Assembly: GCF_900109885.1 (NCBI RefSeq)
Contig: NZ_FOBS01000010.1
Coordinates: forward strand, 1-64,000
DNA: 64,000 bases
Reading direction: 5' to 3'
From: Syntrophus gentianae
GTDB taxonomy: Bacteria; Desulfobacterota; Syntrophia; Syntrophales; Syntrophaceae
Both the position numbers and the translations under genes were made by a program. A model generated the notes under the pieces. That model saw nothing but the letters and a program-made list of their open reading frames with translations, made no database searches and was not told the DNA's origin. The first letter of the stretch is position 1. The number at the start of each line of letters is the position of its first letter. Shown here piece by piece: positions 1-64,000 of the stretch.

Positions 1-201
1 CGTGGCGGCCGGGCGGCGGCCCTGTTCATGAGCCTCATCCAATCCTGTAAAAACTGTGACGTCAATCCTTGGGAGTACTTCGACGACATGCTCCGCCGGA
101 TTATGAGCCATCCGGTCAGTCGCTTGAGGGAACTGCTCCCCGATCAGTGGAAACCACTGCCCAAAGATGAGCGGGGCTTGCTCCTGCCAGCCAAAGCCTG
201 A
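1..201 (+). CDS. IS66 family transposase (TnpC), C-terminal fragment
   Basis: The reading frame is open from the first base of the window to a TGA at 199-201 and gives 66 residues. They match the C-terminal tail of IS66-type DDE transposases: a GGRAAALFMSLIQSCK segment, then VNPWEYFDDML, then a leucine/proline-rich end (LRELLPDQW). In the family this tail follows the DDE catalytic core, which lies upstream of the window, so the activity of this copy cannot be judged. The gene is cut by the window edge and not necessarily by a mutation. Its position beside other insertion-sequence debris marks the first 1.6 kb as accessory DNA. Confidence 0.8.
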   Translation, partial: RGGRAAALFMSLIQSCKNCDVNPWEYFDDMLRRIMSHPVSRLRELLPDQWKPLPKDERGLLLPAKA

Positions 202-332
202 TCTGTACTGACCGATCCTTGGCTGCGTTTTTACTCCGTTCTCAGCCCCACCCTTTACTTTATCCCTTTTTCAAAGAACCGCGGCTATCTCTCATGACTG
301 CCGCATCAATAGCTTATTTGCAAATAAGTTCC

Positions 333-356
333 AAGATGGCTTCGTCGTACGCTTAC
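333..356 (+). mobile_element. candidate right end (terminal inverted repeat) of the IS66 element
   Basis: The stretch ends in CGTACGCTTAC. Read on the minus strand it begins GTAAGCGTACG, the kind of GTAAGCG terminus common in IS66 elements. It lies 155 bp after the transposase stop. The left end is outside the window, so the pairing cannot be confirmed. A second possible end with GTAAAAACG on the minus strand finishes near 234. Confidence 0.4.
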
Positions 357-383
357 GTTTTCAGGTCTTAAAAACAACCGCTG

Positions 384-432
384 GGTGGGGGATTTTCAAG
401 TGGCCACAGGTGGGGGATTTTGGGTGGCCACC
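384..432. mobile_element. two tandem IS21-like terminal repeats
   Basis: Two near-identical units lie head to tail. The first is GGTGGGGGATTTTCAAGTGG followed by CCACA (384-408). The second is GGTGGGGGATTTTGGGTGG followed by CCACC (409-432). Multiple short repeats built from GGGGGATTTT and TGGCCA are typical of the ends of IS21-family elements. No istA or istB frame is present, so this is probably an orphan end left after deletion. Confidence 0.55.
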
Positions 433-444
433 CGGGATTTAGGC

Positions 445-536
445 GAACAGAGGGACGCTGTTAACTTATTAACTTACTTCACCACAAAATGCATCTGGTC
501 GAATGAAGTTTACAAGTTAACAGCGTCTCCATATTT
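445..536. repeat. 92-bp palindromic repeat, copy 1
   Basis: This copy aligns without gaps to 1234-1325, with 86 of 92 positions identical by eye. It is also an imperfect palindrome: the left arm contains GGGACGCTGTTAACTT and the right arm AAGTTAACAGCGTCTC, so it can fold into a long hairpin. Together with copy 2 it brackets the toxin-antitoxin pair. Such hairpins resemble REP or MITE-type elements moved by Y1 transposases. No transposase of that kind is visible here. Confidence 0.8.
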
Positions 537-560
537 TCCAGGTTTTAGATAGTTTTTACA

Positions 561-577
561 AAAGCTCATCCAGCTTT
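561..577. promoter_or_regulatory. candidate operator of the toxin-antitoxin pair
   Basis: AAAGCT and AGCTTT form an inverted repeat around a 5-bp centre. The site follows a TTTACA hexamer and precedes the AT-rich stretch TAATTATTTATGAT, about 105 bp before the antitoxin ATG. Ribbon-helix-helix antitoxins commonly bind such short palindromes in their own promoter. The assignment is positional only. Confidence 0.3.
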
Positions 578-682
578 GCTAATTATTTATGATTTGTTAC
601 TTTTAGAATTTCAAACCGAAATGGGATTCTTGCCTTGAAGAGGAACACCATAAGTGTTACACTCTCTTCCAAAGTAGAAAGA

Positions 683-913
683 ATGATGCCGACAAAAAAC
701 CCGAGAGTAAACATTGTTGTTGAGCCGCGGCTGTTTAACGCCATACGCGATCTGGCAACTAGTGAGGGCGTTTCCATGGGCGCTATTGCACGTGACCTTA
801 TTCGTGAGGCCATTAACTTGCGCGAAGATGTCGCCCTTGCAGCTTTTGCAGACGAGAGAATGAAGACATTTGACCGGAAGAATGCTTATTCCCATGATGA
901 AACATGGGAATAA
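683..913 (+). CDS. antitoxin, ribbon-helix-helix (CopG-like) family
   Basis: A 76-residue protein predicted to neutralise the toxin encoded 3 bp downstream and to repress their shared promoter. After the short leader, PRVNIVVEPRLFNAIRDLA looks like the DNA-binding beta strand and first helix of a RHH fold. SMGAIARDLIREAIN matches the second helix. The acidic C-terminal tail is where such antitoxins usually clasp the toxin. I chose ATG 683 because an upstream TTG at 635 would add 16 residues without homology character. A purine-rich AAAGTAGAAAG precedes 683. The pair sits between two copies of a 92-bp repeat, which suggests acquisition as a unit. Confidence 0.75.
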   Translation: MMPTKNPRVNIVVEPRLFNAIRDLATSEGVSMGAIARDLIREAINLREDVALAAFADERMKTFDRKNAYSHDETWE

Positions 914-916
914 GCC

Positions 917-1192
917 ATGGACTTTACTCTTTGCTATCACCCGGATGTCCGCACTGAGGATTTACCTATCATTGACAGCAGAACGAAGGCCAGGATCAGA
1001 AAGGCAATCGAAGAACGATTGAAAACAGCACCGCATGAATACGGTGAGCCTTTCCGCAAGAATCTGAAAGGTTACTGGAAACTCCGCGTTGGTGATTACC
1101 GGGTCGTGTTCAAAGTTATCGAATCCGAGGTATGGATTCTTGGCATCAGGCACAGAAAATCGGTTTACATGGACATTGGTGCGAGGATATGA
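917..1192 (+). CDS. toxin, RelE/ParE family
   Basis: A 91-residue basic protein of the RelE/ParE fold. The diagnostic run is FRKNLKGYWKLRVGDYRVVF followed by a strand and IRHRKSVY near the C-terminus. This matches the RelE pattern of a core LKG-W-R-GdYRV motif and a terminal HR-K-Y element. RelE members cleave mRNA in the ribosomal A site, whereas ParE members inhibit gyrase. The HRKSVY ending fits the RelE side better, but sequence alone does not settle it. The start lies 3 bp after the antitoxin stop, so the two are translationally coupled. The protein appears full length, with no obvious disabling change. Confidence 0.78.
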   Translation: MDFTLCYHPDVRTEDLPIIDSRTKARIRKAIEERLKTAPHEYGEPFRKNLKGYWKLRVGDYRVVFKVIESEVWILGIRHRKSVYMDIGARI

Positions 1193-1233
1193 GGGTGTTA
1201 TCGTTCCTGCCAATTCTGTAAACTGCTGGACGT

Positions 1234-1325
1234 GAACAGAGGGACGCTATTATCTTATTAACTTACTTCTCCATAAAATGCATCTGGTCGAGTGAAGTTT
1301 ACAAGTTAACAGCGTCCCCATATTT
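1234..1325. repeat. 92-bp palindromic repeat, copy 2
   Basis: A direct repeat of 445-536 with six substitutions and the same hairpin-forming arms, starting 42 bp after the toxin stop. Two of the changes fall in the left arm (GCTATTATC against GCTGTTAAC) and weaken the palindrome. Its right border coincides with the point where the radC-like reading frame at 1326-1537 loses similarity. This copy, or a recombination event at it, therefore appears to have truncated that gene. Confidence 0.8.
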
Positions 1326-1537
1326 ATTCTGGCGGACGCCCCGAACAGAAAGGCGTTCTTGAAGATTTCCCGGGGGTAGGCGGTGGCCTGGTTTACGGTG
1401 TCCGGTATGGCATTGATGCCGATGACGTCATTTTGCACGTTGAGATAAATGGTGACCAGTTTTTCGATATCGACGCATTCCAGGGACCGGCAGAACTTCA
1501 CGAGTTCCTTCGTAGAGCAGATCGAATTTATAATCAA
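1326..1537 (-). pseudogene. RadC-family (JAB/MPN) protein, truncated fragment
   Basis: Translated on the minus strand, this stretch reads with RadC-like features: a helix ELVKFCRSLE, the strand VTIYLNVQNDVIGIN, then TVNQATAYPREIFKNAF and GASA. The last segments correspond to the conserved TVNQSxVYPREIFKxAL-ANASA block of RadC-like proteins. In intact members the metal-binding HNHPSG motif follows at once. Here the similarity stops at the border of the palindromic repeat, and the metal site and everything after it are missing. No good ribosome binding site precedes the frame, and the usual N-terminal region also looks short. I treat it as a dead remnant. Confidence 0.65.
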
Positions 1538-1624
1538 ATCGGAAGAAATATTTGAACAAACAGCTTAATTTATTTTGCCCCTTGGAGACGATATGGTAAG
1601 AAGAAGGCAAAGGAGATACTTCAC

Positions 1625-1852
1625 ATGAATAAAAGGCAAAAGAAGAAAGAACATAAGAAGCAGATGTTACTGGCATTCAACGATATTATAGGAGAATGTT
1701 TGGCAGCCGAAGACCCTCTGGCAACATTGAAAGAAATCAAGACTCAAGGCGAAAAGCATTTCGAAGAATTGGGACTCGATGTTCCCCCAGTAGTATTTAA
1801 TGAAATCATGGCTGGATGTGAACAAATAATCAAAGAAATAATTAACCAATAG
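1625..1852 (+). CDS. small hypothetical protein (75 aa)
   Basis: I do not recognise the family. The start is well supported: AAAGGAGATACTTCAC stands directly before the ATG, and a strong terminator follows the stop at 1870-1907, so this is a complete monocistronic unit. The first dozen residues are very basic (KRQKKKEHKK). The rest is acidic and probably all-helical, with a VPPVVFNEIMAGCEQII segment near the end. No signal peptide, membrane segment or metal motif is visible. Its position between mobile debris and core genes leaves open whether it belongs to the accessory patch. Confidence 0.6.
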   Translation: MNKRQKKKEHKKQMLLAFNDIIGECLAAEDPLATLKEIKTQGEKHFEELGLDVPPVVFNEIMAGCEQIIKEIINQ

Positions 1853-1869
1853 TCTGAACTTGCATTATC

Positions 1870-1907
1870 AAAAAAACCCCAATGGAGAAATCCGTCGGGG
1901 TTTTTTT
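1870..1907 (+). terminator. rho-independent terminator after the 75-aa gene
   Basis: An A-run and CCCC at 1871-1880 pair with GGGG and a run of seven T at 1897-1907. The stem therefore runs straight into a T-tract. It starts 18 bp after the stop codon. Confidence 0.85.
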
Positions 1908-2033
1908 GAACTACAGTCTTACAGACTGACAAAGGGTGAAACTCTTCAGAAAAAAGGGTTTTAATTGCTGTTTGTCGAGCGATGTGTTAGGGCGTTTCTG
2001 GTACCTAAAGAGGCTCTGTTATTAGAGAGCAAA

Positions 2034-2456
2034 ATGAATACAGGGGGAGATATGGAGGGCTACCGGGAGACTGATATGTGTGTGCGCTGCGGGGGAAAAT
2101 GCTGTCAGCTGCAGCCTGGTCACTGTCTGCCGTCGGAGTTTGGATCAGAGGAGGCGGTCATGGACGCATTGAACAGCGGCAGGTATGGCGTGATCCTGCT
2201 TTTGGATTCAGACATAAGGGCTCGTGTTCTTCGGCCCCATTACAAAAAGCGTGACCAGAGAGTGGGCTGTATCTTCCACCAGGCAAACGGCTGTGAACTG
2301 CCCTGGGAGGACCGTCCTTACGGTTGCCGCATGCTGCGACCGCGAGAGCGGGACGGCGAGCATTGCAAACCAGAGGGGATCTCCATCTCGGAAGCGGCGC
2401 GGATGTGGGAGAGGAGCGGGTATCTGCCTCCGATGCCATATTTAGGCTTCGAATGA
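2034..2456 (+). CDS. YkgJ-family cysteine cluster protein
   Basis: The 140-residue product carries the hallmark arrangement of the YkgJ (CxxCxxxCC) family. CVRCGGKCCQ lies near residue 17, followed by CIFHQANGCELPWEDRPYGC and a final C-x-P tail. These cysteines are thought to bind zinc or an iron-sulfur cluster. The biochemical role of the family is unknown. I chose ATG 2034. An upstream TTG at 1965 would add 23 residues of non-conserved character, and ATG 2052 has AGGGGGAG immediately before it but with very short spacing. The gene stands alone, converging on nfnB across a shared terminator. Confidence 0.7.
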   Translation: MNTGGDMEGYRETDMCVRCGGKCCQLQPGHCLPSEFGSEEAVMDALNSGRYGVILLLDSDIRARVLRPHYKKRDQRVGCIFHQANGCELPWEDRPYGCRMLRPRERDGEHCKPEGISISEAARMWERSGYLPPMPYLGFE

Positions 2457-2490
2457 TGATGCGTGTCGGCGTGACGAGTTCCTGCAAATA

Positions 2491-2533
2491 AAAACCCTTC
2501 CCCCACATACTTTCGAGGGAAGGGTTTCGTTTT
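2491..2533. terminator. bidirectional terminator between the YkgJ-type gene and nfnB
   Basis: AAACCCTTCCC and GGGAAGGGTTT form an 11-bp stem with A/T runs on both outer sides. It can end transcripts from both converging genes. Confidence 0.8.
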
Positions 2534-2557
2534 AAAAGGTTGAGATGTTGTTGTCGC

Positions 2558-3973
2558 TTATTTCTTGGACAGATATTCGTGGATTGACGCGGCCGCCTTT
2601 TTCCCGGCGCCCATGGCAAGGATAACGGTCGCTGAACCGGTAACGATATCACCGCCGGCGTAAACGCCCTCGCGGCTGGTTTTCCCGGTTTCCTCATCCG
2701 CCACGATATAGCCCCATTTGTTGGTATCCAGACCCGGCGTGGTCATGGGAATGATCGGGTTGGCGTTGGTTCCTACGGAAACAACGACGGTATCGCAGTT
2801 GATGACAAATTCGGAGCCCTTCTTTACGATCGGACTCCGGCGACCGGATTGATCCGGTTCACCCAGTTCCATCTCGACACACTTGATTCCCGTGACCCAA
2901 CCGTTTTCATCGCCGATATATTCGACTGGATTGGTCAGCAGTTTGAACTGAACGCCTTCTTCCTTCGCGTGATGTACTTCCTCTGATCTTGCGGGAAGCT
3001 CGACTTCACTGCGGCGGTAAATGATGTAGGCATTATCCGCACCCAGACGCAGGGCGGTTCTCACGGAGTCCATGGCCACGTTTCCGCCACCGATAACGGC
3101 GACATTCTTTCCTTTGACAATGGGCGTGTCGTATTCGGGGAACAGATAGGCCTTCATCAGGTTGGAACGGGTCAGGTACTCATTCGCCGAGTAAATGCCG
3201 CTGAGGTTCTCACCGGGGATACCCATGAAGACAGGGGCGCCGGCGCCCACTCCCAGGAACACTGCGTTATATCCTTCAGCGAAGAGCTCATCGATCGTCT
3301 CAAGTCTGCCGATAACGGCATTACAGACGACCTTCACACCCAGTTTTTCGAGATAGTTGATCTCGGCTTCCACGATGCTCTTGGGCAGACGGAATTCGGG
3401 AATACCATAAACCAGAACTCCACCGGGCTTATGAAGGGCTTCGTAAATCGTTACCTCATATCCCAACTTGATCAAGTCGCCGGCAACGGTAAGACCGGCA
3501 GGTCCTCCCCCGACAACAGCCACTTTCTTTCCATTTTTAGGAGCCAGTTCAGGAATCTTGACTTGACCACTGTTCCGCTCATAATCCGCGGCGAATCGCT
3601 CAAGACGGCCAACGGCCACCGGCTCATCCTTTTTGCCAAGGATACAGAATTTTTCACACTGACTCTCCTGCGGGCAGACACGACCGCAGACTGCCGGCAG
3701 CGCACTGTCTTCCTTCAGTTTCCAGGCGGCTTCGATGAACTTACCTTCAGCAATCAGATTGATAAAGGCCGGAATGTCAACGCCTACCGGGCAGCCGGTG
3801 CGGCAGCCGGGCTTCTTGCATTGGATACAGCGGCTCGCCTCTTTCAAGGCGGTCTCTTCGGAATAGCCGATAGGAACCTCATTGTAATTGTGGATCCTCA
3901 CCTTCGGATCCTGTTCCGGCATCTTGTGTCGCGGTAATTTCTCTTTTTTCTCTTTTTTCTCGTTATTTTCCAT
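2558..3973 (-). CDS. nfnB: NADH-dependent reduced ferredoxin:NADP+ oxidoreductase, subunit B (GltD/GltA-like flavoprotein)
   Basis: About 471 residues of the glutamate-synthase small-subunit family. The N-terminal part has two cysteine groups, CIQCKKPGCRTGC and CGRVCPQESQCEKFC, which bind two [4Fe-4S] clusters. Next come an FAD Rossmann motif (VAVVGGGPAGLTVAGDL) and an NADP-type motif (VAVIGGGNVAMDSVRTALRLG). Paired with nfnA immediately upstream and overlapping it, this is the NfnAB architecture, a cytoplasmic enzyme that couples NADH and reduced ferredoxin to NADP+ reduction by electron bifurcation. Without nfnA one would call it an NADPH-dependent glutamate synthase subunit. I prefer ATG 3973, with AGGTG 8 nt upstream, over ATG 3982, which lies only 3 nt after the same motif. 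Confidence 0.85.
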   Translation of the reverse strand: MENNEKKEKKEKLPRHKMPEQDPKVRIHNYNEVPIGYSEETALKEASRCIQCKKPGCRTGCPVGVDIPAFINLIAEGKFIEAAWKLKEDSALPAVCGRVCPQESQCEKFCILGKKDEPVAVGRLERFAADYERNSGQVKIPELAPKNGKKVAVVGGGPAGLTVAGDLIKLGYEVTIYEALHKPGGVLVYGIPEFRLPKSIVEAEINYLEKLGVKVVCNAVIGRLETIDELFAEGYNAVFLGVGAGAPVFMGIPGENLSGIYSANEYLTRSNLMKAYLFPEYDTPIVKGKNVAVIGGGNVAMDSVRTALRLGADNAYIIYRRSEVELPARSEEVHHAKEEGVQFKLLTNPVEYIGDENGWVTGIKCVEMELGEPDQSGRRSPIVKKGSEFVINCDTVVVSVGTNANPIIPMTTPGLDTNKWGYIVADEETGKTSREGVYAGGDIVTGSATVILAMGAGKKAAASIHEYLSKK

Positions 3974-4799
3974 GGCATTCACACCTGTAATTATCCATCG
4001 ATTCTTTTTCCTGGGTCATATACATTCTCAGACGACTCGCCAACAGATCGAAATCAACGGCATGACCATCAAATTCGGGGCCATCGACACAGGCGAATTT
4101 TGTCTCTCCACCAACCGCCACACGGCAGGCACCACACATACCCGTTGCATCCACCATAATGGAATTCAGGCTGACCGTTGTTTTGATGCCATAAGGTTTT
4201 GTCACAGCCGCTATAGCCTTCATCATGGGAACGGGGCCGATTGCGAAAACCTCATCAATCTTTTCGCCTGAATCAATCAATGTCTTTAACGCATCACTGA
4301 CAAAACCATGAATGCCATAACTCCCGTCATCAGTCGTTACGATAAGGTTATCGCTGATGCCTTTCATTTCTTCTTCCAGAATGAGAAGTTCCTTGTTTCG
4401 CGAACCAATGATGGATGTGACCTTGGCACCAAGTTTCTTGAGGGCTGCTCCAATGGGATAAACAACTCCCACTCCAACACCACCACCAACGCAGACGGCA
4501 TTCTTAATGCCCTCGAGGTGGGTTGGTCTGCCCATCGGTCCCTGCAGATCCATGAGTTCATCGCCTGCCTTCAGTGTAGCCAGTTTGGCCGTGGTCTTGC
4601 CGACAACCTGAAAGATGATCGTCAGGGTCCCTTTTTCTGGATCGCAATCTACAGTCGTCAAGGGGATTCTTTCCCCTTTTTCATCGATCTTTAGGACTAT
4701 AAACTGACCGGCCTTTCGTTTCTTGGCTATTGCTGGGGCGTCAAGTACCATCTTGACTACATTCTCAGATAAATCTACTTTTTCCAAAATCTTAGTCAA
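3963..4799 (-). CDS. nfnA: NADH-dependent reduced ferredoxin:NADP+ oxidoreductase, subunit A (sulfide dehydrogenase alpha-like)
   Basis: A 278-residue protein of the ferredoxin-NADP reductase/DHOD electron-transfer type. An FAD-binding RIPLT motif lies near residue 44 and a glycine-rich NAD site (VCVGGGVGVGVVYP) near residue 104. The C-terminal cluster motif is VDATGMCGACR followed by a later FACVD cysteine. The Asp-plus-three-Cys pattern is what NfnA-type [2Fe-2S] clusters use. The start is TTG 4799, preceded by AAGGAG at good spacing. The gene overlaps nfnB, and a perfect TTGACA box lies upstream. In syntrophic or acetogenic anaerobes this enzyme balances NADH, ferredoxin and NADPH. The same domains also occur in sulfide dehydrogenase. 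Confidence 0.85.
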   Translation of the reverse strand: MTKILEKVDLSENVVKMVLDAPAIAKKRKAGQFIVLKIDEKGERIPLTTVDCDPEKGTLTIIFQVVGKTTAKLATLKAGDELMDLQGPMGRPTHLEGIKNAVCVGGGVGVGVVYPIGAALKKLGAKVTSIIGSRNKELLILEEEMKGISDNLIVTTDDGSYGIHGFVSDALKTLIDSGEKIDEVFAIGPVPMMKAIAAVTKPYGIKTTVSLNSIMVDATGMCGACRVAVGGETKFACVDGPEFDGHAVDFDLLASRLRMYMTQEKESMDNYRCECHGK

Positions 4800-4837
4800 T
4801 GCTCTTAATCTCCTTCCTCAACTCGAAGTGACGTGGC

Positions 4838-4865
4838 TCTATCATGAACAATACATGACTGTCAA
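4838..4865 (-). promoter_or_regulatory. probable sigma-70 promoter of nfnAB
   Basis: On the minus strand TTGACA (4865-4860) is followed after 16 bp by GATAGA (4843-4838), with ATGATAGA giving an extended context. The nfnA TTG is about 38 bp further on. The -35 box is perfect and the -10 box is poor. Confidence 0.45.
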
Positions 4866-5249
4866 GACAAAAAGGGCAAAATCAGGCAGGCCGTTAATCA
4901 CGAGGAACATCTTGTATTATTTAAATAAAAAGACCTTTGAATATTTTATCTCAGACGGATTCTGGACCGGAACGATTCAATTTTGATTCGTTTCAATTTT
5001 CGTTAAATCTTGAAAGAGGATTGAACATTATATTTAATGCAAAGAGACGATAATAACGGCTTACTCAAAAGAGGTATAATTACTAATTACCAATGATATC
5101 AATATGATAAGTCTAATACAGGAGAAATAATTGTTGCTGGTATAAGTTTTGCCAGTACTTGCGCAAGCTAAGTAAACTTCTTCAGTCTGGCGAGAATTTG
5201 CCATGTCGGAGAGGAAGCAAAAATTTTATTTTTAAAAGGAGAAGAGAAG
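4866..5249. other. intergenic region between the divergent nfnA and atpE genes
   Basis: No convincing gene is visible in these 384 bp, which are AT-rich. TGGTATAAGTTTTGCC at 5138-5153 has GG and GC separated by 10 bp and a perfect TTGC, which fits a weak sigma-54 site about 97 bp before atpE, although the -24 half is poor. A 10-bp palindrome CTTGCGCAAG follows at 5158-5167. Which of these, if any, drives atpE is open. Confidence 0.35.
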
Positions 5250-5627
5250 ATGATTACGAAGATTCGGAAAACAATTGTAACCTGTTTAACAATGATCGCG
5301 GTTTTACTGACAGCTACGGTAGTCTCCGCTGCTGAAGCTGCTGCTCCCGGCAGCGAGTCCTACATTAAAGTTATCTTTGCCGTTGGCGCCATGGTTGGTG
5401 CCGGCATCGCCATCGGTGGCGGCGCAATCGGCGCCGGTGCTGGTATCGGTAATGCCGCCAGTGGAGCTTGCCAGGCTGTTGGAAGAAATCCCGGTGTCCA
5501 GGGAAAAGTAATGATGACCATGCTGGTTGGTATGGCCATGGCCGAATCCATTGCTATTTACGCTCTGGTCGTTTCGCTTGTTCTGCTTTATGCCAACCCC
5601 TATGCGAAATTCTTCATTGCCGGTTAA
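5250..5627 (+). CDS. atpE: F-type ATP synthase subunit c, with N-terminal signal-like extension
   Basis: The 125-residue protein is a c-ring subunit of the F0 motor. It has two glycine/alanine-rich transmembrane hairpin helices joined by the RNP loop (residues 79-81), and the ion-carrying glutamate is E99 in MAMAESIAIYALVV. About 40 residues precede the first helix and resemble a cleavable signal peptide (basic start, hydrophobic core, VSAAEA). Normal c subunits are about 80 residues. Compared with Na+-binding c subunits such as that of Ilyobacter, the helix-1 glutamine and the threonine after E-S are both replaced by isoleucine. H+ coupling is therefore more likely. AAAAGGAGAAG precedes the ATG. 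No other atp gene is in the window. Confidence 0.88.
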   Translation: MITKIRKTIVTCLTMIAVLLTATVVSAAEAAAPGSESYIKVIFAVGAMVGAGIAIGGGAIGAGAGIGNAASGACQAVGRNPGVQGKVMMTMLVGMAMAESIAIYALVVSLVLLYANPYAKFFIAG

Positions 5628-5689
5628 GGTATGATTTCGAAGAACTCATAGAAGAGAAAATAGAACAAAAAAATTTGCAAAAAGCATAT

Positions 5690-5747
5690 TGGATTTAGGG
5701 ATAAAAAAAGCCGGCTTATAAACCGGCTTTTTTTATCCCTAAATCCA
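5690..5747 (+). terminator. very strong terminator after atpE
   Basis: A perfect 25-bp inverted repeat with an 8-nt loop starts 63 bp after the atpE stop. The core AAAAAAAGCCGG/CCGGCTTTTTTT is a classic intrinsic terminator. The arms extend outward through AGGGAT/ATCCCT to TGGATTT/AAATCCA, so the whole is unusually long. Being symmetrical, it should work in both directions. Confidence 0.9.
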
Positions 5748-5844
5748 TTTTGGCTGGATGTGTTTAATTGGATTTACTGCTCTGGTCATAGCTATAATGT
5801 AGTTGAATCTATTAACAAATATTTGATTACGAAAGATATTTCAA

Positions 5845-5873
5845 TTGACTTTCAGAGACATAATTGGTAGATA
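5845..5873 (+). promoter_or_regulatory. candidate promoter of the ppsA unit
   Basis: TTGACT at 5845-5850 is followed after 17 bp by TAGATA, within an AT-rich TAGATAAATTATA. Transcription would start about 70 nt before the leader frame at 5950. The -10 element is weak. Confidence 0.35.
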
Positions 5874-5949
5874 AATTATATTTATTTTCAAGCAAATCCC
5901 ATCAAGTGCATTCTACACAAAATAATAATATAAAGTTTAGGAGGAGATA

Positions 5950-5991
5950 ATGGCAGATCACAAAGTAATTTCCTTATGGAGGAGGGGGTAA
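5950..5991 (+). CDS. 13-codon leader frame immediately before ppsA
   Basis: ATG 5950 has an excellent AGGAGGAGAT just upstream and opens a 13-codon frame, MADHKVISLWRRG, ending in TAA at 5989-5991. The ppsA ATG is 2 nt later. The last codons (TGG AGG AGG GGG) are themselves the ribosome binding site of ppsA. Ribosomes translating the short frame would therefore cover and then release that site. This suggests translational coupling, or a leader-peptide switch with a Trp-Arg-Arg-Gly end. Conservation has not been tested, and chance is possible. Confidence 0.5.
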   Translation: MADHKVISLWRRG

Positions 5992-5993
5992 TT

Positions 5994-8399
5994 ATGGAAG
6001 AAAAGCATGTGATATGGTTCGACGAGCTGGAGTTGAAAGATATCCCCCAAGTCGGAGGGAAAAATGCCTCTCTTGGCGAGATGAGACGCGAACTTCGACC
6101 CAAAGGGGTCAGTATTCCTGACGGGTTTGCTGTTACTGCTCATGCGTATCAATATCTTCTCAAATCAGCCGGTGTCAGCGATCAGATTCATCAGATTCTC
6201 TCCGATCTGGATACCCATGATATGCAGAATCTGAGTTCCAGGGGAAAGCAGATTCGATCACTTATTTATAACATTGAATTTCCGGAAGATCTTAAAACGG
6301 CGGTTATAGAGAGTTACAAGAAGCTCTGTGATGAGTACGGGGAAAATACGGATGTCGCCGTCCGCAGTTCGGCAACGGCCGAAGACCTGCCGGATGCCAG
6401 TTTTGCAGGTCAGCAGGAAACCTACCTGAATATCCGGGGAAACGATGCCCTGATTGACGCATGCCGGAAATGCTTTGCCTCACTCTTTACGGATCGCGCC
6501 ATCTCTTATCGGGTTGATAAAGGCTTTGACCATATGTCCGTATCTCTGTCGATCGGCGTGCAGAAAATGGTCCGCTCGGATGTTGGGGCATCCGGCGTTA
6601 TTTTTTCCATCGACACGGAATCGGGATTCAAAAATGCCATTCTTGTAACGGCTGCGCATGGACTGGGAGAGACGGTCGTTCAAGGAATCGTCAATCCTGA
6701 CGAATATTATGTTTTCAAGCCGACCCTGAAAGAGGGGTTCAAACCCATTCTTCAGAAAAAGCTCGGATCCAAAGAAATCAAGATGATTTACGCCACGGGC
6801 ACTGAGAAACCGACGGAGATCGTTCCCACGGTTCAGGAGGAGCGGGAATGCTTCTGCATTTCTGAAGAGGAAGTTCTTACTCTGGCGCGCTGGACGGCCA
6901 TTATCGAGGATCATTATTCCCAGCAGGCGGGCTATTACAAACCCATGGACATTGAGTGGGGCAAGGACGGAATAACCGGTGACCTGTTCATCCTGCAGGC
7001 CCGGCCGGAAACCGTGGAGTCTCAGAAGGATGCCAGCGTCCTGGAAAGTTACGTCCTTCTTGAACAGGGTACCCCCGTTGTCACGGGCACAAGCGTCGGA
7101 TCGAAAATTGGATCGGGAAAGGTTAACATCATTGAATCCGTCGAGGATATCCGGAATTTCAAAAAGGGTGAAGTCCTGGTTACCGATATGACGGACCCCG
7201 ACTGGGAACCGGTGATGAAGATCGCTGCAGCCATTGTGACCAATAAAGGTGGAAGAACCTGTCACGCCGCGATCGTCAGCCGCGAACTCGGCGTCCCCTG
7301 TATCGTCGGCAGCGGGGATGCAACGGAAAAAATGGTGGGCGTTTCCGAGGCAACGGTATCCTGCGCCGAAGGCGAAGTGGGGAATGTCTATTCAGGCCTT
7401 CTGAAGTATGAAGTACAGAGGGTCAACGTCCAGAATATCCAGCGGCCGAAGACCAAAATCATGCTGAACGTGGGAAGTCCGGACAATGCATTCTCCCTGG
7501 CAGCCATTCCCAATGACGGCGTCGGCCTTGCGAGACTGGAATTCATCATCAACAACTTCATCAGCATCCATCCGCTCGCCTTGATTCATTTCGATCGGGT
7601 GACCGATGAGGCCACACGGAAAGAAATCGAGAGAAGGACAAAGGGCTATGCCCAGAAGAGTGATTTCTTTGTCGATGTCCTTGCCCAGGGTGTCGCAAAA
7701 ATCGGAGCGGCCTTCTATCCCAACGATGTCATCGTCCGGATGAGCGATTTCAAGAGCAACGAATACGCAAATCTCATGGGCGGCTCCTACTTCGAACCAA
7801 AAGAAGAAAACCCCATGATCGGATTCCGCGGCGCATCGAGATATTATGACGAAAAATATCGCGATGCCTTTGCCTTGGAGTGTGAGGCCATGAAGAAAGT
7901 CCGGAACGAGATGGGACTCACCAATGTTAAAATGATGATTCCCTTCTGCCGCACCGTGGATGAGGGGAAAAAGGTTATCGGCGTCCTGGCGAGCAAAGGG
8001 CTGGTCCAGGGAGAAAACGGGCTGGAAGTTTACATGATGGTGGAAATCCCAAGCAATGTCATTCTGATCGAAGAATTCGGCAAGGTCTTCGACGGCTTCT
8101 CCATCGGCTCCAATGATCTCACCCAGTTGACCCTCGGGCTGGACAGAGACTCCGCCGAAGTCGCTCACATTTTCGATGAGAGGAATCAGGCGGTACAGGA
8201 CCTGATCCGGACGGCGATCGCCAAGGCCAAGGCGATGGGGAAGAAAATTGGAATCTGCGGACAGGCCCCCAGCGATTATCCTGAATTCGCGCGATTCCTG
8301 GTGGAATGCGGCATCAACAGCATTTCCCTCAATGCCGATACCGTGATCAAAACGACCGTAGACCTTCTGGAAATGGAAAAGAATATGGGAATATCCTAG
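5994..8399 (+). CDS. ppsA: pyruvate, water dikinase (phosphoenolpyruvate synthase)
   Basis: The 801-residue enzyme makes phosphoenolpyruvate from pyruvate and ATP, releasing AMP and phosphate, the entry step of gluconeogenesis. The order is standard. An N-terminal ATP-grasp domain (GGKNASLGEM, VAVRSSATAEDLPDASFAGQ) is followed by the phosphohistidine domain with GGRTCHAAIVSRELG (His near 423). The C-terminal PEP/pyruvate barrel has GSNDLTQLTLGLDRDS and the catalytic cysteine region ICGQAPSD near 754. The length is close to the E. coli enzyme (792). The start is ATG 5994 with GGAGGAGGGGG ahead; an in-frame ATG at 5976 lacks its own site. It is monocistronic apart from the leader frame, with two hairpins behind. 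Confidence 0.93.
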   Translation: MEEKHVIWFDELELKDIPQVGGKNASLGEMRRELRPKGVSIPDGFAVTAHAYQYLLKSAGVSDQIHQILSDLDTHDMQNLSSRGKQIRSLIYNIEFPEDLKTAVIESYKKLCDEYGENTDVAVRSSATAEDLPDASFAGQQETYLNIRGNDALIDACRKCFASLFTDRAISYRVDKGFDHMSVSLSIGVQKMVRSDVGASGVIFSIDTESGFKNAILVTAAHGLGETVVQGIVNPDEYYVFKPTLKEGFKPILQKKLGSKEIKMIYATGTEKPTEIVPTVQEERECFCISEEEVLTLARWTAIIEDHYSQQAGYYKPMDIEWGKDGITGDLFILQARPETVESQKDASVLESYVLLEQGTPVVTGTSVGSKIGSGKVNIIESVEDIRNFKKGEVLVTDMTDPDWEPVMKIAAAIVTNKGGRTCHAAIVSRELGVPCIVGSGDATEKMVGVSEATVSCAEGEVGNVYSGLLKYEVQRVNVQNIQRPKTKIMLNVGSPDNAFSLAAIPNDGVGLARLEFIINNFISIHPLALIHFDRVTDEATRKEIERRTKGYAQKSDFFVDVLAQGVAKIGAAFYPNDVIVRMSDFKSNEYANLMGGSYFEPKEENPMIGFRGASRYYDEKYRDAFALECEAMKKVRNEMGLTNVKMMIPFCRTVDEGKKVIGVLASKGLVQGENGLEVYMMVEIPSNVILIEEFGKVFDGFSIGSNDLTQLTLGLDRDSAEVAHIFDERNQAVQDLIRTAIAKAKAMGKKIGICGQAPSDYPEFARFLVECGINSISLNADTVIKTTVDLLEMEKNMGIS

Positions 8400-8415
8400 A
8401 ATAACCGAATAGTTA

Positions 8416-8452
8416 TTTTCCGGGATAGATCGGCTTTGAGTATCCCGGAAAA
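8416..8452. other. perfect hairpin just after ppsA
   Basis: TTTTCCGGGATA and TATCCCGGAAAA form a perfect 12-bp stem with a 13-nt loop, beginning 17 bp after the stop. No T-tract follows. It may be an RNA-stabilising 3' stem or a first weak terminator ahead of the one at 8464-8523. Confidence 0.6.
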
Positions 8453-8463
8453 GATTCTTTCTT

Positions 8464-8523
8464 CCGGTCATGGATGCAGGCAAGCAAGTAGACCTTACCA
8501 GCATCCGTGGCCGGTTTTTTTTT
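8464..8523 (+). terminator. terminator of ppsA
   Basis: A 14-bp stem runs from CCGGTCATGGATGC (8464-8477) to GCATCCGTGGCCGG (8501-8514), counting two G-U pairs. Nine T follow directly. The 23-nt loop is longer than usual. Confidence 0.85.
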
Positions 8524-8597
8524 CGAAAAAAAGGATGACGTCAAAATGCTGCAGGCTGATGGCGGGGAAGTCGGGATGAAAAATCAGAAGAAAAAAC

Positions 8598-8976
8598 GGG
8601 GTTGGAGCAGATCATAAGCCGAGTTCTGTTCCATCTTCCAGTTGCCTGGATTATGGCGATGATCATTCATCTAGGACAACAGTTGCCTGCTGCCTCAAGC
8701 GACACTACCCGAGAACGTCGAGCGGGCCACTCTAAATGTTCTCCTATTTGGTCTTGCTCCGGATGGGGTTTACCAAGCTTTTCCGGTCACCCGGAAAACG
8801 GTGAGCTCTTACCTCGCCTTTTCACCCTTACCCGATGGAATCGGGCGGTATCTTTTCTGTGGCACTTTCCTTAGAGTCGCCTCCAGTCGTCGTTAGCGAC
8901 CATCCTGCCCTGTGGAGCTCGGACTTTCCTCTCGTCTGCTACGCAAACCAGCGATCATCCGATCCACTCCAACACC
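8598..8976 (-). ncRNA. rnpB: RNase P RNA (bacterial type A)
   Basis: On the minus strand the RNA opens with GTTGGAGTGGATC, which pairs with GATCTGCTCCAAC at its 3' end to form helix P1. The family-specific cores are present: GAGGAAAGTCCGAGCTCCAC and CAGGGCAGGATG near the 5' end, GGTAAACCCC and AGCAAGACCAAATAGG in the middle, and the near-universal 3' block AACTCGGCTTATGATC. The length of about 380 nt suits type A. It is the ribozyme that trims 5' leaders of pre-tRNAs, including the tRNAs in this window. Exact ends are estimated from P1. Confidence 0.95.
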
Positions 8977-8991
8977 CGTTTGTCTATGAAT

Positions 8992-9020
8992 AATTTACCG
9001 GGACTGATCATTATTTTCAA
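8992..9020 (-). promoter_or_regulatory. probable promoter of rnpB
   Basis: On the minus strand TTGAAA (9020-9015) and TAAATT (8997-8992) are separated by 17 bp. Initiation about 7 nt further on would lie some 10 nt before the mature 5' end. Confidence 0.5.
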
Positions 9021-9170
9021 ATCTTTTATTGCTGCCTGGAAGACGCCAGAGGGGATGATTTTCCTTTATCGTCCTTATTTAAAGGCCATTTCTGGAAAAT
9101 TTGCAGTTCATCAGAATAAAGGATTTATCTGAAAAGGAAAAATGGGACGGTAAAAAAGACTTCTTTTTAC

Positions 9171-9893
9171 TTAATCTTCACATTCCTCTTTGTTCTGCCA
9201 GTAAATGATTCTGCTGCAATTTGGACAGGAGAAGAGATCATCGGTTTTTTGAAGCTCGTTGTAGAGCTGGGGCGGGATATTCATATGACAGCCTCCGCAG
9301 ACGCCTTTCCAGACGGATACAACGGCGGTCCCATTATTCAGGGCCTTGATCATTTCGTAGCGTTTCGTCAGATCCTTGGGAATGCTTTCCATGAGCTGCT
9401 GAAGCTGCTGGGAACATTTACGGATTTTTTCATCGAGGGAATCAATATCCCCTTTTATTATTTGTCTTTGAAGTTCATATTGGCGATCTTGTTGTTCCTT
9501 GGTCTTTTCCTGCTCCTGTAAAACCTTTTTGCTTTTGTCTATTTCTTCTAATAGGCAAATAATCTCTGTTTCAATCTCGCTGTTTTTTGTTTCAACATTT
9601 TCTATTTCTTTGAGCATCGCCTGGTATTCCTTGTTCGTTTTGACCTCACCAAGGCGGTCCTTTGCTTTGCTCAAAGCATCCGATCCTTTTTTAAGCTTGG
9701 ACTCAAGTTCCCTATGCTGTGCTAAAATATCATCATATTTTTTTTTGTTTTCGGCAAAATCAAGATTGGATTTTTCGTTCGCCTCTTCCAGCTTACTCAG
9801 ACGTAAAGGCAGGTCATTCTTTTGAGTTTTCAGCTGTCTTGCTTCGGTGTCAAGTTCCTGTAAGGCAATCAGCGATGATAGATGCTTATTCAA
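9171..9893 (-). CDS. coiled-coil protein with C-terminal C4 zinc ribbon (DUF164 family)
   Basis: The 240-residue protein has a long coiled coil covering about residues 10-180, rich in Lys/Glu heptads. It ends in a zinc ribbon with C-x2-C pairs GVCGGCHMNI and FSCPNCSRII. This is the domain order of the widespread zf-RING_7/DUF164 family, often found beside a Nif3-like gene and rnpB. A role in nucleic-acid metabolism has been suggested, but the function is unproven. The start is TTG 9893, with AAAGGGGA about 11 nt upstream. rnpB follows in the same direction 195 bp on, with no clear terminator between. No Nif3 homologue is visible nearby. Confidence 0.85.
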   Translation of the reverse strand: MNKHLSSLIALQELDTEARQLKTQKNDLPLRLSKLEEANEKSNLDFAENKKKYDDILAQHRELESKLKKGSDALSKAKDRLGEVKTNKEYQAMLKEIENVETKNSEIETEIICLLEEIDKSKKVLQEQEKTKEQQDRQYELQRQIIKGDIDSLDEKIRKCSQQLQQLMESIPKDLTKRYEMIKALNNGTAVVSVWKGVCGGCHMNIPPQLYNELQKTDDLFSCPNCSRIIYWQNKEECED

Positions 9894-9930
9894 TTAAAAA
9901 TATTTCCCCTTTCATTCACCAGAAAATGCC

Positions 9931-9961
9931 AAAAAAAAATGCACCATTTAGTGGTGCATTT
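9931..9961 (-). terminator. terminator downstream of the CAU tRNA
   Basis: Read on the minus strand, AATGCACC and GGTGCATT form the stem and nine T follow. It lies between the tRNA at 10114-10189 and the zinc-ribbon gene, only 38 bp before the latter's start codon. Confidence 0.8.
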
Positions 9962-10113
9962 CCCTTAAGACCAAACTGTAAAACAAGATGAAGCTTCTTT
10001 TGATAGAGGTGAATTGCCATCTTCAATAACGATCATCAATTCTTTCGTCTCTCTTTTTCTGTAAAAATCTTAAAACCATCTACTTGATGATCCTGTTTGA
10101 GGGTGTTTTAAAA

Positions 10114-10189
10114 TGGTGGGCCCACCTGGGATCGAACCAGGGACCTACCGGTTATGAGCCGGTGGCTCTACCAATTGAGCTATGGGCCC
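10114..10189 (-). tRNA. tRNA with CAU anticodon, probably tRNA-Ile2 (lysidine type)
   Basis: A 76-nt cloverleaf with a 7-bp acceptor stem GGGCCCA/TGGGCCC, encoded CCA, D arm AGCTCAATTGGTAGAGC, anticodon loop CTCATAA and T loop TTCGATC. G1-C72 and the anticodon stem rule out the initiator. Between elongator Met and Ile2, the acceptor pairs C4-G69 and C5-G68 favour Ile2, because these are the pairs E. coli TilS needs to convert the CAU wobble C to lysidine. tilS itself is at 24182-25612. The amino-acid assignment is less certain than the gene. Confidence 0.9.
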
Positions 10190-10334
10190 GCATTGCAAAT
10201 TCCGTTTACATCAGGCAGATAACAAGAGACTTTGCCTGATATACTGATTCCATGTTTTTGTCAATATCATAAATCAAGGACGTATTTACGGTAGGAACAG
10301 GCCAAAAGTCTTCTTTCCTGTCTCAGGCAGGATT

Positions 10335-11321
10335 CTATAAATGCAACCCCAATTTTCGCAGGGTTTCCTCCAGGACGGCAAAGGTCGGTCCGGAGAAGCC
10401 GCCTTCGATAAAGGCCATCGACCCGAAGAAAAAAACTGATGCCGCCGCCAGAGCAAGGGGAATCCACAGCAAAAGCCATCTTGTATTCACCGTTTCGCCG
10501 AGATTTATCGGCTGGATCGATCGCCCTATCTGCAGCCGGAATAGTAGGAAAGAAAAGGGCAGAACGGCGCTTGCCCAGGCGACGAAGTTGTGAACGGGTA
10601 CCCCGAGAAGGTTAAAAGTCAAAAGGTCATTCCAGCGCCAGAAACCCACAGCTGTTGCCAGGGGATCAAGCGAAAGATCCAGGCAAAGCGCACAAGTGGT
10701 GGCAACAAGCGCCGAACCGAAGGCGGAGCGGGAAAGCCAGGGGATGCATCGTTGGAACTCCCAGGTGGCGGACATTACCAGGTAAAAAACCGTTATCCAG
10801 CCCGCCATGGTTGCCAATGGTGCCGGGAAGGGCCAGAGATAAAGCCGGTATCCTGTTTCACTGAAATAACCTAAAAGAATACCGCCATTCTCGATAATAA
10901 CGCCATAGACTGCAACCGGGACAAAAAAAAGGATCGCCAGCGCACGGCTGCGTCGCCAGGCGTGCAGTCCCAAAACAAGGGTGTTGGCAAGGCTGCTGTA
11001 CTCATAAAGGAGACGCAATCGGCTGATCGCAATCGGTTGCGGCTTTGTTGCAACAAAAATCAGGGTAAGGATGGACAAGGCACCCAGGAGGATTGCCAGA
11101 CCAAAAAGACGTTTGGAAGAATCGATTATTCGAAAGCGAAACGCATAAAGAGCCACAGGAACTGCCAGAGGGAAAACAAACGTCCAGTAGAGATCTTTGC
11201 GAGGCGGGGAGAGATTGAGGCATTCTGCCGATGCTACAGCGACGGCTGAGAACAGAAAATAGATCAGCGGCAGATCGTCCCAGAAGAGGCGGCCGATCCT
11301 GTTGAGTCTGCGATGTATCAT
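10335..11321 (-). CDS. polytopic membrane protein of the carotenoid biosynthesis family (DUF422/CruF-like)
   Basis: The 328-residue product is very hydrophobic, with about eight transmembrane segments. The motif LDLSLDPLATAVGFWRW, followed by LLGVPVHNFVAWAS, is the signature of the carot_biosynth (DUF422) family. That family includes CruF, a 1',2'-hydratase of gamma-carotene, and archaeal bisanhydrobacterioruberin hydratases. No other carotenoid gene is nearby, so the substrate is open. ATG 11321 is preceded by AGGG at 7 nt. It is the last gene of a minus-strand set with the methyltransferase-like gene, separated by 67 bp. Confidence 0.6.
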   Translation of the reverse strand: MIHRRLNRIGRLFWDDLPLIYFLFSAVAVASAECLNLSPPRKDLYWTFVFPLAVPVALYAFRFRIIDSSKRLFGLAILLGALSILTLIFVATKPQPIAISRLRLLYEYSSLANTLVLGLHAWRRSRALAILFFVPVAVYGVIIENGGILLGYFSETGYRLYLWPFPAPLATMAGWITVFYLVMSATWEFQRCIPWLSRSAFGSALVATTCALCLDLSLDPLATAVGFWRWNDLLTFNLLGVPVHNFVAWASAVLPFSFLLFRLQIGRSIQPINLGETVNTRWLLLWIPLALAAASVFFFGSMAFIEGGFSGPTFAVLEETLRKLGLHL

Positions 11322-11388
11322 CCCTATACCCTGCAAGATTTGAAGTTTAAAAAAAACTTGTGGGATAGAGGCCGCAAAAGTGCTTTCT

Positions 11389-12333
11389 CTACCGGACCAG
11401 GATCAGGTATTCGTACTGAAAAAGATCCCCGAGAAAATGCACCAGGATCTCCTGTCTATCGTCGGCATCATCCGTTGATGTGAGAATGGACAGCAGCGAG
11501 TCGGAGTAGCGGATGTCCAGGAAATCGGCAAAGGGACCACGAAGAACCCGGTACTGAAGAGCCTCTGCAACCTGCTGGAGGTGGGACATTTTAATCGTAT
11601 ACTCATCATGTCCCTTCAGAGCGATCCGCTGCGGACTGTCTGCGGTTTCAAGATGGATATACCGGGCAAAGTGCTCCGGGAGAGAGGCCTCGCAACTGTG
11701 CTCTCCGAGAAAAATCGCGGGAACGCCGGCCTTGCAGAGTTTTTCCACCGCTTCGACGGCGCCGAGGTTGAAGTTGAACGTCCGGGTTTGGGGACGACCG
11801 AGGGCATAAAGGTCATAAAGACGCCGGATGCGATGCAGGGGTTCTTCCGGCGAATCCGGCAAAAAATCCGGGCTCAGGATATCTGCGGGCACATCCACGG
11901 CTGTGGGAAAATCTCCAAGGATCTCATTCATTACAACCAGCTCGATGCCTTCCAAAAGGGCGTCGTCACATTCCAGGAAATTGCCTTCGCGGAAGATCAC
12001 CTCAAAATCCTTCAGCGTTTCCTCCTGCTTCTGCAGCAGGAAAGGGGAGATGTCCATCATAAACGGCTTCAGGCCGGGGTTGCATTCCAGAAAATCCCGC
12101 ATGAGATAACCGTATCCTCCGCCGATCTCCATAATACGGTCCACCTTCGCAAGGGGCGGAACAACCGAGATGAGAAACTCGTACAGGTGCCGTCCGTAGG
12201 AGGAGGGGTCATTGAGGATCGATCGGCACGGGCTGTCCTGTGGATAAAGGGCGTTGCTCACCGTCAGTTCCCAGCCGAGGGTTTCCAGCTTACTCTTATG
12301 ATAATCTACGGTTGAATTCAGCGTAAAGGGCAT
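11389..12333 (-). CDS. SAM-dependent methyltransferase-like protein
   Basis: The 314-residue protein contains a class I methyltransferase motif I, DRIMEIGGGYGYLMRDFL near residue 86. A likely acidic motif II follows (KPFMMDIS), then VVMNEILGDFP in the motif IV position. The second half (PAIFLGEHS, LPEHFARYIHLE, HDEYTIKMSHLQQVAEAL) resembles proteins annotated as putative sugar or peptide O-methyltransferases. I cannot name a substrate. ATG 12333 is chosen because GGAG lies 6 nt ahead; a TTG at 12345 is the alternative. It starts 1 nt after the stop of the preceding gene, so the two are coupled. Confidence 0.6.
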   Translation of the reverse strand: MPFTLNSTVDYHKSKLETLGWELTVSNALYPQDSPCRSILNDPSSYGRHLYEFLISVVPPLAKVDRIMEIGGGYGYLMRDFLECNPGLKPFMMDISPFLLQKQEETLKDFEVIFREGNFLECDDALLEGIELVVMNEILGDFPTAVDVPADILSPDFLPDSPEEPLHRIRRLYDLYALGRPQTRTFNFNLGAVEAVEKLCKAGVPAIFLGEHSCEASLPEHFARYIHLETADSPQRIALKGHDEYTIKMSHLQQVAEALQYRVLRGPFADFLDIRYSDSLLSILTSTDDADDRQEILVHFLGDLFQYEYLILVR

Positions 12334-12334
12334 C

Positions 12335-12865
12335 TTACTCTCCAATATTTTCTTCAGAAATAAGGGTTTGCAAAATCAACGACACGGTGTCCTTGTGGTC
12401 GATGAGGAGTAGCTTGATGTTCCTCTCCTCTCCGAAAAGAATCCTGCCGATTTCCAAACCGGGTATATTGAGCCGGCAGACGAGGAGTCGCGACTTGTGA
12501 TCTTTTGCCAGCCACTCAACGCTCCGGTAGAAACGTTCCGTTCCATCTTCGGCGACCAGGATCAATCGTGAAATCCGCTCTCCGATCAGGAGTCCCTTTT
12601 CCCTTTGCATTTTAAGCAGGCCCTGTCGCTCTTTGGCGAGTTTTTCCTCGGCGGCTTCCAGGCCGATCCGAATATGACGACGTCTTTCCGCTGTTCTCAA
12701 TGACTCAGCCAGGGCAGAATTGACGGTCAGAAGGGGAACGACGAGATCGCTCTCCTTCCTCAGCAGCTGCGTTCGTGTGTAGAGAGCCGTGCGGACGGCT
12801 TCATCGTTCTCAAGGTGCTGCAGCTTTCTGGGGAGAATCGGTTTTTCGGAAGATATCGTGCTCAC
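12335..12865 (-). CDS. hypothetical protein (176 aa) coupled to the methyltransferase gene
   Basis: I do not recognise this protein. It is soluble. Residues about 20-100 form a helical, charged region with a probable coiled coil (EAAEEKLAKERQGLLKMQREK), and a mixed alpha/beta end includes VCRLNIPGLEIGRILFG and IKLLLIDHKDTVSLIL. It starts with GTG, whose first four bases GTGA overlap the stop of the DUF493 gene. It ends 1 nt before the methyltransferase ATG. This tight packing says the gene is real and works with its neighbours, but not what it does. Confidence 0.6.
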   Translation of the reverse strand: MSTISSEKPILPRKLQHLENDEAVRTALYTRTQLLRKESDLVVPLLTVNSALAESLRTAERRRHIRIGLEAAEEKLAKERQGLLKMQREKGLLIGERISRLILVAEDGTERFYRSVEWLAKDHKSRLLVCRLNIPGLEIGRILFGEERNIKLLLIDHKDTVSLILQTLISEENIGE

Positions 12866-13140
12866 AGGACAATCCGGACGGCGGGGTGCCGCATGAGGGC
12901 TTCATAGATGGACAGGCGCTGGTCGTCGCTGTGCAGGGTCATTTCCAGGGAAAAACTGTGATACTTCCCCTTGGCGCTGCTGCGGGAATAGCGGATTTCA
13001 CAGGGGCGCTGCTGCATGACCTCTTCAATGGCGAGGAGGATCTGTTCCCGGTCGATGCCGATGACCTTGTAGATCCAGCGGCAGGGATACTCGACATTGG
13101 GTTTGGCGTAAAGGGGATGTACAAACATTCTGTCATTCAT
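12862..13140 (-). CDS. DUF493 (YbeD/UPF0250) family protein
   Basis: A 92-residue protein with the YbeD-like ferredoxin fold pattern. RWIYKVIGIDREQILLAIEEV is followed by the family core SSAKGKYHSFSLEMTL and ends VRIVL, paralleling the SSKGNYHSVS and VRMVL blocks of E. coli YbeD. Members are thought to be small regulatory or allosteric domains; in E. coli ybeD lies next to the lipoate genes. The start is ATG 13140 with AGGA 9 nt upstream. It leads a tight operon with an unknown gene, a methyltransferase-like gene and a DUF422 membrane protein. Confidence 0.75.
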   Translation of the reverse strand: MNDRMFVHPLYAKPNVEYPCRWIYKVIGIDREQILLAIEEVMQQRPCEIRYSRSSAKGKYHSFSLEMTLHSDDQRLSIYEALMRHPAVRIVL

Positions 13141-13173
13141 GGGATTTCTGTCCTTGAAAAGTCACCTCGTTAC

Positions 13174-13200
13174 AAAAAAAGTCAGGATGATGACTAAAAA
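13174..13200 (-). terminator. weak terminator after the TPP enzyme gene
   Basis: On the minus strand AGTCA, a 6-nt loop and TGACT are followed by seven T. The stem is only 5 bp, so read-through into the DUF493 operon is likely. Confidence 0.45.
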
Positions 13201-13206
13201 AATTCA

Positions 13207-14760
13207 TTAAGTCAAAACGAGTTCGATCAGGTGCGGACCCGGTTCGGCCATGGCCCGGGAAAAGGCCGCGGCGAACTCTTCCACGGTATAGGCACGGATG
13301 GACGGCACACCGAATCCCTGACTGAGCTTGACCCAGTCGATGTCGGGATGTCCGAGATCCATCAGGGGCGCTGCAACCGGCCCGATCGGTGAGAAGCCTG
13401 CCCGGCTCATTTCCACCCGGATAATGTTGTAGCTCCGGTTGGAGCAGATCAGGGTTGTAACATTGAGATTTTCCCGCGCCTGAGTCCAGAGGGCCTGGAG
13501 TGTATAAAGGGCGCTGCCGTCCGCCTGAAGATTGATCACGGGGCGCTCCGGACAGGCGATGGCGGCGCCGGTGGCACTGGGTATTCCCTGGCCGATCGCT
13601 CCGCCGGTGAGGGTGAGAAGGGTAAAAGGCGCCACACCTGCGGCCAGGTCATAATAGGCAAACCCGGAGGTCAGGGACTCATCGACGATAACGGCGTTTT
13701 CCGGCTGGAGAGCTGCCAGGGACTGACAAACCTTTTCCGCGGTCAGGGCGCCGCCAGGAAGCGGCGGACGGCGGTAGGAAGCGATCAGGGGAGAATCCAG
13801 AAGGGGATCAGAGGGGGCAGCCAAGGCATCGGCCAGTCCCCCGAGGGCTTCGGCTTCATCCTGGAGGCCGTTGCCGATATGCACGCGACGCTGATCGGGA
13901 GTAAGAAGCAGACTGGGCATGTCCTGATAACCGAAAAAAGAGACCGGTTCCCGCGCTCCCGCGAAGACAAAGGCATCATAACCGGACAGCAGCGCCGTGG
14001 CGGATTCGGGAAAATAGGGGACCTTCTTGATAAAAGGATATCCGGCGCCTCTCTCCATACGGGCGGGAAACACATCGGTCAGGAGATCACAACCTGTAGC
14101 TGCAGCGATGCGCGCCGCCACCAGCAGCCCCTCTTTGCGGAGCGTTCTACCGCCCAGGAAAAGCGCCTTGCGTGAGGCGGTGCGGAGAAGATGCGCTGCA
14201 TTCTCGATGGTCTCCTTTTCGGCGGGTTCAAAGCTGAAACGGGCAGCGCATATCTCTGCGGAAGACGGCTGTGTCCATGCGTGATCGCTGGGAAGAATCA
14301 GACTGGCGATCCGGCCGGGAAGGGCGGCGGAGATGCCCTCTGCTGCATCGAGAGAAATTCTGTCCGTCGATTGATTGGTCCTCTGCCAGGAGGATACGGT
14401 TCCGACCAGGCCCTCCAGGTCCATGTTGAGGAGCGGATCCGAGGGGCGGTGCCAGGTGGCATGGTCCCCGATGACGTTGAAAATAGGCGAGCCTGCGCGG
14501 CGGGCGTTGTGAAAATTGGCCACGGCGTTGGCAAATCCCGGCCCCAGGTGGAGCAGCGTCATGGCCGGCTTGTCCTTCATCCGGGCATAGCCGTCGGCAG
14601 CGCCGCTGCAGCCGCCTTCAAAAAGGAAAAGCATCGGCCGTATGCCGGGGATCTTTTCCAGAGCGTTGACCACAAAAATCTCCGTTGTCCCCGCATTGGC
14701 AAAGCAGACTTCGATCCCCGCCTGAATCACTGTCTGGACAAGAATTTCAGCGCCGTTCAT
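13207..14760 (-). CDS. thiamine-diphosphate-dependent enzyme, acetolactate synthase large-subunit/benzoylformate decarboxylase family
   Basis: The 517-residue protein has the three-domain POX/ALS layout. The N-terminal PYR domain has the catalytic Glu in FLFEGGCSGAADGYARM. The central domain is present, and the C-terminal PP domain has LTGGAIGQGIPSATGAAIACP and the TPP/Mg motif ADGSALYTLQALWTQARENLNV...NRSY. The motif begins ADGS where GDGS is usual. The product is shorter than most true acetolactate synthases and no regulatory ilvN subunit is near, so a decarboxylase or other carboligase is equally likely. ATG 14760 follows AGAGGT at 7 nt; ATG 14784 is the alternative. It stands downstream of the Grx/FTR pair in one direction. 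Confidence 0.75.
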   Translation of the reverse strand: MNGAEILVQTVIQAGIEVCFANAGTTEIFVVNALEKIPGIRPMLFLFEGGCSGAADGYARMKDKPAMTLLHLGPGFANAVANFHNARRAGSPIFNVIGDHATWHRPSDPLLNMDLEGLVGTVSSWQRTNQSTDRISLDAAEGISAALPGRIASLILPSDHAWTQPSSAEICAARFSFEPAEKETIENAAHLLRTASRKALFLGGRTLRKEGLLVAARIAAATGCDLLTDVFPARMERGAGYPFIKKVPYFPESATALLSGYDAFVFAGAREPVSFFGYQDMPSLLLTPDQRRVHIGNGLQDEAEALGGLADALAAPSDPLLDSPLIASYRRPPLPGGALTAEKVCQSLAALQPENAVIVDESLTSGFAYYDLAAGVAPFTLLTLTGGAIGQGIPSATGAAIACPERPVINLQADGSALYTLQALWTQARENLNVTTLICSNRSYNIIRVEMSRAGFSPIGPVAAPLMDLGHPDIDWVKLSQGFGVPSIRAYTVEEFAAAFSRAMAEPGPHLIELVLT

Positions 14761-14808
14761 AACATTACCTCTAATAATTTCCATTATCCCGTTTTCATCG
14801 GGATGAGA

Positions 14809-15138
14809 TCAGAAGACCTTTTCCGGAGGCCTCCTCTCGGGAACGAAAGGAAAAGGCCCATCCGATTCGTTCCAGCTTCGGGACACATAAAGACGGCAAT
14901 AGCAGCTGCCATATTCATCAATATCCGGTTGCCGGTAGGCGCAGGGGCAGATGATGTCCGAATCCTTCTGCCGGTCGTTCGCCGCCAGACGGCAGGGGCA
15001 GGACATGTAGCCGTAACGTTCCTTATTGAGCAGCAGCGCGTCGAGGAGATCGTCAACCCACTGCCGGTCCTTATTGAAGAAAAAACCTTTAGGCTCGTTG
15101 ATCTTCCTCAGGGTTTCGTAAAGGGTTCCTCTGTCCAT
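14809..15138 (-). CDS. ferredoxin-thioredoxin reductase catalytic-subunit-like protein
   Basis: The 109-residue protein has the cysteine order of the FTR catalytic chain: SCPCR near residue 47, then IICPCAYRQPDIDEYGSC and YCRLYV. In the family these cysteines hold a [4Fe-4S] cluster next to a redox-active disulfide, passing electrons from ferredoxin to a thioredoxin-like partner. The glutaredoxin-like gene directly upstream shares one base with it (TAATG). The natural reading is an electron chain ferredoxin to FTR to glutaredoxin. The variable FTR subunit of plants and cyanobacteria is absent, as is usual in anaerobes. Confidence 0.85.
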   Translation of the reverse strand: MDRGTLYETLRKINEPKGFFFNKDRQWVDDLLDALLLNKERYGYMSCPCRLAANDRQKDSDIICPCAYRQPDIDEYGSCYCRLYVSRSWNESDGPFPFVPERRPPEKVF

Positions 15139-15389
15139 TAAAGTTCTAGAACCTCCCGTAAACGCTGTTCCTGAAATCCCACAATGACCTCGTCGCCAAC
15201 GAGAATCGTCGGAAAAGAAATGGAAGGATTGTAGCGAATCACTTCATTGAGCCGGTCGACCCGTTCCTCTCCGGCCAGGAGGTCCAATTCGATGCAATCA
15301 TAAGAAGCGCCGCATTCATTGAGAAACTCCTTGGCGGCCTTGCAGTGACTGCAGGTGCTGAGGGTATAAATCCTGATTTCTAAGGCCAT
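15138..15389 (-). CDS. glutaredoxin-family thiol redox protein
   Basis: The 83-residue thioredoxin-fold protein has a CSHC active site in TLSTCSHCKAAKEFL and the cis-proline segment SISFPTILVGDEVIVGF. It ends like a glutaredoxin (LREVL). It is probably a disulfide reductase that receives electrons from the FTR-like protein encoded immediately after it; stop and start overlap in TAATG. The CxxC sequence differs from the CPYC of glutathione-dependent glutaredoxins, which fits a ferredoxin-fed NrdH/thioredoxin-like role in an anaerobe. Substrates are unknown. Confidence 0.85.
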   Translation of the reverse strand: MALEIRIYTLSTCSHCKAAKEFLNECGASYDCIELDLLAGEERVDRLNEVIRYNPSISFPTILVGDEVIVGFQEQRLREVLEL

Positions 15390-15449
15390 GAAAAGTCTCC
15401 CTGTTATAATGTTATTCTATGAGCACCAAAGGTTCGAAGTTCCTGTGAT

Positions 15450-16628
15450 TTATTGCTTTATCGCCAGAGTATCCATCGCCTTTGTCATTCGCCGGAGGGC
15501 GTCCTGAAGAATGCTTCGGGGGCAGCCGAAGTTCAACCTTACAAATCCCGGTTCCCCGAAGTATTTGCCATCGGAAAGTCCCACCCCGGCCTTTTCAAAA
15601 AAAGCGGCGGGGTCCTTCAATCCCGTTGGCCGGGTTTCAATCCAGGCCAGATAGGTGGCTTCCACGGAATGCATGGATAGACCGGGAAGGCAGGAGATCG
15701 TCTCTTCGACCAGCAAACTGTTTTCCCTTAGATAATTCAGCAGTGCGACATGCCAGGTAGAGCTGTCCCGGTAAGCGGCCAGCGCTGCCGTAAAACCGAG
15801 GAGATTGACGGGAGGGACGATGCCGGCCATGGCCTGGCGAAAGCGTTTCCGCAACGGACGATGGGAAATCACGGCAAAGGAGCAGCCCAGCCCGGGAATG
15901 TTGAAGGTCTTGCTCGGCGCCATCAGGGTGATGGTCCGGGCCGCAATTTCCGGACTCAGGCTTGCAAGGGGGATGTGCCGTTTGCCCGGATCCAGGATCA
16001 GGCCGCAGTGAATCTCATCGGAACAGATTATCCGGTCATTGCCTGCGAATCGTTCCGCCAGGGCGAACAGTTCGTCGGCGTCGAAAGCCCGCCCGTTGGG
16101 ATTGTGGGGATTGCAGAGCAAAAAAAGGGAAGTCCTGGGGGTCAGGGTATCCCGGAGGCAATCCAGATCCATGATCCAGCGGTTTCCCCGGTCGATCATG
16201 GGGATTGTTTTCACCTGACGGTTCGCGTGACCTGGGGCCGTAAGAAAAGGCGGATAAATAGGAACGGCCGTCATGATCACATCCCCTTCACTGCCGGCGG
16301 ACCGGCAGGCTACGTTGAGTCCCGATACCAGGCCGGGGAGCCAGACGATCCAGTCCGGTTCCACGGACCAGGAATAGAGATCCCAAAGCATGGCACAGAC
16401 AACTTCTACAAGTTCGTCGGGGGGATCAGTGTACCCGAAGACACCATGGGCTACCCGCTGCTCAAGGGCTTGAATGACGGCATCGGGAGAGCGGAAATCC
16501 ATATCCGCTACCCAGAGGGGCAAAATATCCCGTCCCTTGTATTTGTCCCATTTTTCCGAAAAAGTTCCCCGGCGGTCGACAGGGGTGTCGAAATCCGGTT
16601 TCTCTATGGAAACTTCTCTTTTGTTCAT
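15450..16628 (-). CDS. PatB/MalY family pyridoxal-phosphate C-S lyase (cystathionine beta-lyase/aminotransferase)
   Basis: The 392-residue fold-type I PLP enzyme opens with DRRGTFSEKWDKYKGRDILPLWVADMDF, in which the WVADMDF block marks the MalY/PatB group. Further landmarks are GYTDPPDE, LLCNPHNPNGRAF, CSDEIHCGLIL, and the PLP lysine in MAPSKTFNIPGLGCSF. Members cleave C-S bonds of cystathionine or cysteine conjugates to give thiol, pyruvate and ammonia. The start ATG 16628 overlaps the queF stop in ATGA. An in-frame start at 16715 would run through the queF end and is unlikely. The enzyme may supply methionine or remove cysteine adducts. Confidence 0.85.
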   Translation of the reverse strand: MNKREVSIEKPDFDTPVDRRGTFSEKWDKYKGRDILPLWVADMDFRSPDAVIQALEQRVAHGVFGYTDPPDELVEVVCAMLWDLYSWSVEPDWIVWLPGLVSGLNVACRSAGSEGDVIMTAVPIYPPFLTAPGHANRQVKTIPMIDRGNRWIMDLDCLRDTLTPRTSLFLLCNPHNPNGRAFDADELFALAERFAGNDRIICSDEIHCGLILDPGKRHIPLASLSPEIAARTITLMAPSKTFNIPGLGCSFAVISHRPLRKRFRQAMAGIVPPVNLLGFTAALAAYRDSSTWHVALLNYLRENSLLVEETISCLPGLSMHSVEATYLAWIETRPTGLKDPAAFFEKAGVGLSDGKYFGEPGFVRLNFGCPRSILQDALRRMTKAMDTLAIKQ

Positions 16629-17047
16629 GGCTGAGATGTCCCCGGTTTGGAATATTCGGCCTCGACGGAAATGGATATCCCCCCGCGGACCCCGAAGTTT
16701 GCCGTTACTTTGCACCAGCGGGGCGAAAGCGCGGCGACCAGATCCTCCAGGATGACATTGGTGACATGTTCGTGAAAAATGCCTTCATTGCGGTAGGACC
16801 AGAGGTAGAGCTTCAGGGATTTGGATTCGAGAATGGAGGCATCCGGGATGTATTGGATCTTGAGATCGGCGAAGTCCGGCTGACCTGTCATGGGGCAGAC
16901 ACAGGTAAATTCGGTCGTTTCCAGAGTAACGACATAGTTCCGGCCGGGGTGACGGTTAGGAAAGGTTTCCAGCTTCTTGGACGGTTTTGCCTCCCGACCG
17001 AGCAGGGTCAGTTTGCTGAGGTCTTCCGGTTGCGTCGAATTCTGCAT
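16625..17047 (-). CDS. queF: NADPH-dependent 7-cyano-7-deazaguanine reductase
   Basis: The 140-residue protein is the short, unimodular QueF, which reduces preQ0 to preQ1 in queuosine synthesis. The catalytic cysteine and substrate region FTCVCPMTGQPDFADL lies near residue 48. ESKSLKLYLWSYRNEGIFHE is the family signature, and the C-terminal WCKVTANFGVRGGI is typical. CAGGAGAAAAG precedes the ATG. I looked for a preQ1 riboswitch in the 81-bp gap to the MATE gene and saw none. The gene is coupled to patB by ATGA. Other queuosine genes are not in the window. Confidence 0.93.
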   Translation of the reverse strand: MQNSTQPEDLSKLTLLGREAKPSKKLETFPNRHPGRNYVVTLETTEFTCVCPMTGQPDFADLKIQYIPDASILESKSLKLYLWSYRNEGIFHEHVTNVILEDLVAALSPRWCKVTANFGVRGGISISVEAEYSKPGTSQP

Positions 17048-17128
17048 TTTTTATCTTTTCTCCTGAAAAAAAATCAAAATAGGTATGTAATCTAAACAAT
17101 TTTTTCTTTTCCTTCAACAGGTTTCCTT

Positions 17129-18493
17129 TTAAATAGGAGGGGCTGTTAACTGGCATTCGAAAAATCGATACTGACGTTTGGTCCAGTAGAGGATAAAGAG
17201 AAAGGCGAGTGCATTGGCAAGGGGCTGGGCCATCCAGACGCCGTTGATGCCGAACTGGGACGGGAGAAAAAGCAAAAGGGGGATCAGGACAAAGGTTTCG
17301 CGGGCGACCAGAAGGAACATGGCTGTGTTTCCCCGTCCGAGACCGATGAACATGTTGATCCACATCAGACTGGGAGCGCCCGTAAGGAGCATCAGGAAAT
17401 TTATGCGCAGGGCTGTTTCCGTCAGGGCCTGCAACTGCAGGTCAGGAGAGAAAAAGGTTGCAATCGGTGAGGCGAAGACTTCGACGAGCAGACAACTCAA
17501 CAGAGCAATGCCGAAGGAAATCCTGACGGCGATCTTGACGGATTCCATAAGCCTGGCATAGAGCCTGGCCCCTTCACTGAAGCCGACCAATGGCATCAGG
17601 CCATGGCCGAAACCGTAAAGCATCATCATGATCAGGCCATTGGTGCGGAAGATGATACCAAGGGTGGCAACGGCAAGATTGCTGTAACCGGCCAGAATGG
17701 AATTGTGCAGAAACATGGCGAAACTGACGGCCAGATTAATAATGATGGAGGGAAAACCTGTCGAATAGATGGACTGGATAATGCGAGGATTCGGATAAAG
17801 ATGCTTCCAACTGAGTCTATACTTTGAACTTTTCTGCTGGAGATAATAAAAGGAAAGCGCTGCACCCGCAATCTGGGAAATCACGGCAGCCAGGGCGGCC
17901 CCCTGTATTTCCAGCCGGGGAAAAGGTCCCCAACCGAAGATGAGGAGAGGATCGAGAAGGGCGCTGATTGCCGCGATAAAAAAAACGGCGAACATGGAGG
18001 CATTCGGTCTGCCTTCGGCGCGCAGGAGATTGTTGATCGTCATGATAAGAAACAGGAAAGGCACGCCGGGCAGGGTTGTTATGAGATACAGGCGGGAGAG
18101 GGGAAGGATTTCCGCCGAAGCGCCGAAAAATTTGAGGATGGGATCCGGAGCGGCCAGGATCATTCCAACAAGCAGGAGTCCGAGCGAGGCCGAAAGGAAA
18201 AACACCTGGCCTGCCGTCTGGCGGGCTTTCAGGATTTCTCCCGCCCCAAGCATGCGGGAAGCGTATGAGCCTGCGCCTATCCCTGTACCGACGCCAATTC
18301 CGCCAAAAATAAACTGGAGGGGAAAACAGATGGTCAAGGCCGCAATGGCCTTTGAACTGAGTCTCGCCAGCCAGAAGGCGTCAATGAAATTATAAACGGC
18401 CATGGCCAGCATGGCGGCAATGGACGGTCCGCTCATTTTAAGCAGCAGGGGCAGGATGGGACCTTTTCCCAGATTTAGACTCTTGTCATTCAT
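17129..18493 (-). CDS. MATE family multidrug/Na+ efflux transporter
   Basis: About 454 residues with twelve predicted transmembrane helices in two MatE halves. Early landmarks are LLLKMSGPSIAAMLAMAVYNFIDAFW and GIGAGSYASRMLGAGE. The start of the second half shows IFRTNGLIMMMLYGFGHGLMPLVGF. MATE proteins export cationic drugs or metabolites using Na+ or H+ gradients; the substrate is unknown. I chose ATG 18493 (MNDKSLNLGKGPI), because the frame upstream to 18616 is hydrophilic and would leave only 34 bp between divergent miaA and this gene. No strong ribosome binding site is visible at either start. Confidence 0.85.
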   Translation of the reverse strand: MNDKSLNLGKGPILPLLLKMSGPSIAAMLAMAVYNFIDAFWLARLSSKAIAALTICFPLQFIFGGIGVGTGIGAGSYASRMLGAGEILKARQTAGQVFFLSASLGLLLVGMILAAPDPILKFFGASAEILPLSRLYLITTLPGVPFLFLIMTINNLLRAEGRPNASMFAVFFIAAISALLDPLLIFGWGPFPRLEIQGAALAAVISQIAGAALSFYYLQQKSSKYRLSWKHLYPNPRIIQSIYSTGFPSIIINLAVSFAMFLHNSILAGYSNLAVATLGIIFRTNGLIMMMLYGFGHGLMPLVGFSEGARLYARLMESVKIAVRISFGIALLSCLLVEVFASPIATFFSPDLQLQALTETALRINFLMLLTGAPSLMWINMFIGLGRGNTAMFLLVARETFVLIPLLLFLPSQFGINGVWMAQPLANALAFLFILYWTKRQYRFFECQLTAPPI

Positions 18494-18650
18494 GGCGCTT
18501 TGATTTATAGGCAGACTCAGTTCAAGACAAAGGAAGGAACGGACTTCGTCGCACATCGAGGCTTCCGATCGGCATTTTCTTTCTTCTCTTGCCTGGAGAA
18601 AGTTACCTGCTAGCATTGATTACTTCGAAAGATCAAGATTATTTACGGAC

Positions 18651-19568
18651 ATGACCCCAAATCTCATCGTCATCCTCGGTCCTACGGCATCGGGAAAAAC
18701 AAGGCTCGCCGTACGATTGGCCCGGGACCTGAATTCTGAAATCATTTCTGCGGATTCCCGGCAGGTCTACCGGGGGATGGACATCGGGACGGGGAAGGAT
18801 CTTGATGAGTATCGCATTGAGGGTCGGGAAATCCCCTATCATTTGATCAATATTGTGGATCCTGATCATGATTTCAACGTGTTCGAGTATCAGTCCCGAT
18901 TTTACCGGTGTTTTGCGGAGATCTCATCCCGGGGGAGAATCCCCATTCTGGCAGGGGGGACGGGATTGTACCTTTCCGCCGTTCTTGAAGGATACCGGAT
19001 GGTGGAAGTCCCGGAAAATCCGGAATTGCGGGAATCCCTGAAAGGCGAATCGCTGGAAGATCTGCAGCGGCGGCTTCTGGCTTTGAACCCCTCCCTTCAT
19101 AATACCACGGACCTGCTGGATCGCAGCCGCCTTCTCCGCGCTATTGAAATTGCAGAGTATTCCCGCATCAAAGAAGAGGAGTCTCCAACCGATCGCCCCT
19201 CCATCGATCCGCTGGTCGTCGGCGTCCACTGGGATCGGGAAGCCCTCCGGAAACGGATTGGCCTGCGGTTGAAGGAACGACTGGCCATGGGAATGATCGA
19301 CGAGGTGAAAGGGCTTCACCGATCGGGAATTTCCTGGGACAGGCTTGTCTTCTGGGGCCTTGAATATCGTTATGTCGCCCTTTATCTGCAGAGAAAAATT
19401 TCCTATGGGGAAATGGTGCAAACCCTGACGAACCGCATTTCACAGTTCGCAAAAAGGCAGGGTACATGGTTTCGGCGGATGGAACGGCACGGCATCGGAA
19501 TATCCTGGATTGACGGAGATGATTATGAGGCTCTGAAAAAGCTGGTGGACAGGAGTCTCAACGCATGA
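18651..19568 (+). CDS. miaA: tRNA dimethylallyltransferase
   Basis: The 305-residue enzyme adds a dimethylallyl group to A37 of tRNAs reading UNN codons. The P-loop GPTASGKT lies at residue 10 and the tRNA/isoprenoid motif SADSRQVYRGMDIGTGK follows. The signature ILAGGTGLYLSAVLEG is near residue 100, and RISQFAKRQGTWFRR near the C-terminus is the usual QFAKRQxTWFR block. The length is normal. The stop overlaps the start of the glycosyltransferase-like gene in ATGA, an unusual partner for miaA, whose neighbour is often hfq. Confidence 0.95.
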   Translation: MTPNLIVILGPTASGKTRLAVRLARDLNSEIISADSRQVYRGMDIGTGKDLDEYRIEGREIPYHLINIVDPDHDFNVFEYQSRFYRCFAEISSRGRIPILAGGTGLYLSAVLEGYRMVEVPENPELRESLKGESLEDLQRRLLALNPSLHNTTDLLDRSRLLRAIEIAEYSRIKEEESPTDRPSIDPLVVGVHWDREALRKRIGLRLKERLAMGMIDEVKGLHRSGISWDRLVFWGLEYRYVALYLQRKISYGEMVQTLTNRISQFAKRQGTWFRRMERHGIGISWIDGDDYEALKKLVDRSLNA

Positions 19569-20956
19569 ACCTTCCCCGCGCCGTTTCTGACTATCTGAAG
19601 AAATGCCGTTATGATGCCTCTCCCCCCCTGAACCCGGGGGAAAATTCGCTTCGAGGAATTGCCCAGGTGGTGGTTATTCCAGCCCTGGCGGAAAGGCGGT
19701 ACCTTTTCTCAACGCTGGCCAGTCTGGCCTGCAACGCCCCGGAGGAACTGGAGCGGACGTTGGTGATCTGCGTGGTCAACAACCGGCCCTATCCCTACAC
19801 AAGCAGGGACTCCCTTCAAAACAACCGGCAGACCCTGGATATCATTCAGGAACTCACTGGAGGGAAGATGCCTTCTCTAGCGGATGGGGACTTGTCTGTT
19901 AAAGAGGCTTGCCGGCAAATTCTTCAGGGAGGGTTGAGATTGGCTTATCTGGATGCCTCTTCACCTGGACGGGAAATGCCCCGGAAGCAGGGAGGGGTCG
20001 GTCTTGCGAGAAAACTGGGCCTGGATGCCGGACTGACGGTGATGGACTACGGCAGCCCTCGAGCGGGCAGGCTGTTGTGTCTGGATGCGGATTCCCGGGT
20101 GGAAAAGAATTATCTTTCCGCAGTCCGTCGCTTTTATGAAACCCATGAAAATCTGTCTGCCGTGATAGCCTACGCCCATCCCTTGCCTGAAGATCCGCAA
20201 CTGCTTGCCGCCATTGTCCGTTATGAAATCTTTCTTCGCTACTATGAACTCGGCTTGAGTTTTGCGGAATCCCCCTACGCCTTCCACACCATCGGGTCGA
20301 CCATGAGCTGTACCGTCCGGGGCTATGTGGCCGTTCGCGGGATGAACCGCCGCGAGGCCGGGGAGGATTTTTATTTTTTGAATAAGCTGACAAAGTTGTC
20401 TTCCATGGGCAAAATTTCGACAACCCGGGTTTATCCATCTCCCCGGCCTTCCCAGAGGGTCCCCTTCGGTACGGGACAGCGGATGCGGGATTCTCTGAAC
20501 GGGACGAGTCGGGAGGATATTTTCTACAATCCGCAGGTCTTTTCTATCTTGAAAGCCTGGCTGACCGGAATGAAAAGATGCATCGAGGAAGGGGGAAATT
20601 TTACCCTGAGCATGGCAAGGGAAATTTCACCTCTTCTTTCTACATTTCTTGAACAAAATGATTTTCCCCATGTCTGGGAACGGATCTCCAGAACGCACCG
20701 GGGACCGGAAAAGAGATTCGCGCATTTTTCGGAATGGTTTGATGCCTTTCGGACGATGAAACTCATTCATTATCTCACGACGACAGCCTATCCGGCGCTT
20801 GGCATGGGGTCTGCCCTGCCGTCGCTACTGAAATGGACGGGGATGCCTCTTGAAGATCCAATAGAGGAGTCTCTTGCCGGGAGAATCCCCTCTTTTGAGA
20901 CTCAGGTTGAAATTTTGCAGAATCTCAGGAGGTTCGACTTCCTGGGAGAAGGCTGA
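19565..20956 (+). CDS. family 2-like glycosyltransferase, putative
   Basis: The 463-residue soluble protein has a GT-A-like layout: QVVVIPALAERRYLFSTLASL at the N-terminus, then LLCLDADSRVEKNYL, a DxD-type metal/nucleotide-sugar site near residue 172. Later comes RGMNRREAGEDFYFLNKL with the ED pair expected of the catalytic base region. There are no transmembrane helices. Donor and acceptor cannot be named. It overlaps miaA by ATGA and ends 120 bp before the next gene, with a separate promoter between. A non-catalytic GT-fold protein is possible. Confidence 0.6.
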   Translation: MNLPRAVSDYLKKCRYDASPPLNPGENSLRGIAQVVVIPALAERRYLFSTLASLACNAPEELERTLVICVVNNRPYPYTSRDSLQNNRQTLDIIQELTGGKMPSLADGDLSVKEACRQILQGGLRLAYLDASSPGREMPRKQGGVGLARKLGLDAGLTVMDYGSPRAGRLLCLDADSRVEKNYLSAVRRFYETHENLSAVIAYAHPLPEDPQLLAAIVRYEIFLRYYELGLSFAESPYAFHTIGSTMSCTVRGYVAVRGMNRREAGEDFYFLNKLTKLSSMGKISTTRVYPSPRPSQRVPFGTGQRMRDSLNGTSREDIFYNPQVFSILKAWLTGMKRCIEEGGNFTLSMAREISPLLSTFLEQNDFPHVWERISRTHRGPEKRFAHFSEWFDAFRTMKLIHYLTTTAYPALGMGSALPSLLKWTGMPLEDPIEESLAGRIPSFETQVEILQNLRRFDFLGEG

Positions 20957-20983
20957 ACTTTAAAAATTTATTCCAATCATTTC

Positions 20984-21012
20984 TTGACCTTTACTGGTAG
21001 TTTCCCTATACT
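20984..21012 (+). promoter_or_regulatory. strong sigma-70 promoter of the PpiC lipoprotein gene
   Basis: TTGACC and TATACT are separated by exactly 17 bp, each with one mismatch to consensus. The start codon is 64 bp further on. Confidence 0.75.
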
Positions 21013-21075
21013 TCGCCTGCCCGGTAAAGAATCTGTTCTATTCGTTAAAATACTAAGTAATTTAAAGGAGATCAC

Positions 21076-22173
21076 ATGGCATCATCAAAAAACAAAGGCA
21101 CAAAAAAAGGGATCTTTTCGACAATAGCATTGTTGATTTTTCTTTTGGCCTTCGGTTTGACGGCCTGTCAACAAAAGGGAGACAAAAACACTGCCTCTCA
21201 AGGGACGACAAATCAGACGACAGCGGCTCCCGGTGCTCCTGCTCCTGCGGCAGCGGATAAACCGGCTTCCCTTGGACCCGGTGGAGCGGTCATCGAAGTC
21301 GATGGGGCCAAAATGACCAAGGCGCAACTGGATGCGGAAGTGAACCGTAAAATAGCGGCTTTACAGAACCGGGTGCCGGCGGACAGGATGGACCAGGTCA
21401 AAGCCAATATCCAGAAGGGGCTTATTGAGGATTTTGTCGTGAAGACCCTGCTGAATAACGAAGTCAGCCGGTTAAAAATTACCGCAACGGACCAGGAAAT
21501 TGATCAGGCCATTGAAAAACTGAAATCAACCCTTCCTGCCAATACGACCCTGGACGACCTGATGAAAAAGAATCAGTTGACCAAGGAAAAAATGCGGGAG
21601 GAGATCCGGTTGGGGATCTGCATCAATAAACTCATGGCTCCCCAGATCAAAAATCTGGCCAAGCCAACCCAGAAGGAAATTTCGGATTTCTACAAGAATA
21701 ATCAGAAACGGTTCAAGATGCCGGAGACCGTGCATGTGCGGCATATCCTGATTGCCAAGGCGCCCGGCGACAACGGCAAGGTTCTTGCCGAGAAAAAGGC
21801 AAAAGCGGAAGGCCTGAGAAAGCAGGTGATGGCGGGAGCTGATTTTGCCGAACTGGCGAAGAATAATTCCGATTGCCCCAGCAAAAACAACGGTGGCGAT
21901 TTGGGAAATGTCCCCCGGGGACAAATGGTGAAACCCTTCGAAGATGCCATCTTTGCCTTGAAAAAGAATCAAATTGGTCCGGTCGTCCAGACGGAATATG
22001 GATTCCATGTGGTTCAAGTCCTGGATACGCGGCCGCCCAAGACCATCGCCTTTGATGAAAAGACAAAGGCGATGATTTCCTCCTATTTGATGCAGCAGAA
22101 ACAGCAGGATGTTTTCAAGAATATGATCAGGGGTCTCAAAGAAAAGGCAAAGATCGTCTCCTATATGTCGTGA
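21076..22173 (+). CDS. peptidyl-prolyl cis-trans isomerase lipoprotein (SurA/PrsA-like, parvulin)
   Basis: The 365-residue protein starts with a lipoprotein signal peptide whose lipobox is LTAC near residue 31, so it is membrane-anchored outside the cytoplasm. A Ala/Pro/Thr-rich linker follows, then a SurA-N-type helical chaperone domain (about 75-195). The parvulin domain (about 215-315) carries VHVRHILIAKAPGDNG, SDCPSKNNGGDLG, PFEDAIFAL and TEYGFHVVQV. It should help fold exported or outer-membrane proteins. It has its own promoter and terminator, with AAAGGAG before the ATG. Confidence 0.88.
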   Translation: MASSKNKGTKKGIFSTIALLIFLLAFGLTACQQKGDKNTASQGTTNQTTAAPGAPAPAAADKPASLGPGGAVIEVDGAKMTKAQLDAEVNRKIAALQNRVPADRMDQVKANIQKGLIEDFVVKTLLNNEVSRLKITATDQEIDQAIEKLKSTLPANTTLDDLMKKNQLTKEKMREEIRLGICINKLMAPQIKNLAKPTQKEISDFYKNNQKRFKMPETVHVRHILIAKAPGDNGKVLAEKKAKAEGLRKQVMAGADFAELAKNNSDCPSKNNGGDLGNVPRGQMVKPFEDAIFALKKNQIGPVVQTEYGFHVVQVLDTRPPKTIAFDEKTKAMISSYLMQQKQQDVFKNMIRGLKEKAKIVSYMS

Positions 22174-22198
22174 TAAAAAATAAGACGATTAAGGAAAG

Positions 22199-22246
22199 AA
22201 GAAGCGGGGCAGTCCACCAATCTGAATGGACTGCCCCGCTTCTTTC
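22199..22246. terminator. terminator between the PpiC lipoprotein gene and the convergent DUF2520 gene
   Basis: An 18-bp perfect stem built on GAAGCGGGGCAGTCCA and its complement, with a 10-nt loop, is followed by TTTCTTT. It starts 26 bp after the PpiC gene's stop. Confidence 0.8.
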
Positions 22247-22340
22247 TGCGGATTGAGCAGATTTTCCCTCTCTATCTACGGTGCGTCTGAACCGCTACAG
22301 GAAGGAAAAAGCGGCGGCTTCTACAAGAATATTTGCCTGT

Positions 22341-23255
22341 TTACTCATGGTCAATTTCTCCCAGCAGCAAATGTTTGAGCGCTTCAGCGCGCTCTGCGGA
22401 GAGGCTCTGTTTTTCCACACCCAGGTCTACGGTCAGAAGGCCCAGCTCCCGATAGATGGGTAAAAAATGGGGAAGTTTTACGGAAAAGGCCGCAAGATGT
22501 TTTTGGATCGTACCCAGATCGCCGCGGGCGATAGGCCCGGTAAGAGCCGAAACGGTTCCCTGTCGCTCGATGTTTTTCATGGTCCCCCGGACGAGGGGCC
22601 AGAAGGCTTGAAGGGATTCCTCTCGGGTTAATCCGAAAGAAGCATAAATGGCTTCAACGGTGTACATCAGCGTTGTAAGATAATTGGAAGCCATGCACGC
22701 TGCGGCATGATAAAGGGGCTTATCCGCTTCGGAGACCAAAAAAGGCCTTCCCCCGAGATCTCTGACCAGCTTTTCAGCCCAGCTTTCGATTTCCCGTTGA
22801 GCCGTTACGCCGAAGGTGCTGCCGGGGAGATTCTCAATAGCCCCTTCGATGTCGGCAAAAGACTGAATCGGATGAATGCTGGCGACCAGGGCGCCTGAAC
22901 GGCGCGCTGATTCCAAAAGATCCAGCCCTCCGGCGCCACTCATGTGAATGACTTTGTCTCCCGGCAATATGGCCCCGGAGTCGCTCAAGGTCTTGCAGGT
23001 TCCGGAAATTTCGTCATCAGGCGTTGTGATAAAGATGACGTTGGCCCCTCTGGCGGCTTCTTCAAGATTCGAATAAGGTTTACCCCCCGTATAGGAAAAG
23101 CCGTTTTCAAAAACAGCAGGATTGCGATCCGCGATGGCAATGATGTCGTATCCGGCTTTCTTCAGCAGGTAACCCACGGCCGTACCGACTTTACCGGCCC
23201 CGATAATCGCAATCCGCTCCTGTGGGACAACCTGAATATTCAATGTATCAACCAT
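22341..23255 (-). CDS. Rossmann-like/DUF2520 oxidoreductase-like protein
   Basis: The 304-residue protein has an N-terminal NAD(P)-binding fold, with the motif RIAIIGAGKVGTAVGYLLKKAG and VIFITTPDDEI. A helical DUF2520 domain follows, with VASIHPIQSFAD, YHAAACMASNYLTTL and LTGPIARGDLGTIQKHL. The order resembles ProC- and PanE-type reductases, but no substrate is established for the family. ATG 23255 is chosen; a TTG at 23315 would add a non-conserved stretch. The ribosome binding site is poor either way. Downstream it shares a hairpin with the PpiC gene. It appears monocistronic. Confidence 0.75.
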   Translation of the reverse strand: MVDTLNIQVVPQERIAIIGAGKVGTAVGYLLKKAGYDIIAIADRNPAVFENGFSYTGGKPYSNLEEAARGANVIFITTPDDEISGTCKTLSDSGAILPGDKVIHMSGAGGLDLLESARRSGALVASIHPIQSFADIEGAIENLPGSTFGVTAQREIESWAEKLVRDLGGRPFLVSEADKPLYHAAACMASNYLTTLMYTVEAIYASFGLTREESLQAFWPLVRGTMKNIERQGTVSALTGPIARGDLGTIQKHLAAFSVKLPHFLPIYRELGLLTVDLGVEKQSLSAERAEALKHLLLGEIDHE

Positions 23256-23456
23256 TATGCGCAAAAAAAGCCCCCTGGCAGAACACCGGAAGGCCAATCC
23301 ATGGCTCGATTCCAAGCAGTATTTTCATTATTTTCAGGCCTTCCGTCTCAGTCCCTCCGGATGTGAATCCAATCGAAATTCCATGTAGCACAGGTTAGAA
23401 ATAAGAATCAACAAAAATGACTTATTGGAGGTATGAAAAGAAAACTTGATAAGGTC

Positions 23457-23485
23457 TTGTCATTCCTCTGAAACTTGGATATAGT
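23457..23485 (+). promoter_or_regulatory. sigma-70 promoter upstream of gph-tilS
   Basis: TTGTCA and TATAGT are 17 bp apart, and the gph ATG lies 31 bp further on. The short leader and near-consensus boxes make this a likely main promoter for the gph-tilS unit and perhaps more. Confidence 0.7.
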
Positions 23486-23516
23486 GCAGACATGATGAGA
23501 GGGAGACCCCAAGGAC

Positions 23517-24161
23517 ATGAAGGCTATCGGATTGATGATTTTTGATTTTGACGGGACACTGGTAAATACCGGAAAGGATCTCGTGAATTCCGTTAATCAT
23601 ACTCTTGGCAAACTCTCCTTGCCGGTACTGCCGGGGGAGAAGATCATCAGCTTTGTTGGCGACGGTGTTCAAAAATTGATGGAACGGTCTCTGGGAAGCT
23701 TCTATCCGGAGTATTTCGATGAAGCGATGCAGATCTTTGACTCGTACTATACGGAGCACCTACTGGACGAAACGAAAGTATATCCGGGTGTGGAGGAAGT
23801 CCTCCGCTCTTTCCACAACAAGAGAAAGGTCATTCTGACCAACAAACTCTATTCTTTCACCGTGGCGATTGCGGATGCCCTGAAATTAACGAATTATTTT
23901 GATGAAATTATCGGTGCGGACAGCCGGCCTTACCATAAACCGGACAGGCGTCTTGTTGATCCCCTGCTGGATTCGTATGGCGTGCCTTCGGAACAAACGG
24001 TCGTTGTGGGCGATGGGATCAACGATGTCCTGCTGGCTAAAAACGCCGGATTGATCAGTTGCGCCTTTCTCAACGGCTTGGGGAGCCGGGGGGAACTCTT
24101 ATTTTTGCAGCCGGATTTTGTCTGTGAAAGCCTGCCTGAGATGATGGATTTCTTTTGTTGA
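23517..24161 (+). CDS. gph: phosphoglycolate phosphatase-like HAD hydrolase
   Basis: The 214-residue HAD phosphatase has all four motifs: DFDGTL near residue 10 (nucleophile Asp), ILTNK (motif II Thr), the Lys of HKPDRR (motif III), and VVVGDGINDVLLA (motif IV). A helical cap lies between motifs I and II. This arrangement is the Gph/PGP subfamily. It would remove 2-phosphoglycolate or act on another small phosphate ester, and substrate specificity cannot be read from sequence. tilS begins 20 bp after the stop. Confidence 0.8.
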   Translation: MKAIGLMIFDFDGTLVNTGKDLVNSVNHTLGKLSLPVLPGEKIISFVGDGVQKLMERSLGSFYPEYFDEAMQIFDSYYTEHLLDETKVYPGVEEVLRSFHNKRKVILTNKLYSFTVAIADALKLTNYFDEIIGADSRPYHKPDRRLVDPLLDSYGVPSEQTVVVGDGINDVLLAKNAGLISCAFLNGLGSRGELLFLQPDFVCESLPEMMDFFC

Positions 24162-24181
24162 GGGCTGAGGGCAGGGTTTCC

Positions 24182-25612
24182 ATGCTGGATAAAATTCGGC
24201 AAACCGTGCAAAAGTATGGGATGTTGAAAGGCGGCGAGCATGTCGTCGTCGCCGTTTCAGGTGGGCCGGATTCCGTGGCCCTTCTGCAGGTCCTTACGCT
24301 TCTCTCTTCCGAATTTGACCTGACGCTGACCGTAGCCCATCTGAATCATGGCCTTAGGGGCGCCGAATCGGATGCCGAAGAACAATTGGTATGCCGGTTG
24401 AGCGAAGAACGAGGGATTTCCTGCGTTGTCAAAGAGGTGAATCTGACGGCGCTTCGAGAAAAAGAGAAGAGGAGACGCTCCCTGGAGGATATCGGAAGGG
24501 AGGAACGATATTCTTTCTTTTCAACCCTGGCGAAAGAGATTGGTGCGACCCGCATCACGCTGGGACATCATCGGGAAGATCAGGCGGAGACTGTTCTGAT
24601 GAATCTGATTCGGGGAACCGGTCTGGAAGGGATGAAAGGCATCCTTCCCGTGCGGGATGGGATCTTTATCCGTCCACTCCTCGAAGTCTGCCGGAAGGAA
24701 ATTCTCGAATTTCTCCATGCTGAAGAGATTCCCTTTCTTGAGGACAGTTCCAACAGGGAGGATCAATTTCTCCGCAACAGGATCCGTCTCCATTTGATTC
24801 CCCTTTTGCAGGAGCGATATAACCCGAAGATCGTCGATATCCTGAACCGGACGGCGTGCATTGCCCGCAGAGAGGTTGATTGTTTGAAGTCCAGAGCCAG
24901 TCAAATTCTTGACGACTGGCAAATCCCACCGCAGATCAAGGATGGGGTGGCAACTCTTGAGATTAAAGAGTTCCTTAAGCTTCATGAAGCGCTTCAATAC
25001 CGGGTCATCAAAACTCTGCTGGGGCGAATGTACTCCCTGAATTGCCGTGTCACCTCCGCGCATATCCAGGCGGTCGTGGAGCTCTGTCATGGGCGGAACC
25101 CGGACGGTATTCTGCATATGCCTGATAAGATCCTGGTCAAACGAGAATATGGTCAGCTGACTTTTGTCTGCAGGGGGGACAAAGGTATCCCTTTGGACGA
25201 TTATGCGGGAGAAGGGCGATCCTGTGAGGAATTTTTTTATTTCGTCAAAATTCCCGATTCGGTTGAGCTCAAGGAACTCGGAATCGTTGTAAAAACGGCC
25301 TTTGCCGAAAAAGATGAAGAACGGATTTTCGGGGAAGGGAACAATGTAGCCTATCTTGATTTTGATAAGCTGAAAATGCCTCTAGTCATCCGGAATAGGA
25401 GAAAAGGAGATCGGTTCCAGCCCCTGGGCATGGAAGGAACCAAAAAGTTGAAGGCCTATTTTATCGATGAAAAGATCCCGCGCCAGAAGCGGGATTCCAT
25501 CCCGCTTCTGGCGGATGGGCATTCTGTGGTCTGGATTGCGGGTTTGCGAACCAGTGAGCGGACTCGGGTGAATAAGGAAACAGTCCATATCGTAAAAATA
25601 GAAATTATTTGA
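24182..25612 (+). CDS. tilS: tRNA(Ile)-lysidine synthase
   Basis: The 476-residue N-type ATP pyrophosphatase converts the wobble C of CAU-bearing tRNA-Ile2 to lysidine, so that it reads AUA and is charged with Ile. The PP-loop VVAVSGGPDSVALL lies near residue 23, and LNHGLRGAESDAEE and GHHREDQAETVLMNLIRGTG follow. The central TilS domain and the C-terminal domain (RNRKGDRFQPLGMEGTKKLKAYFIDEKIPR) are complete. I used ATG 24182; a TTG at 24155 overlapping gph is weaker. Its probable substrate tRNA is encoded at 10114-10189 in this same window. Confidence 0.93.
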   Translation: MLDKIRQTVQKYGMLKGGEHVVVAVSGGPDSVALLQVLTLLSSEFDLTLTVAHLNHGLRGAESDAEEQLVCRLSEERGISCVVKEVNLTALREKEKRRRSLEDIGREERYSFFSTLAKEIGATRITLGHHREDQAETVLMNLIRGTGLEGMKGILPVRDGIFIRPLLEVCRKEILEFLHAEEIPFLEDSSNREDQFLRNRIRLHLIPLLQERYNPKIVDILNRTACIARREVDCLKSRASQILDDWQIPPQIKDGVATLEIKEFLKLHEALQYRVIKTLLGRMYSLNCRVTSAHIQAVVELCHGRNPDGILHMPDKILVKREYGQLTFVCRGDKGIPLDDYAGEGRSCEEFFYFVKIPDSVELKELGIVVKTAFAEKDEERIFGEGNNVAYLDFDKLKMPLVIRNRRKGDRFQPLGMEGTKKLKAYFIDEKIPRQKRDSIPLLADGHSVVWIAGLRTSERTRVNKETVHIVKIEII

Positions 25613-25717
25613 AATTAAAAAAGGATTATTGTAATTGTGGCCGAATACTTGTTTAAACGAACGAACTAATCGATAAACGTATCAAATAATTACCGGGAAA
25701 TTAAAGGAGAACCTTTA

Positions 25718-27559
25718 TTGAATTCTTTGCAGAAAAATATTGCGCTCTGGCTGATCATCAGTCTCATTTTTGTCCTTTTATACCATATGTTCAGTCAGCC
25801 TAAAAGCCCGCAGGAAACAGTTATTTTCAGTGATTTTATTGCTTATGTTGATCAAGGGCAAATCAGCGAAGTAACCGTTCAGGGCGATAATATTACCGGA
25901 AAGATGAAAAACGGTAAAAAATTCAAGAGCTTCGCCCCTAATGATCCGAGCCTGATTCCCTTGCTGAAATCCAAAGGGGTTCGCATTACGGCCAAGCCGG
26001 AAGAGGAGTCTCCCTGGTTTGTGACGGTTCTTGTGTCATGGTTCCCCATGCTGCTTTTGATCGGGGTGTGGATTTTCTTCATGCGGCAGATGCAGGCTGG
26101 CGGAGGAAAAGCCATGGCTTTTGGAAAGAGCCGGGCTCGATTGATGACCGACAAGACAAAAAAAGTGACCTTTTCCGATGTTGCCGGAATCGATGAAGCC
26201 AAGGCCGAGCTTGAAGAAGTTATTGAATTCCTGAAAGATCCAAAAAAGTTTACCCGTCTTGGCGGAAGAATCCCCAAAGGCTTACTGCTGGTCGGTCCTC
26301 CCGGGACGGGAAAGACGTTGCTTGCCAGGGCCATTGCGGGGGAAGCGGATGTCCCCTTTCTGTCCATAAGCGGGTCTGATTTTGTGGAGATGTTTGTCGG
26401 CGTTGGCGCTTCACGGGTAAGGGATCTCTTTACCCAGGCAAAAAAGAATGCACCCTGTATCATCTTCATCGATGAAATCGATGCCGTGGGACGGCACCGC
26501 GGCGCCGGACTCGGGGGTGGCCATGATGAAAGAGAGCAGACACTCAACCAGCTTCTCGTGGAAATGGATGGTTTTGAATCCAACGAGGGAGTAATCCTCG
26601 TTTCTGCAACCAACCGCCCCGATGTGCTCGATCCGGCCCTCCTCAGGCCGGGGCGGTTTGACCGGCAGGTTGTTGTCCCGTTGCCCGATGTCAAGGGAAG
26701 AGAAATGATTTTTCAGGTTCATGCCAGAAAAACAACTCTGTCAGAGGATGTGGAATTCTCGATTCTGGCCAGAGGGACACCGGGTGCTTCGGGTGCCGAT
26801 ATAGAGAATCTGGTCAATGAAGCGATTCTTCACGCCTCCCGTGCCGGAAAGGACAAGGTGGAGCTTGTAGACTTCGATTTTGCAAGAGACAAAGTCCTTA
26901 TGGGTACGGAGCGGAAAAGCATGGTTATCAGTGACGAGGAAAAAAAGAATACCGCCTATCATGAGTCAGGACATGCACTGATCGCCCGATTACTGCCGGG
27001 AAGCGATCCGATACACAAAGTAACCATCATTCCCAGAGGGAGGGCATTGGGGCTGACGCAACAGCTACCTGTAGACGAAAAACATACCTATCCCAAAAAA
27101 TTCCTCTTGACGAACATCACGATCCTGCTGGGTGGAAGAGCTGCCGAGGAACTGACCCTTGGAGACTTCACCACAGGCGCAGGCAATGACATTGAGCGGG
27201 CCACCAATCTGGCCAGAAAAATGGTCTGTGAATGGGGAATGAGTTCTGTCATGGGGCCACTCAGTTACGGGGGAAAAGATGAACAGATTTTCCTGGGTCG
27301 GGAATTTGCCACGCACAAGGATTACAGTGAGGAAACGGCGAAACGGATTGACGGTGAAATTTCCGCCATTGTGACAGGCTGCTATGAAAATGCACAGAAG
27401 CTCCTTTTGGAGAACAAAGATACGCTCCATCGGATGGCCAACGAGTTGCTGGAGAAGGAAGTTCTGAATGCCGCTGAACTTGACGCCATTATCGGAATCC
27501 CGACGGCGGAGGCAGAAAGGGAAGGAAAAGAGGAAGAGCCTGCCCATAGAGAGGCCTGA
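25718..27559 (+). CDS. ftsH: ATP-dependent zinc metalloprotease FtsH
   Basis: The 613-residue membrane AAA+ protease degrades membrane and regulatory proteins. A first transmembrane helix near residue 9-24 and a second near 100-120 bracket a small periplasmic domain. The AAA module has [35 protein letters not shown] and the second region of homology [20 protein letters not shown]. The zinc site is HESGH at residues 415-419, and the third ligand Asp lies later in the peptidase domain. The start is TTG 25718 behind AAAGGAGA. It is followed by folP after 59 bp, the ftsH-folP order seen in many bacteria. Confidence 0.96.
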
Positions 27560-27618
27560 GTGGCGAATGTCCTCCTTTACCTTTTGATTCCTTCATCCAG
27601 AGCTTCGAAAGAAAACGA

Positions 27619-28866
27619 ATGAGCGCAATTCAAGAAGAAAAATTCTTCCGTTATCCCCTAAGACGCCTTCAAATCGCTTCTCCCTCAGAATCTGCAGCGC
27701 TTTTAAAACAGGTGGGGGTCGATCCCTACGGGATCGAAGCCATGCTTCCTAAGATGAGGCATCTTAATATTCTGATTGAAGGTCTTGAGTGCAAGGTTGC
27801 CAATATCCTCAAGCAGGAGATGCTTTCTGTCGGAGGAGATGCCGCCGTGGCACGGCAGTCCGTGGCCTGCGCCATTGAGCGGACGGATGCAATCCTGATG
27901 GGAACAGCAAAGCAGCTGAGACGTCTGGCATCAAAGATTTCCTGCCAGCCCTTTGGACTGCGAGGAATATCCGAGCATCTTCAAGAGCTTCTTGCCCACG
28001 ATGCCCTGGAATCCGTTATCCTGAGGACGGCAAAACGGGAAATGCTCTTTGGAAAAAAGACCTTTATCATGGGCATTCTTAATGTGACCCCGGATTCCTT
28101 TTCCGATGGAGGAAAATATCTTTGCCATGATGCAGCCGTGGCTCATGGCGTTCAATTGGTAAAGGCAGGCGCCGATATCCTGGATATCGGTGGAGAATCG
28201 TCGAGGCCTGGAGCGGATTCCATCTCTCTGAAAGAGGAGGCCTCCCGCGTTTTGCCTGTAATCAAAAGGCTGGCACGGGAAATTGACATCCCCATATCCA
28301 TTGATACGACAAAGTCGGAAATCGCCCAGGAATCCCTTGCCGTCGGAGCAGAAATTATCAATGATATCAGTGCGATGAGCTTTGATGAAGGGATGCTGAA
28401 AACAGCGATCGATTCCGAAGCTGCTGTCGTTCTCATGCACATGCGGGGGAAACCAAAGGATATGCAGATCGGCGACTTGAAATATCGTTCCGTACAGGGT
28501 GAAGTTCACTTCTACCTTCAGGAAAGAATGGCACAGGCGGTTTCAGCTGGGCTTAGCAGGGAGAAGATCATCGTTGACCCGGGATTGGGCTTTGGTAAAA
28601 GGCCAGAGGATTCGCTTAAACTTCTCAAGCATTTGAAGGAGTTTCGCTCTCTTGGACGACCGATTCTCGTCGGACCCTCAAGAAAGTATTTTGTCGCGCT
28701 GGCCTCACGCGGTCAAGAGGCTATCCCCGATCCACAGCACAGAGTGGAAGGAACGGCTGCCGCAGTGGCCGCAGCCATCATGAACGGAGCCCACATTGTC
28801 CGAGTGCATGATGTCCTGTCCATGAAAAAAGTCGCAGCTATGACGGACGCTTTGCTCCAGGCATAG
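27619..28866 (+). CDS. folP: dihydropteroate synthase with N-terminal extension
   Basis: This folate enzyme joins pterin pyrophosphate to p-aminobenzoate. The catalytic barrel starts near residue 150 with FIMGILNVTPDSFSDGG, followed by DILDIGGESSRPGA, the conserved ISIDTTKSEIA, IINDISA and the closing RVHDV. At 415 residues it is about 135 longer than a typical FolP. The extra N-terminal part (LQIASPSESAALLKQVGVDP and AVARQSVACAIERTDAILMGT) is not an obvious pyrophosphokinase domain. Similar long forms exist in other anaerobes. The ribosome binding site is weak. acpS follows 42 bp on. Confidence 0.92.
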   Translation: MSAIQEEKFFRYPLRRLQIASPSESAALLKQVGVDPYGIEAMLPKMRHLNILIEGLECKVANILKQEMLSVGGDAAVARQSVACAIERTDAILMGTAKQLRRLASKISCQPFGLRGISEHLQELLAHDALESVILRTAKREMLFGKKTFIMGILNVTPDSFSDGGKYLCHDAAVAHGVQLVKAGADILDIGGESSRPGADSISLKEEASRVLPVIKRLAREIDIPISIDTTKSEIAQESLAVGAEIINDISAMSFDEGMLKTAIDSEAAVVLMHMRGKPKDMQIGDLKYRSVQGEVHFYLQERMAQAVSAGLSREKIIVDPGLGFGKRPEDSLKLLKHLKEFRSLGRPILVGPSRKYFVALASRGQEAIPDPQHRVEGTAAAVAAAIMNGAHIVRVHDVLSMKKVAAMTDALLQA

Positions 28867-28908
28867 GGACGATTGCTGTTTTTATAGGGAGAAGGGAAAG
28901 GCTTTAAG

Positions 28909-29316
28909 ATGGTGTATGGAACCGGCATTGACCTGGTCGATATCGATCGTCTTGAGAAGATTCTTGAGAAATGGGATATGCGCTTTCTCAATAAAGTATA
29001 CTCTCCCGAAGAAATCGGCTATTGCATGAAAAGAGCTGTTCCGGCCATTCATTTTGCTGCCCGATTTGCAGCGAAGGAAAGCTTCCTGAAGTCCCTCGGT
29101 ATGGGGCTGGGAATGGGGATTAAGTTGAAAGAAATTGAAGTGCGAAATGACAGCCAGGGTCAGCCTAGTCTGAATCTTTACGGAAAAGCGGAAACCATCC
29201 TTCGTGAACGCGGCATTACGACCGTGCACGTCAGTCTTTCTCACAGCAGGTCACAAGCCGGTGCAATCGTCATCCTTGAGGGATCAGACGAACAAGTTGA
29301 TAAGCGAAGAAGTTGA
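28909..29316 (+). CDS. acpS: holo-[acyl-carrier-protein] synthase
   Basis: The 135-residue AcpS-type phosphopantetheinyl transferase moves 4'-phosphopantetheine from CoA to acyl carrier protein. The Mg-binding motifs are GTGIDLVDIDRLEK at the N-terminus and FAAKESFLKSLGMGLG near residue 52. HVSLSHSRSQAGAIVIL follows near the end. The length is normal. AAAGG precedes the ATG at 7 nt. It belongs to the folP-acpS-tsaE-lysC run and links CoA use to fatty acid synthesis. Confidence 0.94.
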   Translation: MVYGTGIDLVDIDRLEKILEKWDMRFLNKVYSPEEIGYCMKRAVPAIHFAARFAAKESFLKSLGMGLGMGIKLKEIEVRNDSQGQPSLNLYGKAETILRERGITTVHVSLSHSRSQAGAIVILEGSDEQVDKRRS

Positions 29317-29349
29317 CAGTACCGAAAAAAAGAGTTTCCAAGGGTGATT

Positions 29350-29823
29350 ATGATAAAATCCATTCTTTCCCGAAATGCTGGGGAGACCCTGCGAATCGGA
29401 GAAATAATCGGTCGATGCCTGACAACCGGTGACATTGTTGCCTTGATCGGCGACCTGGGGACCGGCAAAACATGCCTGACACAGGGGATGGCGCGGGGGC
29501 TGGGCGTTTCGGATTCCTATGCCGTTGCCAGCCCCACGTTTACGCTGATTAATGAATATCCTGGACGCCATGTCCTTTATCATCTCGATGTCTATCGTCT
29601 TACGGGTTCAAAAGACCTGGAGGAGATGGGATATGAAGAATATTTCTATGGAAGGGGCGTTTCCGTTATCGAGTGGGCGGAAAAAATAGTCGATATTATT
29701 CCGGAAACTGCAATTACAATTTCGTTTACATACCTTGATGAAAATTCACGCCGAATTGAAATATCCGCACCTGACAAGCGCTTGGAGGAGATTTCATCGG
29801 CTCTGAGTGAGGGAGGGTTTTAA
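29350..29823 (+). CDS. tsaE: tRNA threonylcarbamoyladenosine biosynthesis ATPase TsaE
   Basis: A 157-residue P-loop protein needed for t6A37 modification of ANN-decoding tRNAs, working with TsaB and TsaD. The Walker A motif is VALIGDLGTGKTCLTQGMARGLG near residue 32. The family block SPTFTLINEYPG and HLDVYRL follow, then IEWAEKI. ATG 29350 has AAGG 7 nt ahead; the GTG at 29344 is an alternative. lysC begins 3 bp after the stop. The usual neighbour NAD(P)HX epimerase gene is absent here. Confidence 0.94.
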   Translation: MIKSILSRNAGETLRIGEIIGRCLTTGDIVALIGDLGTGKTCLTQGMARGLGVSDSYAVASPTFTLINEYPGRHVLYHLDVYRLTGSKDLEEMGYEEYFYGRGVSVIEWAEKIVDIIPETAITISFTYLDENSRRIEISAPDKRLEEISSALSEGGF

Positions 29824-29826
29824 TCG

Positions 29827-31047
29827 ATGGCTTTAGTTGTACAGAAATACGGGGGGACCTCTGTTGCCAACCTGGAGAAGATTGAAAATGTGGCCCGGAA
29901 GGTCATTAAAACAAAAGAGGCGGGAAACGATGTTGTGGTCGTCCTTTCCGCCATGGCCGGTGAAACGAACCGACTGATCGAACTGGCCCATTCGGCTGCG
30001 GAAGATTACGATGTCCGCGAGTACGACACGCTTATATCCACCGGAGAGCAGGTAACGATCTCCCTGCTGGCCATGGTTCTGAACCGGCTGGGATATTCTG
30101 CAAGATCCTTTCTGGGATTTCAGGTTCGAATTCTGACGGATCAGGCCTACACGCAGGCAAGAATTCTCGGCGTTGAAGATGCCGTCCTGCGCAATGAACT
30201 GGCAAAAGGCGCCATTGCCGTGGTGGCCGGCTTTCAGGGGGTCGATGCGGACAACAACATTACAACCCTGGGACGGGGTGGGTCAGACACGAGTGCGGTA
30301 GCGCTGGCCGCCGCTCTTAACGCGGATGTTTGTGAGATATACACAGATGTGGATGGGGTTTACACAACCGACCCGAATATCTGCAGCAATGCGAGACTGC
30401 TGAAAAGGATTTCCTATGATGAAATGCTGGAGATGGCAAGGGCAGGGGCGAAGGTACTGCAACCGCGTTCGGTGGAATTGGCGAAGAAATATGAAGTGCC
30501 CGTTTATGTGAAATCATCGTTTACAGACGAAGGGGGAACGCTGGTGACAAAGGAGGATCGGGATATGGAGAGAGAAGTCGTATCGGGAGTAACGTATGAT
30601 CGGGATCAGGCCAAGATCACGGTTATTCATGTTCCTGACAAGGCGGGTATTGCATCGCGATTGTTTACGCCTCTTGCTGAGCATAATATCGTGGTTGACA
30701 TGATCATACAGAATGCCAGCCTTGAGGGTTATACGGATCTTACCTTTACGGTATCAAGGAAAGATGTCAAAGAAACAAAACGGTTGATTGAGGAGGCAGC
30801 CAGGGAAGTAGGCGCTGCAAAGGTGGAAGTGGACGATCAGGTGGCCAAGATATCGATTATCGGCGTGGGGATGATCAGTCATTCCGGCGTTGCGGCGAAG
30901 ATGTTCTCCGCACTGGCTCAGGAAGGCATAAACATCATGATGATCAGTACCTCTGAAATTAAAGTATCCTGTGTCATTCAATCCAAGTATACGGAATTGG
31001 CCGTCATGGTCTTGCATGATGCCTTCGGGCTGGCGAAGGCGCCTTAA
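29827..31047 (+). CDS. lysC: aspartate kinase
   Basis: The 406-residue enzyme phosphorylates aspartate, the first step to lysine, threonine and methionine. The kinase part opens with [16 protein letters not shown] and includes [23 protein letters not shown] and [15 protein letters not shown]. Two ACT domains form the last 140 residues ([17 protein letters not shown] and [19 protein letters not shown]), giving feedback control, probably by lysine and/or threonine. It follows the tsaE stop by 3 bp, leaving no room for a lysine riboswitch and indicating operon expression. Confidence 0.95.
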
Positions 31048-31086
31048 ATCAATCATGAAGTTTTAAAAAAATATTTTTCCCTATTC

Positions 31087-31686
31087 GTGAAACAAGGCAT
31101 CAAGAATAATCTATTAAAACGCCAGATGCATGGAGCCGTTCTTGTTGCCTTGTCCGCACTTATTATTGCCGCGATATTCGGCTTTCATCGTGAACGCTTC
31201 TACTCTGTATCGGAAATTCCCTTTGGATATTCGTGTGAGGATTGTATTGCTGTTGAAATAGATGGCAACATCAAGGAAAAGGGAATCTATTTTTTCCGGA
31301 AAGGATGGCGGCTTTCCCATCTGTTGACATTTCTGCATTTCAACTGGACTTCCTTAAAAAGTGCATCGTCAAATACAGACCCCTCCAGTCTCTTATTGTA
31401 TGACGGCATCAAGATCATCGTTAAACAGAGGCAGAACGAGAGACCTTTGATCGAGATTGGAGGAATGGCGGCTTCAACAAGACTTGCCTTGAACAGGCCT
31501 CTTGATCTTAATCGCGTTTCCCTTGAAGATTTGATTCTGGTTCCCGGTATTGGAGAAAAAACAGCTCTGAAGATTCTTGAGGCAAGAAATAAAGAGGGAA
31601 AGTTCCGTCAACTGGAAGATCTGATGAAGATTAAAGGGATCAAAGAAAAGAGATTGGAAAAGTTGAGACCTTATCTTTATGTGTAA
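31087..31686 (+). CDS. ComEA-like helix-hairpin-helix DNA-binding protein
   Basis: The 199-residue protein has one N-terminal transmembrane helix (AVLVALSALIIAAIFGF) and an extracytoplasmic middle with GTxG-less SLBB-like character. The C-terminal HhH pair is RPLDLNRVSLEDLILVPGIGEKTALKILE and MKIKGIKEKRLEKLRPYL. ComEA proteins bind incoming DNA at the cell surface during uptake, though in anaerobes the role is often unproven. The start is uncertain: GTG 31087 lacks a clear ribosome binding site, and ATG 31126 would still leave the membrane helix. No other competence gene is close. Confidence 0.75.
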   Translation: MKQGIKNNLLKRQMHGAVLVALSALIIAAIFGFHRERFYSVSEIPFGYSCEDCIAVEIDGNIKEKGIYFFRKGWRLSHLLTFLHFNWTSLKSASSNTDPSSLLLYDGIKIIVKQRQNERPLIEIGGMAASTRLALNRPLDLNRVSLEDLILVPGIGEKTALKILEARNKEGKFRQLEDLMKIKGIKEKRLEKLRPYLYV

Positions 31687-31778
31687 GGTATTAATATGCT
31701 GAAAAATTATGCATTCCGTAAACATTTCAATGGTCCGCTGGAATGCTGCGTCGGCGTATGGTCCAAATGAGGCTTTGT

Positions 31779-32432
31779 TCAGCCGCCGCCGTTTCGGTAG
31801 TGATTCAGATAGTGCAGAACGCGCTGGACATAGTTCTGGGTCTCTCGATAGGGAGGGATAGTGTAATTATAGCGGGCAACGGCCCCTTCGCCCGCGTTGT
31901 AGGCCGCAAGGGCCAACGTTAGATTGTCTTTAAACAATCGCAGAAGATAACGAAGATAGCGGACCCCGCCGTCAATATTATTTTCCGGGTGAAAGGCATC
32001 CTGGACCTGCAGGTCTGCCGCCGTTGCCGGCATCAATTGCATCAAACCTTTTGCTCCCACAGGAGAAACGGCACGGTGATTAAAATTTGATTCCGCCTTG
32101 ATGACGGCTTTGATCAGTGCCGAGTCGATATTGTACTTTTCAGAGGCTTTCTGGATGAGATCATCATATTTGGTTATGTCCCGGGGAGCAACGCTGAAAA
32201 TAATTCTCTTCTCCTTCATGACCAGGTCATATCTGATGTTTGTTTGAGTGGGAGCATTTGTTAGATGAATGATCCCGCTTTTGTCGACATATTTGTATAT
32301 ATCGGAATAGCCATACCCGGGACAAAGAAGGATGGCAAAAATAAGAAAGAGGACTCCTCTGAGCGGGAAATTCGGCAAAGGGGAATTCTGAACACTCTTG
32401 GACGATGATGAATTTAAGCACATCTTATTCAT
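31779..32432 (-). CDS. lytic transglycosylase with N-terminal DUF4124 domain
   Basis: The 217-residue exported protein has a hydrophobic segment near residues 26-42. A DUF4124-like strand follows (IYKYVDKSGIIHLTNAPT), then a goose-type SLT domain with the catalytic Glu at residue 114 (VIKAESNFNHRAVSPVGAKGLMQLMP), NIDGGVRYLR and LALAAYNAGEGAV. It would cut peptidoglycan to make 1,6-anhydromuropeptides, as Slt/MltC-type enzymes do. It is transcribed away from the tRNA-Pro gene. Either ATG 32432 or the in-frame ATG three codons later could be used, since AGGA lies close to both. Confidence 0.88.
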   Translation of the reverse strand: MNKMCLNSSSSKSVQNSPLPNFPLRGVLFLIFAILLCPGYGYSDIYKYVDKSGIIHLTNAPTQTNIRYDLVMKEKRIIFSVAPRDITKYDDLIQKASEKYNIDSALIKAVIKAESNFNHRAVSPVGAKGLMQLMPATAADLQVQDAFHPENNIDGGVRYLRYLLRLFKDNLTLALAAYNAGEGAVARYNYTIPPYRETQNYVQRVLHYLNHYRNGGG

Positions 32433-32491
32433 ATTCCTGATTCATACTTGATTGTTGTTCTGAATACAAGGTATTTTAGCTGGAATTATCC

Positions 32492-32520
32492 TTGACATCG
32501 ATATTTTATAGTGGTAATGA
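32492..32520 (+). promoter_or_regulatory. promoter of tRNA-Pro
   Basis: A perfect TTGACA at 32492-32497 is followed 17 bp later by TAATGA. The tRNA begins 32 bp after that. Confidence 0.5.
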
Positions 32521-32551
32521 CCTCACCTGCTCGTCAGAGTGGATTTCGAGT

Positions 32552-32628
<77 letters not shown>

Positions 32629-32640
32629 GTAATATTAAGG

Positions 32641-32678
32641 GGTTAGAGAAAGAACGGCTGGTTTCTCTAACCTTTTTT
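32641..32678 (+). terminator. terminator of tRNA-Pro
   Basis: GGTTAGAGAAA and TTTCTCTAACC form an 11-bp perfect stem with a 10-nt loop, followed by six T. Confidence 0.92.
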
Positions 32679-32897
32679 ATTATAAACGGTTGAAAAAATC
32701 ATCCGGGTTGCTCCTTGGAATGAACGTCGTCTATTTCTCTTCCCCTTACGGAATCTGAGATATTAACAAGAAGTATGCCCACATCATTACCTCTGTCTTT
32801 CTAAATTCCTGATTTTTCCATTTGAAAATGTTTTCCCATTCCGTCGATGTTCTTCTGGTTCAAGGGGTTTGCATCAGCATGTAAAATACAATAGCCG
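32679..32897. other. intergenic stretch between tRNA-Pro and tRNA-Leu units
   Basis: No gene, strong hairpin or repeat is visible in these 219 bp, although the two tRNA units are about 310 bp apart. Confidence 0.5.
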
Positions 32898-32928
32898 TTG
32901 ACAATTCAACCTCTAGTTAATATATACT
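32898..32928 (+). promoter_or_regulatory. promoter of tRNA-Leu (and possibly tig)
   Basis: TTGACA at 32898-32903 is perfect. A -10 follows as TATATA after 17 bp or TATACT after 19 bp. The tRNA starts 14-16 bp downstream. With no terminator between the tRNA and tig, this promoter may also feed tig. Confidence 0.75.
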
Positions 32929-32942
32929 GATTTAAGTTGACT

Positions 32943-33029
32943 GCGAGAGTGGCGAAATTGGCAGACGCACTGGACTTAGGATCCAGCCCGCCTTGGCGGA
33001 TAGGGGTTCAAGTCCCCTCTCTCGCACCA
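32943..33029 (+). tRNA. tRNA-Leu (UAG)
   Basis: An 87-nt class II tRNA with acceptor GCGAGAG/CTCTCGC and encoded CCA. The anticodon loop CTTAGGA gives TAG, and a long variable arm CCCGCCTTGGCGGAT marks it as Leu. It lies 55 bp before the tig start. Confidence 0.97.
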
Positions 33030-33084
33030 TACTGGAAGTCACGTTCCCTGTTTTTATAAATATTATGAGTAAGGAGCTAATATT

Positions 33085-34416
33085 GTGGATGAACTTAGTG
33101 CCGCGGTGAAGGTTGAGGAAATCAGTCCCGTAAAGAAGAAGGTTACCATTGATGTTCCCTGGGTGGATGTCAAAAAAGAGAGGGATGCCGTATACCGTAA
33201 TTACAGTAAAAAAGCCAAGATAAAGGGTTTCAGGCAAGGAAAGATTCCAAGAAAGATTCTTGAAACTCATTATAAGGAATATGCCGAAGAAGAGACGGTT
33301 TCCAATCTCGTCAATAAGTTCTATGAGAGTGTTTTAAAAGAGCGTGATATTAGAGCAATCGGTCAGCCGGATATCGAGCAGAAGGGGATTGAAGAAGATA
33401 AGGACTTTTCTTTTTCAGCGACTTTTGAAGTGGAACCGGAAATTGCTCCCCAGGGTTATTTGAATCTGATACTCGAGAAAGAGGAACTGCTCGTAACGGA
33501 CGAGGAGGTGGACGGACGCCTTGATGAGATTCGGAAGATGTTCGGTACGTTGGAAGAGGTGACCGTAGATCGAGGAATACAGAATGGGGATTTTGTCACG
33601 ATAGATTTTCAAGGCGAAGTCGATGGTGAATTTCCCGAAGAAATGAAAAAGAACGACCACTTCCTGGAGATCGGTTCAAAGACGATGGTCCCCGGTTTCG
33701 AGGATCAGCTTCTTGGAGAAAAGGTCGGAACAACAAAGGGAATAAAAATTGTATTCCCTGAAGAGTATCAGATTCGGAATGTCGCCGGCAAGGAAGCAAC
33801 CTTTACCGTCACCATAAAAACGCTGAAAGAGAAAAAGCTTCCCGAGCTTGATGAAAATTTTGTCAAGAATTTTGAAAAGTATGAATCACTCGACGCTTTG
33901 AAGGAGGATGTCAGAAAATCTATTTTCGAGGATCATCAAAGAAAAATCAATGATGACCTGAGAAAACAGATTGTCGATCAATTGCTGGAACAGAATGACT
34001 TTGAAGTTCCGGCAGCTTTTGTCGAGCAGCAGATTTATTTCATGATCATGGAGGCCCAAAAAAGACTGATCTCCACAGGAATGGATCCTCAGATGATCGC
34101 CCAGGTGAGTGCTTCGTGGCGTGACAGGTACCGGGAGGAGGCTATGCGGATCGTAAAGTCTTCTCTGCTTCTGAAGAATATTGCCAAAAAAGAAGCGATT
34201 GAAGTCACAGACGAAGACATGGAGGGACGTCTGAAGGAAATCGCCCAGCAGTATTCACAAGATTATGAAAATGTGGCGGAATCATTTAATGAAGATATGA
34301 AGGAAAACGTTAAAAGTGACATCCTGAACAATAAAATCTTTGACTATATTGAGAGTAAAGCAACCGTTACAAAGATTGAGAAAAGGGATGCCGCACATCA
34401 GGAGGAAAATAGATGA
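33085..34416 (+). CDS. tig: trigger factor, ribosome-associated chaperone and peptidyl-prolyl isomerase
   Basis: The 443-residue protein meets nascent chains at the ribosome exit. The ribosome-binding tail has the signature [14 protein letters not shown] near residue 46. An FKBP-type domain follows at about 155-245 ([15 protein letters not shown] and [16 protein letters not shown]), and then the helical substrate-binding C-terminus. The start is GTG 33085 with AAGGAG 8 nt upstream. Its stop overlaps clpP in ATGA, giving the classic tig-clpP-clpX-lon cluster that joins folding and degradation. Confidence 0.96.
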
Positions 34417-34997
34417 CTCTCATTCCCATGGTAGTCCAGCAGGATGGGCGAGGCGAGCGCGCATACGATATTTATTCCCGCTTATTGAAGGATCGAATTA
34501 TTTTTCTGGGAACTCCCATTGATGATGAAGTCGCAAATCTTATCATTGCACAGTTGCTTTTCCTCGAATCAGAAGATCCGGATAAAGAGATCTTTTTTTA
34601 TCTGAATACTCCCGGTGGGCACATCAGCTCCGGAATGGCGATTTATGATACGATGCGTTACATCAAACCTCCAGTTGCAACGGCTTGTGTGGGACAGGCT
34701 GCCAGTATGGGCGCTTTGTTGCTGGCGGCGGGCGAGAAGGGAAAGCGTTCCGCTCTGCCCCACTCAAGGATACTCATTCACCAGCCCCTTGGAGGATTTC
34801 AGGGTCAGGCAACAGATATCGATATTCAGGCAAAGGAAATTCTTCGATTGAAAGATGAACTGAGTCTTATCCTTGCGGATTTGACCGACCAGCCCTTGGA
34901 GAAGATTAAGACAGATACGGAACGGGATTATTATATGACGAGTGAGCAGGCTAAGGAATATGGCATCATTGATGAGATCATTCTGAAGCGGTCTTAA
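34413..34997 (+). CDS. clpP: ATP-dependent Clp protease proteolytic subunit
   Basis: The 194-residue serine protease assembles into a 14-mer barrel that works with ClpX. The catalytic Ser98 is in [11 protein letters not shown] and His123 in [11 protein letters not shown]; the Asp is near residue 172. The length is normal for the mature form, so little or no propeptide is cut. The start overlaps the tig stop by ATGA, and clpX begins 27 bp downstream. Confidence 0.97.
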
Positions 34998-35023
34998 CAT
35001 AATGAAAAAATGAGGAAGAAGTA

Positions 35024-36286
35024 ATGGGAAGAAAAACGGATGGTTATTCCAAGGGACAGGAAATGCTTTTTTGTTCGTTCTGCGGAAAAACGCAAAGTGA
35101 AGTAAAAAAACTGGTTGCCGGACCCACGGCCTATATCTGCGATGAGTGCATTGAACTTTGCCGCACGATCGTCGAAGAGGAAAGTGGGGCGGCCGTTGGA
35201 CAGGATATTCAAAAAAATATTCCCGAGCCAAGAATCATCAAGGAATTTCTTGATCAATATGTTGTCGGTCAGGAGAGACCCAAGAAAGTTCTTTCCGTCG
35301 CCGTCTACAATCATTACAAAAGACTCGCTTCACATATGGAAAATGACGGGGTCGAAATACAGAAAAGCAATGTGCTGCTCATCGGTCCCACGGGTTCTGG
35401 AAAGACACTCCTTGCCAAGACCCTGGCGAAGCTGTTAAACGTGCCCTTTACGATTGCGGATGCAACGACGCTGACCGAAGCCGGTTATGTGGGTGAAGAT
35501 GTAGAAAACATTATCCTGAGCCTCTTGCAGAACGCGGATTATGATGTTGAAAAGGCCTCGAAAGGCATCGTATATATTGATGAAATTGATAAGATTGCAA
35601 AGAAATCGGGAAATCCTTCGATCACAAGAGATGTATCCGGCGAGGGTGTTCAACAAGCCCTTTTAAAAATTATAGAAGGGACAATGGCCAATATACCGCC
35701 GAAAGGAGGCAGGAAGCATCCTCAGCAGGAATTCATCCAGGTTGATACAACAGGAATTCTATTTATCTGTGGCGGTGCGTTTAACGATCTTCCCGATATC
35801 ATTTCAAAACGTATCGGAGTGAATGCCATGGGCTTTGGGGCTGAGATCAAGAGCAAACGAAATCGGAAAATCGGAGAATTATTAGCGGATGTGCAGCCCG
35901 AGGATTTACTCAAGTGCGGCCTTATTCCCGAGTTTGTGGGAAGACTGCCGGTCATTGCGCCTTTGAACGAACTTGACGAGGATGAATTGATCAGGATTCT
36001 GGTGGAGCCGAAAGATGCGATCATCAAGCAGTACACCAAGGCCTTCGAACGTGAGAACGTAAAGCTGAGATTTACCGACAGTGCACTTCGGACCGTGGCC
36101 AAGCTGGCTGTGGATCGGAAGTCCGGGGCCAGAGGTCTGCGGGCTATTTTAGAAAACACCATGCTGGACATCATGTATGACATTCCGTCTCGGCAGGATG
36201 TACGAGAGTGTGTCATCAATGAAGATGTCGTGCTCAACAGGGCTCAGCCCATCCTGCTTTTTGAACAAAAGTCGGAAACGGCTTGA
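35024..36286 (+). CDS. clpX: ATP-dependent Clp protease ATP-binding subunit ClpX
   Basis: The 420-residue AAA+ unfoldase feeds substrates to ClpP. The N-terminal C4 zinc domain has FCSFCGKTQ and [10 protein letters not shown]. The ATPase has [19 protein letters not shown] and [16 protein letters not shown]. The IGF loop that docks on ClpP appears as an [13 protein letters not shown] segment near residue 268. The C-terminal D2-small domain ([24 protein letters not shown]) is complete. GAGGAAG precedes the ATG. Confidence 0.97.
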
Positions 36287-36329
36287 AGCACCTTAATAAG
36301 GGAAATAACACAAAGCGAGATAAACAGAT

Positions 36330-38768
36330 ATGTTTGATTTTATAAAGAACAGGGAAAAAAATAGCAATTTAACTTCTCTTCCACTTCTGCCCTTGAGGGA
36401 TGTCGTTGTGTTTCCACACAGCATTGTTCCTCTTTTCGTCGGGCGGGAGAAATCCATCGCGGCCCTTGAGTCCGCAATGAAGGAGGAAAAGGGCATTTTC
36501 ATGGTTGCCCAGAAAAATGCCAAGAAGGATGATCCGATGGAGGATGATATCTACCGGATCGGTACGGTAGGAATCATCATCCAGTTATTGAGGCTTCCTG
36601 ACGGTACAGTCAAGGTATTGGTCGAAGGTAAGAAACGCGCCCTGATCAAAGAATATGTGCCCAATGAGGAATATTTCTTCGTCCAAGTTGAAGAGATTGA
36701 CGAAGCCGAAAATCGGGATATTGTCAGGACGGAAGCACTGGTAAGAAGTCTCAACAATGCATTCGAAAATTATGTAAAGTTGAGTAAAAAAGTCCATGTC
36801 GAGATGGTGGGTACGATTGCCGCCATTGACGATCCTTCTAAACTTGCGGACGTGGTTGCGTCACATATCAACCTGAAACTTGACGACAAACAGAAATTAC
36901 TCGAAATATTTGATATAAACGAGCGACTAGAAGCCATCTATACGCTGATTCTTTCTGAAATTGAAATTCTTGAAGTCGAAGAAAAAATAAAAAGGCGCGT
37001 CAAGAAACAGATGGAGAAAACTCAGAAGGATTATTATCTGAATGAGCAGATGCGTGCAATTCAGAAGGAAATGGGCGAAAAAGATGAATTTAAGAATGAA
37101 ATAGCTGAGTTAGAGAAACGTCTGAAACAGAAGAAATTATCCGAGGAAGCCAGCAAGAAGGTTCGCCAGGAAATTAAAAAGCTGCAGATGATGGCACCTA
37201 TGTCAGCCGAAGCGACAGTCGTTCGTAATTACATCGACTGGATTTTAGATATGCCTTGGGCGGAAAAAACGGAAAACGCCTATACCTTGAAACAGTCAGA
37301 GGCAATCCTGGAAGAAGACCATTACGGTCTTGAAAAGGTAAAGGAACGGATTCTTGAATACCTGGCCGTTCAGACACTGGTAAGAAAAAATAAAGGTTCT
37401 ATACTCTGTCTCGTTGGCCCTCCGGGAGTCGGGAAAACATCGATCGCCAAGTCGGTGGCTAGGGCTACAAATCGTAAATTTGTGCGATTATCGCTCGGTG
37501 GAGTAAGAGATGAAGCGGAAATTCGTGGACATCGCCGGACCTATATTGGCGCACTTCCCGGTAAGATCATCCAGCTCCTGAAAAAGGCCGGTTCTAATAA
37601 TCCCGTATTCTGTCTGGATGAAGTGGACAAATTAAGCTCGGATTTTCGGGGCGATCCATCCTCTGCGTTACTGGAAGTTCTCGATCCGGAACAGAACTAT
37701 GCCTTTAATGACAACTACCTTGAAGTGGATTACGATCTTTCCGATGTGATGTTCATTACAACGGCCAATGTGCTGCAGACCATACCGGCTCCCTTGCAGG
37801 ACAGAATGGAAGTGATCCGGATTGCCGGGTATACGGAGCCGGAAAAGATGAATATTGCAAAGAGGTTCCTGGTCAGCAAGGAGATGGAGGCAAACGGGCT
37901 TAATTCGGACAACATCGAATTTACGGATGGCGCTATTCAGACCATTATTCGCCAATATACGAGGGAAGCAGGAGTCCGTAATCTCGAACGGGAAATTGCC
38001 TCGATCTGCAGAAAGGTCGCCCGTGAAATCGTAACGAACGGTGGCAAGGGAAAGATTCGGATCACATCGAAAATGGTCTCAAAGTACCTGGGGATTCCCA
38101 AGCATAGACATGGCGAAGCGGAAGGAAAGAATGAAATCGGGATAACTGTAGGTCTGGCTTGGACCGAAGTGGGAGGAGAACTTCTCGTTGTAGAGGCTTC
38201 CATTGTAAAGGGAACCGGCAAGCTGACCATGACGGGAAAGCTGGGCGAGGTCATGCAGGAATCCGCCCAGGCAGCTCTGACTTATGTCCGATCCCGGGCC
38301 GATATTTTTGGATTGCCTGAAAATTTTTACAAAGAAGTGGATATACATGTTCATGTTCCGGAAGGCGCAATACCGAAAGACGGACCTTCTGCGGGAATCG
38401 CCATGGTGACCTCGATTACCTCGGCATTTGTCAAGAAAAAGGTGCGTGGCGATTTGGCAATGACCGGGGAGATTACGCTTCGCGGCCGCGTGTTGCCCAT
38501 CGGAGGATTAAAAGAAAAGTTGCTGGCTGCCCATCGGGCCAATATCAAAACGGTTATCATCCCGAAGGACAACGAGAAGGACCTTGATGAAGTTCCTGCA
38601 AACATTTTAAAAACGCTCGAAATAATCCGGGTTGACCATGTGGATGAGGTATTGAAAGCCGCTTTGCTCCAGGGAGAGGAAAGTTCGGAAGCAAAGTTGA
38701 CCGGCGAGCCTCCCTGCTTCGATATGCCACAGGTATCGACGGTTAATCCGCCTCAATTGGCAAGTTGA
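36330..38768 (+). CDS. lon: ATP-dependent protease Lon
   Basis: The 812-residue Lon has its N-terminal substrate domain starting [20 protein letters not shown], a coiled-coil linker near 240-290, and an AAA+ module with [19 protein letters not shown] and [16 protein letters not shown]. The protease domain has the Ser-Lys dyad, with Ser687 in [12 protein letters not shown] and the Lys in [20 protein letters not shown]. It degrades misfolded and regulatory proteins in the cytoplasm. It lies 43 bp after clpX. A short C-terminal tail rich in Pro/Ser is not conserved in the family. Confidence 0.97.
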
Positions 38769-38836
38769 TAATATTACAAGCCTATTAGCGGATCTATCGG
38801 GAAGCTTGAATGACTTTTTGTAAACCTATTTATTGC

Positions 38837-38865
38837 TTGACATTGCCGGGCATAGCTGCTAGAAG
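38837..38865 (+). promoter_or_regulatory. promoter of the tRNA-Val/tRNA-Asp unit
   Basis: Perfect TTGACA at 38837-38842, a 17-bp spacer and TAGAAG. tRNA-Val begins 25 bp later. Confidence 0.65.
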
Positions 38866-38890
38866 TCCAAGCCTGCGATGGAAAGAATGA

Positions 38891-38966
38891 GGGCGGGTAG
38901 CTCAGCTGGGAGAGCGCCACGCTTACACCGTGGATGTCACAGGTTCGAGTCCTGTTCCGCCTACCA
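38891..38966 (+). tRNA. tRNA-Val (UAC)
   Basis: A 76-nt cloverleaf with encoded CCA and anticodon loop CTTACAC giving TAC. The acceptor stem contains G-U pairs at both ends (1-72 and 7-66), which is slightly unusual but leaves the fold intact. Confidence 0.96.
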
Positions 38967-39019
38967 TAAAAGATGGTGGGAGTGCTGCTAAAGAGCAGGC
39001 GAGTTGAGGTAATTTCAGC

Positions 39020-39096
39020 GGGGTCGTAGTTAAGTTGGTTATAACGCCGGCCTGTCACGCCGGAGGGCGAGGGTTCAAGTCCCTTCGGCCCCGCCA
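39020..39096 (+). tRNA. tRNA-Asp (GUC)
   Basis: A 77-nt cloverleaf with acceptor GGGGTCG/CGGCCCC, encoded CCA and anticodon loop CTGTCAC giving GTC. It is probably co-transcribed with tRNA-Val 53 bp upstream. Confidence 0.96.
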
Positions 39097-39104
39097 AATC
39101 ATAG

Positions 39105-39144
39105 AGAAAGGGGCCATTCAATAAAAATGGCCCCTTTCTTGTTT
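39105..39144 (+). terminator. terminator of the tRNA-Val/Asp unit
   Basis: AGAAAGGGGCCATT and AATGGCCCCTTTCT make a 14-bp perfect stem with a 7-nt loop, then TTGTTT. Confidence 0.9.
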
Positions 39145-39293
39145 ACTGCATTTAAGTCCTGAATCATATTCCCTCCTCGTGTTGTTTGAATTTGGAAAAA
39201 ACTCCTGCTGGAAACAACATAATTGTATAAAAATAAGAATGAAGAAGAAGCTTTAGAGGGAACAAGCATAAAATCATCGAAACAGGTGCTGCC

Positions 39294-40166
39294 ATGAAAT
39301 ACGAGGGATCCATTTATCGACCACCGAGCGAAGCATACAGCTTATTGATTCAGGTAAGTACGGGTTGCTCCCATAATAAATGTACATTTTGTCCTTGTTT
39401 CAAGGATAAAAAATTCCGTATCAAGAGTTTTGAAGAAATCGAAGAAGATATTATCGAGGCCAGCAGATATTCTTCGGTTGGCAAGGTATTCCTGTGTGAT
39501 GGCGATGCCTTGATTATCCCGCAAAAAAAACTCGTGCCCATTTTTGAATCCATTAACCGCCGCTTGAAAGGTGTGGAGCGGATCGGACTTTATGGGAATG
39601 CCAAGAGCATTCTCCGGAAAACACCGGAAGAATTGAAGCAACTGAAAAATCTCGGTCTGCAAATCGTCTACCTCGGAGTTGAGACCGGAAGTGAAGCGTT
39701 ATTGAAAAAAATTTGCAAGGGGGTGACCTATTCACAGCTTGTCGAAGCGGGACGAAAAATCAAGGAAGCGGGCATTCAGCTGTCCGTGACCGTGTTGCTG
39801 GGAATAGGCGGTGTCGAAAAAAGTATGGAGCATGCCACCGAGACAGCCCGCATATTGAGTGATATAGATCCGGATTATGCCAGCGCTCTAACGGTCATGA
39901 TCGTTCCAGGAACACCCTTGTATGAAGAACATGTTCAGGGGAAATTTATCCTTCCCGATGAATTTGGATGCCTTAAAGAGATTGCCGTCATGATCGCCCA
40001 AGCGAACTTTACGAACTGTTTTTTTGCATCAAACCATGCATCCAACTATTATCCTGTCAAAGCGAACTTGCCCAGGGACAAAGAAAAAACGGTACGATTG
40101 CTGGCAGAAGTCATAAATAAAGGACAGCGCAGCCTCCTGCGATCCGAGCATCTGCGTGCCCTGTAA
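39294..40166 (+). CDS. radical SAM protein
   Basis: The 290-residue protein carries a radical SAM cluster motif spaced C-x4-C-x2-C (STGCSHNKCTFCPC) near residue 25. Further landmarks are a GE-type region with YLGVETGSEALLKKICKG and a later VTVLLGIGG. This is the Elp3/MiaB-NifB-like (B12-independent) single-domain form often annotated simply as radical SAM. The substrate is unknown. An AGGTG lies before the ATG. lnt follows 33 bp downstream in the same direction, so the two may share a transcript. No terminator is visible between them. Confidence 0.82.
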   Translation: MKYEGSIYRPPSEAYSLLIQVSTGCSHNKCTFCPCFKDKKFRIKSFEEIEEDIIEASRYSSVGKVFLCDGDALIIPQKKLVPIFESINRRLKGVERIGLYGNAKSILRKTPEELKQLKNLGLQIVYLGVETGSEALLKKICKGVTYSQLVEAGRKIKEAGIQLSVTVLLGIGGVEKSMEHATETARILSDIDPDYASALTVMIVPGTPLYEEHVQGKFILPDEFGCLKEIAVMIAQANFTNCFFASNHASNYYPVKANLPRDKEKTVRLLAEVINKGQRSLLRSEHLRAL

Positions 40167-40199
40167 AATTCAGAAGATACTTCAAGGTCGAGATTAGGC

Positions 40200-41765
40200 G
40201 TGAAACTGTCCTATTGGTTACTTTCCAAAAAGCCCGTCCTGCCCGCCTTTCTATCAAGTCTGCTGCTCCTTTTGTCCTTTCCAAAATATGGGACGGGTCT
40301 TTTTGCCTGGATTGCCCTGGTCCCTTTTCTTTATTCCCTTCGCGGAAAAACCGTTTCTCAAGGAGCCGCCACGGGTTTCTGGATCGGCATGGTCTTTTAT
40401 GTCGGTCTTATTTATTGGATTGTTTATGTTATTGTCGTTTATGGAAACCTCCCCTACTTTGCCGGAATTGTCTTGATGCTGCTGCTGGCAGCCTATCTGA
40501 GTCTTTATTTTGGCTTATTTGCAGCGGGTATCATTTATCTGAAAAATAAAGAAGTACCGCTTATTCTTTCTGCTCCATTGCTCTGGGTTATCCTGGAATT
40601 TACCAAATCAAACCTCTTTGCCGGCTTTCCCTGGGAAAATCTTGCCCACTCTCAATATCTCTATTCCCGAATCATCCAAATTGCAGATCTGGCAGGAGGG
40701 TATGGGATTTCCTTTCTTATTGTTCTCATCAATGTCATCCTTTATGATCTGCTGACTCTCCGGAAGAAAAAGAAAATAGTCTTAATGGAAGCTGCTTTGG
40801 GAATGGCGGTGGTTTGTTCCGTTTATTTTTATGGGATCGTGAGAGAAAAACAAATCGAGCAGGCTATGAATAAGGCCTCCGCAATCCATGTGTCCCTGAT
40901 ACAGGGTAACATTGATCAAAGTGTAAAATGGAGTGTCCCGTATCAAAAGGACACGATAGAGATTTATCAATCGATGTCGATTTCCGCCGGACGTAACCAT
41001 TCTCCCGGCATGATCATCTGGCCGGAAACCGCTGTTCCCTTCTATTTCCAGGATGTGGATGACATGCATCGGAGGATTGCATCGCTGGCACCGCAAACGG
41101 GAAATTGGCTGCTTTTCGGAAGTCCAAGTTATTCCGACGATGAGGGGAATCTTTCCTTTTCGAACACGGCATTTCTCTTGTCCCCGGATGGAATGACCGT
41201 CGCTCAATATAATAAGGTTCATCTGGTGCCCTATGGGGAATATGTCCCATTACGGCGGTTTTTCCCTTTTATTGAAAAATTGACAGCCGGCATCGGGGAT
41301 TTTAAATCTGGGGAAGGATTTTTCCCCATTGCGGCAGACAGCAGGAAAATCGGCGTTCTGATCTGCTATGAAGGCATTCTTGCTGAAGCCGGTCGGGCCT
41401 ATAAGAGAAGAGGAGCGGAATTATTTGTCAATATTACCAATGATGCATGGTTCGGGAATACATCCGCTCCTTACCAGCATTTGTCAATGACTGTTTTCCG
41501 GGCGGTGGAAAATCGATTGTTTCTTGCGAGAGCCGCGAATACTGGAATCAGTGCCATAATAGACCCTATGGGAAAAATCTTGAAGAAAACGGAGATTTTT
41601 GAGAGAAAGATTCTTCAGGGCGAAATTAAATATTTAGGAATATCGACTTTATATTCTAAATATGGTGATGTATTTGTATATATCTGTTTTACTTTATTGA
41701 TATCGATTTATTTCCTATCGGAGAAAAGGAGAATAAGATGCTTGAAGATCTACCGGCAACCATAG
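40200..41765 (+). CDS. lnt: apolipoprotein N-acyltransferase
   Basis: The 521-residue inner-membrane enzyme adds the third acyl chain to lipoproteins. Six to seven transmembrane helices fill the first 215 residues and one more closes the C-terminus. Between them lies a carbon-nitrogen hydrolase domain with the Glu of MIIWPETAVPF, the Lys of YNKVHLVPYGEYVPLR and the Cys of GVLICYEG. It starts with GTG 40200. The last 28 bases overlap the start of prfB in another frame, which includes the prfB ribosome binding site. The lipoprotein at 21076 would be among its substrates. Confidence 0.94.
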   Translation: MKLSYWLLSKKPVLPAFLSSLLLLLSFPKYGTGLFAWIALVPFLYSLRGKTVSQGAATGFWIGMVFYVGLIYWIVYVIVVYGNLPYFAGIVLMLLLAAYLSLYFGLFAAGIIYLKNKEVPLILSAPLLWVILEFTKSNLFAGFPWENLAHSQYLYSRIIQIADLAGGYGISFLIVLINVILYDLLTLRKKKKIVLMEAALGMAVVCSVYFYGIVREKQIEQAMNKASAIHVSLIQGNIDQSVKWSVPYQKDTIEIYQSMSISAGRNHSPGMIIWPETAVPFYFQDVDDMHRRIASLAPQTGNWLLFGSPSYSDDEGNLSFSNTAFLLSPDGMTVAQYNKVHLVPYGEYVPLRRFFPFIEKLTAGIGDFKSGEGFFPIAADSRKIGVLICYEGILAEAGRAYKRRGAELFVNITNDAWFGNTSAPYQHLSMTVFRAVENRLFLARAANTGISAIIDPMGKILKKTEIFERKILQGEIKYLGISTLYSKYGDVFVYICFTLLISIYFLSEKRRIRCLKIYRQP

Positions 41766-42827
41766 CTGATCTTAAAAGAAGAATAGATTATCTAGGGGAG
41801 TGTCTTTGACATCCCTGAGAAAGAAAAACGAATTAGAGAGCTTGAAGCTGTTTCCCTGAAAGACGATTTCTGGAATGACAATGAAAAGGCAACGTCGATT
41901 CTCAAGGAAAAAAACAACTTAGAAGAGGCAGTGGAAGCCTGGCATTTCAAGCAAAGGGCCATTTCGGATGTTCAGGTTATTTATGACATGGCTTTGGAAG
42001 AAAACGATGAGAGGGCGTTGGAAGATGTAGCCGCTGAATTGGAACATCTGGGAAAATCCGTTCGGGAAACAGAGTTGAAGATGATGCTGGGCAGTGAACA
42101 GGACCCCATGAATGCCATCGTATCGATACATGCGGGGGCAGGGGGAACGGAAGCCCAGGATTGGGCGGAAATGCTGATGAGGATGTATCTTCGCTGGGCT
42201 GAAAAAAGAGGGTTTAAAACAATCATTATTGACTATCTCCCCGGCGATGAGGCAGGAATAAAAAGTGTTTCTTTTACCCTGGAAGGGGAGTACGCGTACG
42301 GTTACGCCAAAGCGGAGGTCGGTATTCATAGGCTGGTCCGGATCTCCCCCTTTGATGCCGGCGCCCGGAGACATACATCCTTTGCCTCCGTTTTTGTCTA
42401 TCCTGAAATCGATGATGAAATTGTCGTGGAAATCGATGAGAAGGATTTACGAATTGATACCTATAGATCGACAGGAGCGGGCGGTCAACATGTCAACAAG
42501 ACGGATTCAGCCGTCAGGATCACGCATCTGCCTACCGGTATCGTTGTTCAATGTCAGAATGAAAGATCTCAGCACAAGAACAAGGCCATGGCCATGAAAT
42601 ACCTGAGATCGAGACTCTACGAATTGAAAATTCGAGAACAGAATGAAAAATTGTCCGAAATTAATAAAACAAAAAAAGAGATCGCCTGGGGCAGTCAAAT
42701 CCGTTCGTATGTTCTGCAACCATACAAGATGGTCAAGGACCACAGAACAAACGTTGAAATTGGAAACGTTGGCAGAGTCCTGGATGGGGATATTGATGAC
42801 TTGATCGAGGCTTATCTGATCCAGTAG
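41738..42827 (+). CDS. prfB: peptide chain release factor 2, with programmed +1 frameshift
   Basis: ATG 41738, behind AAAGGAG, opens 23 codons ending at an in-frame TGA (41807-41809). The context CTTTGAC with an internal Shine-Dalgarno-like TAGGGGAG just upstream is the known RF2 autoregulatory shift site. After +1 slippage the frame continues DIPEKEKR from 41808 to the stop at 42827, giving about 362 residues. The UGA/UAA anticodon-like motif is SPF in LVRISPFDAGARRH. The GGQ loop is in STGAGGQHVNKTDSAVR. RF2 releases proteins at UGA and UAA, and low RF2 favours the shift. The gene overlaps lnt by 28 bp. Confidence 0.95.
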
Positions 42828-43047
42828 ATTGGGTAATATTCTTCATTTCCCCGTAAAATGTCGATTTGCAGGTCGAAAATGTTCAGATTATGTTGATTAT
42901 GCTTAGAATAATGGAAAAAATGTGCTATAGGATCACAAGTCTGGGCATTAATCCTGCCAGTCGTTCTCTAGAATCCATTAAAAATCTTGAATTTAACTAG
43001 AAAGTTAAATCAAAATTTCTTGTTTCTCCAGAAAGGAGTTCACCCGC

Positions 43048-44931
43048 ATGAAAAAAGCAATCCAATATACGATGACCTCCCTTTTTTTTATTTTTCTGCT
43101 GTCCTTCTCTTTAGTGCAGAGTGTTTGCGCTCAACCTCAGAATGAAAATGAGAACAAGGACGGGAAGGTGACAAAAAGCCTGTTTTCTTTTTCTTTCCAG
43201 AATGATCTGCAGAGTTCTGGAACAAAGACACAAAATTCGAACGAAAAAGACATTCAGAAAAAGAAGGCGTCGCATATTGAGGTGTCAAGCCGTGCCTCTG
43301 CTCAAGATTCCGATGATGAGGAAGGAAAAGAGGATGAGCGCGATCTTATGGAAGAAGCCCTTGCTTATCTGAATTCATCACAGAAATTCTGGGAACAGGG
43401 TGATATTGAAAAGGCGTTGGATTTTCTTGATCAAGCCTATACCCTTCTTCTGGAAACAGACGGCGATCTGGAAATTGCGCGTCAGAAAGACGATTTGCGA
43501 TTGCTGATTTCAAAACGGCTTCTGGCCATTTACTCTTCGTCACAGACAAGGACCAAGGGGAACCGCAGTGAAATTCCGATTGTCATGAACCCCGACGTAG
43601 AGCGAGAAATCCGCTCCTTCCAAACTTATGAAAGGGATTTTTTTATTTCGTCTTATCAGAGATCGGGCATTTATCGGGCTTCCATTCAGAAAGAATTGAA
43701 AAAAGCCGGACTGCCCGAGGAACTGGTGTGGCTGCCTTTGGTTGAAAGTGGATTTAAAATCGGAGCCTTGTCTAAAGCACGCGCCTTGGGCCTTTGGCAA
43801 TTTATTCCCTCAACGGGATATAAATATGGCTTGAATCGCGATGAATGGATCGATGAGCGGATGAATGCGGATAAGTCAACCCAGGCGGCAATCAGCTACC
43901 TGAAAGAACTCCACGGAATGTTCGGAGACTGGCTGACGGTTCTGGCCGCATACAACAGTGGTGAAGGCAGAGTCATGAGAGTCATTTCGCGTCAGCATAT
44001 CAACTATCTTGATCGATTCTGGGACCTGTACCATCAATTGCCCAATGAGACAGCGCGCTATGTGCCACGTTTTCTGGCGACTCTCCACATTATCCGTGAT
44101 CCGGAAAAATATGGCTTCGACCTGAAAGCGGATAACGAACAAAAGGCGCCTTCTGAATGTAAGAAGGTCAAATCGTATAAACCCATGAAGCTGCAGGATG
44201 TAGCCTTCTACACGGGTGTATCGGAAGACGTATTGAACGGTCTGAATTCCGAATTGCGCCATAGAATCACCCCCGATAAGGAATATGACCTGCAACTACC
44301 TGTGGAAGCCGTTGAGAAATATGCCCAGATTGTCGATTCGATTCCACAATCTGAAAGACCCACTCTTTCCCTTCTCTCATCAAATTCATCAGGCAGAGAT
44401 GGCCACAGATCAGACCGTATTTCGGAACGTAGAACAAGCAACTCCAATTATTTAAGTCATCGGATCAAACGGGGAGAATCTCTCGGTTCGATTGCAAAAC
44501 GCTATAAGACGTCACCCCGTACGTTGGCCGCTTACAATTCAATCTCATCAAAAAAAGATTTGAAACCGGGGCAGAAAATCAATATCCCGACGGGAAAATC
44601 CAAGAAATTAGCTAAAAAGGCGGTTCCGTCTGCAGAGGGGGATAAAAATTCCAACGACCGGGAGACGCGGATCAGTTACAAGGTGAAGAAAGGAGACTCT
44701 CTGGCCTCGTTGGCACGCCGGTTTGGAACGAGTGAAGCGGAAATAAAAAAGCTCAACCGCATCAAAGGGCGAAATCTGACGTTAGGAAAAGTCATTAAAA
44801 TAAGTAGAGATAGCAGTGATGAAGACGATAATTCGAAAGCTGCCGAACAGAAAAAGGAAGGAACGAGAAAATCGAAAAAGCGGGTGAGTCAGAAAGAAAG
44901 CGAAAAGACCTACCTGGTTAAAAAAGGCTGA
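43048..44931 (+). CDS. mltD: membrane-bound lytic transglycosylase D-like, with LysM domains
   Basis: The 627-residue exported protein has a signal peptide ending near CAQ (residue 29). An acidic low-complexity region and a TPR-like helical stretch follow. The SLT domain is at about 205-330, with catalytic Glu233 in VWLPLVESGFKIGALSKARALGLWQF. Two LysM repeats start near 470 (HRIKRGESLGSIAKRY) and 541 (YKVKKGDSLASLARRF) and bind peptidoglycan. The last residues YLVKKG at 620-627 are the beginning of a third LysM cut by TGA. One base later the +1 frame reads DNLYIL and stops. Transcription ends at a terminator inside the convergent ybeY gene. Confidence 0.88.
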   Translation: MKKAIQYTMTSLFFIFLLSFSLVQSVCAQPQNENENKDGKVTKSLFSFSFQNDLQSSGTKTQNSNEKDIQKKKASHIEVSSRASAQDSDDEEGKEDERDLMEEALAYLNSSQKFWEQGDIEKALDFLDQAYTLLLETDGDLEIARQKDDLRLLISKRLLAIYSSSQTRTKGNRSEIPIVMNPDVEREIRSFQTYERDFFISSYQRSGIYRASIQKELKKAGLPEELVWLPLVESGFKIGALSKARALGLWQFIPSTGYKYGLNRDEWIDERMNADKSTQAAISYLKELHGMFGDWLTVLAAYNSGEGRVMRVISRQHINYLDRFWDLYHQLPNETARYVPRFLATLHIIRDPEKYGFDLKADNEQKAPSECKKVKSYKPMKLQDVAFYTGVSEDVLNGLNSELRHRITPDKEYDLQLPVEAVEKYAQIVDSIPQSERPTLSLLSSNSSGRDGHRSDRISERRTSNSNYLSHRIKRGESLGSIAKRYKTSPRTLAAYNSISSKKDLKPGQKINIPTGKSKKLAKKAVPSAEGDKNSNDRETRISYKVKKGDSLASLARRFGTSEAEIKKLNRIKGRNLTLGKVIKISRDSSDEDDNSKAAEQKKEGTRKSKKRVSQKESEKTYLVKKG

Positions 44932-44944
44932 CAATCTTTATATT

Positions 44945-45400
44945 TTATAATTCGAGAGGATAATCATGGAGCAGGAAGAATAATTCCTGCTCTTTTTTTT
45001 GCATCTGTTCTCTTTCTTCATCATTCTCCTTTTCATGATCGTAGCCCAGGATATGCAGAAGCCCGTGAATGATCAGAAAATCCAGTTCATCTTCCAGAGG
45101 GAGCCCACCGCTTTCCGCATCCCGGAGGGCCGTATCCGCCGAGATGACGATATCGCCCAAGAGATCCGGGTTGACGCCGCTGAACTCACCTTCCAGAAAA
45201 GAAAATGAAATCACATTGGTTGGATAATTTCTTCCCAGATACCTTTGGTTTATCTCTGTAATCTTTGCGTCATCGACGAAAAGAAGACTGATTTCCTTAT
45301 CTGCGCATTCGACAGCAAGAAGTAATCGCCGTACAAGCTGACGTATTCGCCGCAGATCAATTTTTACTTTTTTCTGCTGATTTTGAATCGATATGGCCAT
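44945..45400 (-). CDS. ybeY: endoribonuclease YbeY
   Basis: The 151-residue metallo-RNase is needed for 16S rRNA 3' maturation and ribosome quality control. The zinc motif H-x3-H-x5-H appears as IIHGLLHILGYDHE, and NVISFSF and LLGDIVISADTA are further family marks. ATG 45400 with AAAGGA just before it is preferred; the open frame runs up to 45475 but inside pgpH. The gene overlaps pgpH by 44 bp. Its last codons contain the mltD terminator on the opposite strand. Confidence 0.94.
   Translation of the reverse strand: MAISIQNQQKKVKIDLRRIRQLVRRLLLAVECADKEISLLFVDDAKITEINQRYLGRNYPTNVISFSFLEGEFSGVNPDLLGDIVISADTALRDAESGGLPLEDELDFLIIHGLLHILGYDHEKENDEEREQMQKKEQELFFLLHDYPLEL
44969..45000 (+). terminator. 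terminator of mltD, embedded in the ybeY 3' coding end
   Basis: GAGCAGGAA and TTCCTGCTC form a 9-bp stem with a 6-nt loop, followed by eight T on the plus strand. On the other strand the same bases are codons for the C-terminal Lys-Lys-Glu-Gln-Glu segment of YbeY. Confidence 0.8.
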
Positions 45401-47735
45401 TAGTATCCTTTCGTAGTGCTCCTTCCCGGTCGGCATGCTGCCCGGGATAATCGATCCGTTGGTGAAAAATCCCATTAAGTATCCGTATAAATATTTCTGC
45501 GATCTTGCTGAGGTCCCGCATCGTCAGTTCACATTCGTCGAGCTGTCCGTCCATGAAGATTTTTTCGATCCGGTCCCGAACGAGGTTCGCAATCCTCGAT
45601 GGTGTCGGGTTGGAAAGCGCCCTTGATGAAGCTTCAATGACATCGCCCAAGAGGACCAGTCCTGCTTCCTTTGTCTGAGGTTTTGGACCGGGATAGCGAA
45701 AATCACTTTCCGGCAGTGAACTTATGGAAGGGTCTTTATCTTTTTTTGCTTTTCCGTAGAAGAAGCCGACCAGTCCCGTACCATGATGTTCTCTGATAAT
45801 ACTGATGATTTCTTTTCCGAGCTTAGCCTGCTGAGCGATTTCACATCCATCTTTAACGTGAGAAATAATGACGAGGCCGCTCATCCTGGGGGAAAGCTTA
45901 TCGTGCTTGTTATCACCGTTTCTCTGGTTCTCAATAAAGTAGAGGGGTTTTTTCAATTTTCCAATATCATGGTAGTAAGCGCTGACTTTGGCGAGAAGCG
46001 GATTCGCCCCAATGGCTTCGGCGGCCGCTTCCACAAGAGAAGCCACCACTACACTGTGATTGTAAGTTCCCGGAGCTTCCATCATCATCCGTTGGAATAT
46101 GGGTGAATTCAGGTTCGCCAATTCTAATAGTTTGATATCGGTCGTGTACTGGAAAATTGATTCAAAAAGAGGGGTTAAGCCGGCGACTAGAATGCCGGAA
46201 ATAAGGCCTCCCACAAGTCCCATGGCCAGATTGGCAATAAGATTGAGGGAAAGGGTGTCCTTAAAGACAAGACCAAAACATAAAATGACAGACATATTGA
46301 ACAACCCAAGAAAGAGGCCGGCTTTAAAAAAGGCGGAACGTTGACGACAGCTCACAACATGATATGAGGCAGCAACACTTCCCAGGAAGCAGAAGAGGCT
46401 CATCTTGATGTCGTAGTCAAAAAGAAAGGAAACGAGAAAAGAAACAAAGATGCTCATGACGAGGGCAAGATTACGATTCGTCAATACGGCAATCAGCATG
46501 GCGCCTGCAGCAAAGGGAATGGCATACAGGCAGGATTCGATCGATAAATTTGGAAATGCCCGATTGACCGCATCGCCGATGAAAATCCCCGCCTTAGCGA
46601 CCAGAATTGAGAAAATGGCAATCGTACCCAGAAACAAAGAGTTGACAATGTTTCGCTCCTTCTTTCTGGGCCAGTTTCGTGTACGCCAGAAGTAAAGAAC
46701 CAGGGAAAGAAGAATAACGGTCAAGAAGAGACCTAGAAAGACGGTTAAATTTGCAAGAGACTCCTGCCCGTTTTTTCTGTAAAAGGCGGCAAGCTTTTCC
46801 TTGTCGATTTCGGAAATCTTTTGACCTTCCCGGACGATCATTTCATTTTTCTGCACAAGAAAAAATACGGGTTTGATCGTATTCAAAATTTCCTGCTTCT
46901 TCTTTACCGTTGCGTTCTTGTTGAAAGTCAGGTTCGGCTGAAGCAATCGTCTGGATAGGGAAAGCACGACAAATCGGATGTCTCGCCTTGTTCCTTGAAG
47001 GATGGATTCTGACTCTTTTTGCATAAGGTTCTGAGCCTGTTCCGGAATAAGAAGATTTGATAAATCCTCCTGATCCTGCTCATGCTGGGTCTTCACATTT
47101 CTTATGGTGATTCCCATGGACAAATCCTGGGGCTGCAAACTGGAATTGACCACATGGCCATTTTGATAAACGGCACTGAGGATCTGTACGATCTTCTCGG
47201 CAATATCCTGTGAAAAATTTTCCTTGATGAGGATTTTTAATTCCGGCTCGGAAAATTTAATGCCAGCCGCTTGTTCAAATTCATGAACGGCCTCACTGAA
47301 AACCTTGTTTTCGAAAAGAGAAGGGAGGTCGGTCCGATGTCCCGTTTCAATATTTGCGTGAGAGGACCTTATTTTGGAAAAACCTGAGGAGATCGTTGAA
47401 ATCAAATGTGCGGCAAGAGCATTGTCATAATCGTAAACGGATTTTATACCTTTGACACTTTCCCACATTTTCTGCTCTGTGGAAATCCTGTCTTCGACAA
47501 GAAAATCCCGGTCCGCTTTAATATCCTTCGGAGCTATTGAACCGATCTTGAAATGGGGGGGACGAAAGGTGATTTCCGGCGTCAGCAAAAAAGAGAGGAT
47601 CACAGCGACGACAAAAAGGATGACCATACGCTGAACCTTCACATTTTTGGACAGCGCCGGCATATCCGCTATCTTTGCCGTCAATTCCTGGGCTAAACTA
47701 TTGAAGTAATCCCTTGTCAGGTCGGCTATTTTCAT
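45357..47735 (-). CDS. PgpH-like c-di-AMP phosphodiesterase, 7TMR-HDED and HD domains
   Basis: The 792-residue membrane protein has an N-terminal transmembrane helix ([15 protein letters not shown]), a large extracytoplasmic 7TMR-HDED domain (to about 320), seven transmembrane helices (about 325-510), and a cytoplasmic HD domain. The HD domain has [32 protein letters not shown] and IREHHGT. This is the architecture of PgpH, which degrades cyclic di-AMP. It overlaps phoH by ATGA upstream and ybeY downstream, the conserved phoH-pgpH-ybeY order. No diadenylate cyclase gene is in the window. Confidence 0.92.
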
Positions 47736-48745
47736 GATTCCCGGTGTGCATTGGAGAACTTCGCTCTCGTGCTTTGAAAATGACCGTAAGCCTTGATGAC
47801 TTCCTGCACCAGAGAATGTCTGACCACATCCACGTCCGTGAAATGGACAAAGCTTATTCCCCTTGTTTTTCCCAGAATCTGTTCTGCTTCAACAAGACCC
47901 GAGACTCGATCGGAGGGAAGATCAATTTGAGTGATATCCCCCGTAATGACCGCTTTGGAACCAAAACCCAGGCGGGTGAGAAACATTTTCATCTGTTCAG
48001 AGGTTGTATTCTGTGCTTCATCAAGGATCACGAAGGCGTCGTTAAGCGTTCTTCCCCGCATGAAAGCGAGCGGTGCAACCTCGATAATTCCTTTGGTTAT
48101 CAATCCGGTTGCCCTGTCGAAGTCCATCATGTCGAATAAGGCGTCATAAAGGGGCCGCAGATAAGGATTGACTTTTTCCGCCAGATCACCCGGAAGAAAT
48201 CCCAGCCGTTCACCCGCCTCAACGGCCGGTCTGGCGAGAACAATTCGATCCACTTTCTTATCAAGGAGATACGATACGGCCATAGCCATTGCCAGATAAG
48301 TTTTTCCTGTTCCGGCGGGTCCGATGCAGAAGGTCATATCGTGAGTTCGGATGGCATCAATGTATTTTTTCTGGGCGATGCTCTTTGGGGAAATAGTCCT
48401 TTTCTTGGAAGATATAAAGACCGTATCGAGAAAGATTTTCTCCAGGGAAAGGGACTTGTCGCCTGATAGAATGCGATGTGCATAATCAATGTCGGAGGGG
48501 TATACGGGATACCCTTTCTGGATCAGATTGTAGAGCTGCAACAGAAGGGCTTTAACCAGTTCGACGGAAATCGTGTCTCCGGAGATGGATACCGTATTGC
48601 CCCTGGCGGTCACTTTGACCGGTTCAAGTTTTTCTATGAGGTGAATGTTTTTATCCTGTTCACCCAGGAGATATTTTAATGTTTCGTTCTCAGTAAAAGT
48701 CAGTTTTTCAACGACGTCTGTTTCAAGCGTGCTTTTAGATGACAT
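47732..48745 (-). CDS. PhoH family ATPase (PhoH-like, YbeZ type)
   Basis: The 337-residue protein has an N-terminal KH-like RNA-binding region ([15 protein letters not shown]) and a P-loop ATPase with [18 protein letters not shown] and [25 protein letters not shown]. YbeZ/PhoH proteins act with YbeY in rRNA processing, which fits the operon phoH-pgpH-ybeY here. TTTAAGGAAACAA precedes the ATG. The upstream gap contains a small GCTAG/CTAGC hairpin and a TTGAAA box but no convincing -10. Confidence 0.93.
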
Positions 48746-48830
48746 TTGTTTCCTTAAATAATAAAAGATTTGCTAGTAAAAACGCTAGCATCATCCAAAT
48801 CTGTTTTCAACTTCTTTGTGAGGCGCCTTT

Positions 48831-50072
48831 TTAAGTTTGCAGAAAAAGATGGGCAAAGACTTTTGCATTTCCGAGCATGGTGTCGAGACTGCAGCATTCG
48901 TTGGGCTGATGGGCTCTTTGGCCTACTTTTGACCATACGGCAACGGGGTAACCCTGCTTTCGAAAATGAGCCGCCACCGTGCCGCCTCCTATACCCTGGG
49001 GAACGGCCTGGAGGGAATAAACATCCGCGATGGCCCTTTTCAGGGCGTGAATGACAGGGGCATTTTCGGAGGTGGGAGGAGCCGCTTCATTCTCCTGAAC
49101 AGACGTTATCTCGATCTCGACGCCGAATTGATTTTGAATGGCATCCGCCATTTGTTTGATCTCCAGCAGAACCTCGGAAAGGGAATAGTCAGGAAGAACG
49201 CGACAATCCATAAAAAAAATGTCTTCTCCGGGAATGGTATTGATGTTGGGAACATTGGCGTCCTTGCGCGTCGGCTCGAAAGTGCTGACAGGGGGATCAA
49301 AGAGCACATCCCTTTTGCTGAATAGATTGTAAAGTTCTGTCAGCTTTACAATGAGATGGGATGCCGCAAGCAGGGCATTTCTGCCAAGCTGAGGTTTGCT
49401 TCCATGACATTGCTTTCCTGTCGTTTTGAACCTCAGCCAGAGAATGCTCTTTTCCGCGACTTCAATCAAGGTTCCCTCCTCATTTCCGGCATCAGGGACG
49501 ACAATTAAATCTGAGTTGCGGAAGGGATTCTGCGGACTTTTAAGGATAGAATCCAGCCCGAAGAGGCTGCCCGTTTCTTCATCGGCGACAAAGGCAAGAC
49601 CAATCGACGATTCCGGCTGGATGCCCTCCTCAATAAAGGCTTTTGCAGCAAAGATGGATGCCACCATATCCTGCTGATTGTCTTCCGTGCCCCTTCCGAA
49701 GATAAGCCTGTCTTTTACCACAACTTGATAAGGATCATGGTCCCAGAAACGCAGCTCGCCGGGAGGAACGATATCCAGATGAGTGAGAAGCCAGACCGTC
49801 CTGTCCGGATTCCTGCCGGGGAGTGTAACGAAAACGTTCGGCCGGACTCCCGAAGGCACTCTTGAATCCGGGGCGTCGATCTCCTCAATGGTCTGAAATC
49901 CCCACTCCTTTAGTTTCGCTTTGAGGTATCGCGCCTTCTCATATTCCCCTTCTCCTCCACTGTCCGGTGAAAGGGCTGGGATTCCCGTCAGAGATCTCTG
50001 CATTTCAATCATCTCTTCTTCGTAGGCGTCTATTCTTCTAGATATGGCTTGGAACAAGTTGTGGTCAATCAT
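48831..50072 (-). CDS. M20 family metallopeptidase (ArgE/DapE/carboxypeptidase G2-like)
   Basis: The 413-residue enzyme has the M20 di-zinc ligands in order: the His of LLTHLDIVPPGE, the Asp of FGRGTEDNQQDM, and Glu-Glu in FVADEETGSLFGLD, followed by VVPDAG and the final His in QRAHQPNE. A dimerisation lid (KTTGKQCHGSKPQLGRNAL) lies between. It would hydrolyse an amide bond in a small peptide or N-acyl amino acid; the substrate is not predictable. ATG 50072 is chosen, with TGAGGA about 11 nt upstream. It stands between phoH and the M16 pair without tight coupling. Confidence 0.88.
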   Translation of the reverse strand: MIDHNLFQAISRRIDAYEEEMIEMQRSLTGIPALSPDSGGEGEYEKARYLKAKLKEWGFQTIEEIDAPDSRVPSGVRPNVFVTLPGRNPDRTVWLLTHLDIVPPGELRFWDHDPYQVVVKDRLIFGRGTEDNQQDMVASIFAAKAFIEEGIQPESSIGLAFVADEETGSLFGLDSILKSPQNPFRNSDLIVVPDAGNEEGTLIEVAEKSILWLRFKTTGKQCHGSKPQLGRNALLAASHLIVKLTELYNLFSKRDVLFDPPVSTFEPTRKDANVPNINTIPGEDIFFMDCRVLPDYSLSEVLLEIKQMADAIQNQFGVEIEITSVQENEAAPPTSENAPVIHALKRAIADVYSLQAVPQGIGGGTVAAHFRKQGYPVAVWSKVGQRAHQPNECCSLDTMLGNAKVFAHLFLQT

Positions 50073-50156
50073 GTATTTTACGGTCCTCAATCTTGAAAAG
50101 ATCGTTCAAAACAAAAAAGCAAGGCAACCCTAAGAGAACAAGCCGGCATTGCAGTT

Positions 50157-51587
50157 TTAAAATAGATTTTCGCGATTCACGGCGCCGAACTGGGAAAGGG
50201 GGGCATCGAATTCTTTTTCCTGGCCCACCACGAGGATGACCGCCTCTTTTGGGTCAAGATATTTTGAAGCCACACGTCTCACATCCTCAGTCCGTACGGC
50301 AGCAATTCTTCCCGGATACGCTTCTAGAAAATTTTGAGGAAGTTTTTTGTATTCACAGATCATTTGCTGAAAAACCACATCATCTGCGGTTTTAAAAGAA
50401 AAAATGAAATTATTTGAAATAGCGTTTATCGCCCATTGCAATTCCTTGGGGCTGACATCTTTTTCCTGAATTTCCTTGACGATATCCTTTACCAGGCCAA
50501 GAGCTTGAGTCGTCGATTCCACCTTGGTAAGGACATAGGTCTCAAAGATCCCGTAACCCTGTCTCCCCTGATAGAAACTGCCAGTACTGTAAGCAAGGCC
50601 ACGATGAGTTCGAATTTCTTGAAAGATGCGGGATTGAAAGCCCCCGCTGCCCAGAATGAAATCGAGCACCGTAAAAGGATAGAAATCCGGCGAAGATATG
50701 CCTGGCCCGAGTTGACCGTAGATGATGATGGATTGAGGCGTTTCTTTGGAAAGCAGGGAAAGAGAACCCCTCTGTCCGGCAACGGGTGGCGGAAGCGTTT
50801 CAGAAGGGAGATTGCTATTCTGCCAATCGCCGAGATAAAGGTTGAATTTGGCTAAGGCCTCCGCCCCGGTCATATCTCCGGAAACGGCCAAGAGGATATT
50901 CCCCGGGAAAAAATGCTCTTTATGAAAGGTCAGCAGATCGTTTCTGTCGATCTTGTCCAAGGATTTCTGAGTAGAAAGTCTGCCCCTGGGGTCGCCCTTG
51001 TATAAAAGCTTGCGATAGGAACGAAAGGCGAGATTTTGTGGGTCGTCCGAGATTCTTCTCAGTTCTTCTATTTTAAGATTCTTTGCGATCAGAAACTTTC
51101 CCTGTTCAAAAACGGGATTTTTCAGAATCGAGGAAAATATCTGCAAAGCCCTGTCCACATCCTTTCGTAAGACAGAAAGGGTCAGGAGGGTGTATTCAAG
51201 ATGGACATCACAGCGAATATCTGCGGCCATAAAAGCGAGCGCTTCGTCGATCTCATAGCCCGATAGAAGGTTTGTTCCACCCGTCAACAGGACATCTCCC
51301 AGAAGTTCCGCGATTCCTTCCTTTCCTGAAGGATCGTGAAAATTTCCCCTCTTGATCAAGGCGGTAATCTTTACGAGGGGCAACTCATGATCCTCAGCGA
51401 TATGCAGAGGGATTCCATTGGATAAAACGCTTCTTTGCGCTTGCGGAAGTTGAAAGGAAAGAGGGGGATACGAAAGTCGCTCCGGAGGGTTAAGGGTGCG
51501 CGCCCGACCGGAAAACGCGGGGGCGCTGCCAGAAAAGCAGAAGCTTGCAGCGAGTGCCATAATCAGAATCAGGATGCTTTTTTTCAT
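50157..51587 (-). CDS. M16 family peptidase-like protein, lacking the zinc motif (regulatory/inactive subunit)
   Basis: The 476-residue exported protein has a signal peptide (SILILIMALAASFCFSGSAPAFS) and two M16 domains. In the position of the catalytic HxxEH the sequence reads KEGIAELLGDVLLTGGT, so the zinc-binding histidines and the glutamate are not in place. The second-domain block VSGDM and YGQLGPGISSPDFYPFTVLDFILG is well conserved. In the family such inactive partners pair with an active subunit. The active M16 gene is directly upstream, ending 13 bp before this ATG. The ribosome binding site is weak, suggesting coupling. Confidence 0.88.
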   Translation of the reverse strand: MKKSILILIMALAASFCFSGSAPAFSGRARTLNPPERLSYPPLSFQLPQAQRSVLSNGIPLHIAEDHELPLVKITALIKRGNFHDPSGKEGIAELLGDVLLTGGTNLLSGYEIDEALAFMAADIRCDVHLEYTLLTLSVLRKDVDRALQIFSSILKNPVFEQGKFLIAKNLKIEELRRISDDPQNLAFRSYRKLLYKGDPRGRLSTQKSLDKIDRNDLLTFHKEHFFPGNILLAVSGDMTGAEALAKFNLYLGDWQNSNLPSETLPPPVAGQRGSLSLLSKETPQSIIIYGQLGPGISSPDFYPFTVLDFILGSGGFQSRIFQEIRTHRGLAYSTGSFYQGRQGYGIFETYVLTKVESTTQALGLVKDIVKEIQEKDVSPKELQWAINAISNNFIFSFKTADDVVFQQMICEYKKLPQNFLEAYPGRIAAVRTEDVRRVASKYLDPKEAVILVVGQEKEFDAPLSQFGAVNRENLF

Positions 51588-51600
51588 AAGGGAATAAAAA

Positions 51601-53121
51601 TTATTTTGCTGGCTTTGTTGAAAGCAAGGCAATGGTTTTGTTGTCGTCGGTAAAATATTCTTTGGCCACTCTCACGATATCATCCTGCGTGATCTTATCG
51701 ATGATTTTCAGATGTTCCACGATGTAGCGATAGTCTCCAGCCGTAGTTTCAAAATAGGAGAGCATACTGGCCAACTCGGCATTGGAATCGAGACTGCGAA
51801 TAAAGGCTGCCTTGATTGTGTTCTTTACTTTATCCAATTCCCGTGCGGAAACCGGTTCGTTCTTAAGTCTTTCCAGCTCACGCATCAGGGCTGCTTCCAG
51901 CTCGGCCAGGGTATGAGGATGGCGGGGCGTGGCATAAATTGTAAAAAGATTGGGATAGCGTGTCCCCGGCATGCCGCTTGAAGAACTCACACTTTCCGCA
52001 AACGTCGTTTCTTCCACCAGGACTTTGTATAGACGGGAAGTCCTCCCGTCCGTCAGCAGGGTCTGGATCACATCAAAGACATAATCGTCGTATGCCGGAA
52101 GGGAAGGCTTATGATACCCGATAATCAGTCGCGGATTGGCGTCGAAGGATACCGTAATTCTTCGTTCTCCCAATTGCGGAGGCTCTTCCGTAATAAGAGA
52201 CACGGGGTCCCTGGCGGAAGGAATCGGCCCGAAGTATTTCCTGATCATCCGTAAAACATTTTCATGTTCCACATTGCCGACAATGGCAATGACGGTATTA
52301 TTTGGCGAGTGGTATTTTTTCAGGAAACGGTCCAGGTCATTCATATTCAAATAGCGCATGTCGTAGGGCCAACCGAGGATGGGTCGCCCATAAGGATGGG
52401 CGATAAAGGCTGCCGCGAGAAATTGTTCCAGGAGTGTCCCATCGGGGTCCGACTCGACTCTCTGTCTGCGCTCTTCCAGGATCACTTTCCGTTCGGTATA
52501 GAATTCTCGAAACACCGGCGCCATCATCCGTTCTGATTCAATCCTTGCCCAGAGTTCCACCTTGTTGGCAGGCAAACTGACCTGATATGTTGTGATATCC
52601 TGACCTGTTGAGGCATTCAAAGCCTCAGCGCCGTTTTCAGAATAAAGGCGGTCAATCTCATTGGAAAGGATAAGAGTGCGCTGTTTTTTTTCAAGTTCTT
52701 CCAACCTGTTTTGTAAATGTTTGATTTTTGAGGAATCCGTACGTTTCGCTTTCCTGCTCTCCTGGTCAAGGGCCTGTCCGGTCCGGGCGATTTCGTCGAG
52801 AACGAATTTCTCCTGGACATAATTTTTTGTGCCGATGGTCCGGGTTCCCTTGAAAAGCATATGTTCCAGAAAATGGGCTGTTCCCGTTTTTCCGCTTTCC
52901 TCATCGACGGCGCCCGATTTATGGCGGATATACAGGGAGACGGTCGGACTGAAATCCCGTTTCACAATCAAAATCTTCAGGCCGTTTTTCAGGGTATATT
53001 TTTTGACCTGCTTTTCCAGATCATAGGCAAAGGACGAAGCTGCAAGGAATGAAAAACCGGTCAGGAGTACCACGAAAAAAAGGAGACAGAAAAAAGAGAT
53101 TTTCTGGATTTTATTCTTCAT
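51601..53121 (-). CDS. M16 family zinc metallopeptidase, active subunit
   Basis: The 506-residue protein has a signal peptide (FFCLLFFVVLLTGFSFLAASS), so it is periplasmic. The zinc site is H83-x2-E86-H87 in TAHFLEHMLFKGTRTIGT, with the distal glutamate in VILEERRQR. Compared with short M16 proteins there is an inserted charged helical stretch (residues about 110-150, rich in Lys/Arg/Glu) before the NASTGQDITTY block. It forms a two-gene unit with the inactive partner downstream. Its start overlaps the stop of a 75-residue membrane protein gene by 4 bp. Confidence 0.92.
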   Translation of the reverse strand: MKNKIQKISFFCLLFFVVLLTGFSFLAASSFAYDLEKQVKKYTLKNGLKILIVKRDFSPTVSLYIRHKSGAVDEESGKTGTAHFLEHMLFKGTRTIGTKNYVQEKFVLDEIARTGQALDQESRKAKRTDSSKIKHLQNRLEELEKKQRTLILSNEIDRLYSENGAEALNASTGQDITTYQVSLPANKVELWARIESERMMAPVFREFYTERKVILEERRQRVESDPDGTLLEQFLAAAFIAHPYGRPILGWPYDMRYLNMNDLDRFLKKYHSPNNTVIAIVGNVEHENVLRMIRKYFGPIPSARDPVSLITEEPPQLGERRITVSFDANPRLIIGYHKPSLPAYDDYVFDVIQTLLTDGRTSRLYKVLVEETTFAESVSSSSGMPGTRYPNLFTIYATPRHPHTLAELEAALMRELERLKNEPVSARELDKVKNTIKAAFIRSLDSNAELASMLSYFETTAGDYRYIVEHLKIIDKITQDDIVRVAKEYFTDDNKTIALLSTKPAK

Positions 53122-53345
53122 AGGGGTTTGAGTCTCTTGTTTTTGATAAAGGTAAAGATGCGAAAAAACGAAAATAATAAGCCGGAAAGGCTGATCAGGA
53201 TCATGAGATTTGATGAAAAGAAGTATACGATGAACATGTGTGGATTTGTCAAGGAATACGCATTCATGAGGTCATCTATCCCCAAAAAGAGAAAGAGAAG
53301 AGAAGCGCAACCGATGCCCACTGTTTTCAGCCAATAGATCAGCAT
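53118..53345 (-). CDS. small membrane protein (75 aa)
   Basis: I do not recognise a family. Two hydrophobic segments are clear: TVGIGCASLLFLFLGIDDL near residue 8 and FIVYFFSSNLMILISLSGLL near residue 38. A basic tail (FIKNKRLKPL) follows, which suggests an N-out/C-in hairpin. The stop overlaps the M16 start by 4 bp, so it is translated together with that exported peptidase. AAGGAG stands about 12 nt before the ATG. The ATG also overlaps the TGA of the broken frame described at 53346-53520. A membrane accessory for the M16 pair is possible. Confidence 0.6.
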   Translation of the reverse strand: MLIYWLKTVGIGCASLLFLFLGIDDLMNAYSLTNPHMFIVYFFSSNLMILISLSGLLFSFFRIFTFIKNKRLKPL

Positions 53346-53520
53346 GCGGACAGCATCTCCTTAAAAGACTGTAAACTATGATGTTCCCCAAAATTCATGA
53401 GTATTTTGGTTTCTCCAGCCTCGATTAAAAATTCAAATTTCTTAGATCTTATCTGTGATCTTCTTCAAGAGCAACAGGAAAATCAAGCACAAAAGGCTGT
53501 ATGGCTTCGTTGAGCCATCC
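53346..53520 (-). pseudogene. apparently decayed coding remnant after the radical SAM gene
   Basis: On the minus strand the radical SAM frame, read past its TAA, continues 23 codons in a protein-like way (GWLNEAIQPFVLDFPVALEE then DHR) to another TAA. A shifted frame then gives SKKFEFLIEAGETKIL followed by MNFGEHHSLQSFKEMLSAC, ending in a TGA that overlaps the ATG of the 75-residue gene. Both pieces look like real protein, but no start codon joins them. I read this as a gene broken by a stop and a frameshift, or as a small coupled leader (the last 19 codons). I cannot name the parent family. Confidence 0.4.
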
Positions 53521-54900
53521 TTAAGGCCGAATGTGCGCCGAAGCTGTTTCCCCGCGGGCCTTGATCAAGGATTTCAGTTTCCGGTAGTCCTCGTATGTAA
53601 AGGATTCATGCCGACAGGGCAAAAGGGTGTTATTATGATACAAGGGCTCGTTGGCAAGGTCGTAAGGCGAGGTTTGAACGGAACGATCCCATAACCCGGT
53701 ACCCGGAATCGGTGAAAATTCCGCCAGAACCGGTTTGGCGCCGAAAGAAAGAACAAAACGGATGCTTTCCTCCACTTCCTGTGCGCTCTGTCCCGGAAGA
53801 CCGCAGAGAAGATACAATCCGATATCGGCAGGCTCGTATCCGGCTTGTTTAAGACAGGAAATGGCTTTGTTCAGGTGTTCGTTCGTAACTTTCCCCCCTG
53901 TTCTTACCTGTTGGTCGGAATTTGAAGTTTCAAAACCGAAACGCAAGGTCCGGAACCCGGAGCGGATCATCAGCCTGCTGATCTTCTCATCCATGCTTCG
54001 CAGGTGCAGGCCATTTGGACAATGGAACTGACAGGATAAATCCCTGCGGATTATTTCCTCCATCAGGGGGATCGCCATTTCTTCCGGATTCATGAGGAAG
54101 GCATCATCATAAAAGGAAAAGTGCGAAATCCCAAACTGGCGATTCCAGAACGCGATTTCGTCGGCAACCAGCTCCGGAGAGCGTCGGCGAAAACTGCTGT
54201 TCAGGAGATGTGAAGCGCAGTAGATGCAGCGGAAGGGGCATCCCCGCGAAGTCATGATGGGGACCTGCTCTTTGTAGGGCAGTAAGTCAAAGGCAGGGTA
54301 GGGAAGAGAATCCAGGTTCGTTGGATCAGGAAGATATTGTATTTCCAGTTGAAGCACTTCTTCCATAATGAACCGGAGATGCCGTTCTCCTTCTCCGGGT
54401 AGGATAAAATCCGCGCCTGAAAGTCGAGCGTGATCCGGGCAAAGGGTTACATAGTTTCCCCCCAGAAGGATCGGAACGTCAGGAAATATTTCCCGGACAA
54501 CCGTGATGGCGTCGAACACGCCGGGATACCAGTATGTCATCATGGAAGTAACCAGAACAATGTCCGGAGGAGCACAATCGTGCAACTCCTGCCTGAACAG
54601 TCGGGGAGGAATGCCATAACGGTGGTAGTTGCGGGGGATGCCCTGCAAAGGTTCCGGTTTGGAAAGGATCTCCTTCGGATATTGCCCCTGTCCGGAACTT
54701 TTCCGTCGTGGCTTCTTAATCCCTTTATCTTCCGTCAGTCCAGGGTGAAGGGGGTTCAGACAATCGATCAATTGGACGTTTACGGAGTTTTTCCGAAGGA
54801 TGCCGGCCAGGTACAAAAGCCCCAGGGGCTTGCTCCAGAAGTCGTAAGCCGCAAAGTCGTAGATCCAGGGATTGATCAGCAGGACATTGGCGTTCCTCAT
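53521..54900 (-). CDS. radical SAM protein with B12-binding-like N-terminal domain
   Basis: The 459-residue protein has an N-terminal cobalamin-binding-like Rossmann region (NVLLINPWIYDF, GLLYLAGILRKNSVNVQLIDCL, VPILLGGNYVTLCPDHARL). A radical SAM barrel follows with C-x3-C-x2-C in SRGCPFRCIYCASHLL near residue 225, and FYDDAFLMN and LRFGFETSN after that. The class is often annotated as methyltransferase or methylthiotransferase-like, with unknown substrates. The B12 His motif (DxHxxG) is not evident, so cobalamin binding is uncertain. AGGAA precedes the ATG. The frame after the stop looks coding, so the protein may once have been longer. Confidence 0.82.
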   Translation of the reverse strand: MRNANVLLINPWIYDFAAYDFWSKPLGLLYLAGILRKNSVNVQLIDCLNPLHPGLTEDKGIKKPRRKSSGQGQYPKEILSKPEPLQGIPRNYHRYGIPPRLFRQELHDCAPPDIVLVTSMMTYWYPGVFDAITVVREIFPDVPILLGGNYVTLCPDHARLSGADFILPGEGERHLRFIMEEVLQLEIQYLPDPTNLDSLPYPAFDLLPYKEQVPIMTSRGCPFRCIYCASHLLNSSFRRRSPELVADEIAFWNRQFGISHFSFYDDAFLMNPEEMAIPLMEEIIRRDLSCQFHCPNGLHLRSMDEKISRLMIRSGFRTLRFGFETSNSDQQVRTGGKVTNEHLNKAISCLKQAGYEPADIGLYLLCGLPGQSAQEVEESIRFVLSFGAKPVLAEFSPIPGTGLWDRSVQTSPYDLANEPLYHNNTLLPCRHESFTYEDYRKLKSLIKARGETASAHIRP

Positions 54901-55078
54901 GATTCTGTTCCTGGATGTAAACTCTCGGAAATAGCGTTTTTATTTTTCATATCGAACTTTTTTCCTTAACAAGGGGGTGAAGCTATCATATTTTTAAGAG
55001 GGAGAAAATGTATTTTGAATCAAGATGCAATTCATCTGTTGAACGACCATCCATTTGTACTGCATAGTGATTAATTTC

Positions 55079-55107
55079 TTGAACTTGCTTGATAGAACTG
55101 CTATAGT
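55079..55107 (+). promoter_or_regulatory. promoter of coaBC
   Basis: TTGAAC and TATAGT are 17 bp apart. The coaBC ATG lies 54 bp downstream with AGAGGA in front. Confidence 0.55.
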
Positions 55108-55160
55108 CGGCAACAATAAATATTTGTAATTACTAATACTTATTAGAGGACAGTCATAAT

Positions 55161-56432
55161 ATGCTGAAGGACAGAAAAATAGTTCTGGGAATAACAGGGG
55201 GGATTGCGGCGTACAAGGCGGCGGAGCTGACTCGACAGCTGGTGAAAGAAGGAGCGAAAGTCAAGGTCATCATGACTCGCCATGCAGCGGAGTTCATCAC
55301 CCCGCTGACCATGCAGACCCTTTCGGGAAGTCCCGTCTTCCTGGATATGTTTGCAACAATCAAAGATTTCGAAATCGCTCACATCGCTCTTGCCGATTAT
55401 GCGGATCTGCTGGTCATCGTTCCCGCAACGGCGAATGTGATCGGTAAGATCGCCTCCGGTATTGCCGATGACCTGCTGACGACGACCGTCATGGCCACAA
55501 GGGCCCCGATCCTGATCTGTCCGGCCATGAATGTCAAGATGTTCGAAAACGCCATTGCCCAGGAAAATATTCAGAAACTGGCCGAACATGGCTTTCATGT
55601 CCTGGAACCTGCTGCCGGTGAATTGGCCTGTGGCACATCAGGGAAGGGGAGACTTCCCGAGGTGCCGGAAATCCAAGAGGAGATAGAAACCCTCTTGACA
55701 GAAAAAGATCTGGCAGAGGAGCACCTCCTGGTAACGGCGGGCCCGACCCGGGAGCCTTTTGATCCCGTTCGCTTCATCACCAATTATTCTTCCGGAAAAA
55801 TGGGTTATGCCATCGCAACGATGGCCCGGCGAAGGGGGGCAACGGTGACCCTGATCAGTGGTCCAACCCAACTGCCCGTCCCTTCCGGAGTTCGTTTCCT
55901 GAGTGTCTCTTCCGCCCGGGAAATGCGGGATGCCGTGATGACTACTCTTCCGGAAGCCACGGTGGTGATCAAGGCGGCTGCGGTGGCCGATTACCGGCCG
56001 GCGGTTCGACAAGAACAGAAGATGAAGAAGAAAGATGAAGATTTGACCCTGAAGCTGGAAAGAAATCCCGATATCATTCAGGAAATCGGAAAGCAGAAAG
56101 AGAATCGGATACTGGTCGGCTTTGCCATGGAATCCGAGCATCTCGTAGAACACGCCATCGGAAAGATGGTGGCCAAGAACATGGATTTCATCGTGGCCAA
56201 CGATGTGACGAAACAGGGCGCCGGGTTTCAGGGCGATACCAACATCATCACCATCCTCGATCGGGAGGGTGAGATGGAGGAACTGCCACTGATGGACAAG
56301 ATGGCGGCAGCCGGCATCATTCTGGACAAAGTTCGAGAGATTCGCGATACCCGGCGTAATCATCCCGGGCAAGAGCAGGACCCCTTTTCGTCTGCCTGGA
56401 AGACCGTCGGCGAAAAAAACAAACTTCAATAG
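55161..56432 (+). CDS. coaBC: bifunctional phosphopantothenoylcysteine decarboxylase / phosphopantothenate-cysteine ligase
   Basis: The 423-residue fusion performs two steps of coenzyme A synthesis. The N-terminal FMN-dependent decarboxylase (CoaC) has the catalytic His region FEIAHIALADYADLLVIVPAT, the PAMNVKMFENA motif and the active-site Cys in GELACGTSGKGRL. The C-terminal ligase (CoaB) begins near residue 190 with VTAGPTREPFDPVRFITNYSSGKMG and includes KAAAVADYRP and MDFIVANDV. Length and order are standard. It leads a plus-strand run with the uracil-DNA glycosylase gene 15 bp behind. Confidence 0.95.
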   Translation: MLKDRKIVLGITGGIAAYKAAELTRQLVKEGAKVKVIMTRHAAEFITPLTMQTLSGSPVFLDMFATIKDFEIAHIALADYADLLVIVPATANVIGKIASGIADDLLTTTVMATRAPILICPAMNVKMFENAIAQENIQKLAEHGFHVLEPAAGELACGTSGKGRLPEVPEIQEEIETLLTEKDLAEEHLLVTAGPTREPFDPVRFITNYSSGKMGYAIATMARRRGATVTLISGPTQLPVPSGVRFLSVSSAREMRDAVMTTLPEATVVIKAAAVADYRPAVRQEQKMKKKDEDLTLKLERNPDIIQEIGKQKENRILVGFAMESEHLVEHAIGKMVAKNMDFIVANDVTKQGAGFQGDTNIITILDREGEMEELPLMDKMAAAGIILDKVREIRDTRRNHPGQEQDPFSSAWKTVGEKNKLQ

Positions 56433-56447
56433 GATATTCTTTGGAGA

Positions 56448-57230
56448 ATGGAATCAGATCGTTTGAGGGAAGAACTATTCGCATTGGTCCGTTCCTTGAG
56501 GAGCAGGGTTGAACTCGATCGGGAACTGCATCATCCTTTGTCCTGGCTGGTTATCGGGAAAGAAATAAAAGCACCGCTCCCGAAAGAGCATGCCTTGCGG
56601 AAGACAGACAAAGAGAAGGTTCCGGATTCGACAATGATGACGGTGGGAACAAACCGGACGGAGAAACCTTTAGAAGAAATATACCGGGCCATGGAGCACT
56701 GTTCTCTCTGTTCCCTGGGGACGACAAGGAAGAACCTCGTCTTCGGTGAAGGAAATCCCGCTGCTGCACTGGTATTCGTGGGGGAAGCGCCCGGTGCGGA
56801 CGAAGACCTTCAGGGAAGGCCCTTTGTCGGTCGAGCCGGCCAGCTTCTGACCAAGATTATCGGCGCCATGGGACTGAAAAGGGAGGATGTCTATATCTGC
56901 AATATCCTGAAGTGCCGGCCGCCGGGGAACCGCAATCCCCTGCCGGAAGAAATCGAGGTCTGCGAACCTCATCTGATAGAACAACTGAAGGCCATTCGTC
57001 CTCGAATCATCTGCGCCTTGGGAACTTTTGCGGCCCAGACCCTGCTGAAGAAGAAAGGGATTCCCATCACCGTGCTTCGCGGGCGGTTTCACGATTATCA
57101 TGGGATTCCGTTGATGCCGACCTATCATCCCGCCTATCTTTTGAGAAATCCGGCAGCGAAAAAGCAGGTATGGGAAGATGTGCAACAGATCATGAAAGTT
57201 CTGGCTGAGGAGGAATCAGGTGAAATCTAA
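56448..57230 (+). CDS. uracil-DNA glycosylase, family 4 (iron-sulfur type)
   Basis: The 260-residue enzyme removes uracil from DNA. After a poorly conserved 75-residue N-terminal part, the family 4 core has cluster cysteines HCSLCSLG, motif A FVGEAPGADEDLQGRPFVGRAGQLL, then YICNILKCRPPGNRNPLPEE, and a later cysteine in IICALGTFAAQ. Motif B is MPTYHPAYLLRNP. Four cysteines fit one [4Fe-4S] cluster. The nfeD start lies within its last codons (11-bp overlap), so the two are translationally coupled. Confidence 0.92.
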   Translation: MESDRLREELFALVRSLRSRVELDRELHHPLSWLVIGKEIKAPLPKEHALRKTDKEKVPDSTMMTVGTNRTEKPLEEIYRAMEHCSLCSLGTTRKNLVFGEGNPAAALVFVGEAPGADEDLQGRPFVGRAGQLLTKIIGAMGLKREDVYICNILKCRPPGNRNPLPEEIEVCEPHLIEQLKAIRPRIICALGTFAAQTLLKKKGIPITVLRGRFHDYHGIPLMPTYHPAYLLRNPAAKKQVWEDVQQIMKVLAEEESGEI

Positions 57231-58515
57231 AATAGGGCTTTCTCTGATCCTTTGCCTCATCCTTGTGACAACGGTTTCTGCATCCGCCGGGGAGCGGCAG
57301 CCGGTTTATGATGTCATCCGGATCAATGCCGCGATTACACCGCCCGTGGCCGATTATATTCTACAGAGCCTTGATCGTGCGGCAAAGTCCCGGTCCGATG
57401 GCCTTGTGATTCTACTGGATACCCCCGGAGGACTTGATCTGGCGATGCGGGACATCGTGAAAGGGATTCTGGGAGCGCCTCTTCCCGTGATTGTCTACGT
57501 CTCCCCATCGGGAGCAAGGGCGGCTTCAGCGGGGATGATCATTACGCTGGCGGCCCATGTGGCGGCCATGGCGCCGGGAACCAATATCGGTGCGGCGCAT
57601 CCTGTAGGGCTTGGGATCGGGGGCGGCGGCGACAAGGTCATGATGGAAAAAGTGGAAAACGATGCCGTTGCTTACGCGATCAGCATCGCAAAGCAGAAGG
57701 GAAGAAATGAAGAATGGGCGGAAAGGGCGGTCCGCAAGAGCGAATCCATCCCTGCCGATCAGGCCCTGTCGATGCGGGTCGTGGATTTTGTTTCCCAGGA
57801 CCTCCATACGCTTTTTGAACAACTTGATGAACGGGAAGTCCAGGTTCAAGAGAGCAAGCGGATTTTGAAGACCAAAGGGGCCATTCTCCGGGACATTTCG
57901 ATGAGCCCTCGAGAAAAGATCCTGACCATCCTGAGCGATCCCAATATCGCCTATATTCTCTTTCTGCTTGGGCTGGCCGGCCTTTATTTCGAACTTGCCC
58001 ACCCCGGAGTGATCCTTCCCGGCGTGATCGGCGGCATCTCCCTGATTATGTCTTTCTTTGCCATGCAGACCCTGCCGGTCAATTATGCGGGTATTGCCCT
58101 GATCCTTTTCGCCCTGATCCTGTTTATCGCCGAAATAAAAATCATCAGCCACGGTTTGCTCACCATTGGTGGCGTTATTTCCCTGTTCCTTGGGTCGCTG
58201 CTGCTCTTTGATTCGCCGGAACCGGCGCTTCGGGTGTCCTTGAAGGTCATGATCCCGACCCTGATCATTGTTTCCGCCTTTTTTGTCTTCATCGTCAGTC
58301 TGGTGGTTAAGGCCCAGATGCGGAAAAAGCATACGGGGCCTGACGATTTGATCGGTGCAGAGGGAATTGCCGTAACGGATATCAACGAAGACCAGGGAAA
58401 AACCTTTCTCCGGGGCGAATACTGGGATTCCTGGAGTGAGTCCCCGGTGGCAAAGGGAAAGAAAGTCCGAGTAAACGGTGTCAAGGGAATGAAAATACAA
58501 GTAACGCAAAAATAA
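57220..58515 (+). CDS. NfeD-like membrane serine protease (long form)
   Basis: The 431-residue protein starts with a signal peptide (LSLILCLILVTTVSASAG), followed by a ClpP-like protease domain. The likely Ser nucleophile is in VSPSGARAASAGMIITLAAH, and a Lys in the RKSESIPADQAL region can complete the Ser-Lys dyad. Four to five transmembrane helices follow near 250-370, and the C-terminal OB-fold NfeD domain ends the protein (GAEGIAVTDI and VRVNGVKGMKIQV). The GTG 57220 start has GGAGGA upstream. Archaeal homologues cut stomatin C-termini, and a slipin gene follows here after 24 bp. Confidence 0.92.
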   Translation: MKSKIGLSLILCLILVTTVSASAGERQPVYDVIRINAAITPPVADYILQSLDRAAKSRSDGLVILLDTPGGLDLAMRDIVKGILGAPLPVIVYVSPSGARAASAGMIITLAAHVAAMAPGTNIGAAHPVGLGIGGGGDKVMMEKVENDAVAYAISIAKQKGRNEEWAERAVRKSESIPADQALSMRVVDFVSQDLHTLFEQLDEREVQVQESKRILKTKGAILRDISMSPREKILTILSDPNIAYILFLLGLAGLYFELAHPGVILPGVIGGISLIMSFFAMQTLPVNYAGIALILFALILFIAEIKIISHGLLTIGGVISLFLGSLLLFDSPEPALRVSLKVMIPTLIIVSAFFVFIVSLVVKAQMRKKHTGPDDLIGAEGIAVTDINEDQGKTFLRGEYWDSWSESPVAKGKKVRVNGVKGMKIQVTQK

Positions 58516-58539
58516 CCACATCAAAGGGGAGGATGGATT

Positions 58540-59289
58540 ATGTATGTGCCTATTGTTCTTGTCGTTCTGGTGGTCATGTTTCTGGCATCGGCCATTCGTG
58601 TTCTCAACGAATATGAACGGGGTGTCATCTTTCGACTGGGACGGATTCTCGACGTCAAGGGTCCGGGTCTCATTATTCTCATCCCCGTCATTGACCGGAT
58701 GATCAAGGTTGACATGCGGACCATCACCATGGATGTGCCGCCGCAGGACGTTATTACGCGCGACAATGTTTCGATCAAGGTGAATGCCGTCGTTTACTTC
58801 CGGGTGATGGACGCCAACTCGGCAGTCATTCAGGTGGAGAATTTCCTCTACGCCACCTCGCAGCTCTCCCAGACCACACTCCGGAGTGTGTGCGGACAGT
58901 TTGAACTGGATGAAATCCTGTCGGAGAGAGAGAAGATCAATCTTCAGCTCCAGGAGATCCTGGATCGCAGTACGGACCCCTGGGGGATCAAGGTTTCTCA
59001 CGTGGAGGTGAAGCAGATCGATCTTCCCGAAGAGATGAAACGGGCCATTGCCAAGCAGGCGGAAGCGGAGCGGGAGCGCCGGGCCAAAGTCATCGCCGCA
59101 GATGGAGAATATCAGGCGGCTCAGAAACTGATCGAGGCGGCAGCCTTGATGAGTACCGAGCCGATCTCCGTCCAGCTTCGTTATCTGCAGACTCTCAATC
59201 AGATCGCTGCCGAACACAACTCGACAACGCTCTTTCCCATTCCCATTGATCTGTTCACGCCCTTTTTGAAAGGGAAGGACCCGAAATGA
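58540..59289 (+). CDS. slipin/stomatin family (SPFH domain) membrane protein
   Basis: The 249-residue protein has an N-terminal membrane helix ([18 protein letters not shown]) and the SPFH domain typical of slipins: [47 protein letters not shown] and [22 protein letters not shown] charged helical C-terminal part ([19 protein letters not shown]) follows. Slipins oligomerise in membrane microdomains. Pairing with NfeD is conserved in bacteria and archaea, suggesting a protease-substrate or protease-scaffold unit. GGGGAGGA precedes the ATG. Confidence 0.94.
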
Positions 59290-59326
59290 GCGGAAGGAAA
59301 TCGTTAGACGTCAGGAAGAAATCGAA

Positions 59327-59632
59327 GTGAAAGAGAAGCGATCGATTTTGACCGGAGGTTTGGTTCTGGCTACCCTCGGCATCCTCCTTTTTCTGCAGCG
59401 GACAACGGCCTTCGGATTTGACCGGAGCTGGCCTATTTTCCTGATCGCAATTGGCGGCGGAATGCTGATGCAGAGGGCCCGTGATCTGGGTGGATGGATT
59501 GTCGGAGGCGTCGGGATCGGCTTTTTGCTCCTGCGCAACGGTCACCTTTCCCTGGGGCAGTTATCCGTCTATGCCTTGCCGGTCATCCTGGTGCTGGCAG
59601 GAGCGGCGATCATCTGGAAATCTTTTCGCTGA
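59327..59632 (+). CDS. small membrane protein, LiaI/DUF5668-like
   Basis: The 101-residue protein has three to four hydrophobic segments in the order seen in LiaI-LiaF-TM/DUF5668 domains. An ILTGGLVLATLGILLFL start, then FDRSWPIFLIAIGGGMLMQ with the conserved W-P, then WIVGGVGIGFLLL, and a final VILVLAGAAIIW. Such domains occur in cell-envelope stress proteins. The GTG 59327 start, with GGAAG nearby, is 37 bp after the slipin stop, so it probably belongs to the nfeD-slipin unit. Confidence 0.65.
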   Translation: MKEKRSILTGGLVLATLGILLFLQRTTAFGFDRSWPIFLIAIGGGMLMQRARDLGGWIVGGVGIGFLLLRNGHLSLGQLSVYALPVILVLAGAAIIWKSFR

Positions 59633-59660
59633 AAAAAAGTATCGGAACGGTGCATAAAGA

Positions 59661-60335
59661 ATGGTCATGAACAAGATCCTCATCCTCTGTGATTTTGACG
59701 GAACAACCTGCAGCAATGACATGGGCAATACGATCATGAACCGCTTTGCCAAGGGATGGCAGGAGATCGACCGCTCCTATTGCGCCAATATCATCGGTTC
59801 ACGGCTTGCCTATCTGCAGATACAGCCGTTATTTCATGGGACTGAAACGGAAATGGTCAAATATGCCTTGGAACATGAGAAACTCGATCCCCATTTCGGA
59901 TCATTTTATGAAAACTGCAGGGATAAAGGCATCGACCTGAAGATCGTATCCGACGGCCTGGACTTTTACATTTCATCCATCCTGACAAAGCATGGTCTGC
60001 AGGAAATTGAATTTTACGCCAACAGGATTGACTTTCAGGACGATGCCACTGTGTCTATAGAATTTCCCTCGCCTCGCAACGGCTGCGATTTATGTGGGAC
60101 GTGCAAGAGCACGATCCTCGATTCTCACCGGGAATCGTATGATACGATCATTTACGTCGGTGACAGTTATTCCGATGTATGTCCTTCGCAAAAAGCAGAT
60201 CTTGTCTTCGCCAAACCCATTCTTTCAGAGAAATGCCGGAAGAGAGGGAAAGCTTGCATCGATTATGAGAATTTCCGGAATGTCAGTGAATATTTGAGTA
60301 AAATGCTGGAGACTGGAGAATCCCGAAAGCGTTGA
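59661..60335 (+). CDS. HAD-superfamily phosphatase, MtnX-like
   Basis: The 224-residue phosphatase has motif I CDFDGTTCSNDMGN near residue 10, motif II IVSDGLD, a motif III Lys in CGTCKSTIL, and motif IV IIYVGDSYSDVCPSQKADLVFAK. The DFDGTT and SDG forms and the C-x2-C pair near residue 143 match the MtnX/PHOSPHO-like HAD-IB branch, which dephosphorylates an intermediate of methionine salvage or similar small substrates. No other salvage gene is adjacent, so the substrate is open. It follows the membrane protein gene by 28 bp. Confidence 0.78.
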   Translation: MVMNKILILCDFDGTTCSNDMGNTIMNRFAKGWQEIDRSYCANIIGSRLAYLQIQPLFHGTETEMVKYALEHEKLDPHFGSFYENCRDKGIDLKIVSDGLDFYISSILTKHGLQEIEFYANRIDFQDDATVSIEFPSPRNGCDLCGTCKSTILDSHRESYDTIIYVGDSYSDVCPSQKADLVFAKPILSEKCRKRGKACIDYENFRNVSEYLSKMLETGESRKR

Positions 60336-60637
60336 AGGCCGTCCATTACGGGGTTGACCGGTTTATACGAAAACTCGAAATTTCGGGAAATCCTCTGAAC
60401 CTATCCGCTATTAAAACCTGTAGAAGAATCCCTGTCAGAAGTTTAATCCTCCATTAATAATGCAGTGGTTTCGTAAATCCTTGCAACCATGGATTATACT
60501 ATTTTGACAAAAAAGCACCCCCTATAATTCTTCCGCATCACATGATTCCTGGCAGGAAACATGCAATATCATATAAAAAATTTGGAAATAATGGATGGCT
60601 TTGGAACAAATCTATTCCATAGGAGGGAAAAACCATA
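60336..60637. other. intergenic region upstream of the DUF3334-like gene
   Basis: No gene is visible in these 302 bp. The only signal I would defend is the sigma-54-like site at 60550-60565, listed separately. A TTGACA at 60504-60509 and TATAAT at 60523-60528 look good individually but are only 13 bp apart. Confidence 0.5.
60550..60565 (+). promoter_or_regulatory. candidate sigma-54 (RpoN) promoter
   Basis: TGGCAGGAAACATGCA compares with the consensus TGGCACG-N4-TTGCA. GG and GC are 10 bp apart as required, with mismatches at one base of the -24 half and one of the -12 half. The next start codon is 72 bp downstream. No activator site was identified. Confidence 0.45.
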
Positions 60638-61255
60638 ATGGAGGAGCCACAAGTCGAAAGAAAAATCGTTGTTACAGATGATGTTATCAGAATTCTTTGC
60701 AGCTCTGTTGAATCAGTTCTTTCGAATACAATAAGAAGCGACATCTTCATCTCGCCCATGGTAAAGGAGCTTGAGAGTACCTGTTTGAAACCGGACATCG
60801 GTTGTTTCGTCCTTTTTCAGGGTGACTTTTCCGGATTGATCATTATCAATTTTACAAAAGATGCGGCCATGGAAATTTACAGGAACTACCTGATCGGAAT
60901 GGGCATGCCTGAGGACGACTTGGCGCAAAACCATACTACTGATGAAGTAGCAAGCAGCCTTGGCGAATTACTCAATCAATGTGTCGGCAAGTTTCGTTTC
61001 GATCTGGAAAATAAAACCGGCATTTTTGTGAATCAAAATCAACCTAAAATGCTGGTGGTCAATGAGTCGGTGCAAATTGCAATCGAAATGGGCATTGAGA
61101 GACAGCAACTACGGCAGATCTCCTTCAAAACGGTTAATGGAAATCGTTTTTACCTTGAGGTTGCCTTGCCGGACATCAAGTTTTATTCACTATTTGATTT
61201 TCATAAAGTAGAGCTTCCCGATATCGAAGATATGCTTGCCCAGGGAAAAGGCTGA
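60638..61255 (+). CDS. DUF3334-like protein (CheX/CheC-like fold suspected)
   Basis: The 205-residue soluble protein shows CLKPDIGCFVLFQGDFSGLIIINF, then AAMEIYRNYLIGMGMP and HTTDEVASSLGELLNQCVGKF. From memory these segments match the DUF3334 family, and the pattern of a strand-rich sheet and a helix with an E-x2-N-like stretch (GELLN) is reminiscent of CheX/CheC phosphatases. The function is not established. CATAGGAGGGAAAAACC precedes the ATG. A sigma-54-like site upstream and a GGDEF gene 74 bp downstream suggest a signalling or motility role. Confidence 0.55.
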   Translation: MEEPQVERKIVVTDDVIRILCSSVESVLSNTIRSDIFISPMVKELESTCLKPDIGCFVLFQGDFSGLIIINFTKDAAMEIYRNYLIGMGMPEDDLAQNHTTDEVASSLGELLNQCVGKFRFDLENKTGIFVNQNQPKMLVVNESVQIAIEMGIERQQLRQISFKTVNGNRFYLEVALPDIKFYSLFDFHKVELPDIEDMLAQGKG

Positions 61256-61329
61256 GCATCGTCTATTATTTAAGAATCGCTGACTCAACGCATCCTGTTT
61301 TTTCTGACCATCCGTAGGAGCAATTGCCT

Positions 61330-62316
61330 GTGAAAAAGAAACACTATGCCGAAGAATTGGAAGAAAGTATCCAAGTAAGAGAAGAAGAATCCATCGGAGG
61401 CGTTCAGGCTAAGGAGGTTCGGCGGGCATATGAAAAGGCATTGAATTGTATCTATGGTGTCTGTAATCTCATCGATACGCCGGGCATTTTTATGGAGGAG
61501 ATCATACAGGAAACGTCGGCCCTTTTGCCTTCAGCACTGCAGTTTCCTGATCTTGCCTGTGCCAGAATCACCGTGAAGGATCAAACCTACGAGACGGAGA
61601 ATTTTAATGAAAGTTCATGGCGGTTAGTCAGTGATATCAAACTACGTGGTGTTGCAGCTGGAGCGGTGGAGGCGTATTACCGGCAGGAACCTCATCCCAG
61701 GGGTCAGAATCCTTTTTTACCGGAAGAAGTCAAACTGATCGATATCGTGGCCAATTACCTGGGACTCGTTATCGAACGGAAAAATGCTGAGGAGGAGATC
61801 ATGCACCTGGCGACGCACGACGCATTGACGGATCTACCTACCCTTCTATTGGCCAGGGACCGCCTTGGTATAGCGATCAGCCTGGCACGCCGGAATAAAA
61901 CAACGGTTGCAGTGATGTATGTCGACCTTGATGGGTTTAAGGTCATCAATGATAATCTTGGTCATGAAGCTGGAGATTACATTCTGATCAGAACAGTCCA
62001 GCGCCTCCTCGCCTGTGTCCGCGAAAGCGATACGGTGGCCCGCGTCGGGGGGGATGAGTTTCTTATTATTGCCTCAGAAATTCATGACTCTGAGAATGCA
62101 GCCAAAATCGCCGAACGGGCCGGTTCTTTCATATCCCAGCCGATCATCTTCAAGAGAAAAAAGACAATTCTTGGCAGCGTAAGCATCGGAATTGCCCTTT
62201 ATCCAAACGATGGCATCGAGATGGAAGACCTTATCAGGAAATCCGAAGAGGCCATGCATAAAATGAAGAAATCCGGGAAGAAAGAAGGATTTCGTTTTGC
62301 AGATCATCCCGTTTAA
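61330..62316 (+). CDS. GGDEF domain protein, putative diguanylate cyclase
   Basis: The 328-residue protein has an N-terminal region to about residue 145 that resembles a GAF-type sensor (LQFPDLACARITVKDQTYE and GVAAGAVEAYYRQEP). The C-terminal GGDEF domain starts with ATHDALTDLPTLLLARDRL and contains the active-site RVGGDEFLIIASEI. A typical inhibitory RxxD site is not obvious before it. It should make cyclic di-GMP from GTP. The GTG 61330 start has AGGAG 9 nt ahead; TTG 61324 is too close. Motif intactness argues for activity. Confidence 0.88.
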   Translation: MKKKHYAEELEESIQVREEESIGGVQAKEVRRAYEKALNCIYGVCNLIDTPGIFMEEIIQETSALLPSALQFPDLACARITVKDQTYETENFNESSWRLVSDIKLRGVAAGAVEAYYRQEPHPRGQNPFLPEEVKLIDIVANYLGLVIERKNAEEEIMHLATHDALTDLPTLLLARDRLGIAISLARRNKTTVAVMYVDLDGFKVINDNLGHEAGDYILIRTVQRLLACVRESDTVARVGGDEFLIIASEIHDSENAAKIAERAGSFISQPIIFKRKKTILGSVSIGIALYPNDGIEMEDLIRKSEEAMHKMKKSGKKEGFRFADHPV

Positions 62317-62343
62317 CTTCAGCCTTGTAAAAAGAAGAAGAAT

Positions 62344-63573
62344 TTAGAGCAACGCCAGACTGTCCGCCAGGGCCATGCCCGTCCGGGTCGGTTGTAAACG
62401 GCCGGCGGTGATTTTCAAATGTCCCGCCGCAAGAAGCGGTTCAAGGGCATGCTTCTTCTTGGTCCATAGATCAAATCCAAACTTTTCCGAAAAGGATTTC
62501 AGATCGATCCCCGCCTTGGTCCGAAAACCGAGAAAAAGCGTTTCCAGTTGGAGCTCGTCCTCCGTTAATATTTCGCAGTTCTCCACGGGCCGTTCCCCTC
62601 TGCTCAACCGAAGGAGGTAACTATCCAGGGAACGAACATTCTCCCAGCGCTTTTTCCCATCAAAAGAATGCGCCGCCGGTCCCAGTCCAAGATATGGGAT
62701 ATGCTGCCAGTATTTTGAATTGTGCCGGGAGATGCGACATGCCCCAAGGGCGAAGTTGGAAACTTCATAGTGACAATATCCCGCGTCTTCGAGAAATTCC
62801 GAAGTCTCCATAAAAAACTCAAAGAGTTCATCGTTATCCGGCATTTTAAAGAGACCCTGGGCGCAGGCCTTGCCGAGAGGCGTGTCCGGTTCGACCGTGA
62901 GCTGGTAGCAGGAGAGATGGGGAATCTTCAAAGATAAAACCTGCTCTAAAGTCATTTTCCAGGAATGTCGGTTCTGTCCGGGAATCCCATAGATGAGGTC
63001 GATGCCGAAATTGTCGAAACCGGCCTGCCGGGCAGCCATAATGGCTTGGAGTGCCTGATTGCTGCTGTGTCTTCGCCCTAGAAAGTCAAGGATCTTATCC
63101 TCAAAGGACTGTGATCCGATGTTCAGTCGGTTGATCCCCAGGAGGCGAATCTGCTCCAGGAAAGAAACATCAATATCGGCAGGATTGACTTCCAGGGTAA
63201 CTTCGGCATCTTCTGTAAATTCAAAGTTCTGCCGCAGATGAGATAAGAGGTCTGCCAGCTGAAGAGGAGTCAGAATCGAGGGAGTGCCGCCGCCGATATA
63301 CAGGGTGTCGAAGGAATCAAAAACCCTCCGTTGGAGAAGGACTTCTTGATAAAGAGATGTCAGGAAAGCGGGAATCTTCTGCTTCCCGGTTACGGAAAAG
63401 AAATTGCAGTAACGGCACTTGCTTCCGCAGAAAGGAATGTGAAGATATAGACCGGGGCGCTTTCCTTCTGGACATGCGGCGAGAAATTCAGCCCGAGAAT
63501 TCTCTTGACCTCCCGGAATGATCTCTTCCTTCGGAAAAATCTGCATATCTGTTGTCGAAATCTCAGTCGGCAT
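62344..63573 (-). CDS. hemW: HemW-type radical SAM protein (heme chaperone, coproporphyrinogen oxidase-like)
   Basis: The 409-residue protein has a radical SAM core with the HemW cluster motif C-x3-C-x2-C in [16 protein letters not shown] near residue 50. [23 protein letters not shown] and [12 protein letters not shown] follow. The C-terminal HemN-like domain has YEVSNFA and [11 protein letters not shown]. HemW delivers heme rather than oxidising coproporphyrinogen, unlike HemN with its different cysteine context. An N-terminal extension of about 35 residues precedes the core. The ATG 63573 start overlaps the lepA end by 11 bp. Confidence 0.9.
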
Positions 63574-64000
63574 CCGATTTCAATACGGCGAGAAAGGCAC
63601 TCTGGGGAATGCTGACCTGTCCGATCATCTTCATGCGCTTCTTGCCTTTCTTCTGCTTTTCCAGAAGTTTGCGCTTCCGGGAAATGTCGCCGCCATAACA
63701 TTTGGCGATGACGTCCTTGCGGAAAGCTGAGATGGTGGACCGGGAGATGATTTCTCCGCCGATGGCCCCCTGAATGGCGATCTTGAACATCTGGCGCGGT
63801 ATTTCCTCCTTGAGCCGCTCGCAGGCCTGAAGTCCGCGGGCCCTTGCCCGGTCCCGGTGAACAATCTGGGACAGGGCATCCACCCGTTCCCCATTGACCA
63901 GGATGTCCAGGAGAATCAGCTGGCCTTCCCGATAGTCGATCACTTCATAGTCGAAGGAACCGTAACCCTGCGTGACGGATTTGAAGCGGTCATAGAAATC
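63563..64000 (-). CDS. lepA: elongation factor 4 (LepA), C-terminal part
   Basis: The frame is open from the window edge (base 64000) to TGA 63565-63563 and encodes the last 145 residues. [17 protein letters not shown] is the LepA domain V signature, and [40 protein letters not shown] is the LepA-specific C-terminal domain. LepA is a ribosomal GTPase acting in initiation and back-translocation; its GTPase domain lies outside the window. hemW follows with an 11-bp overlap, a common lepA-hemW arrangement. Confidence 0.95.

Follow-up and report, generated by a model that had tools for sequence, protein, structure and literature searches.

Organization of the locus

The window analysed here, i.e. 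the whole stretch of 64,000 nucleotides at positions 1 to 64,000 of contig NZ_FOBS01000010.1 of Syntrophus gentianae, carries a gene of the DUF3334 family followed on the same strand by a gene encoding a GGDEF protein (Table 1). An earlier note, made from the letters alone, had placed a DUF3334-like gene and a GAF-like/GGDEF gene at this locus, and its coordinates hold, with Pfam E-values of 7e-70 for DUF3334 (PF11813; 235.7 bits against a cut-off of 25.2 bits) and 9e-39 for the GGDEF domain (PF00990). The ribosome-binding site of the DUF3334 gene is AGGAGG-like and that of the GGDEF gene is AGGAG (61316-61320). If the GTG at 61330 is the start of the second gene, a gap of 74 bp separates the two, and no terminator-like site was found between them by scan.

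Table 1. Features of the DUF3334 locus, with positions in the window.
Feature	Position	Strand	Evidence
HAD-type phosphatase, left flank, conserved in genus	59661..60335	+	Pfam
Imperfect palindrome CATGATTCCTG-g-CAGGAAACATG, includes the greater part of the 16-mer	60541..60563	+	leader of DUF3334
Sigma-54-like 16-mer TGGCAGGAAACATGCA, probably fortuitous	60550..60565	+	GG/GC spacing
DUF3334 gene, predicted CheX-class phosphatase, 205 aa	60638..61255	+	ORF, PF11813 and PF13690 matches, model, CheX-type structure matches
ExxN dyad, E110 and N113 of DUF3334	60965..60976	+	alignment invariance; aligned with GEVTN of CheX 3hm4
Tail motif DIEDML, residues 195-200 of DUF3334, possible CheY-docking peptide	61220..61237	+	motif counts
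GAF-like/GGDEF gene, 328 aa, GTG start proposed at 61330	61330..62316	+	PF00990 E 9e-39
HemN-like radical SAM protein, convergent, right flank, shared with G001 and G003	62344..63573	-	Pfam

In the GGDEF protein both the RxxD motif (residues 231-234) and the GGDEF motif (240-244) are intact, and the protein is predicted from its sequence to be, likely, an active diguanylate cyclase. Its N-terminal part, a domain also found elsewhere among the proteins of the genus, has no match in Pfam. Since the low-confidence model of the protein (pLDDT 65) gives weak matches of this part to GAF domains (E 0.016 and above), the label GAF-like is a fair one. A receiver domain was not detected in the GGDEF protein by Pfam.

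The DUF3334 protein has a predicted CheX-type fold and an invariant ExxN dyad

In addition to its own family, the DUF3334 protein reaches the Pfam cut-off of CheX (PF13690; 32.5 against 27 bits), while the cut-off of the NCBIfam equivalog for the canonical CheX of Thermotogales (NF041094) is not reached (22.4 against 280 bits). The structure prediction which had been proposed as a check on the 205-residue protein was run on an alignment of 24 of the 31 DUF3334 loci then available, and returned a CheX fold at a mean pLDDT of 85.7. All 34 Foldseek matches of this model at E <= 0.001 were CheX, CheC, FliY or FliM/C-ring entries, the best of them being CheX 3hm4 (E 9.8e-13). In structure alignments eight CheX-type entries gave Z values between 17.8 and 19.9, with CheX 1squ at the top (Z 19.9, rmsd 2.1, 152 residues), whereas CheC and FliY, which have the superfamily fold in common with DUF3334, scored lower (Z 12.0-13.5), as did the middle domains of FliM with the same fold (Z 9.8-12.1). 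The predicted fold is thus common to DUF3334 and the CheX proteins of Thermotoga maritima (1squ/1xko), D. desulfuricans (3hm4) and B. burgdorferi (3hzh) over about 150 residues, including the ExxN motif, at 15-20% identity in the structure alignments. DUF3334 differs from CheX in forming a Pfam family of its own, in the length of its core (model residues 12-178, i.e. 167 residues for 152 aligned), in the invariant GExxNQxxG and QP, and in a C-terminal tail present in many members. CheC has two ExxN motifs, whereas only one ExxN is conserved in the 24-row DUF3334 alignment.

A profile search of the PDB with the same 24 sequences found CheX 3hm4 at E 2e-4 and placed the GExxN of DUF3334 on GEVTN, but the unrelated TagH followed close behind at E 6.5e-4. 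Since TagH scores near CheX, the sequence evidence by itself is weak, and the CheX argument is therefore carried by the fold and the dyad. E110 and N113 are invariant in the 24 rows of the alignment and in 81/81 sequences (that of the window and the best 80 of 98 loci), and G109, Q114, G117, Q135 and P136 are likewise identical in all 81. Passages of two papers describe how CheX dephosphorylates CheY by means of an acidic residue and an asparagine, the ExxN (PMC3510030, PMC3035606), and the invariant dyad is how a working CheX-class active site would be expected to look. The proposal that the protein is CheX-like and possibly a phosphatase is therefore well supported by the Pfam cut-off, the fold and the conservation of ExxN. 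No paper was found under either DUF3334 or PF11813 in the literature searched.

In-frame stops were reported within the DUF3334 match of five loci, namely L002, L020 (G249), L022 (G293), L028 (G352) and L030 (G379). In L002 the match runs on to the gene's own stop, and in the other four the stop is perhaps likewise only the end of the gene.

A FliM-like motif in the C-terminal tail

Beyond the core, from residue 183 onward, 48 of the 81 DUF3334 sequences have a tail of at least 15 residues; 33 are without such a tail, at least one of which (L102) is apparently truncated. The strict motif [DE][VILM][DE]x[LIMV][LMIV] is present in 27/81 tails, against 1.05 expected from shuffled tails, and in 24 of these 27 the final copy stops 4-7 residues short of the C-terminus. 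Within the last 20 residues, the strict motif was found in 24/79 DUF3334 ends and 2/835 control ends, a tighter form in 24/79 and 0/835, respectively, and a looser form in 43/48 long tails compared to 6/835 control ends, all three patterns having been written after the tails had been seen. Proteins that were shorter than 100 aa or ran to the end of the locus were dropped, which left 79 of the 81 ends, and the 835 control ends belong to the other ORFs called by the same script in the same loci, some of which are perhaps not real genes. The protein of the window ends in PDIEDMLAQGKG, with a short helix of low confidence at residues 196-201 of the AlphaFold model.

The conserved CheY-binding motif of FliM is given as LSQxEIDxLL in the part of PMC5677366 that treats it, and an EIDxLL-like motif is present in the DUF3334 tail, but at the C-terminus. 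DUF3334 is likened to FliM by fold and motif alone, and the assembly of the C-ring is no part of this likeness. CheZ, a phosphatase, has a C-terminal CheY-binding peptide sequence. DUF3334 would follow the same design, the CheZ peptide being referred to in a section of PMC3774744 where one face of CheY is described as shared by CheZ and FliM; unlike CheZ, the protein of the window has no Pfam CheZ match and no CheZ among its fold matches. Neither FliM nor CheZ was returned at E <= 10 when the PDB was searched with two tails singly and with a profile of 25 tails, hand-picked from 28 listed, and when the cores are clustered at 60% identity the strict motif occurs in 4 of the 11 clusters; the tail is therefore a clearly defined pattern whose meaning is inferred and, by its likeness to FliM, may be docking on CheY. 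A literature text search with EIDALL gave, among the matches listed, only unrelated text, and no FliM was found by motif beside the FliG gene and the che cluster of the window's genome in five stretches of 20 kb.

The upstream region

The 16-mer that the earlier note had singled out as a sigma-54-type promoter does lie at the GG/GC spacing of such promoters, with its end 72 bp upstream of the DUF3334 start codon (60638), and it deviates at 2 of the 12 positions of the sigma-54 consensus. A scan that required GG and GC and allowed up to two mismatches found 6 such sites in the 64-kb window, each with two mismatches, while windows simulated by a first-order Markov model contained about 8 with up to two mismatches. 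Since 1.2% of simulated intergenic stretches of 302 bp carry such a site on the + strand, the 16-mer is a mild local oddity. In the same scan, the upstream regions of L033-L036, the DUF3334 loci of the four closest relatives, had no site, and of 80 DUF3334 upstream regions, that of the window among them, 3 had one, compared to 116 of 4000 random stretches. The DUF3334 and GGDEF genes are more than chance; the promoter-like site is barely so, and the number of such sites in the window is at chance level. As sigma-54 is encoded in the genome, a sigma-54 promoter is possible but unsupported, and sigma-54 control was rejected because neither an excess over chance nor conservation upstream of the relatives was observed. 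The strict consensus TGGCAYGNNNNTTGCW could not serve as a yardstick, since it has 0 copies in the 3.7-Mb genome and 0 in the reversed control alike.

An imperfect palindrome with arms of 11 bp overlaps the 16-mer. It was rejected as an operator, since equally good palindromes occur in 62 of 2000 simulated stretches (3.1%) and 28 times in the window, and the sole other exact copy of its core in the genome lies inside an ORF. RNA folding of the DUF3334 leader was unremarkable (z -0.78). A sigma-70 scan of positions 60336-61345 found one weak site, below the mean of 2.2 in shuffled sequences. A TATAAT is also present in the leader, at 60523-60528, with no matching first hexamer detected by the promoter scan.

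Gene surroundings of DUF3334

DUF3334 is uncommon. The family was found in 3/60 genomes and, across the phylum, in 29/395, 28 of them over the cut-off, the window's own genome being included in both counts. The nearest named relative is that of Syntrophus sp. PtaB.Bin001 (84% identity). For the comparison of surroundings, the best 80 of 98 confirmed loci in named genomes were used; since these were found by one peptide pattern, members without the pattern are missed. Gene calls come from a simple longest-ORF script, and where the contig ends a short way from DUF3334, as it does in several loci, some neighbours are hidden.

In the locus DNA examined, GGDEF was an immediate neighbour of DUF3334 in 0/80 related loci, so that among these and the window (81 loci) the adjacency is found in the window only. 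A full GGDEF gene anywhere in the locus DNA (1.01 Mb in total) was present in 7/80 loci, which we take to be close to background; a weak GGDEF match in L035 was added by a refined profile. Four loci (L048, L053, L066 and L102) have GGDEF two genes upstream of DUF3334. In L053, which alone was scanned by name, the gene in between has a Germane domain (Pfam).

Within the genus, what lies between the HAD and HemN genes varies, and in the window this slot holds the DUF3334-GGDEF pair. In the relative G001, which has no match to PF11813, the flanks and a GGDEF orthologue with 72% identity are kept, and the place of DUF3334 is taken by an ORF of 225 aa with phosphoribosyltransferase matches below the curated cut-offs. 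The slot of G003 holds other ORFs, and its best GGDEF match (44% identical) is located elsewhere. In G002, of the same genus, a DUF3334 gene with 84% identity lies on another contig; its slot is not visible because its HAD gene sits at a contig end. L033, the named locus matching G002, has a histone-deacetylase-like gene beside DUF3334 and no GGDEF nearby. Since G001 on the one hand and G002/L033 on the other carry only one of the two genes at the locus, each exists without the other. The GGDEF gene appears to be an independent neighbour, nothing having been found that ties it to DUF3334 beyond the adjacency in the window's genome.

DUF3334 directly follows a dnaB-like gene in five loci, in L063 after rpsF-rpsR-rplI-dnaB-like genes. 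When 131 immediate neighbours of 90-1000 aa were compared (shorter, longer or missing ones were dropped), no chemotaxis family was among the 25 commonest of their 159 families. The recurring neighbours include CTP transferase, DXP reductoisomerase, M50 peptidase, TsaD-family proteins and SfsA, the ribosomal proteins S6, S18 and L9 together with DnaB, and also ParA, transport permeases, M48 peptidases and phosphoglucomutase. No functional partner emerged from these housekeeping families, and since the surroundings differ and are mostly of this kind, the neighbourhood does not name a partner of DUF3334.

Co-occurrence with chemotaxis genes

Thirty genomes with DUF3334 were compared with 50 without it, the latter hand-picked by number as well as from the same order. 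A canonical CheX (best E <= 1e-15) was found in 30/30 genomes with and 22/50 without DUF3334 (Fisher 3e-8), CheW in 30/30 and 39/50 (Fisher 0.005) and FliG in 28/30 and 34/50 (Fisher 0.012), respectively, in counts that ignore the relatedness of the genomes. CheZ matches occurred in 11/30 and 12/50. With canonical CheX in every one of the 30, DUF3334 was rejected as a replacement of CheX or CheZ and is a companion of CheX, not a substitute. The genome of the window contains matches to FliG, to CheW (seven) and, DUF3334 apart, to CheX (four), and two of these CheX matches lie in one stretch of contig C8 where the ORF starts, named by eye, resemble a che cluster. In two genomes, G002 and G059, DUF3334, CheX and CheW were matched but FliG was not; these genomes perhaps have chemosensory genes without a flagellum, or else the assemblies are incomplete. 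The link to motility that the earlier note had suggested thus stands in a general and weak form, as a tie to motility and chemotaxis by co-occurrence of FliG, CheW and CheX, but not as a module of cyclic di-GMP and RpoN. Among the related literature, the pertinent part of PMC8789113 deals with other motility proteins and that of PMC2577667 with the numbers of che genes in Geobacter.

Proposed function and alternative explanations

The computed fold, the invariant dyad and the tail motif, together with the scattered gene context and the co-occurrence pattern, make it reasonably probable that DUF3334 is a divergent CheX-class phosphatase, with a CheY-docking tail in many members, which works beside canonical CheX. 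The gene product of the window probably switches off a chemotaxis-type signal. By analogy with CheX, its activity would be that of a phosphatase and its target CheY. The protein would dock on a CheY-type receiver domain, where E110 and N113 of the ExxN would enter the receiver active site and orient a water for hydrolysis of the phosphoryl-aspartate. The tail ending in D-I/V-D/E-x-L/M-L/M, which many members have, that of the window among them, might provide a further contact comparable to the FliM N-terminus that binds CheY, and this contact could raise the affinity or select among several CheYs. DUF3334 would thus act beside canonical CheX in bacteria with chemosensory genes.

The earlier note had read the locus differently, as an RpoN-controlled module in which sigma-54 co-transcribes DUF3334 and GGDEF and the CheX-like protein controls the cyclase. 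Although the promoter-like site has the correct spacing 72 bp upstream of DUF3334, sigma-54 is encoded in the genome and the two genes lie on one strand, 74 bp apart, with no terminator-like site found by scan, we regard such a module as very improbable, since the 16-mer is missing from each of the four closest relatives, only the window, of the 81 loci compared (window and best 80 of 98), has the two genes side by side, G001 has the GGDEF orthologue without DUF3334, five loci have DUF3334 directly after a dnaB-like gene, and Pfam detects in the cyclase no receiver domain that could be dephosphorylated. The module had been expected to fail if DUF3334 homologues did not co-occur with RpoN sites or GGDEF genes, and the comparison turned out against it, with upstream sites at 3 of 80 genes compared to 116 of 4000 random stretches and GGDEF adjacent in none of the best 80 of 98 loci in the DNA examined. 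The GGDEF gene and the promoter-like site appear to be beside DUF3334 by accident, and the analysis removes a false c-di-GMP/RpoN module from this locus.

Of the readings that keep the CheX fold, a catalytically idle adaptor, binding a receiver or the flagellar C-ring without hydrolysis of phosphate, would agree with the matches to FliM middle domains and with the resemblance of the tail motif to the FliM N-terminus. It seems quite unlikely, however, as CheX is far closer than FliM (Z 17.8-19.9 against 9.8-12.1), two DUF3334 genomes have no FliG match, and an inactive protein would hardly be expected to keep precisely the two catalytic residues invariant. Alternatively, DUF3334 may be a phosphatase for receivers outside chemotaxis, e.g. 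of a pilus or two-component pathway, which we consider a rather unlikely possibility. This would fit the presence of canonical CheX in all DUF3334 genomes, the CheW without FliG in G002 and G059 and the scattered housekeeping surroundings, while the co-occurrence with CheW in 30/30 genomes and the FliM-like tail motif argue against it. As the phosphatase chemistry is common to this explanation and to the preferred CheX-class phosphatase acting on CheY, the two are not exclusive.

With the preferred reading, DUF3334 gains a specific biochemical function, two named residues (E110 and N113) and a predicted docking tail. If it is true, the carriers of DUF3334 possess CheX-type phosphatases of two kinds, and one of the two often bears a CheY-binding motif resembling that of the motor. 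More tentatively, and with somewhat less confidence than doubt, DUF3334 may represent a class of response-regulator phosphatases that combine a CheX core with a C-terminal CheY-docking tail mimicking FliM, which in SAR324 members would form a multivalent tether. The tails with several copies could then hold several CheY-P near the enzyme or compete with the motor for CheY-P. Six and four copies of the strict motif, in the form acidic-I/V/M-acidic-x-L/I-M, are present in the Gly/Ala/Pro/Gln-rich tails of the two SAR324 MAGs L057 and L047, respectively, and both tails end in PSQ-A/S-DIDALFD.
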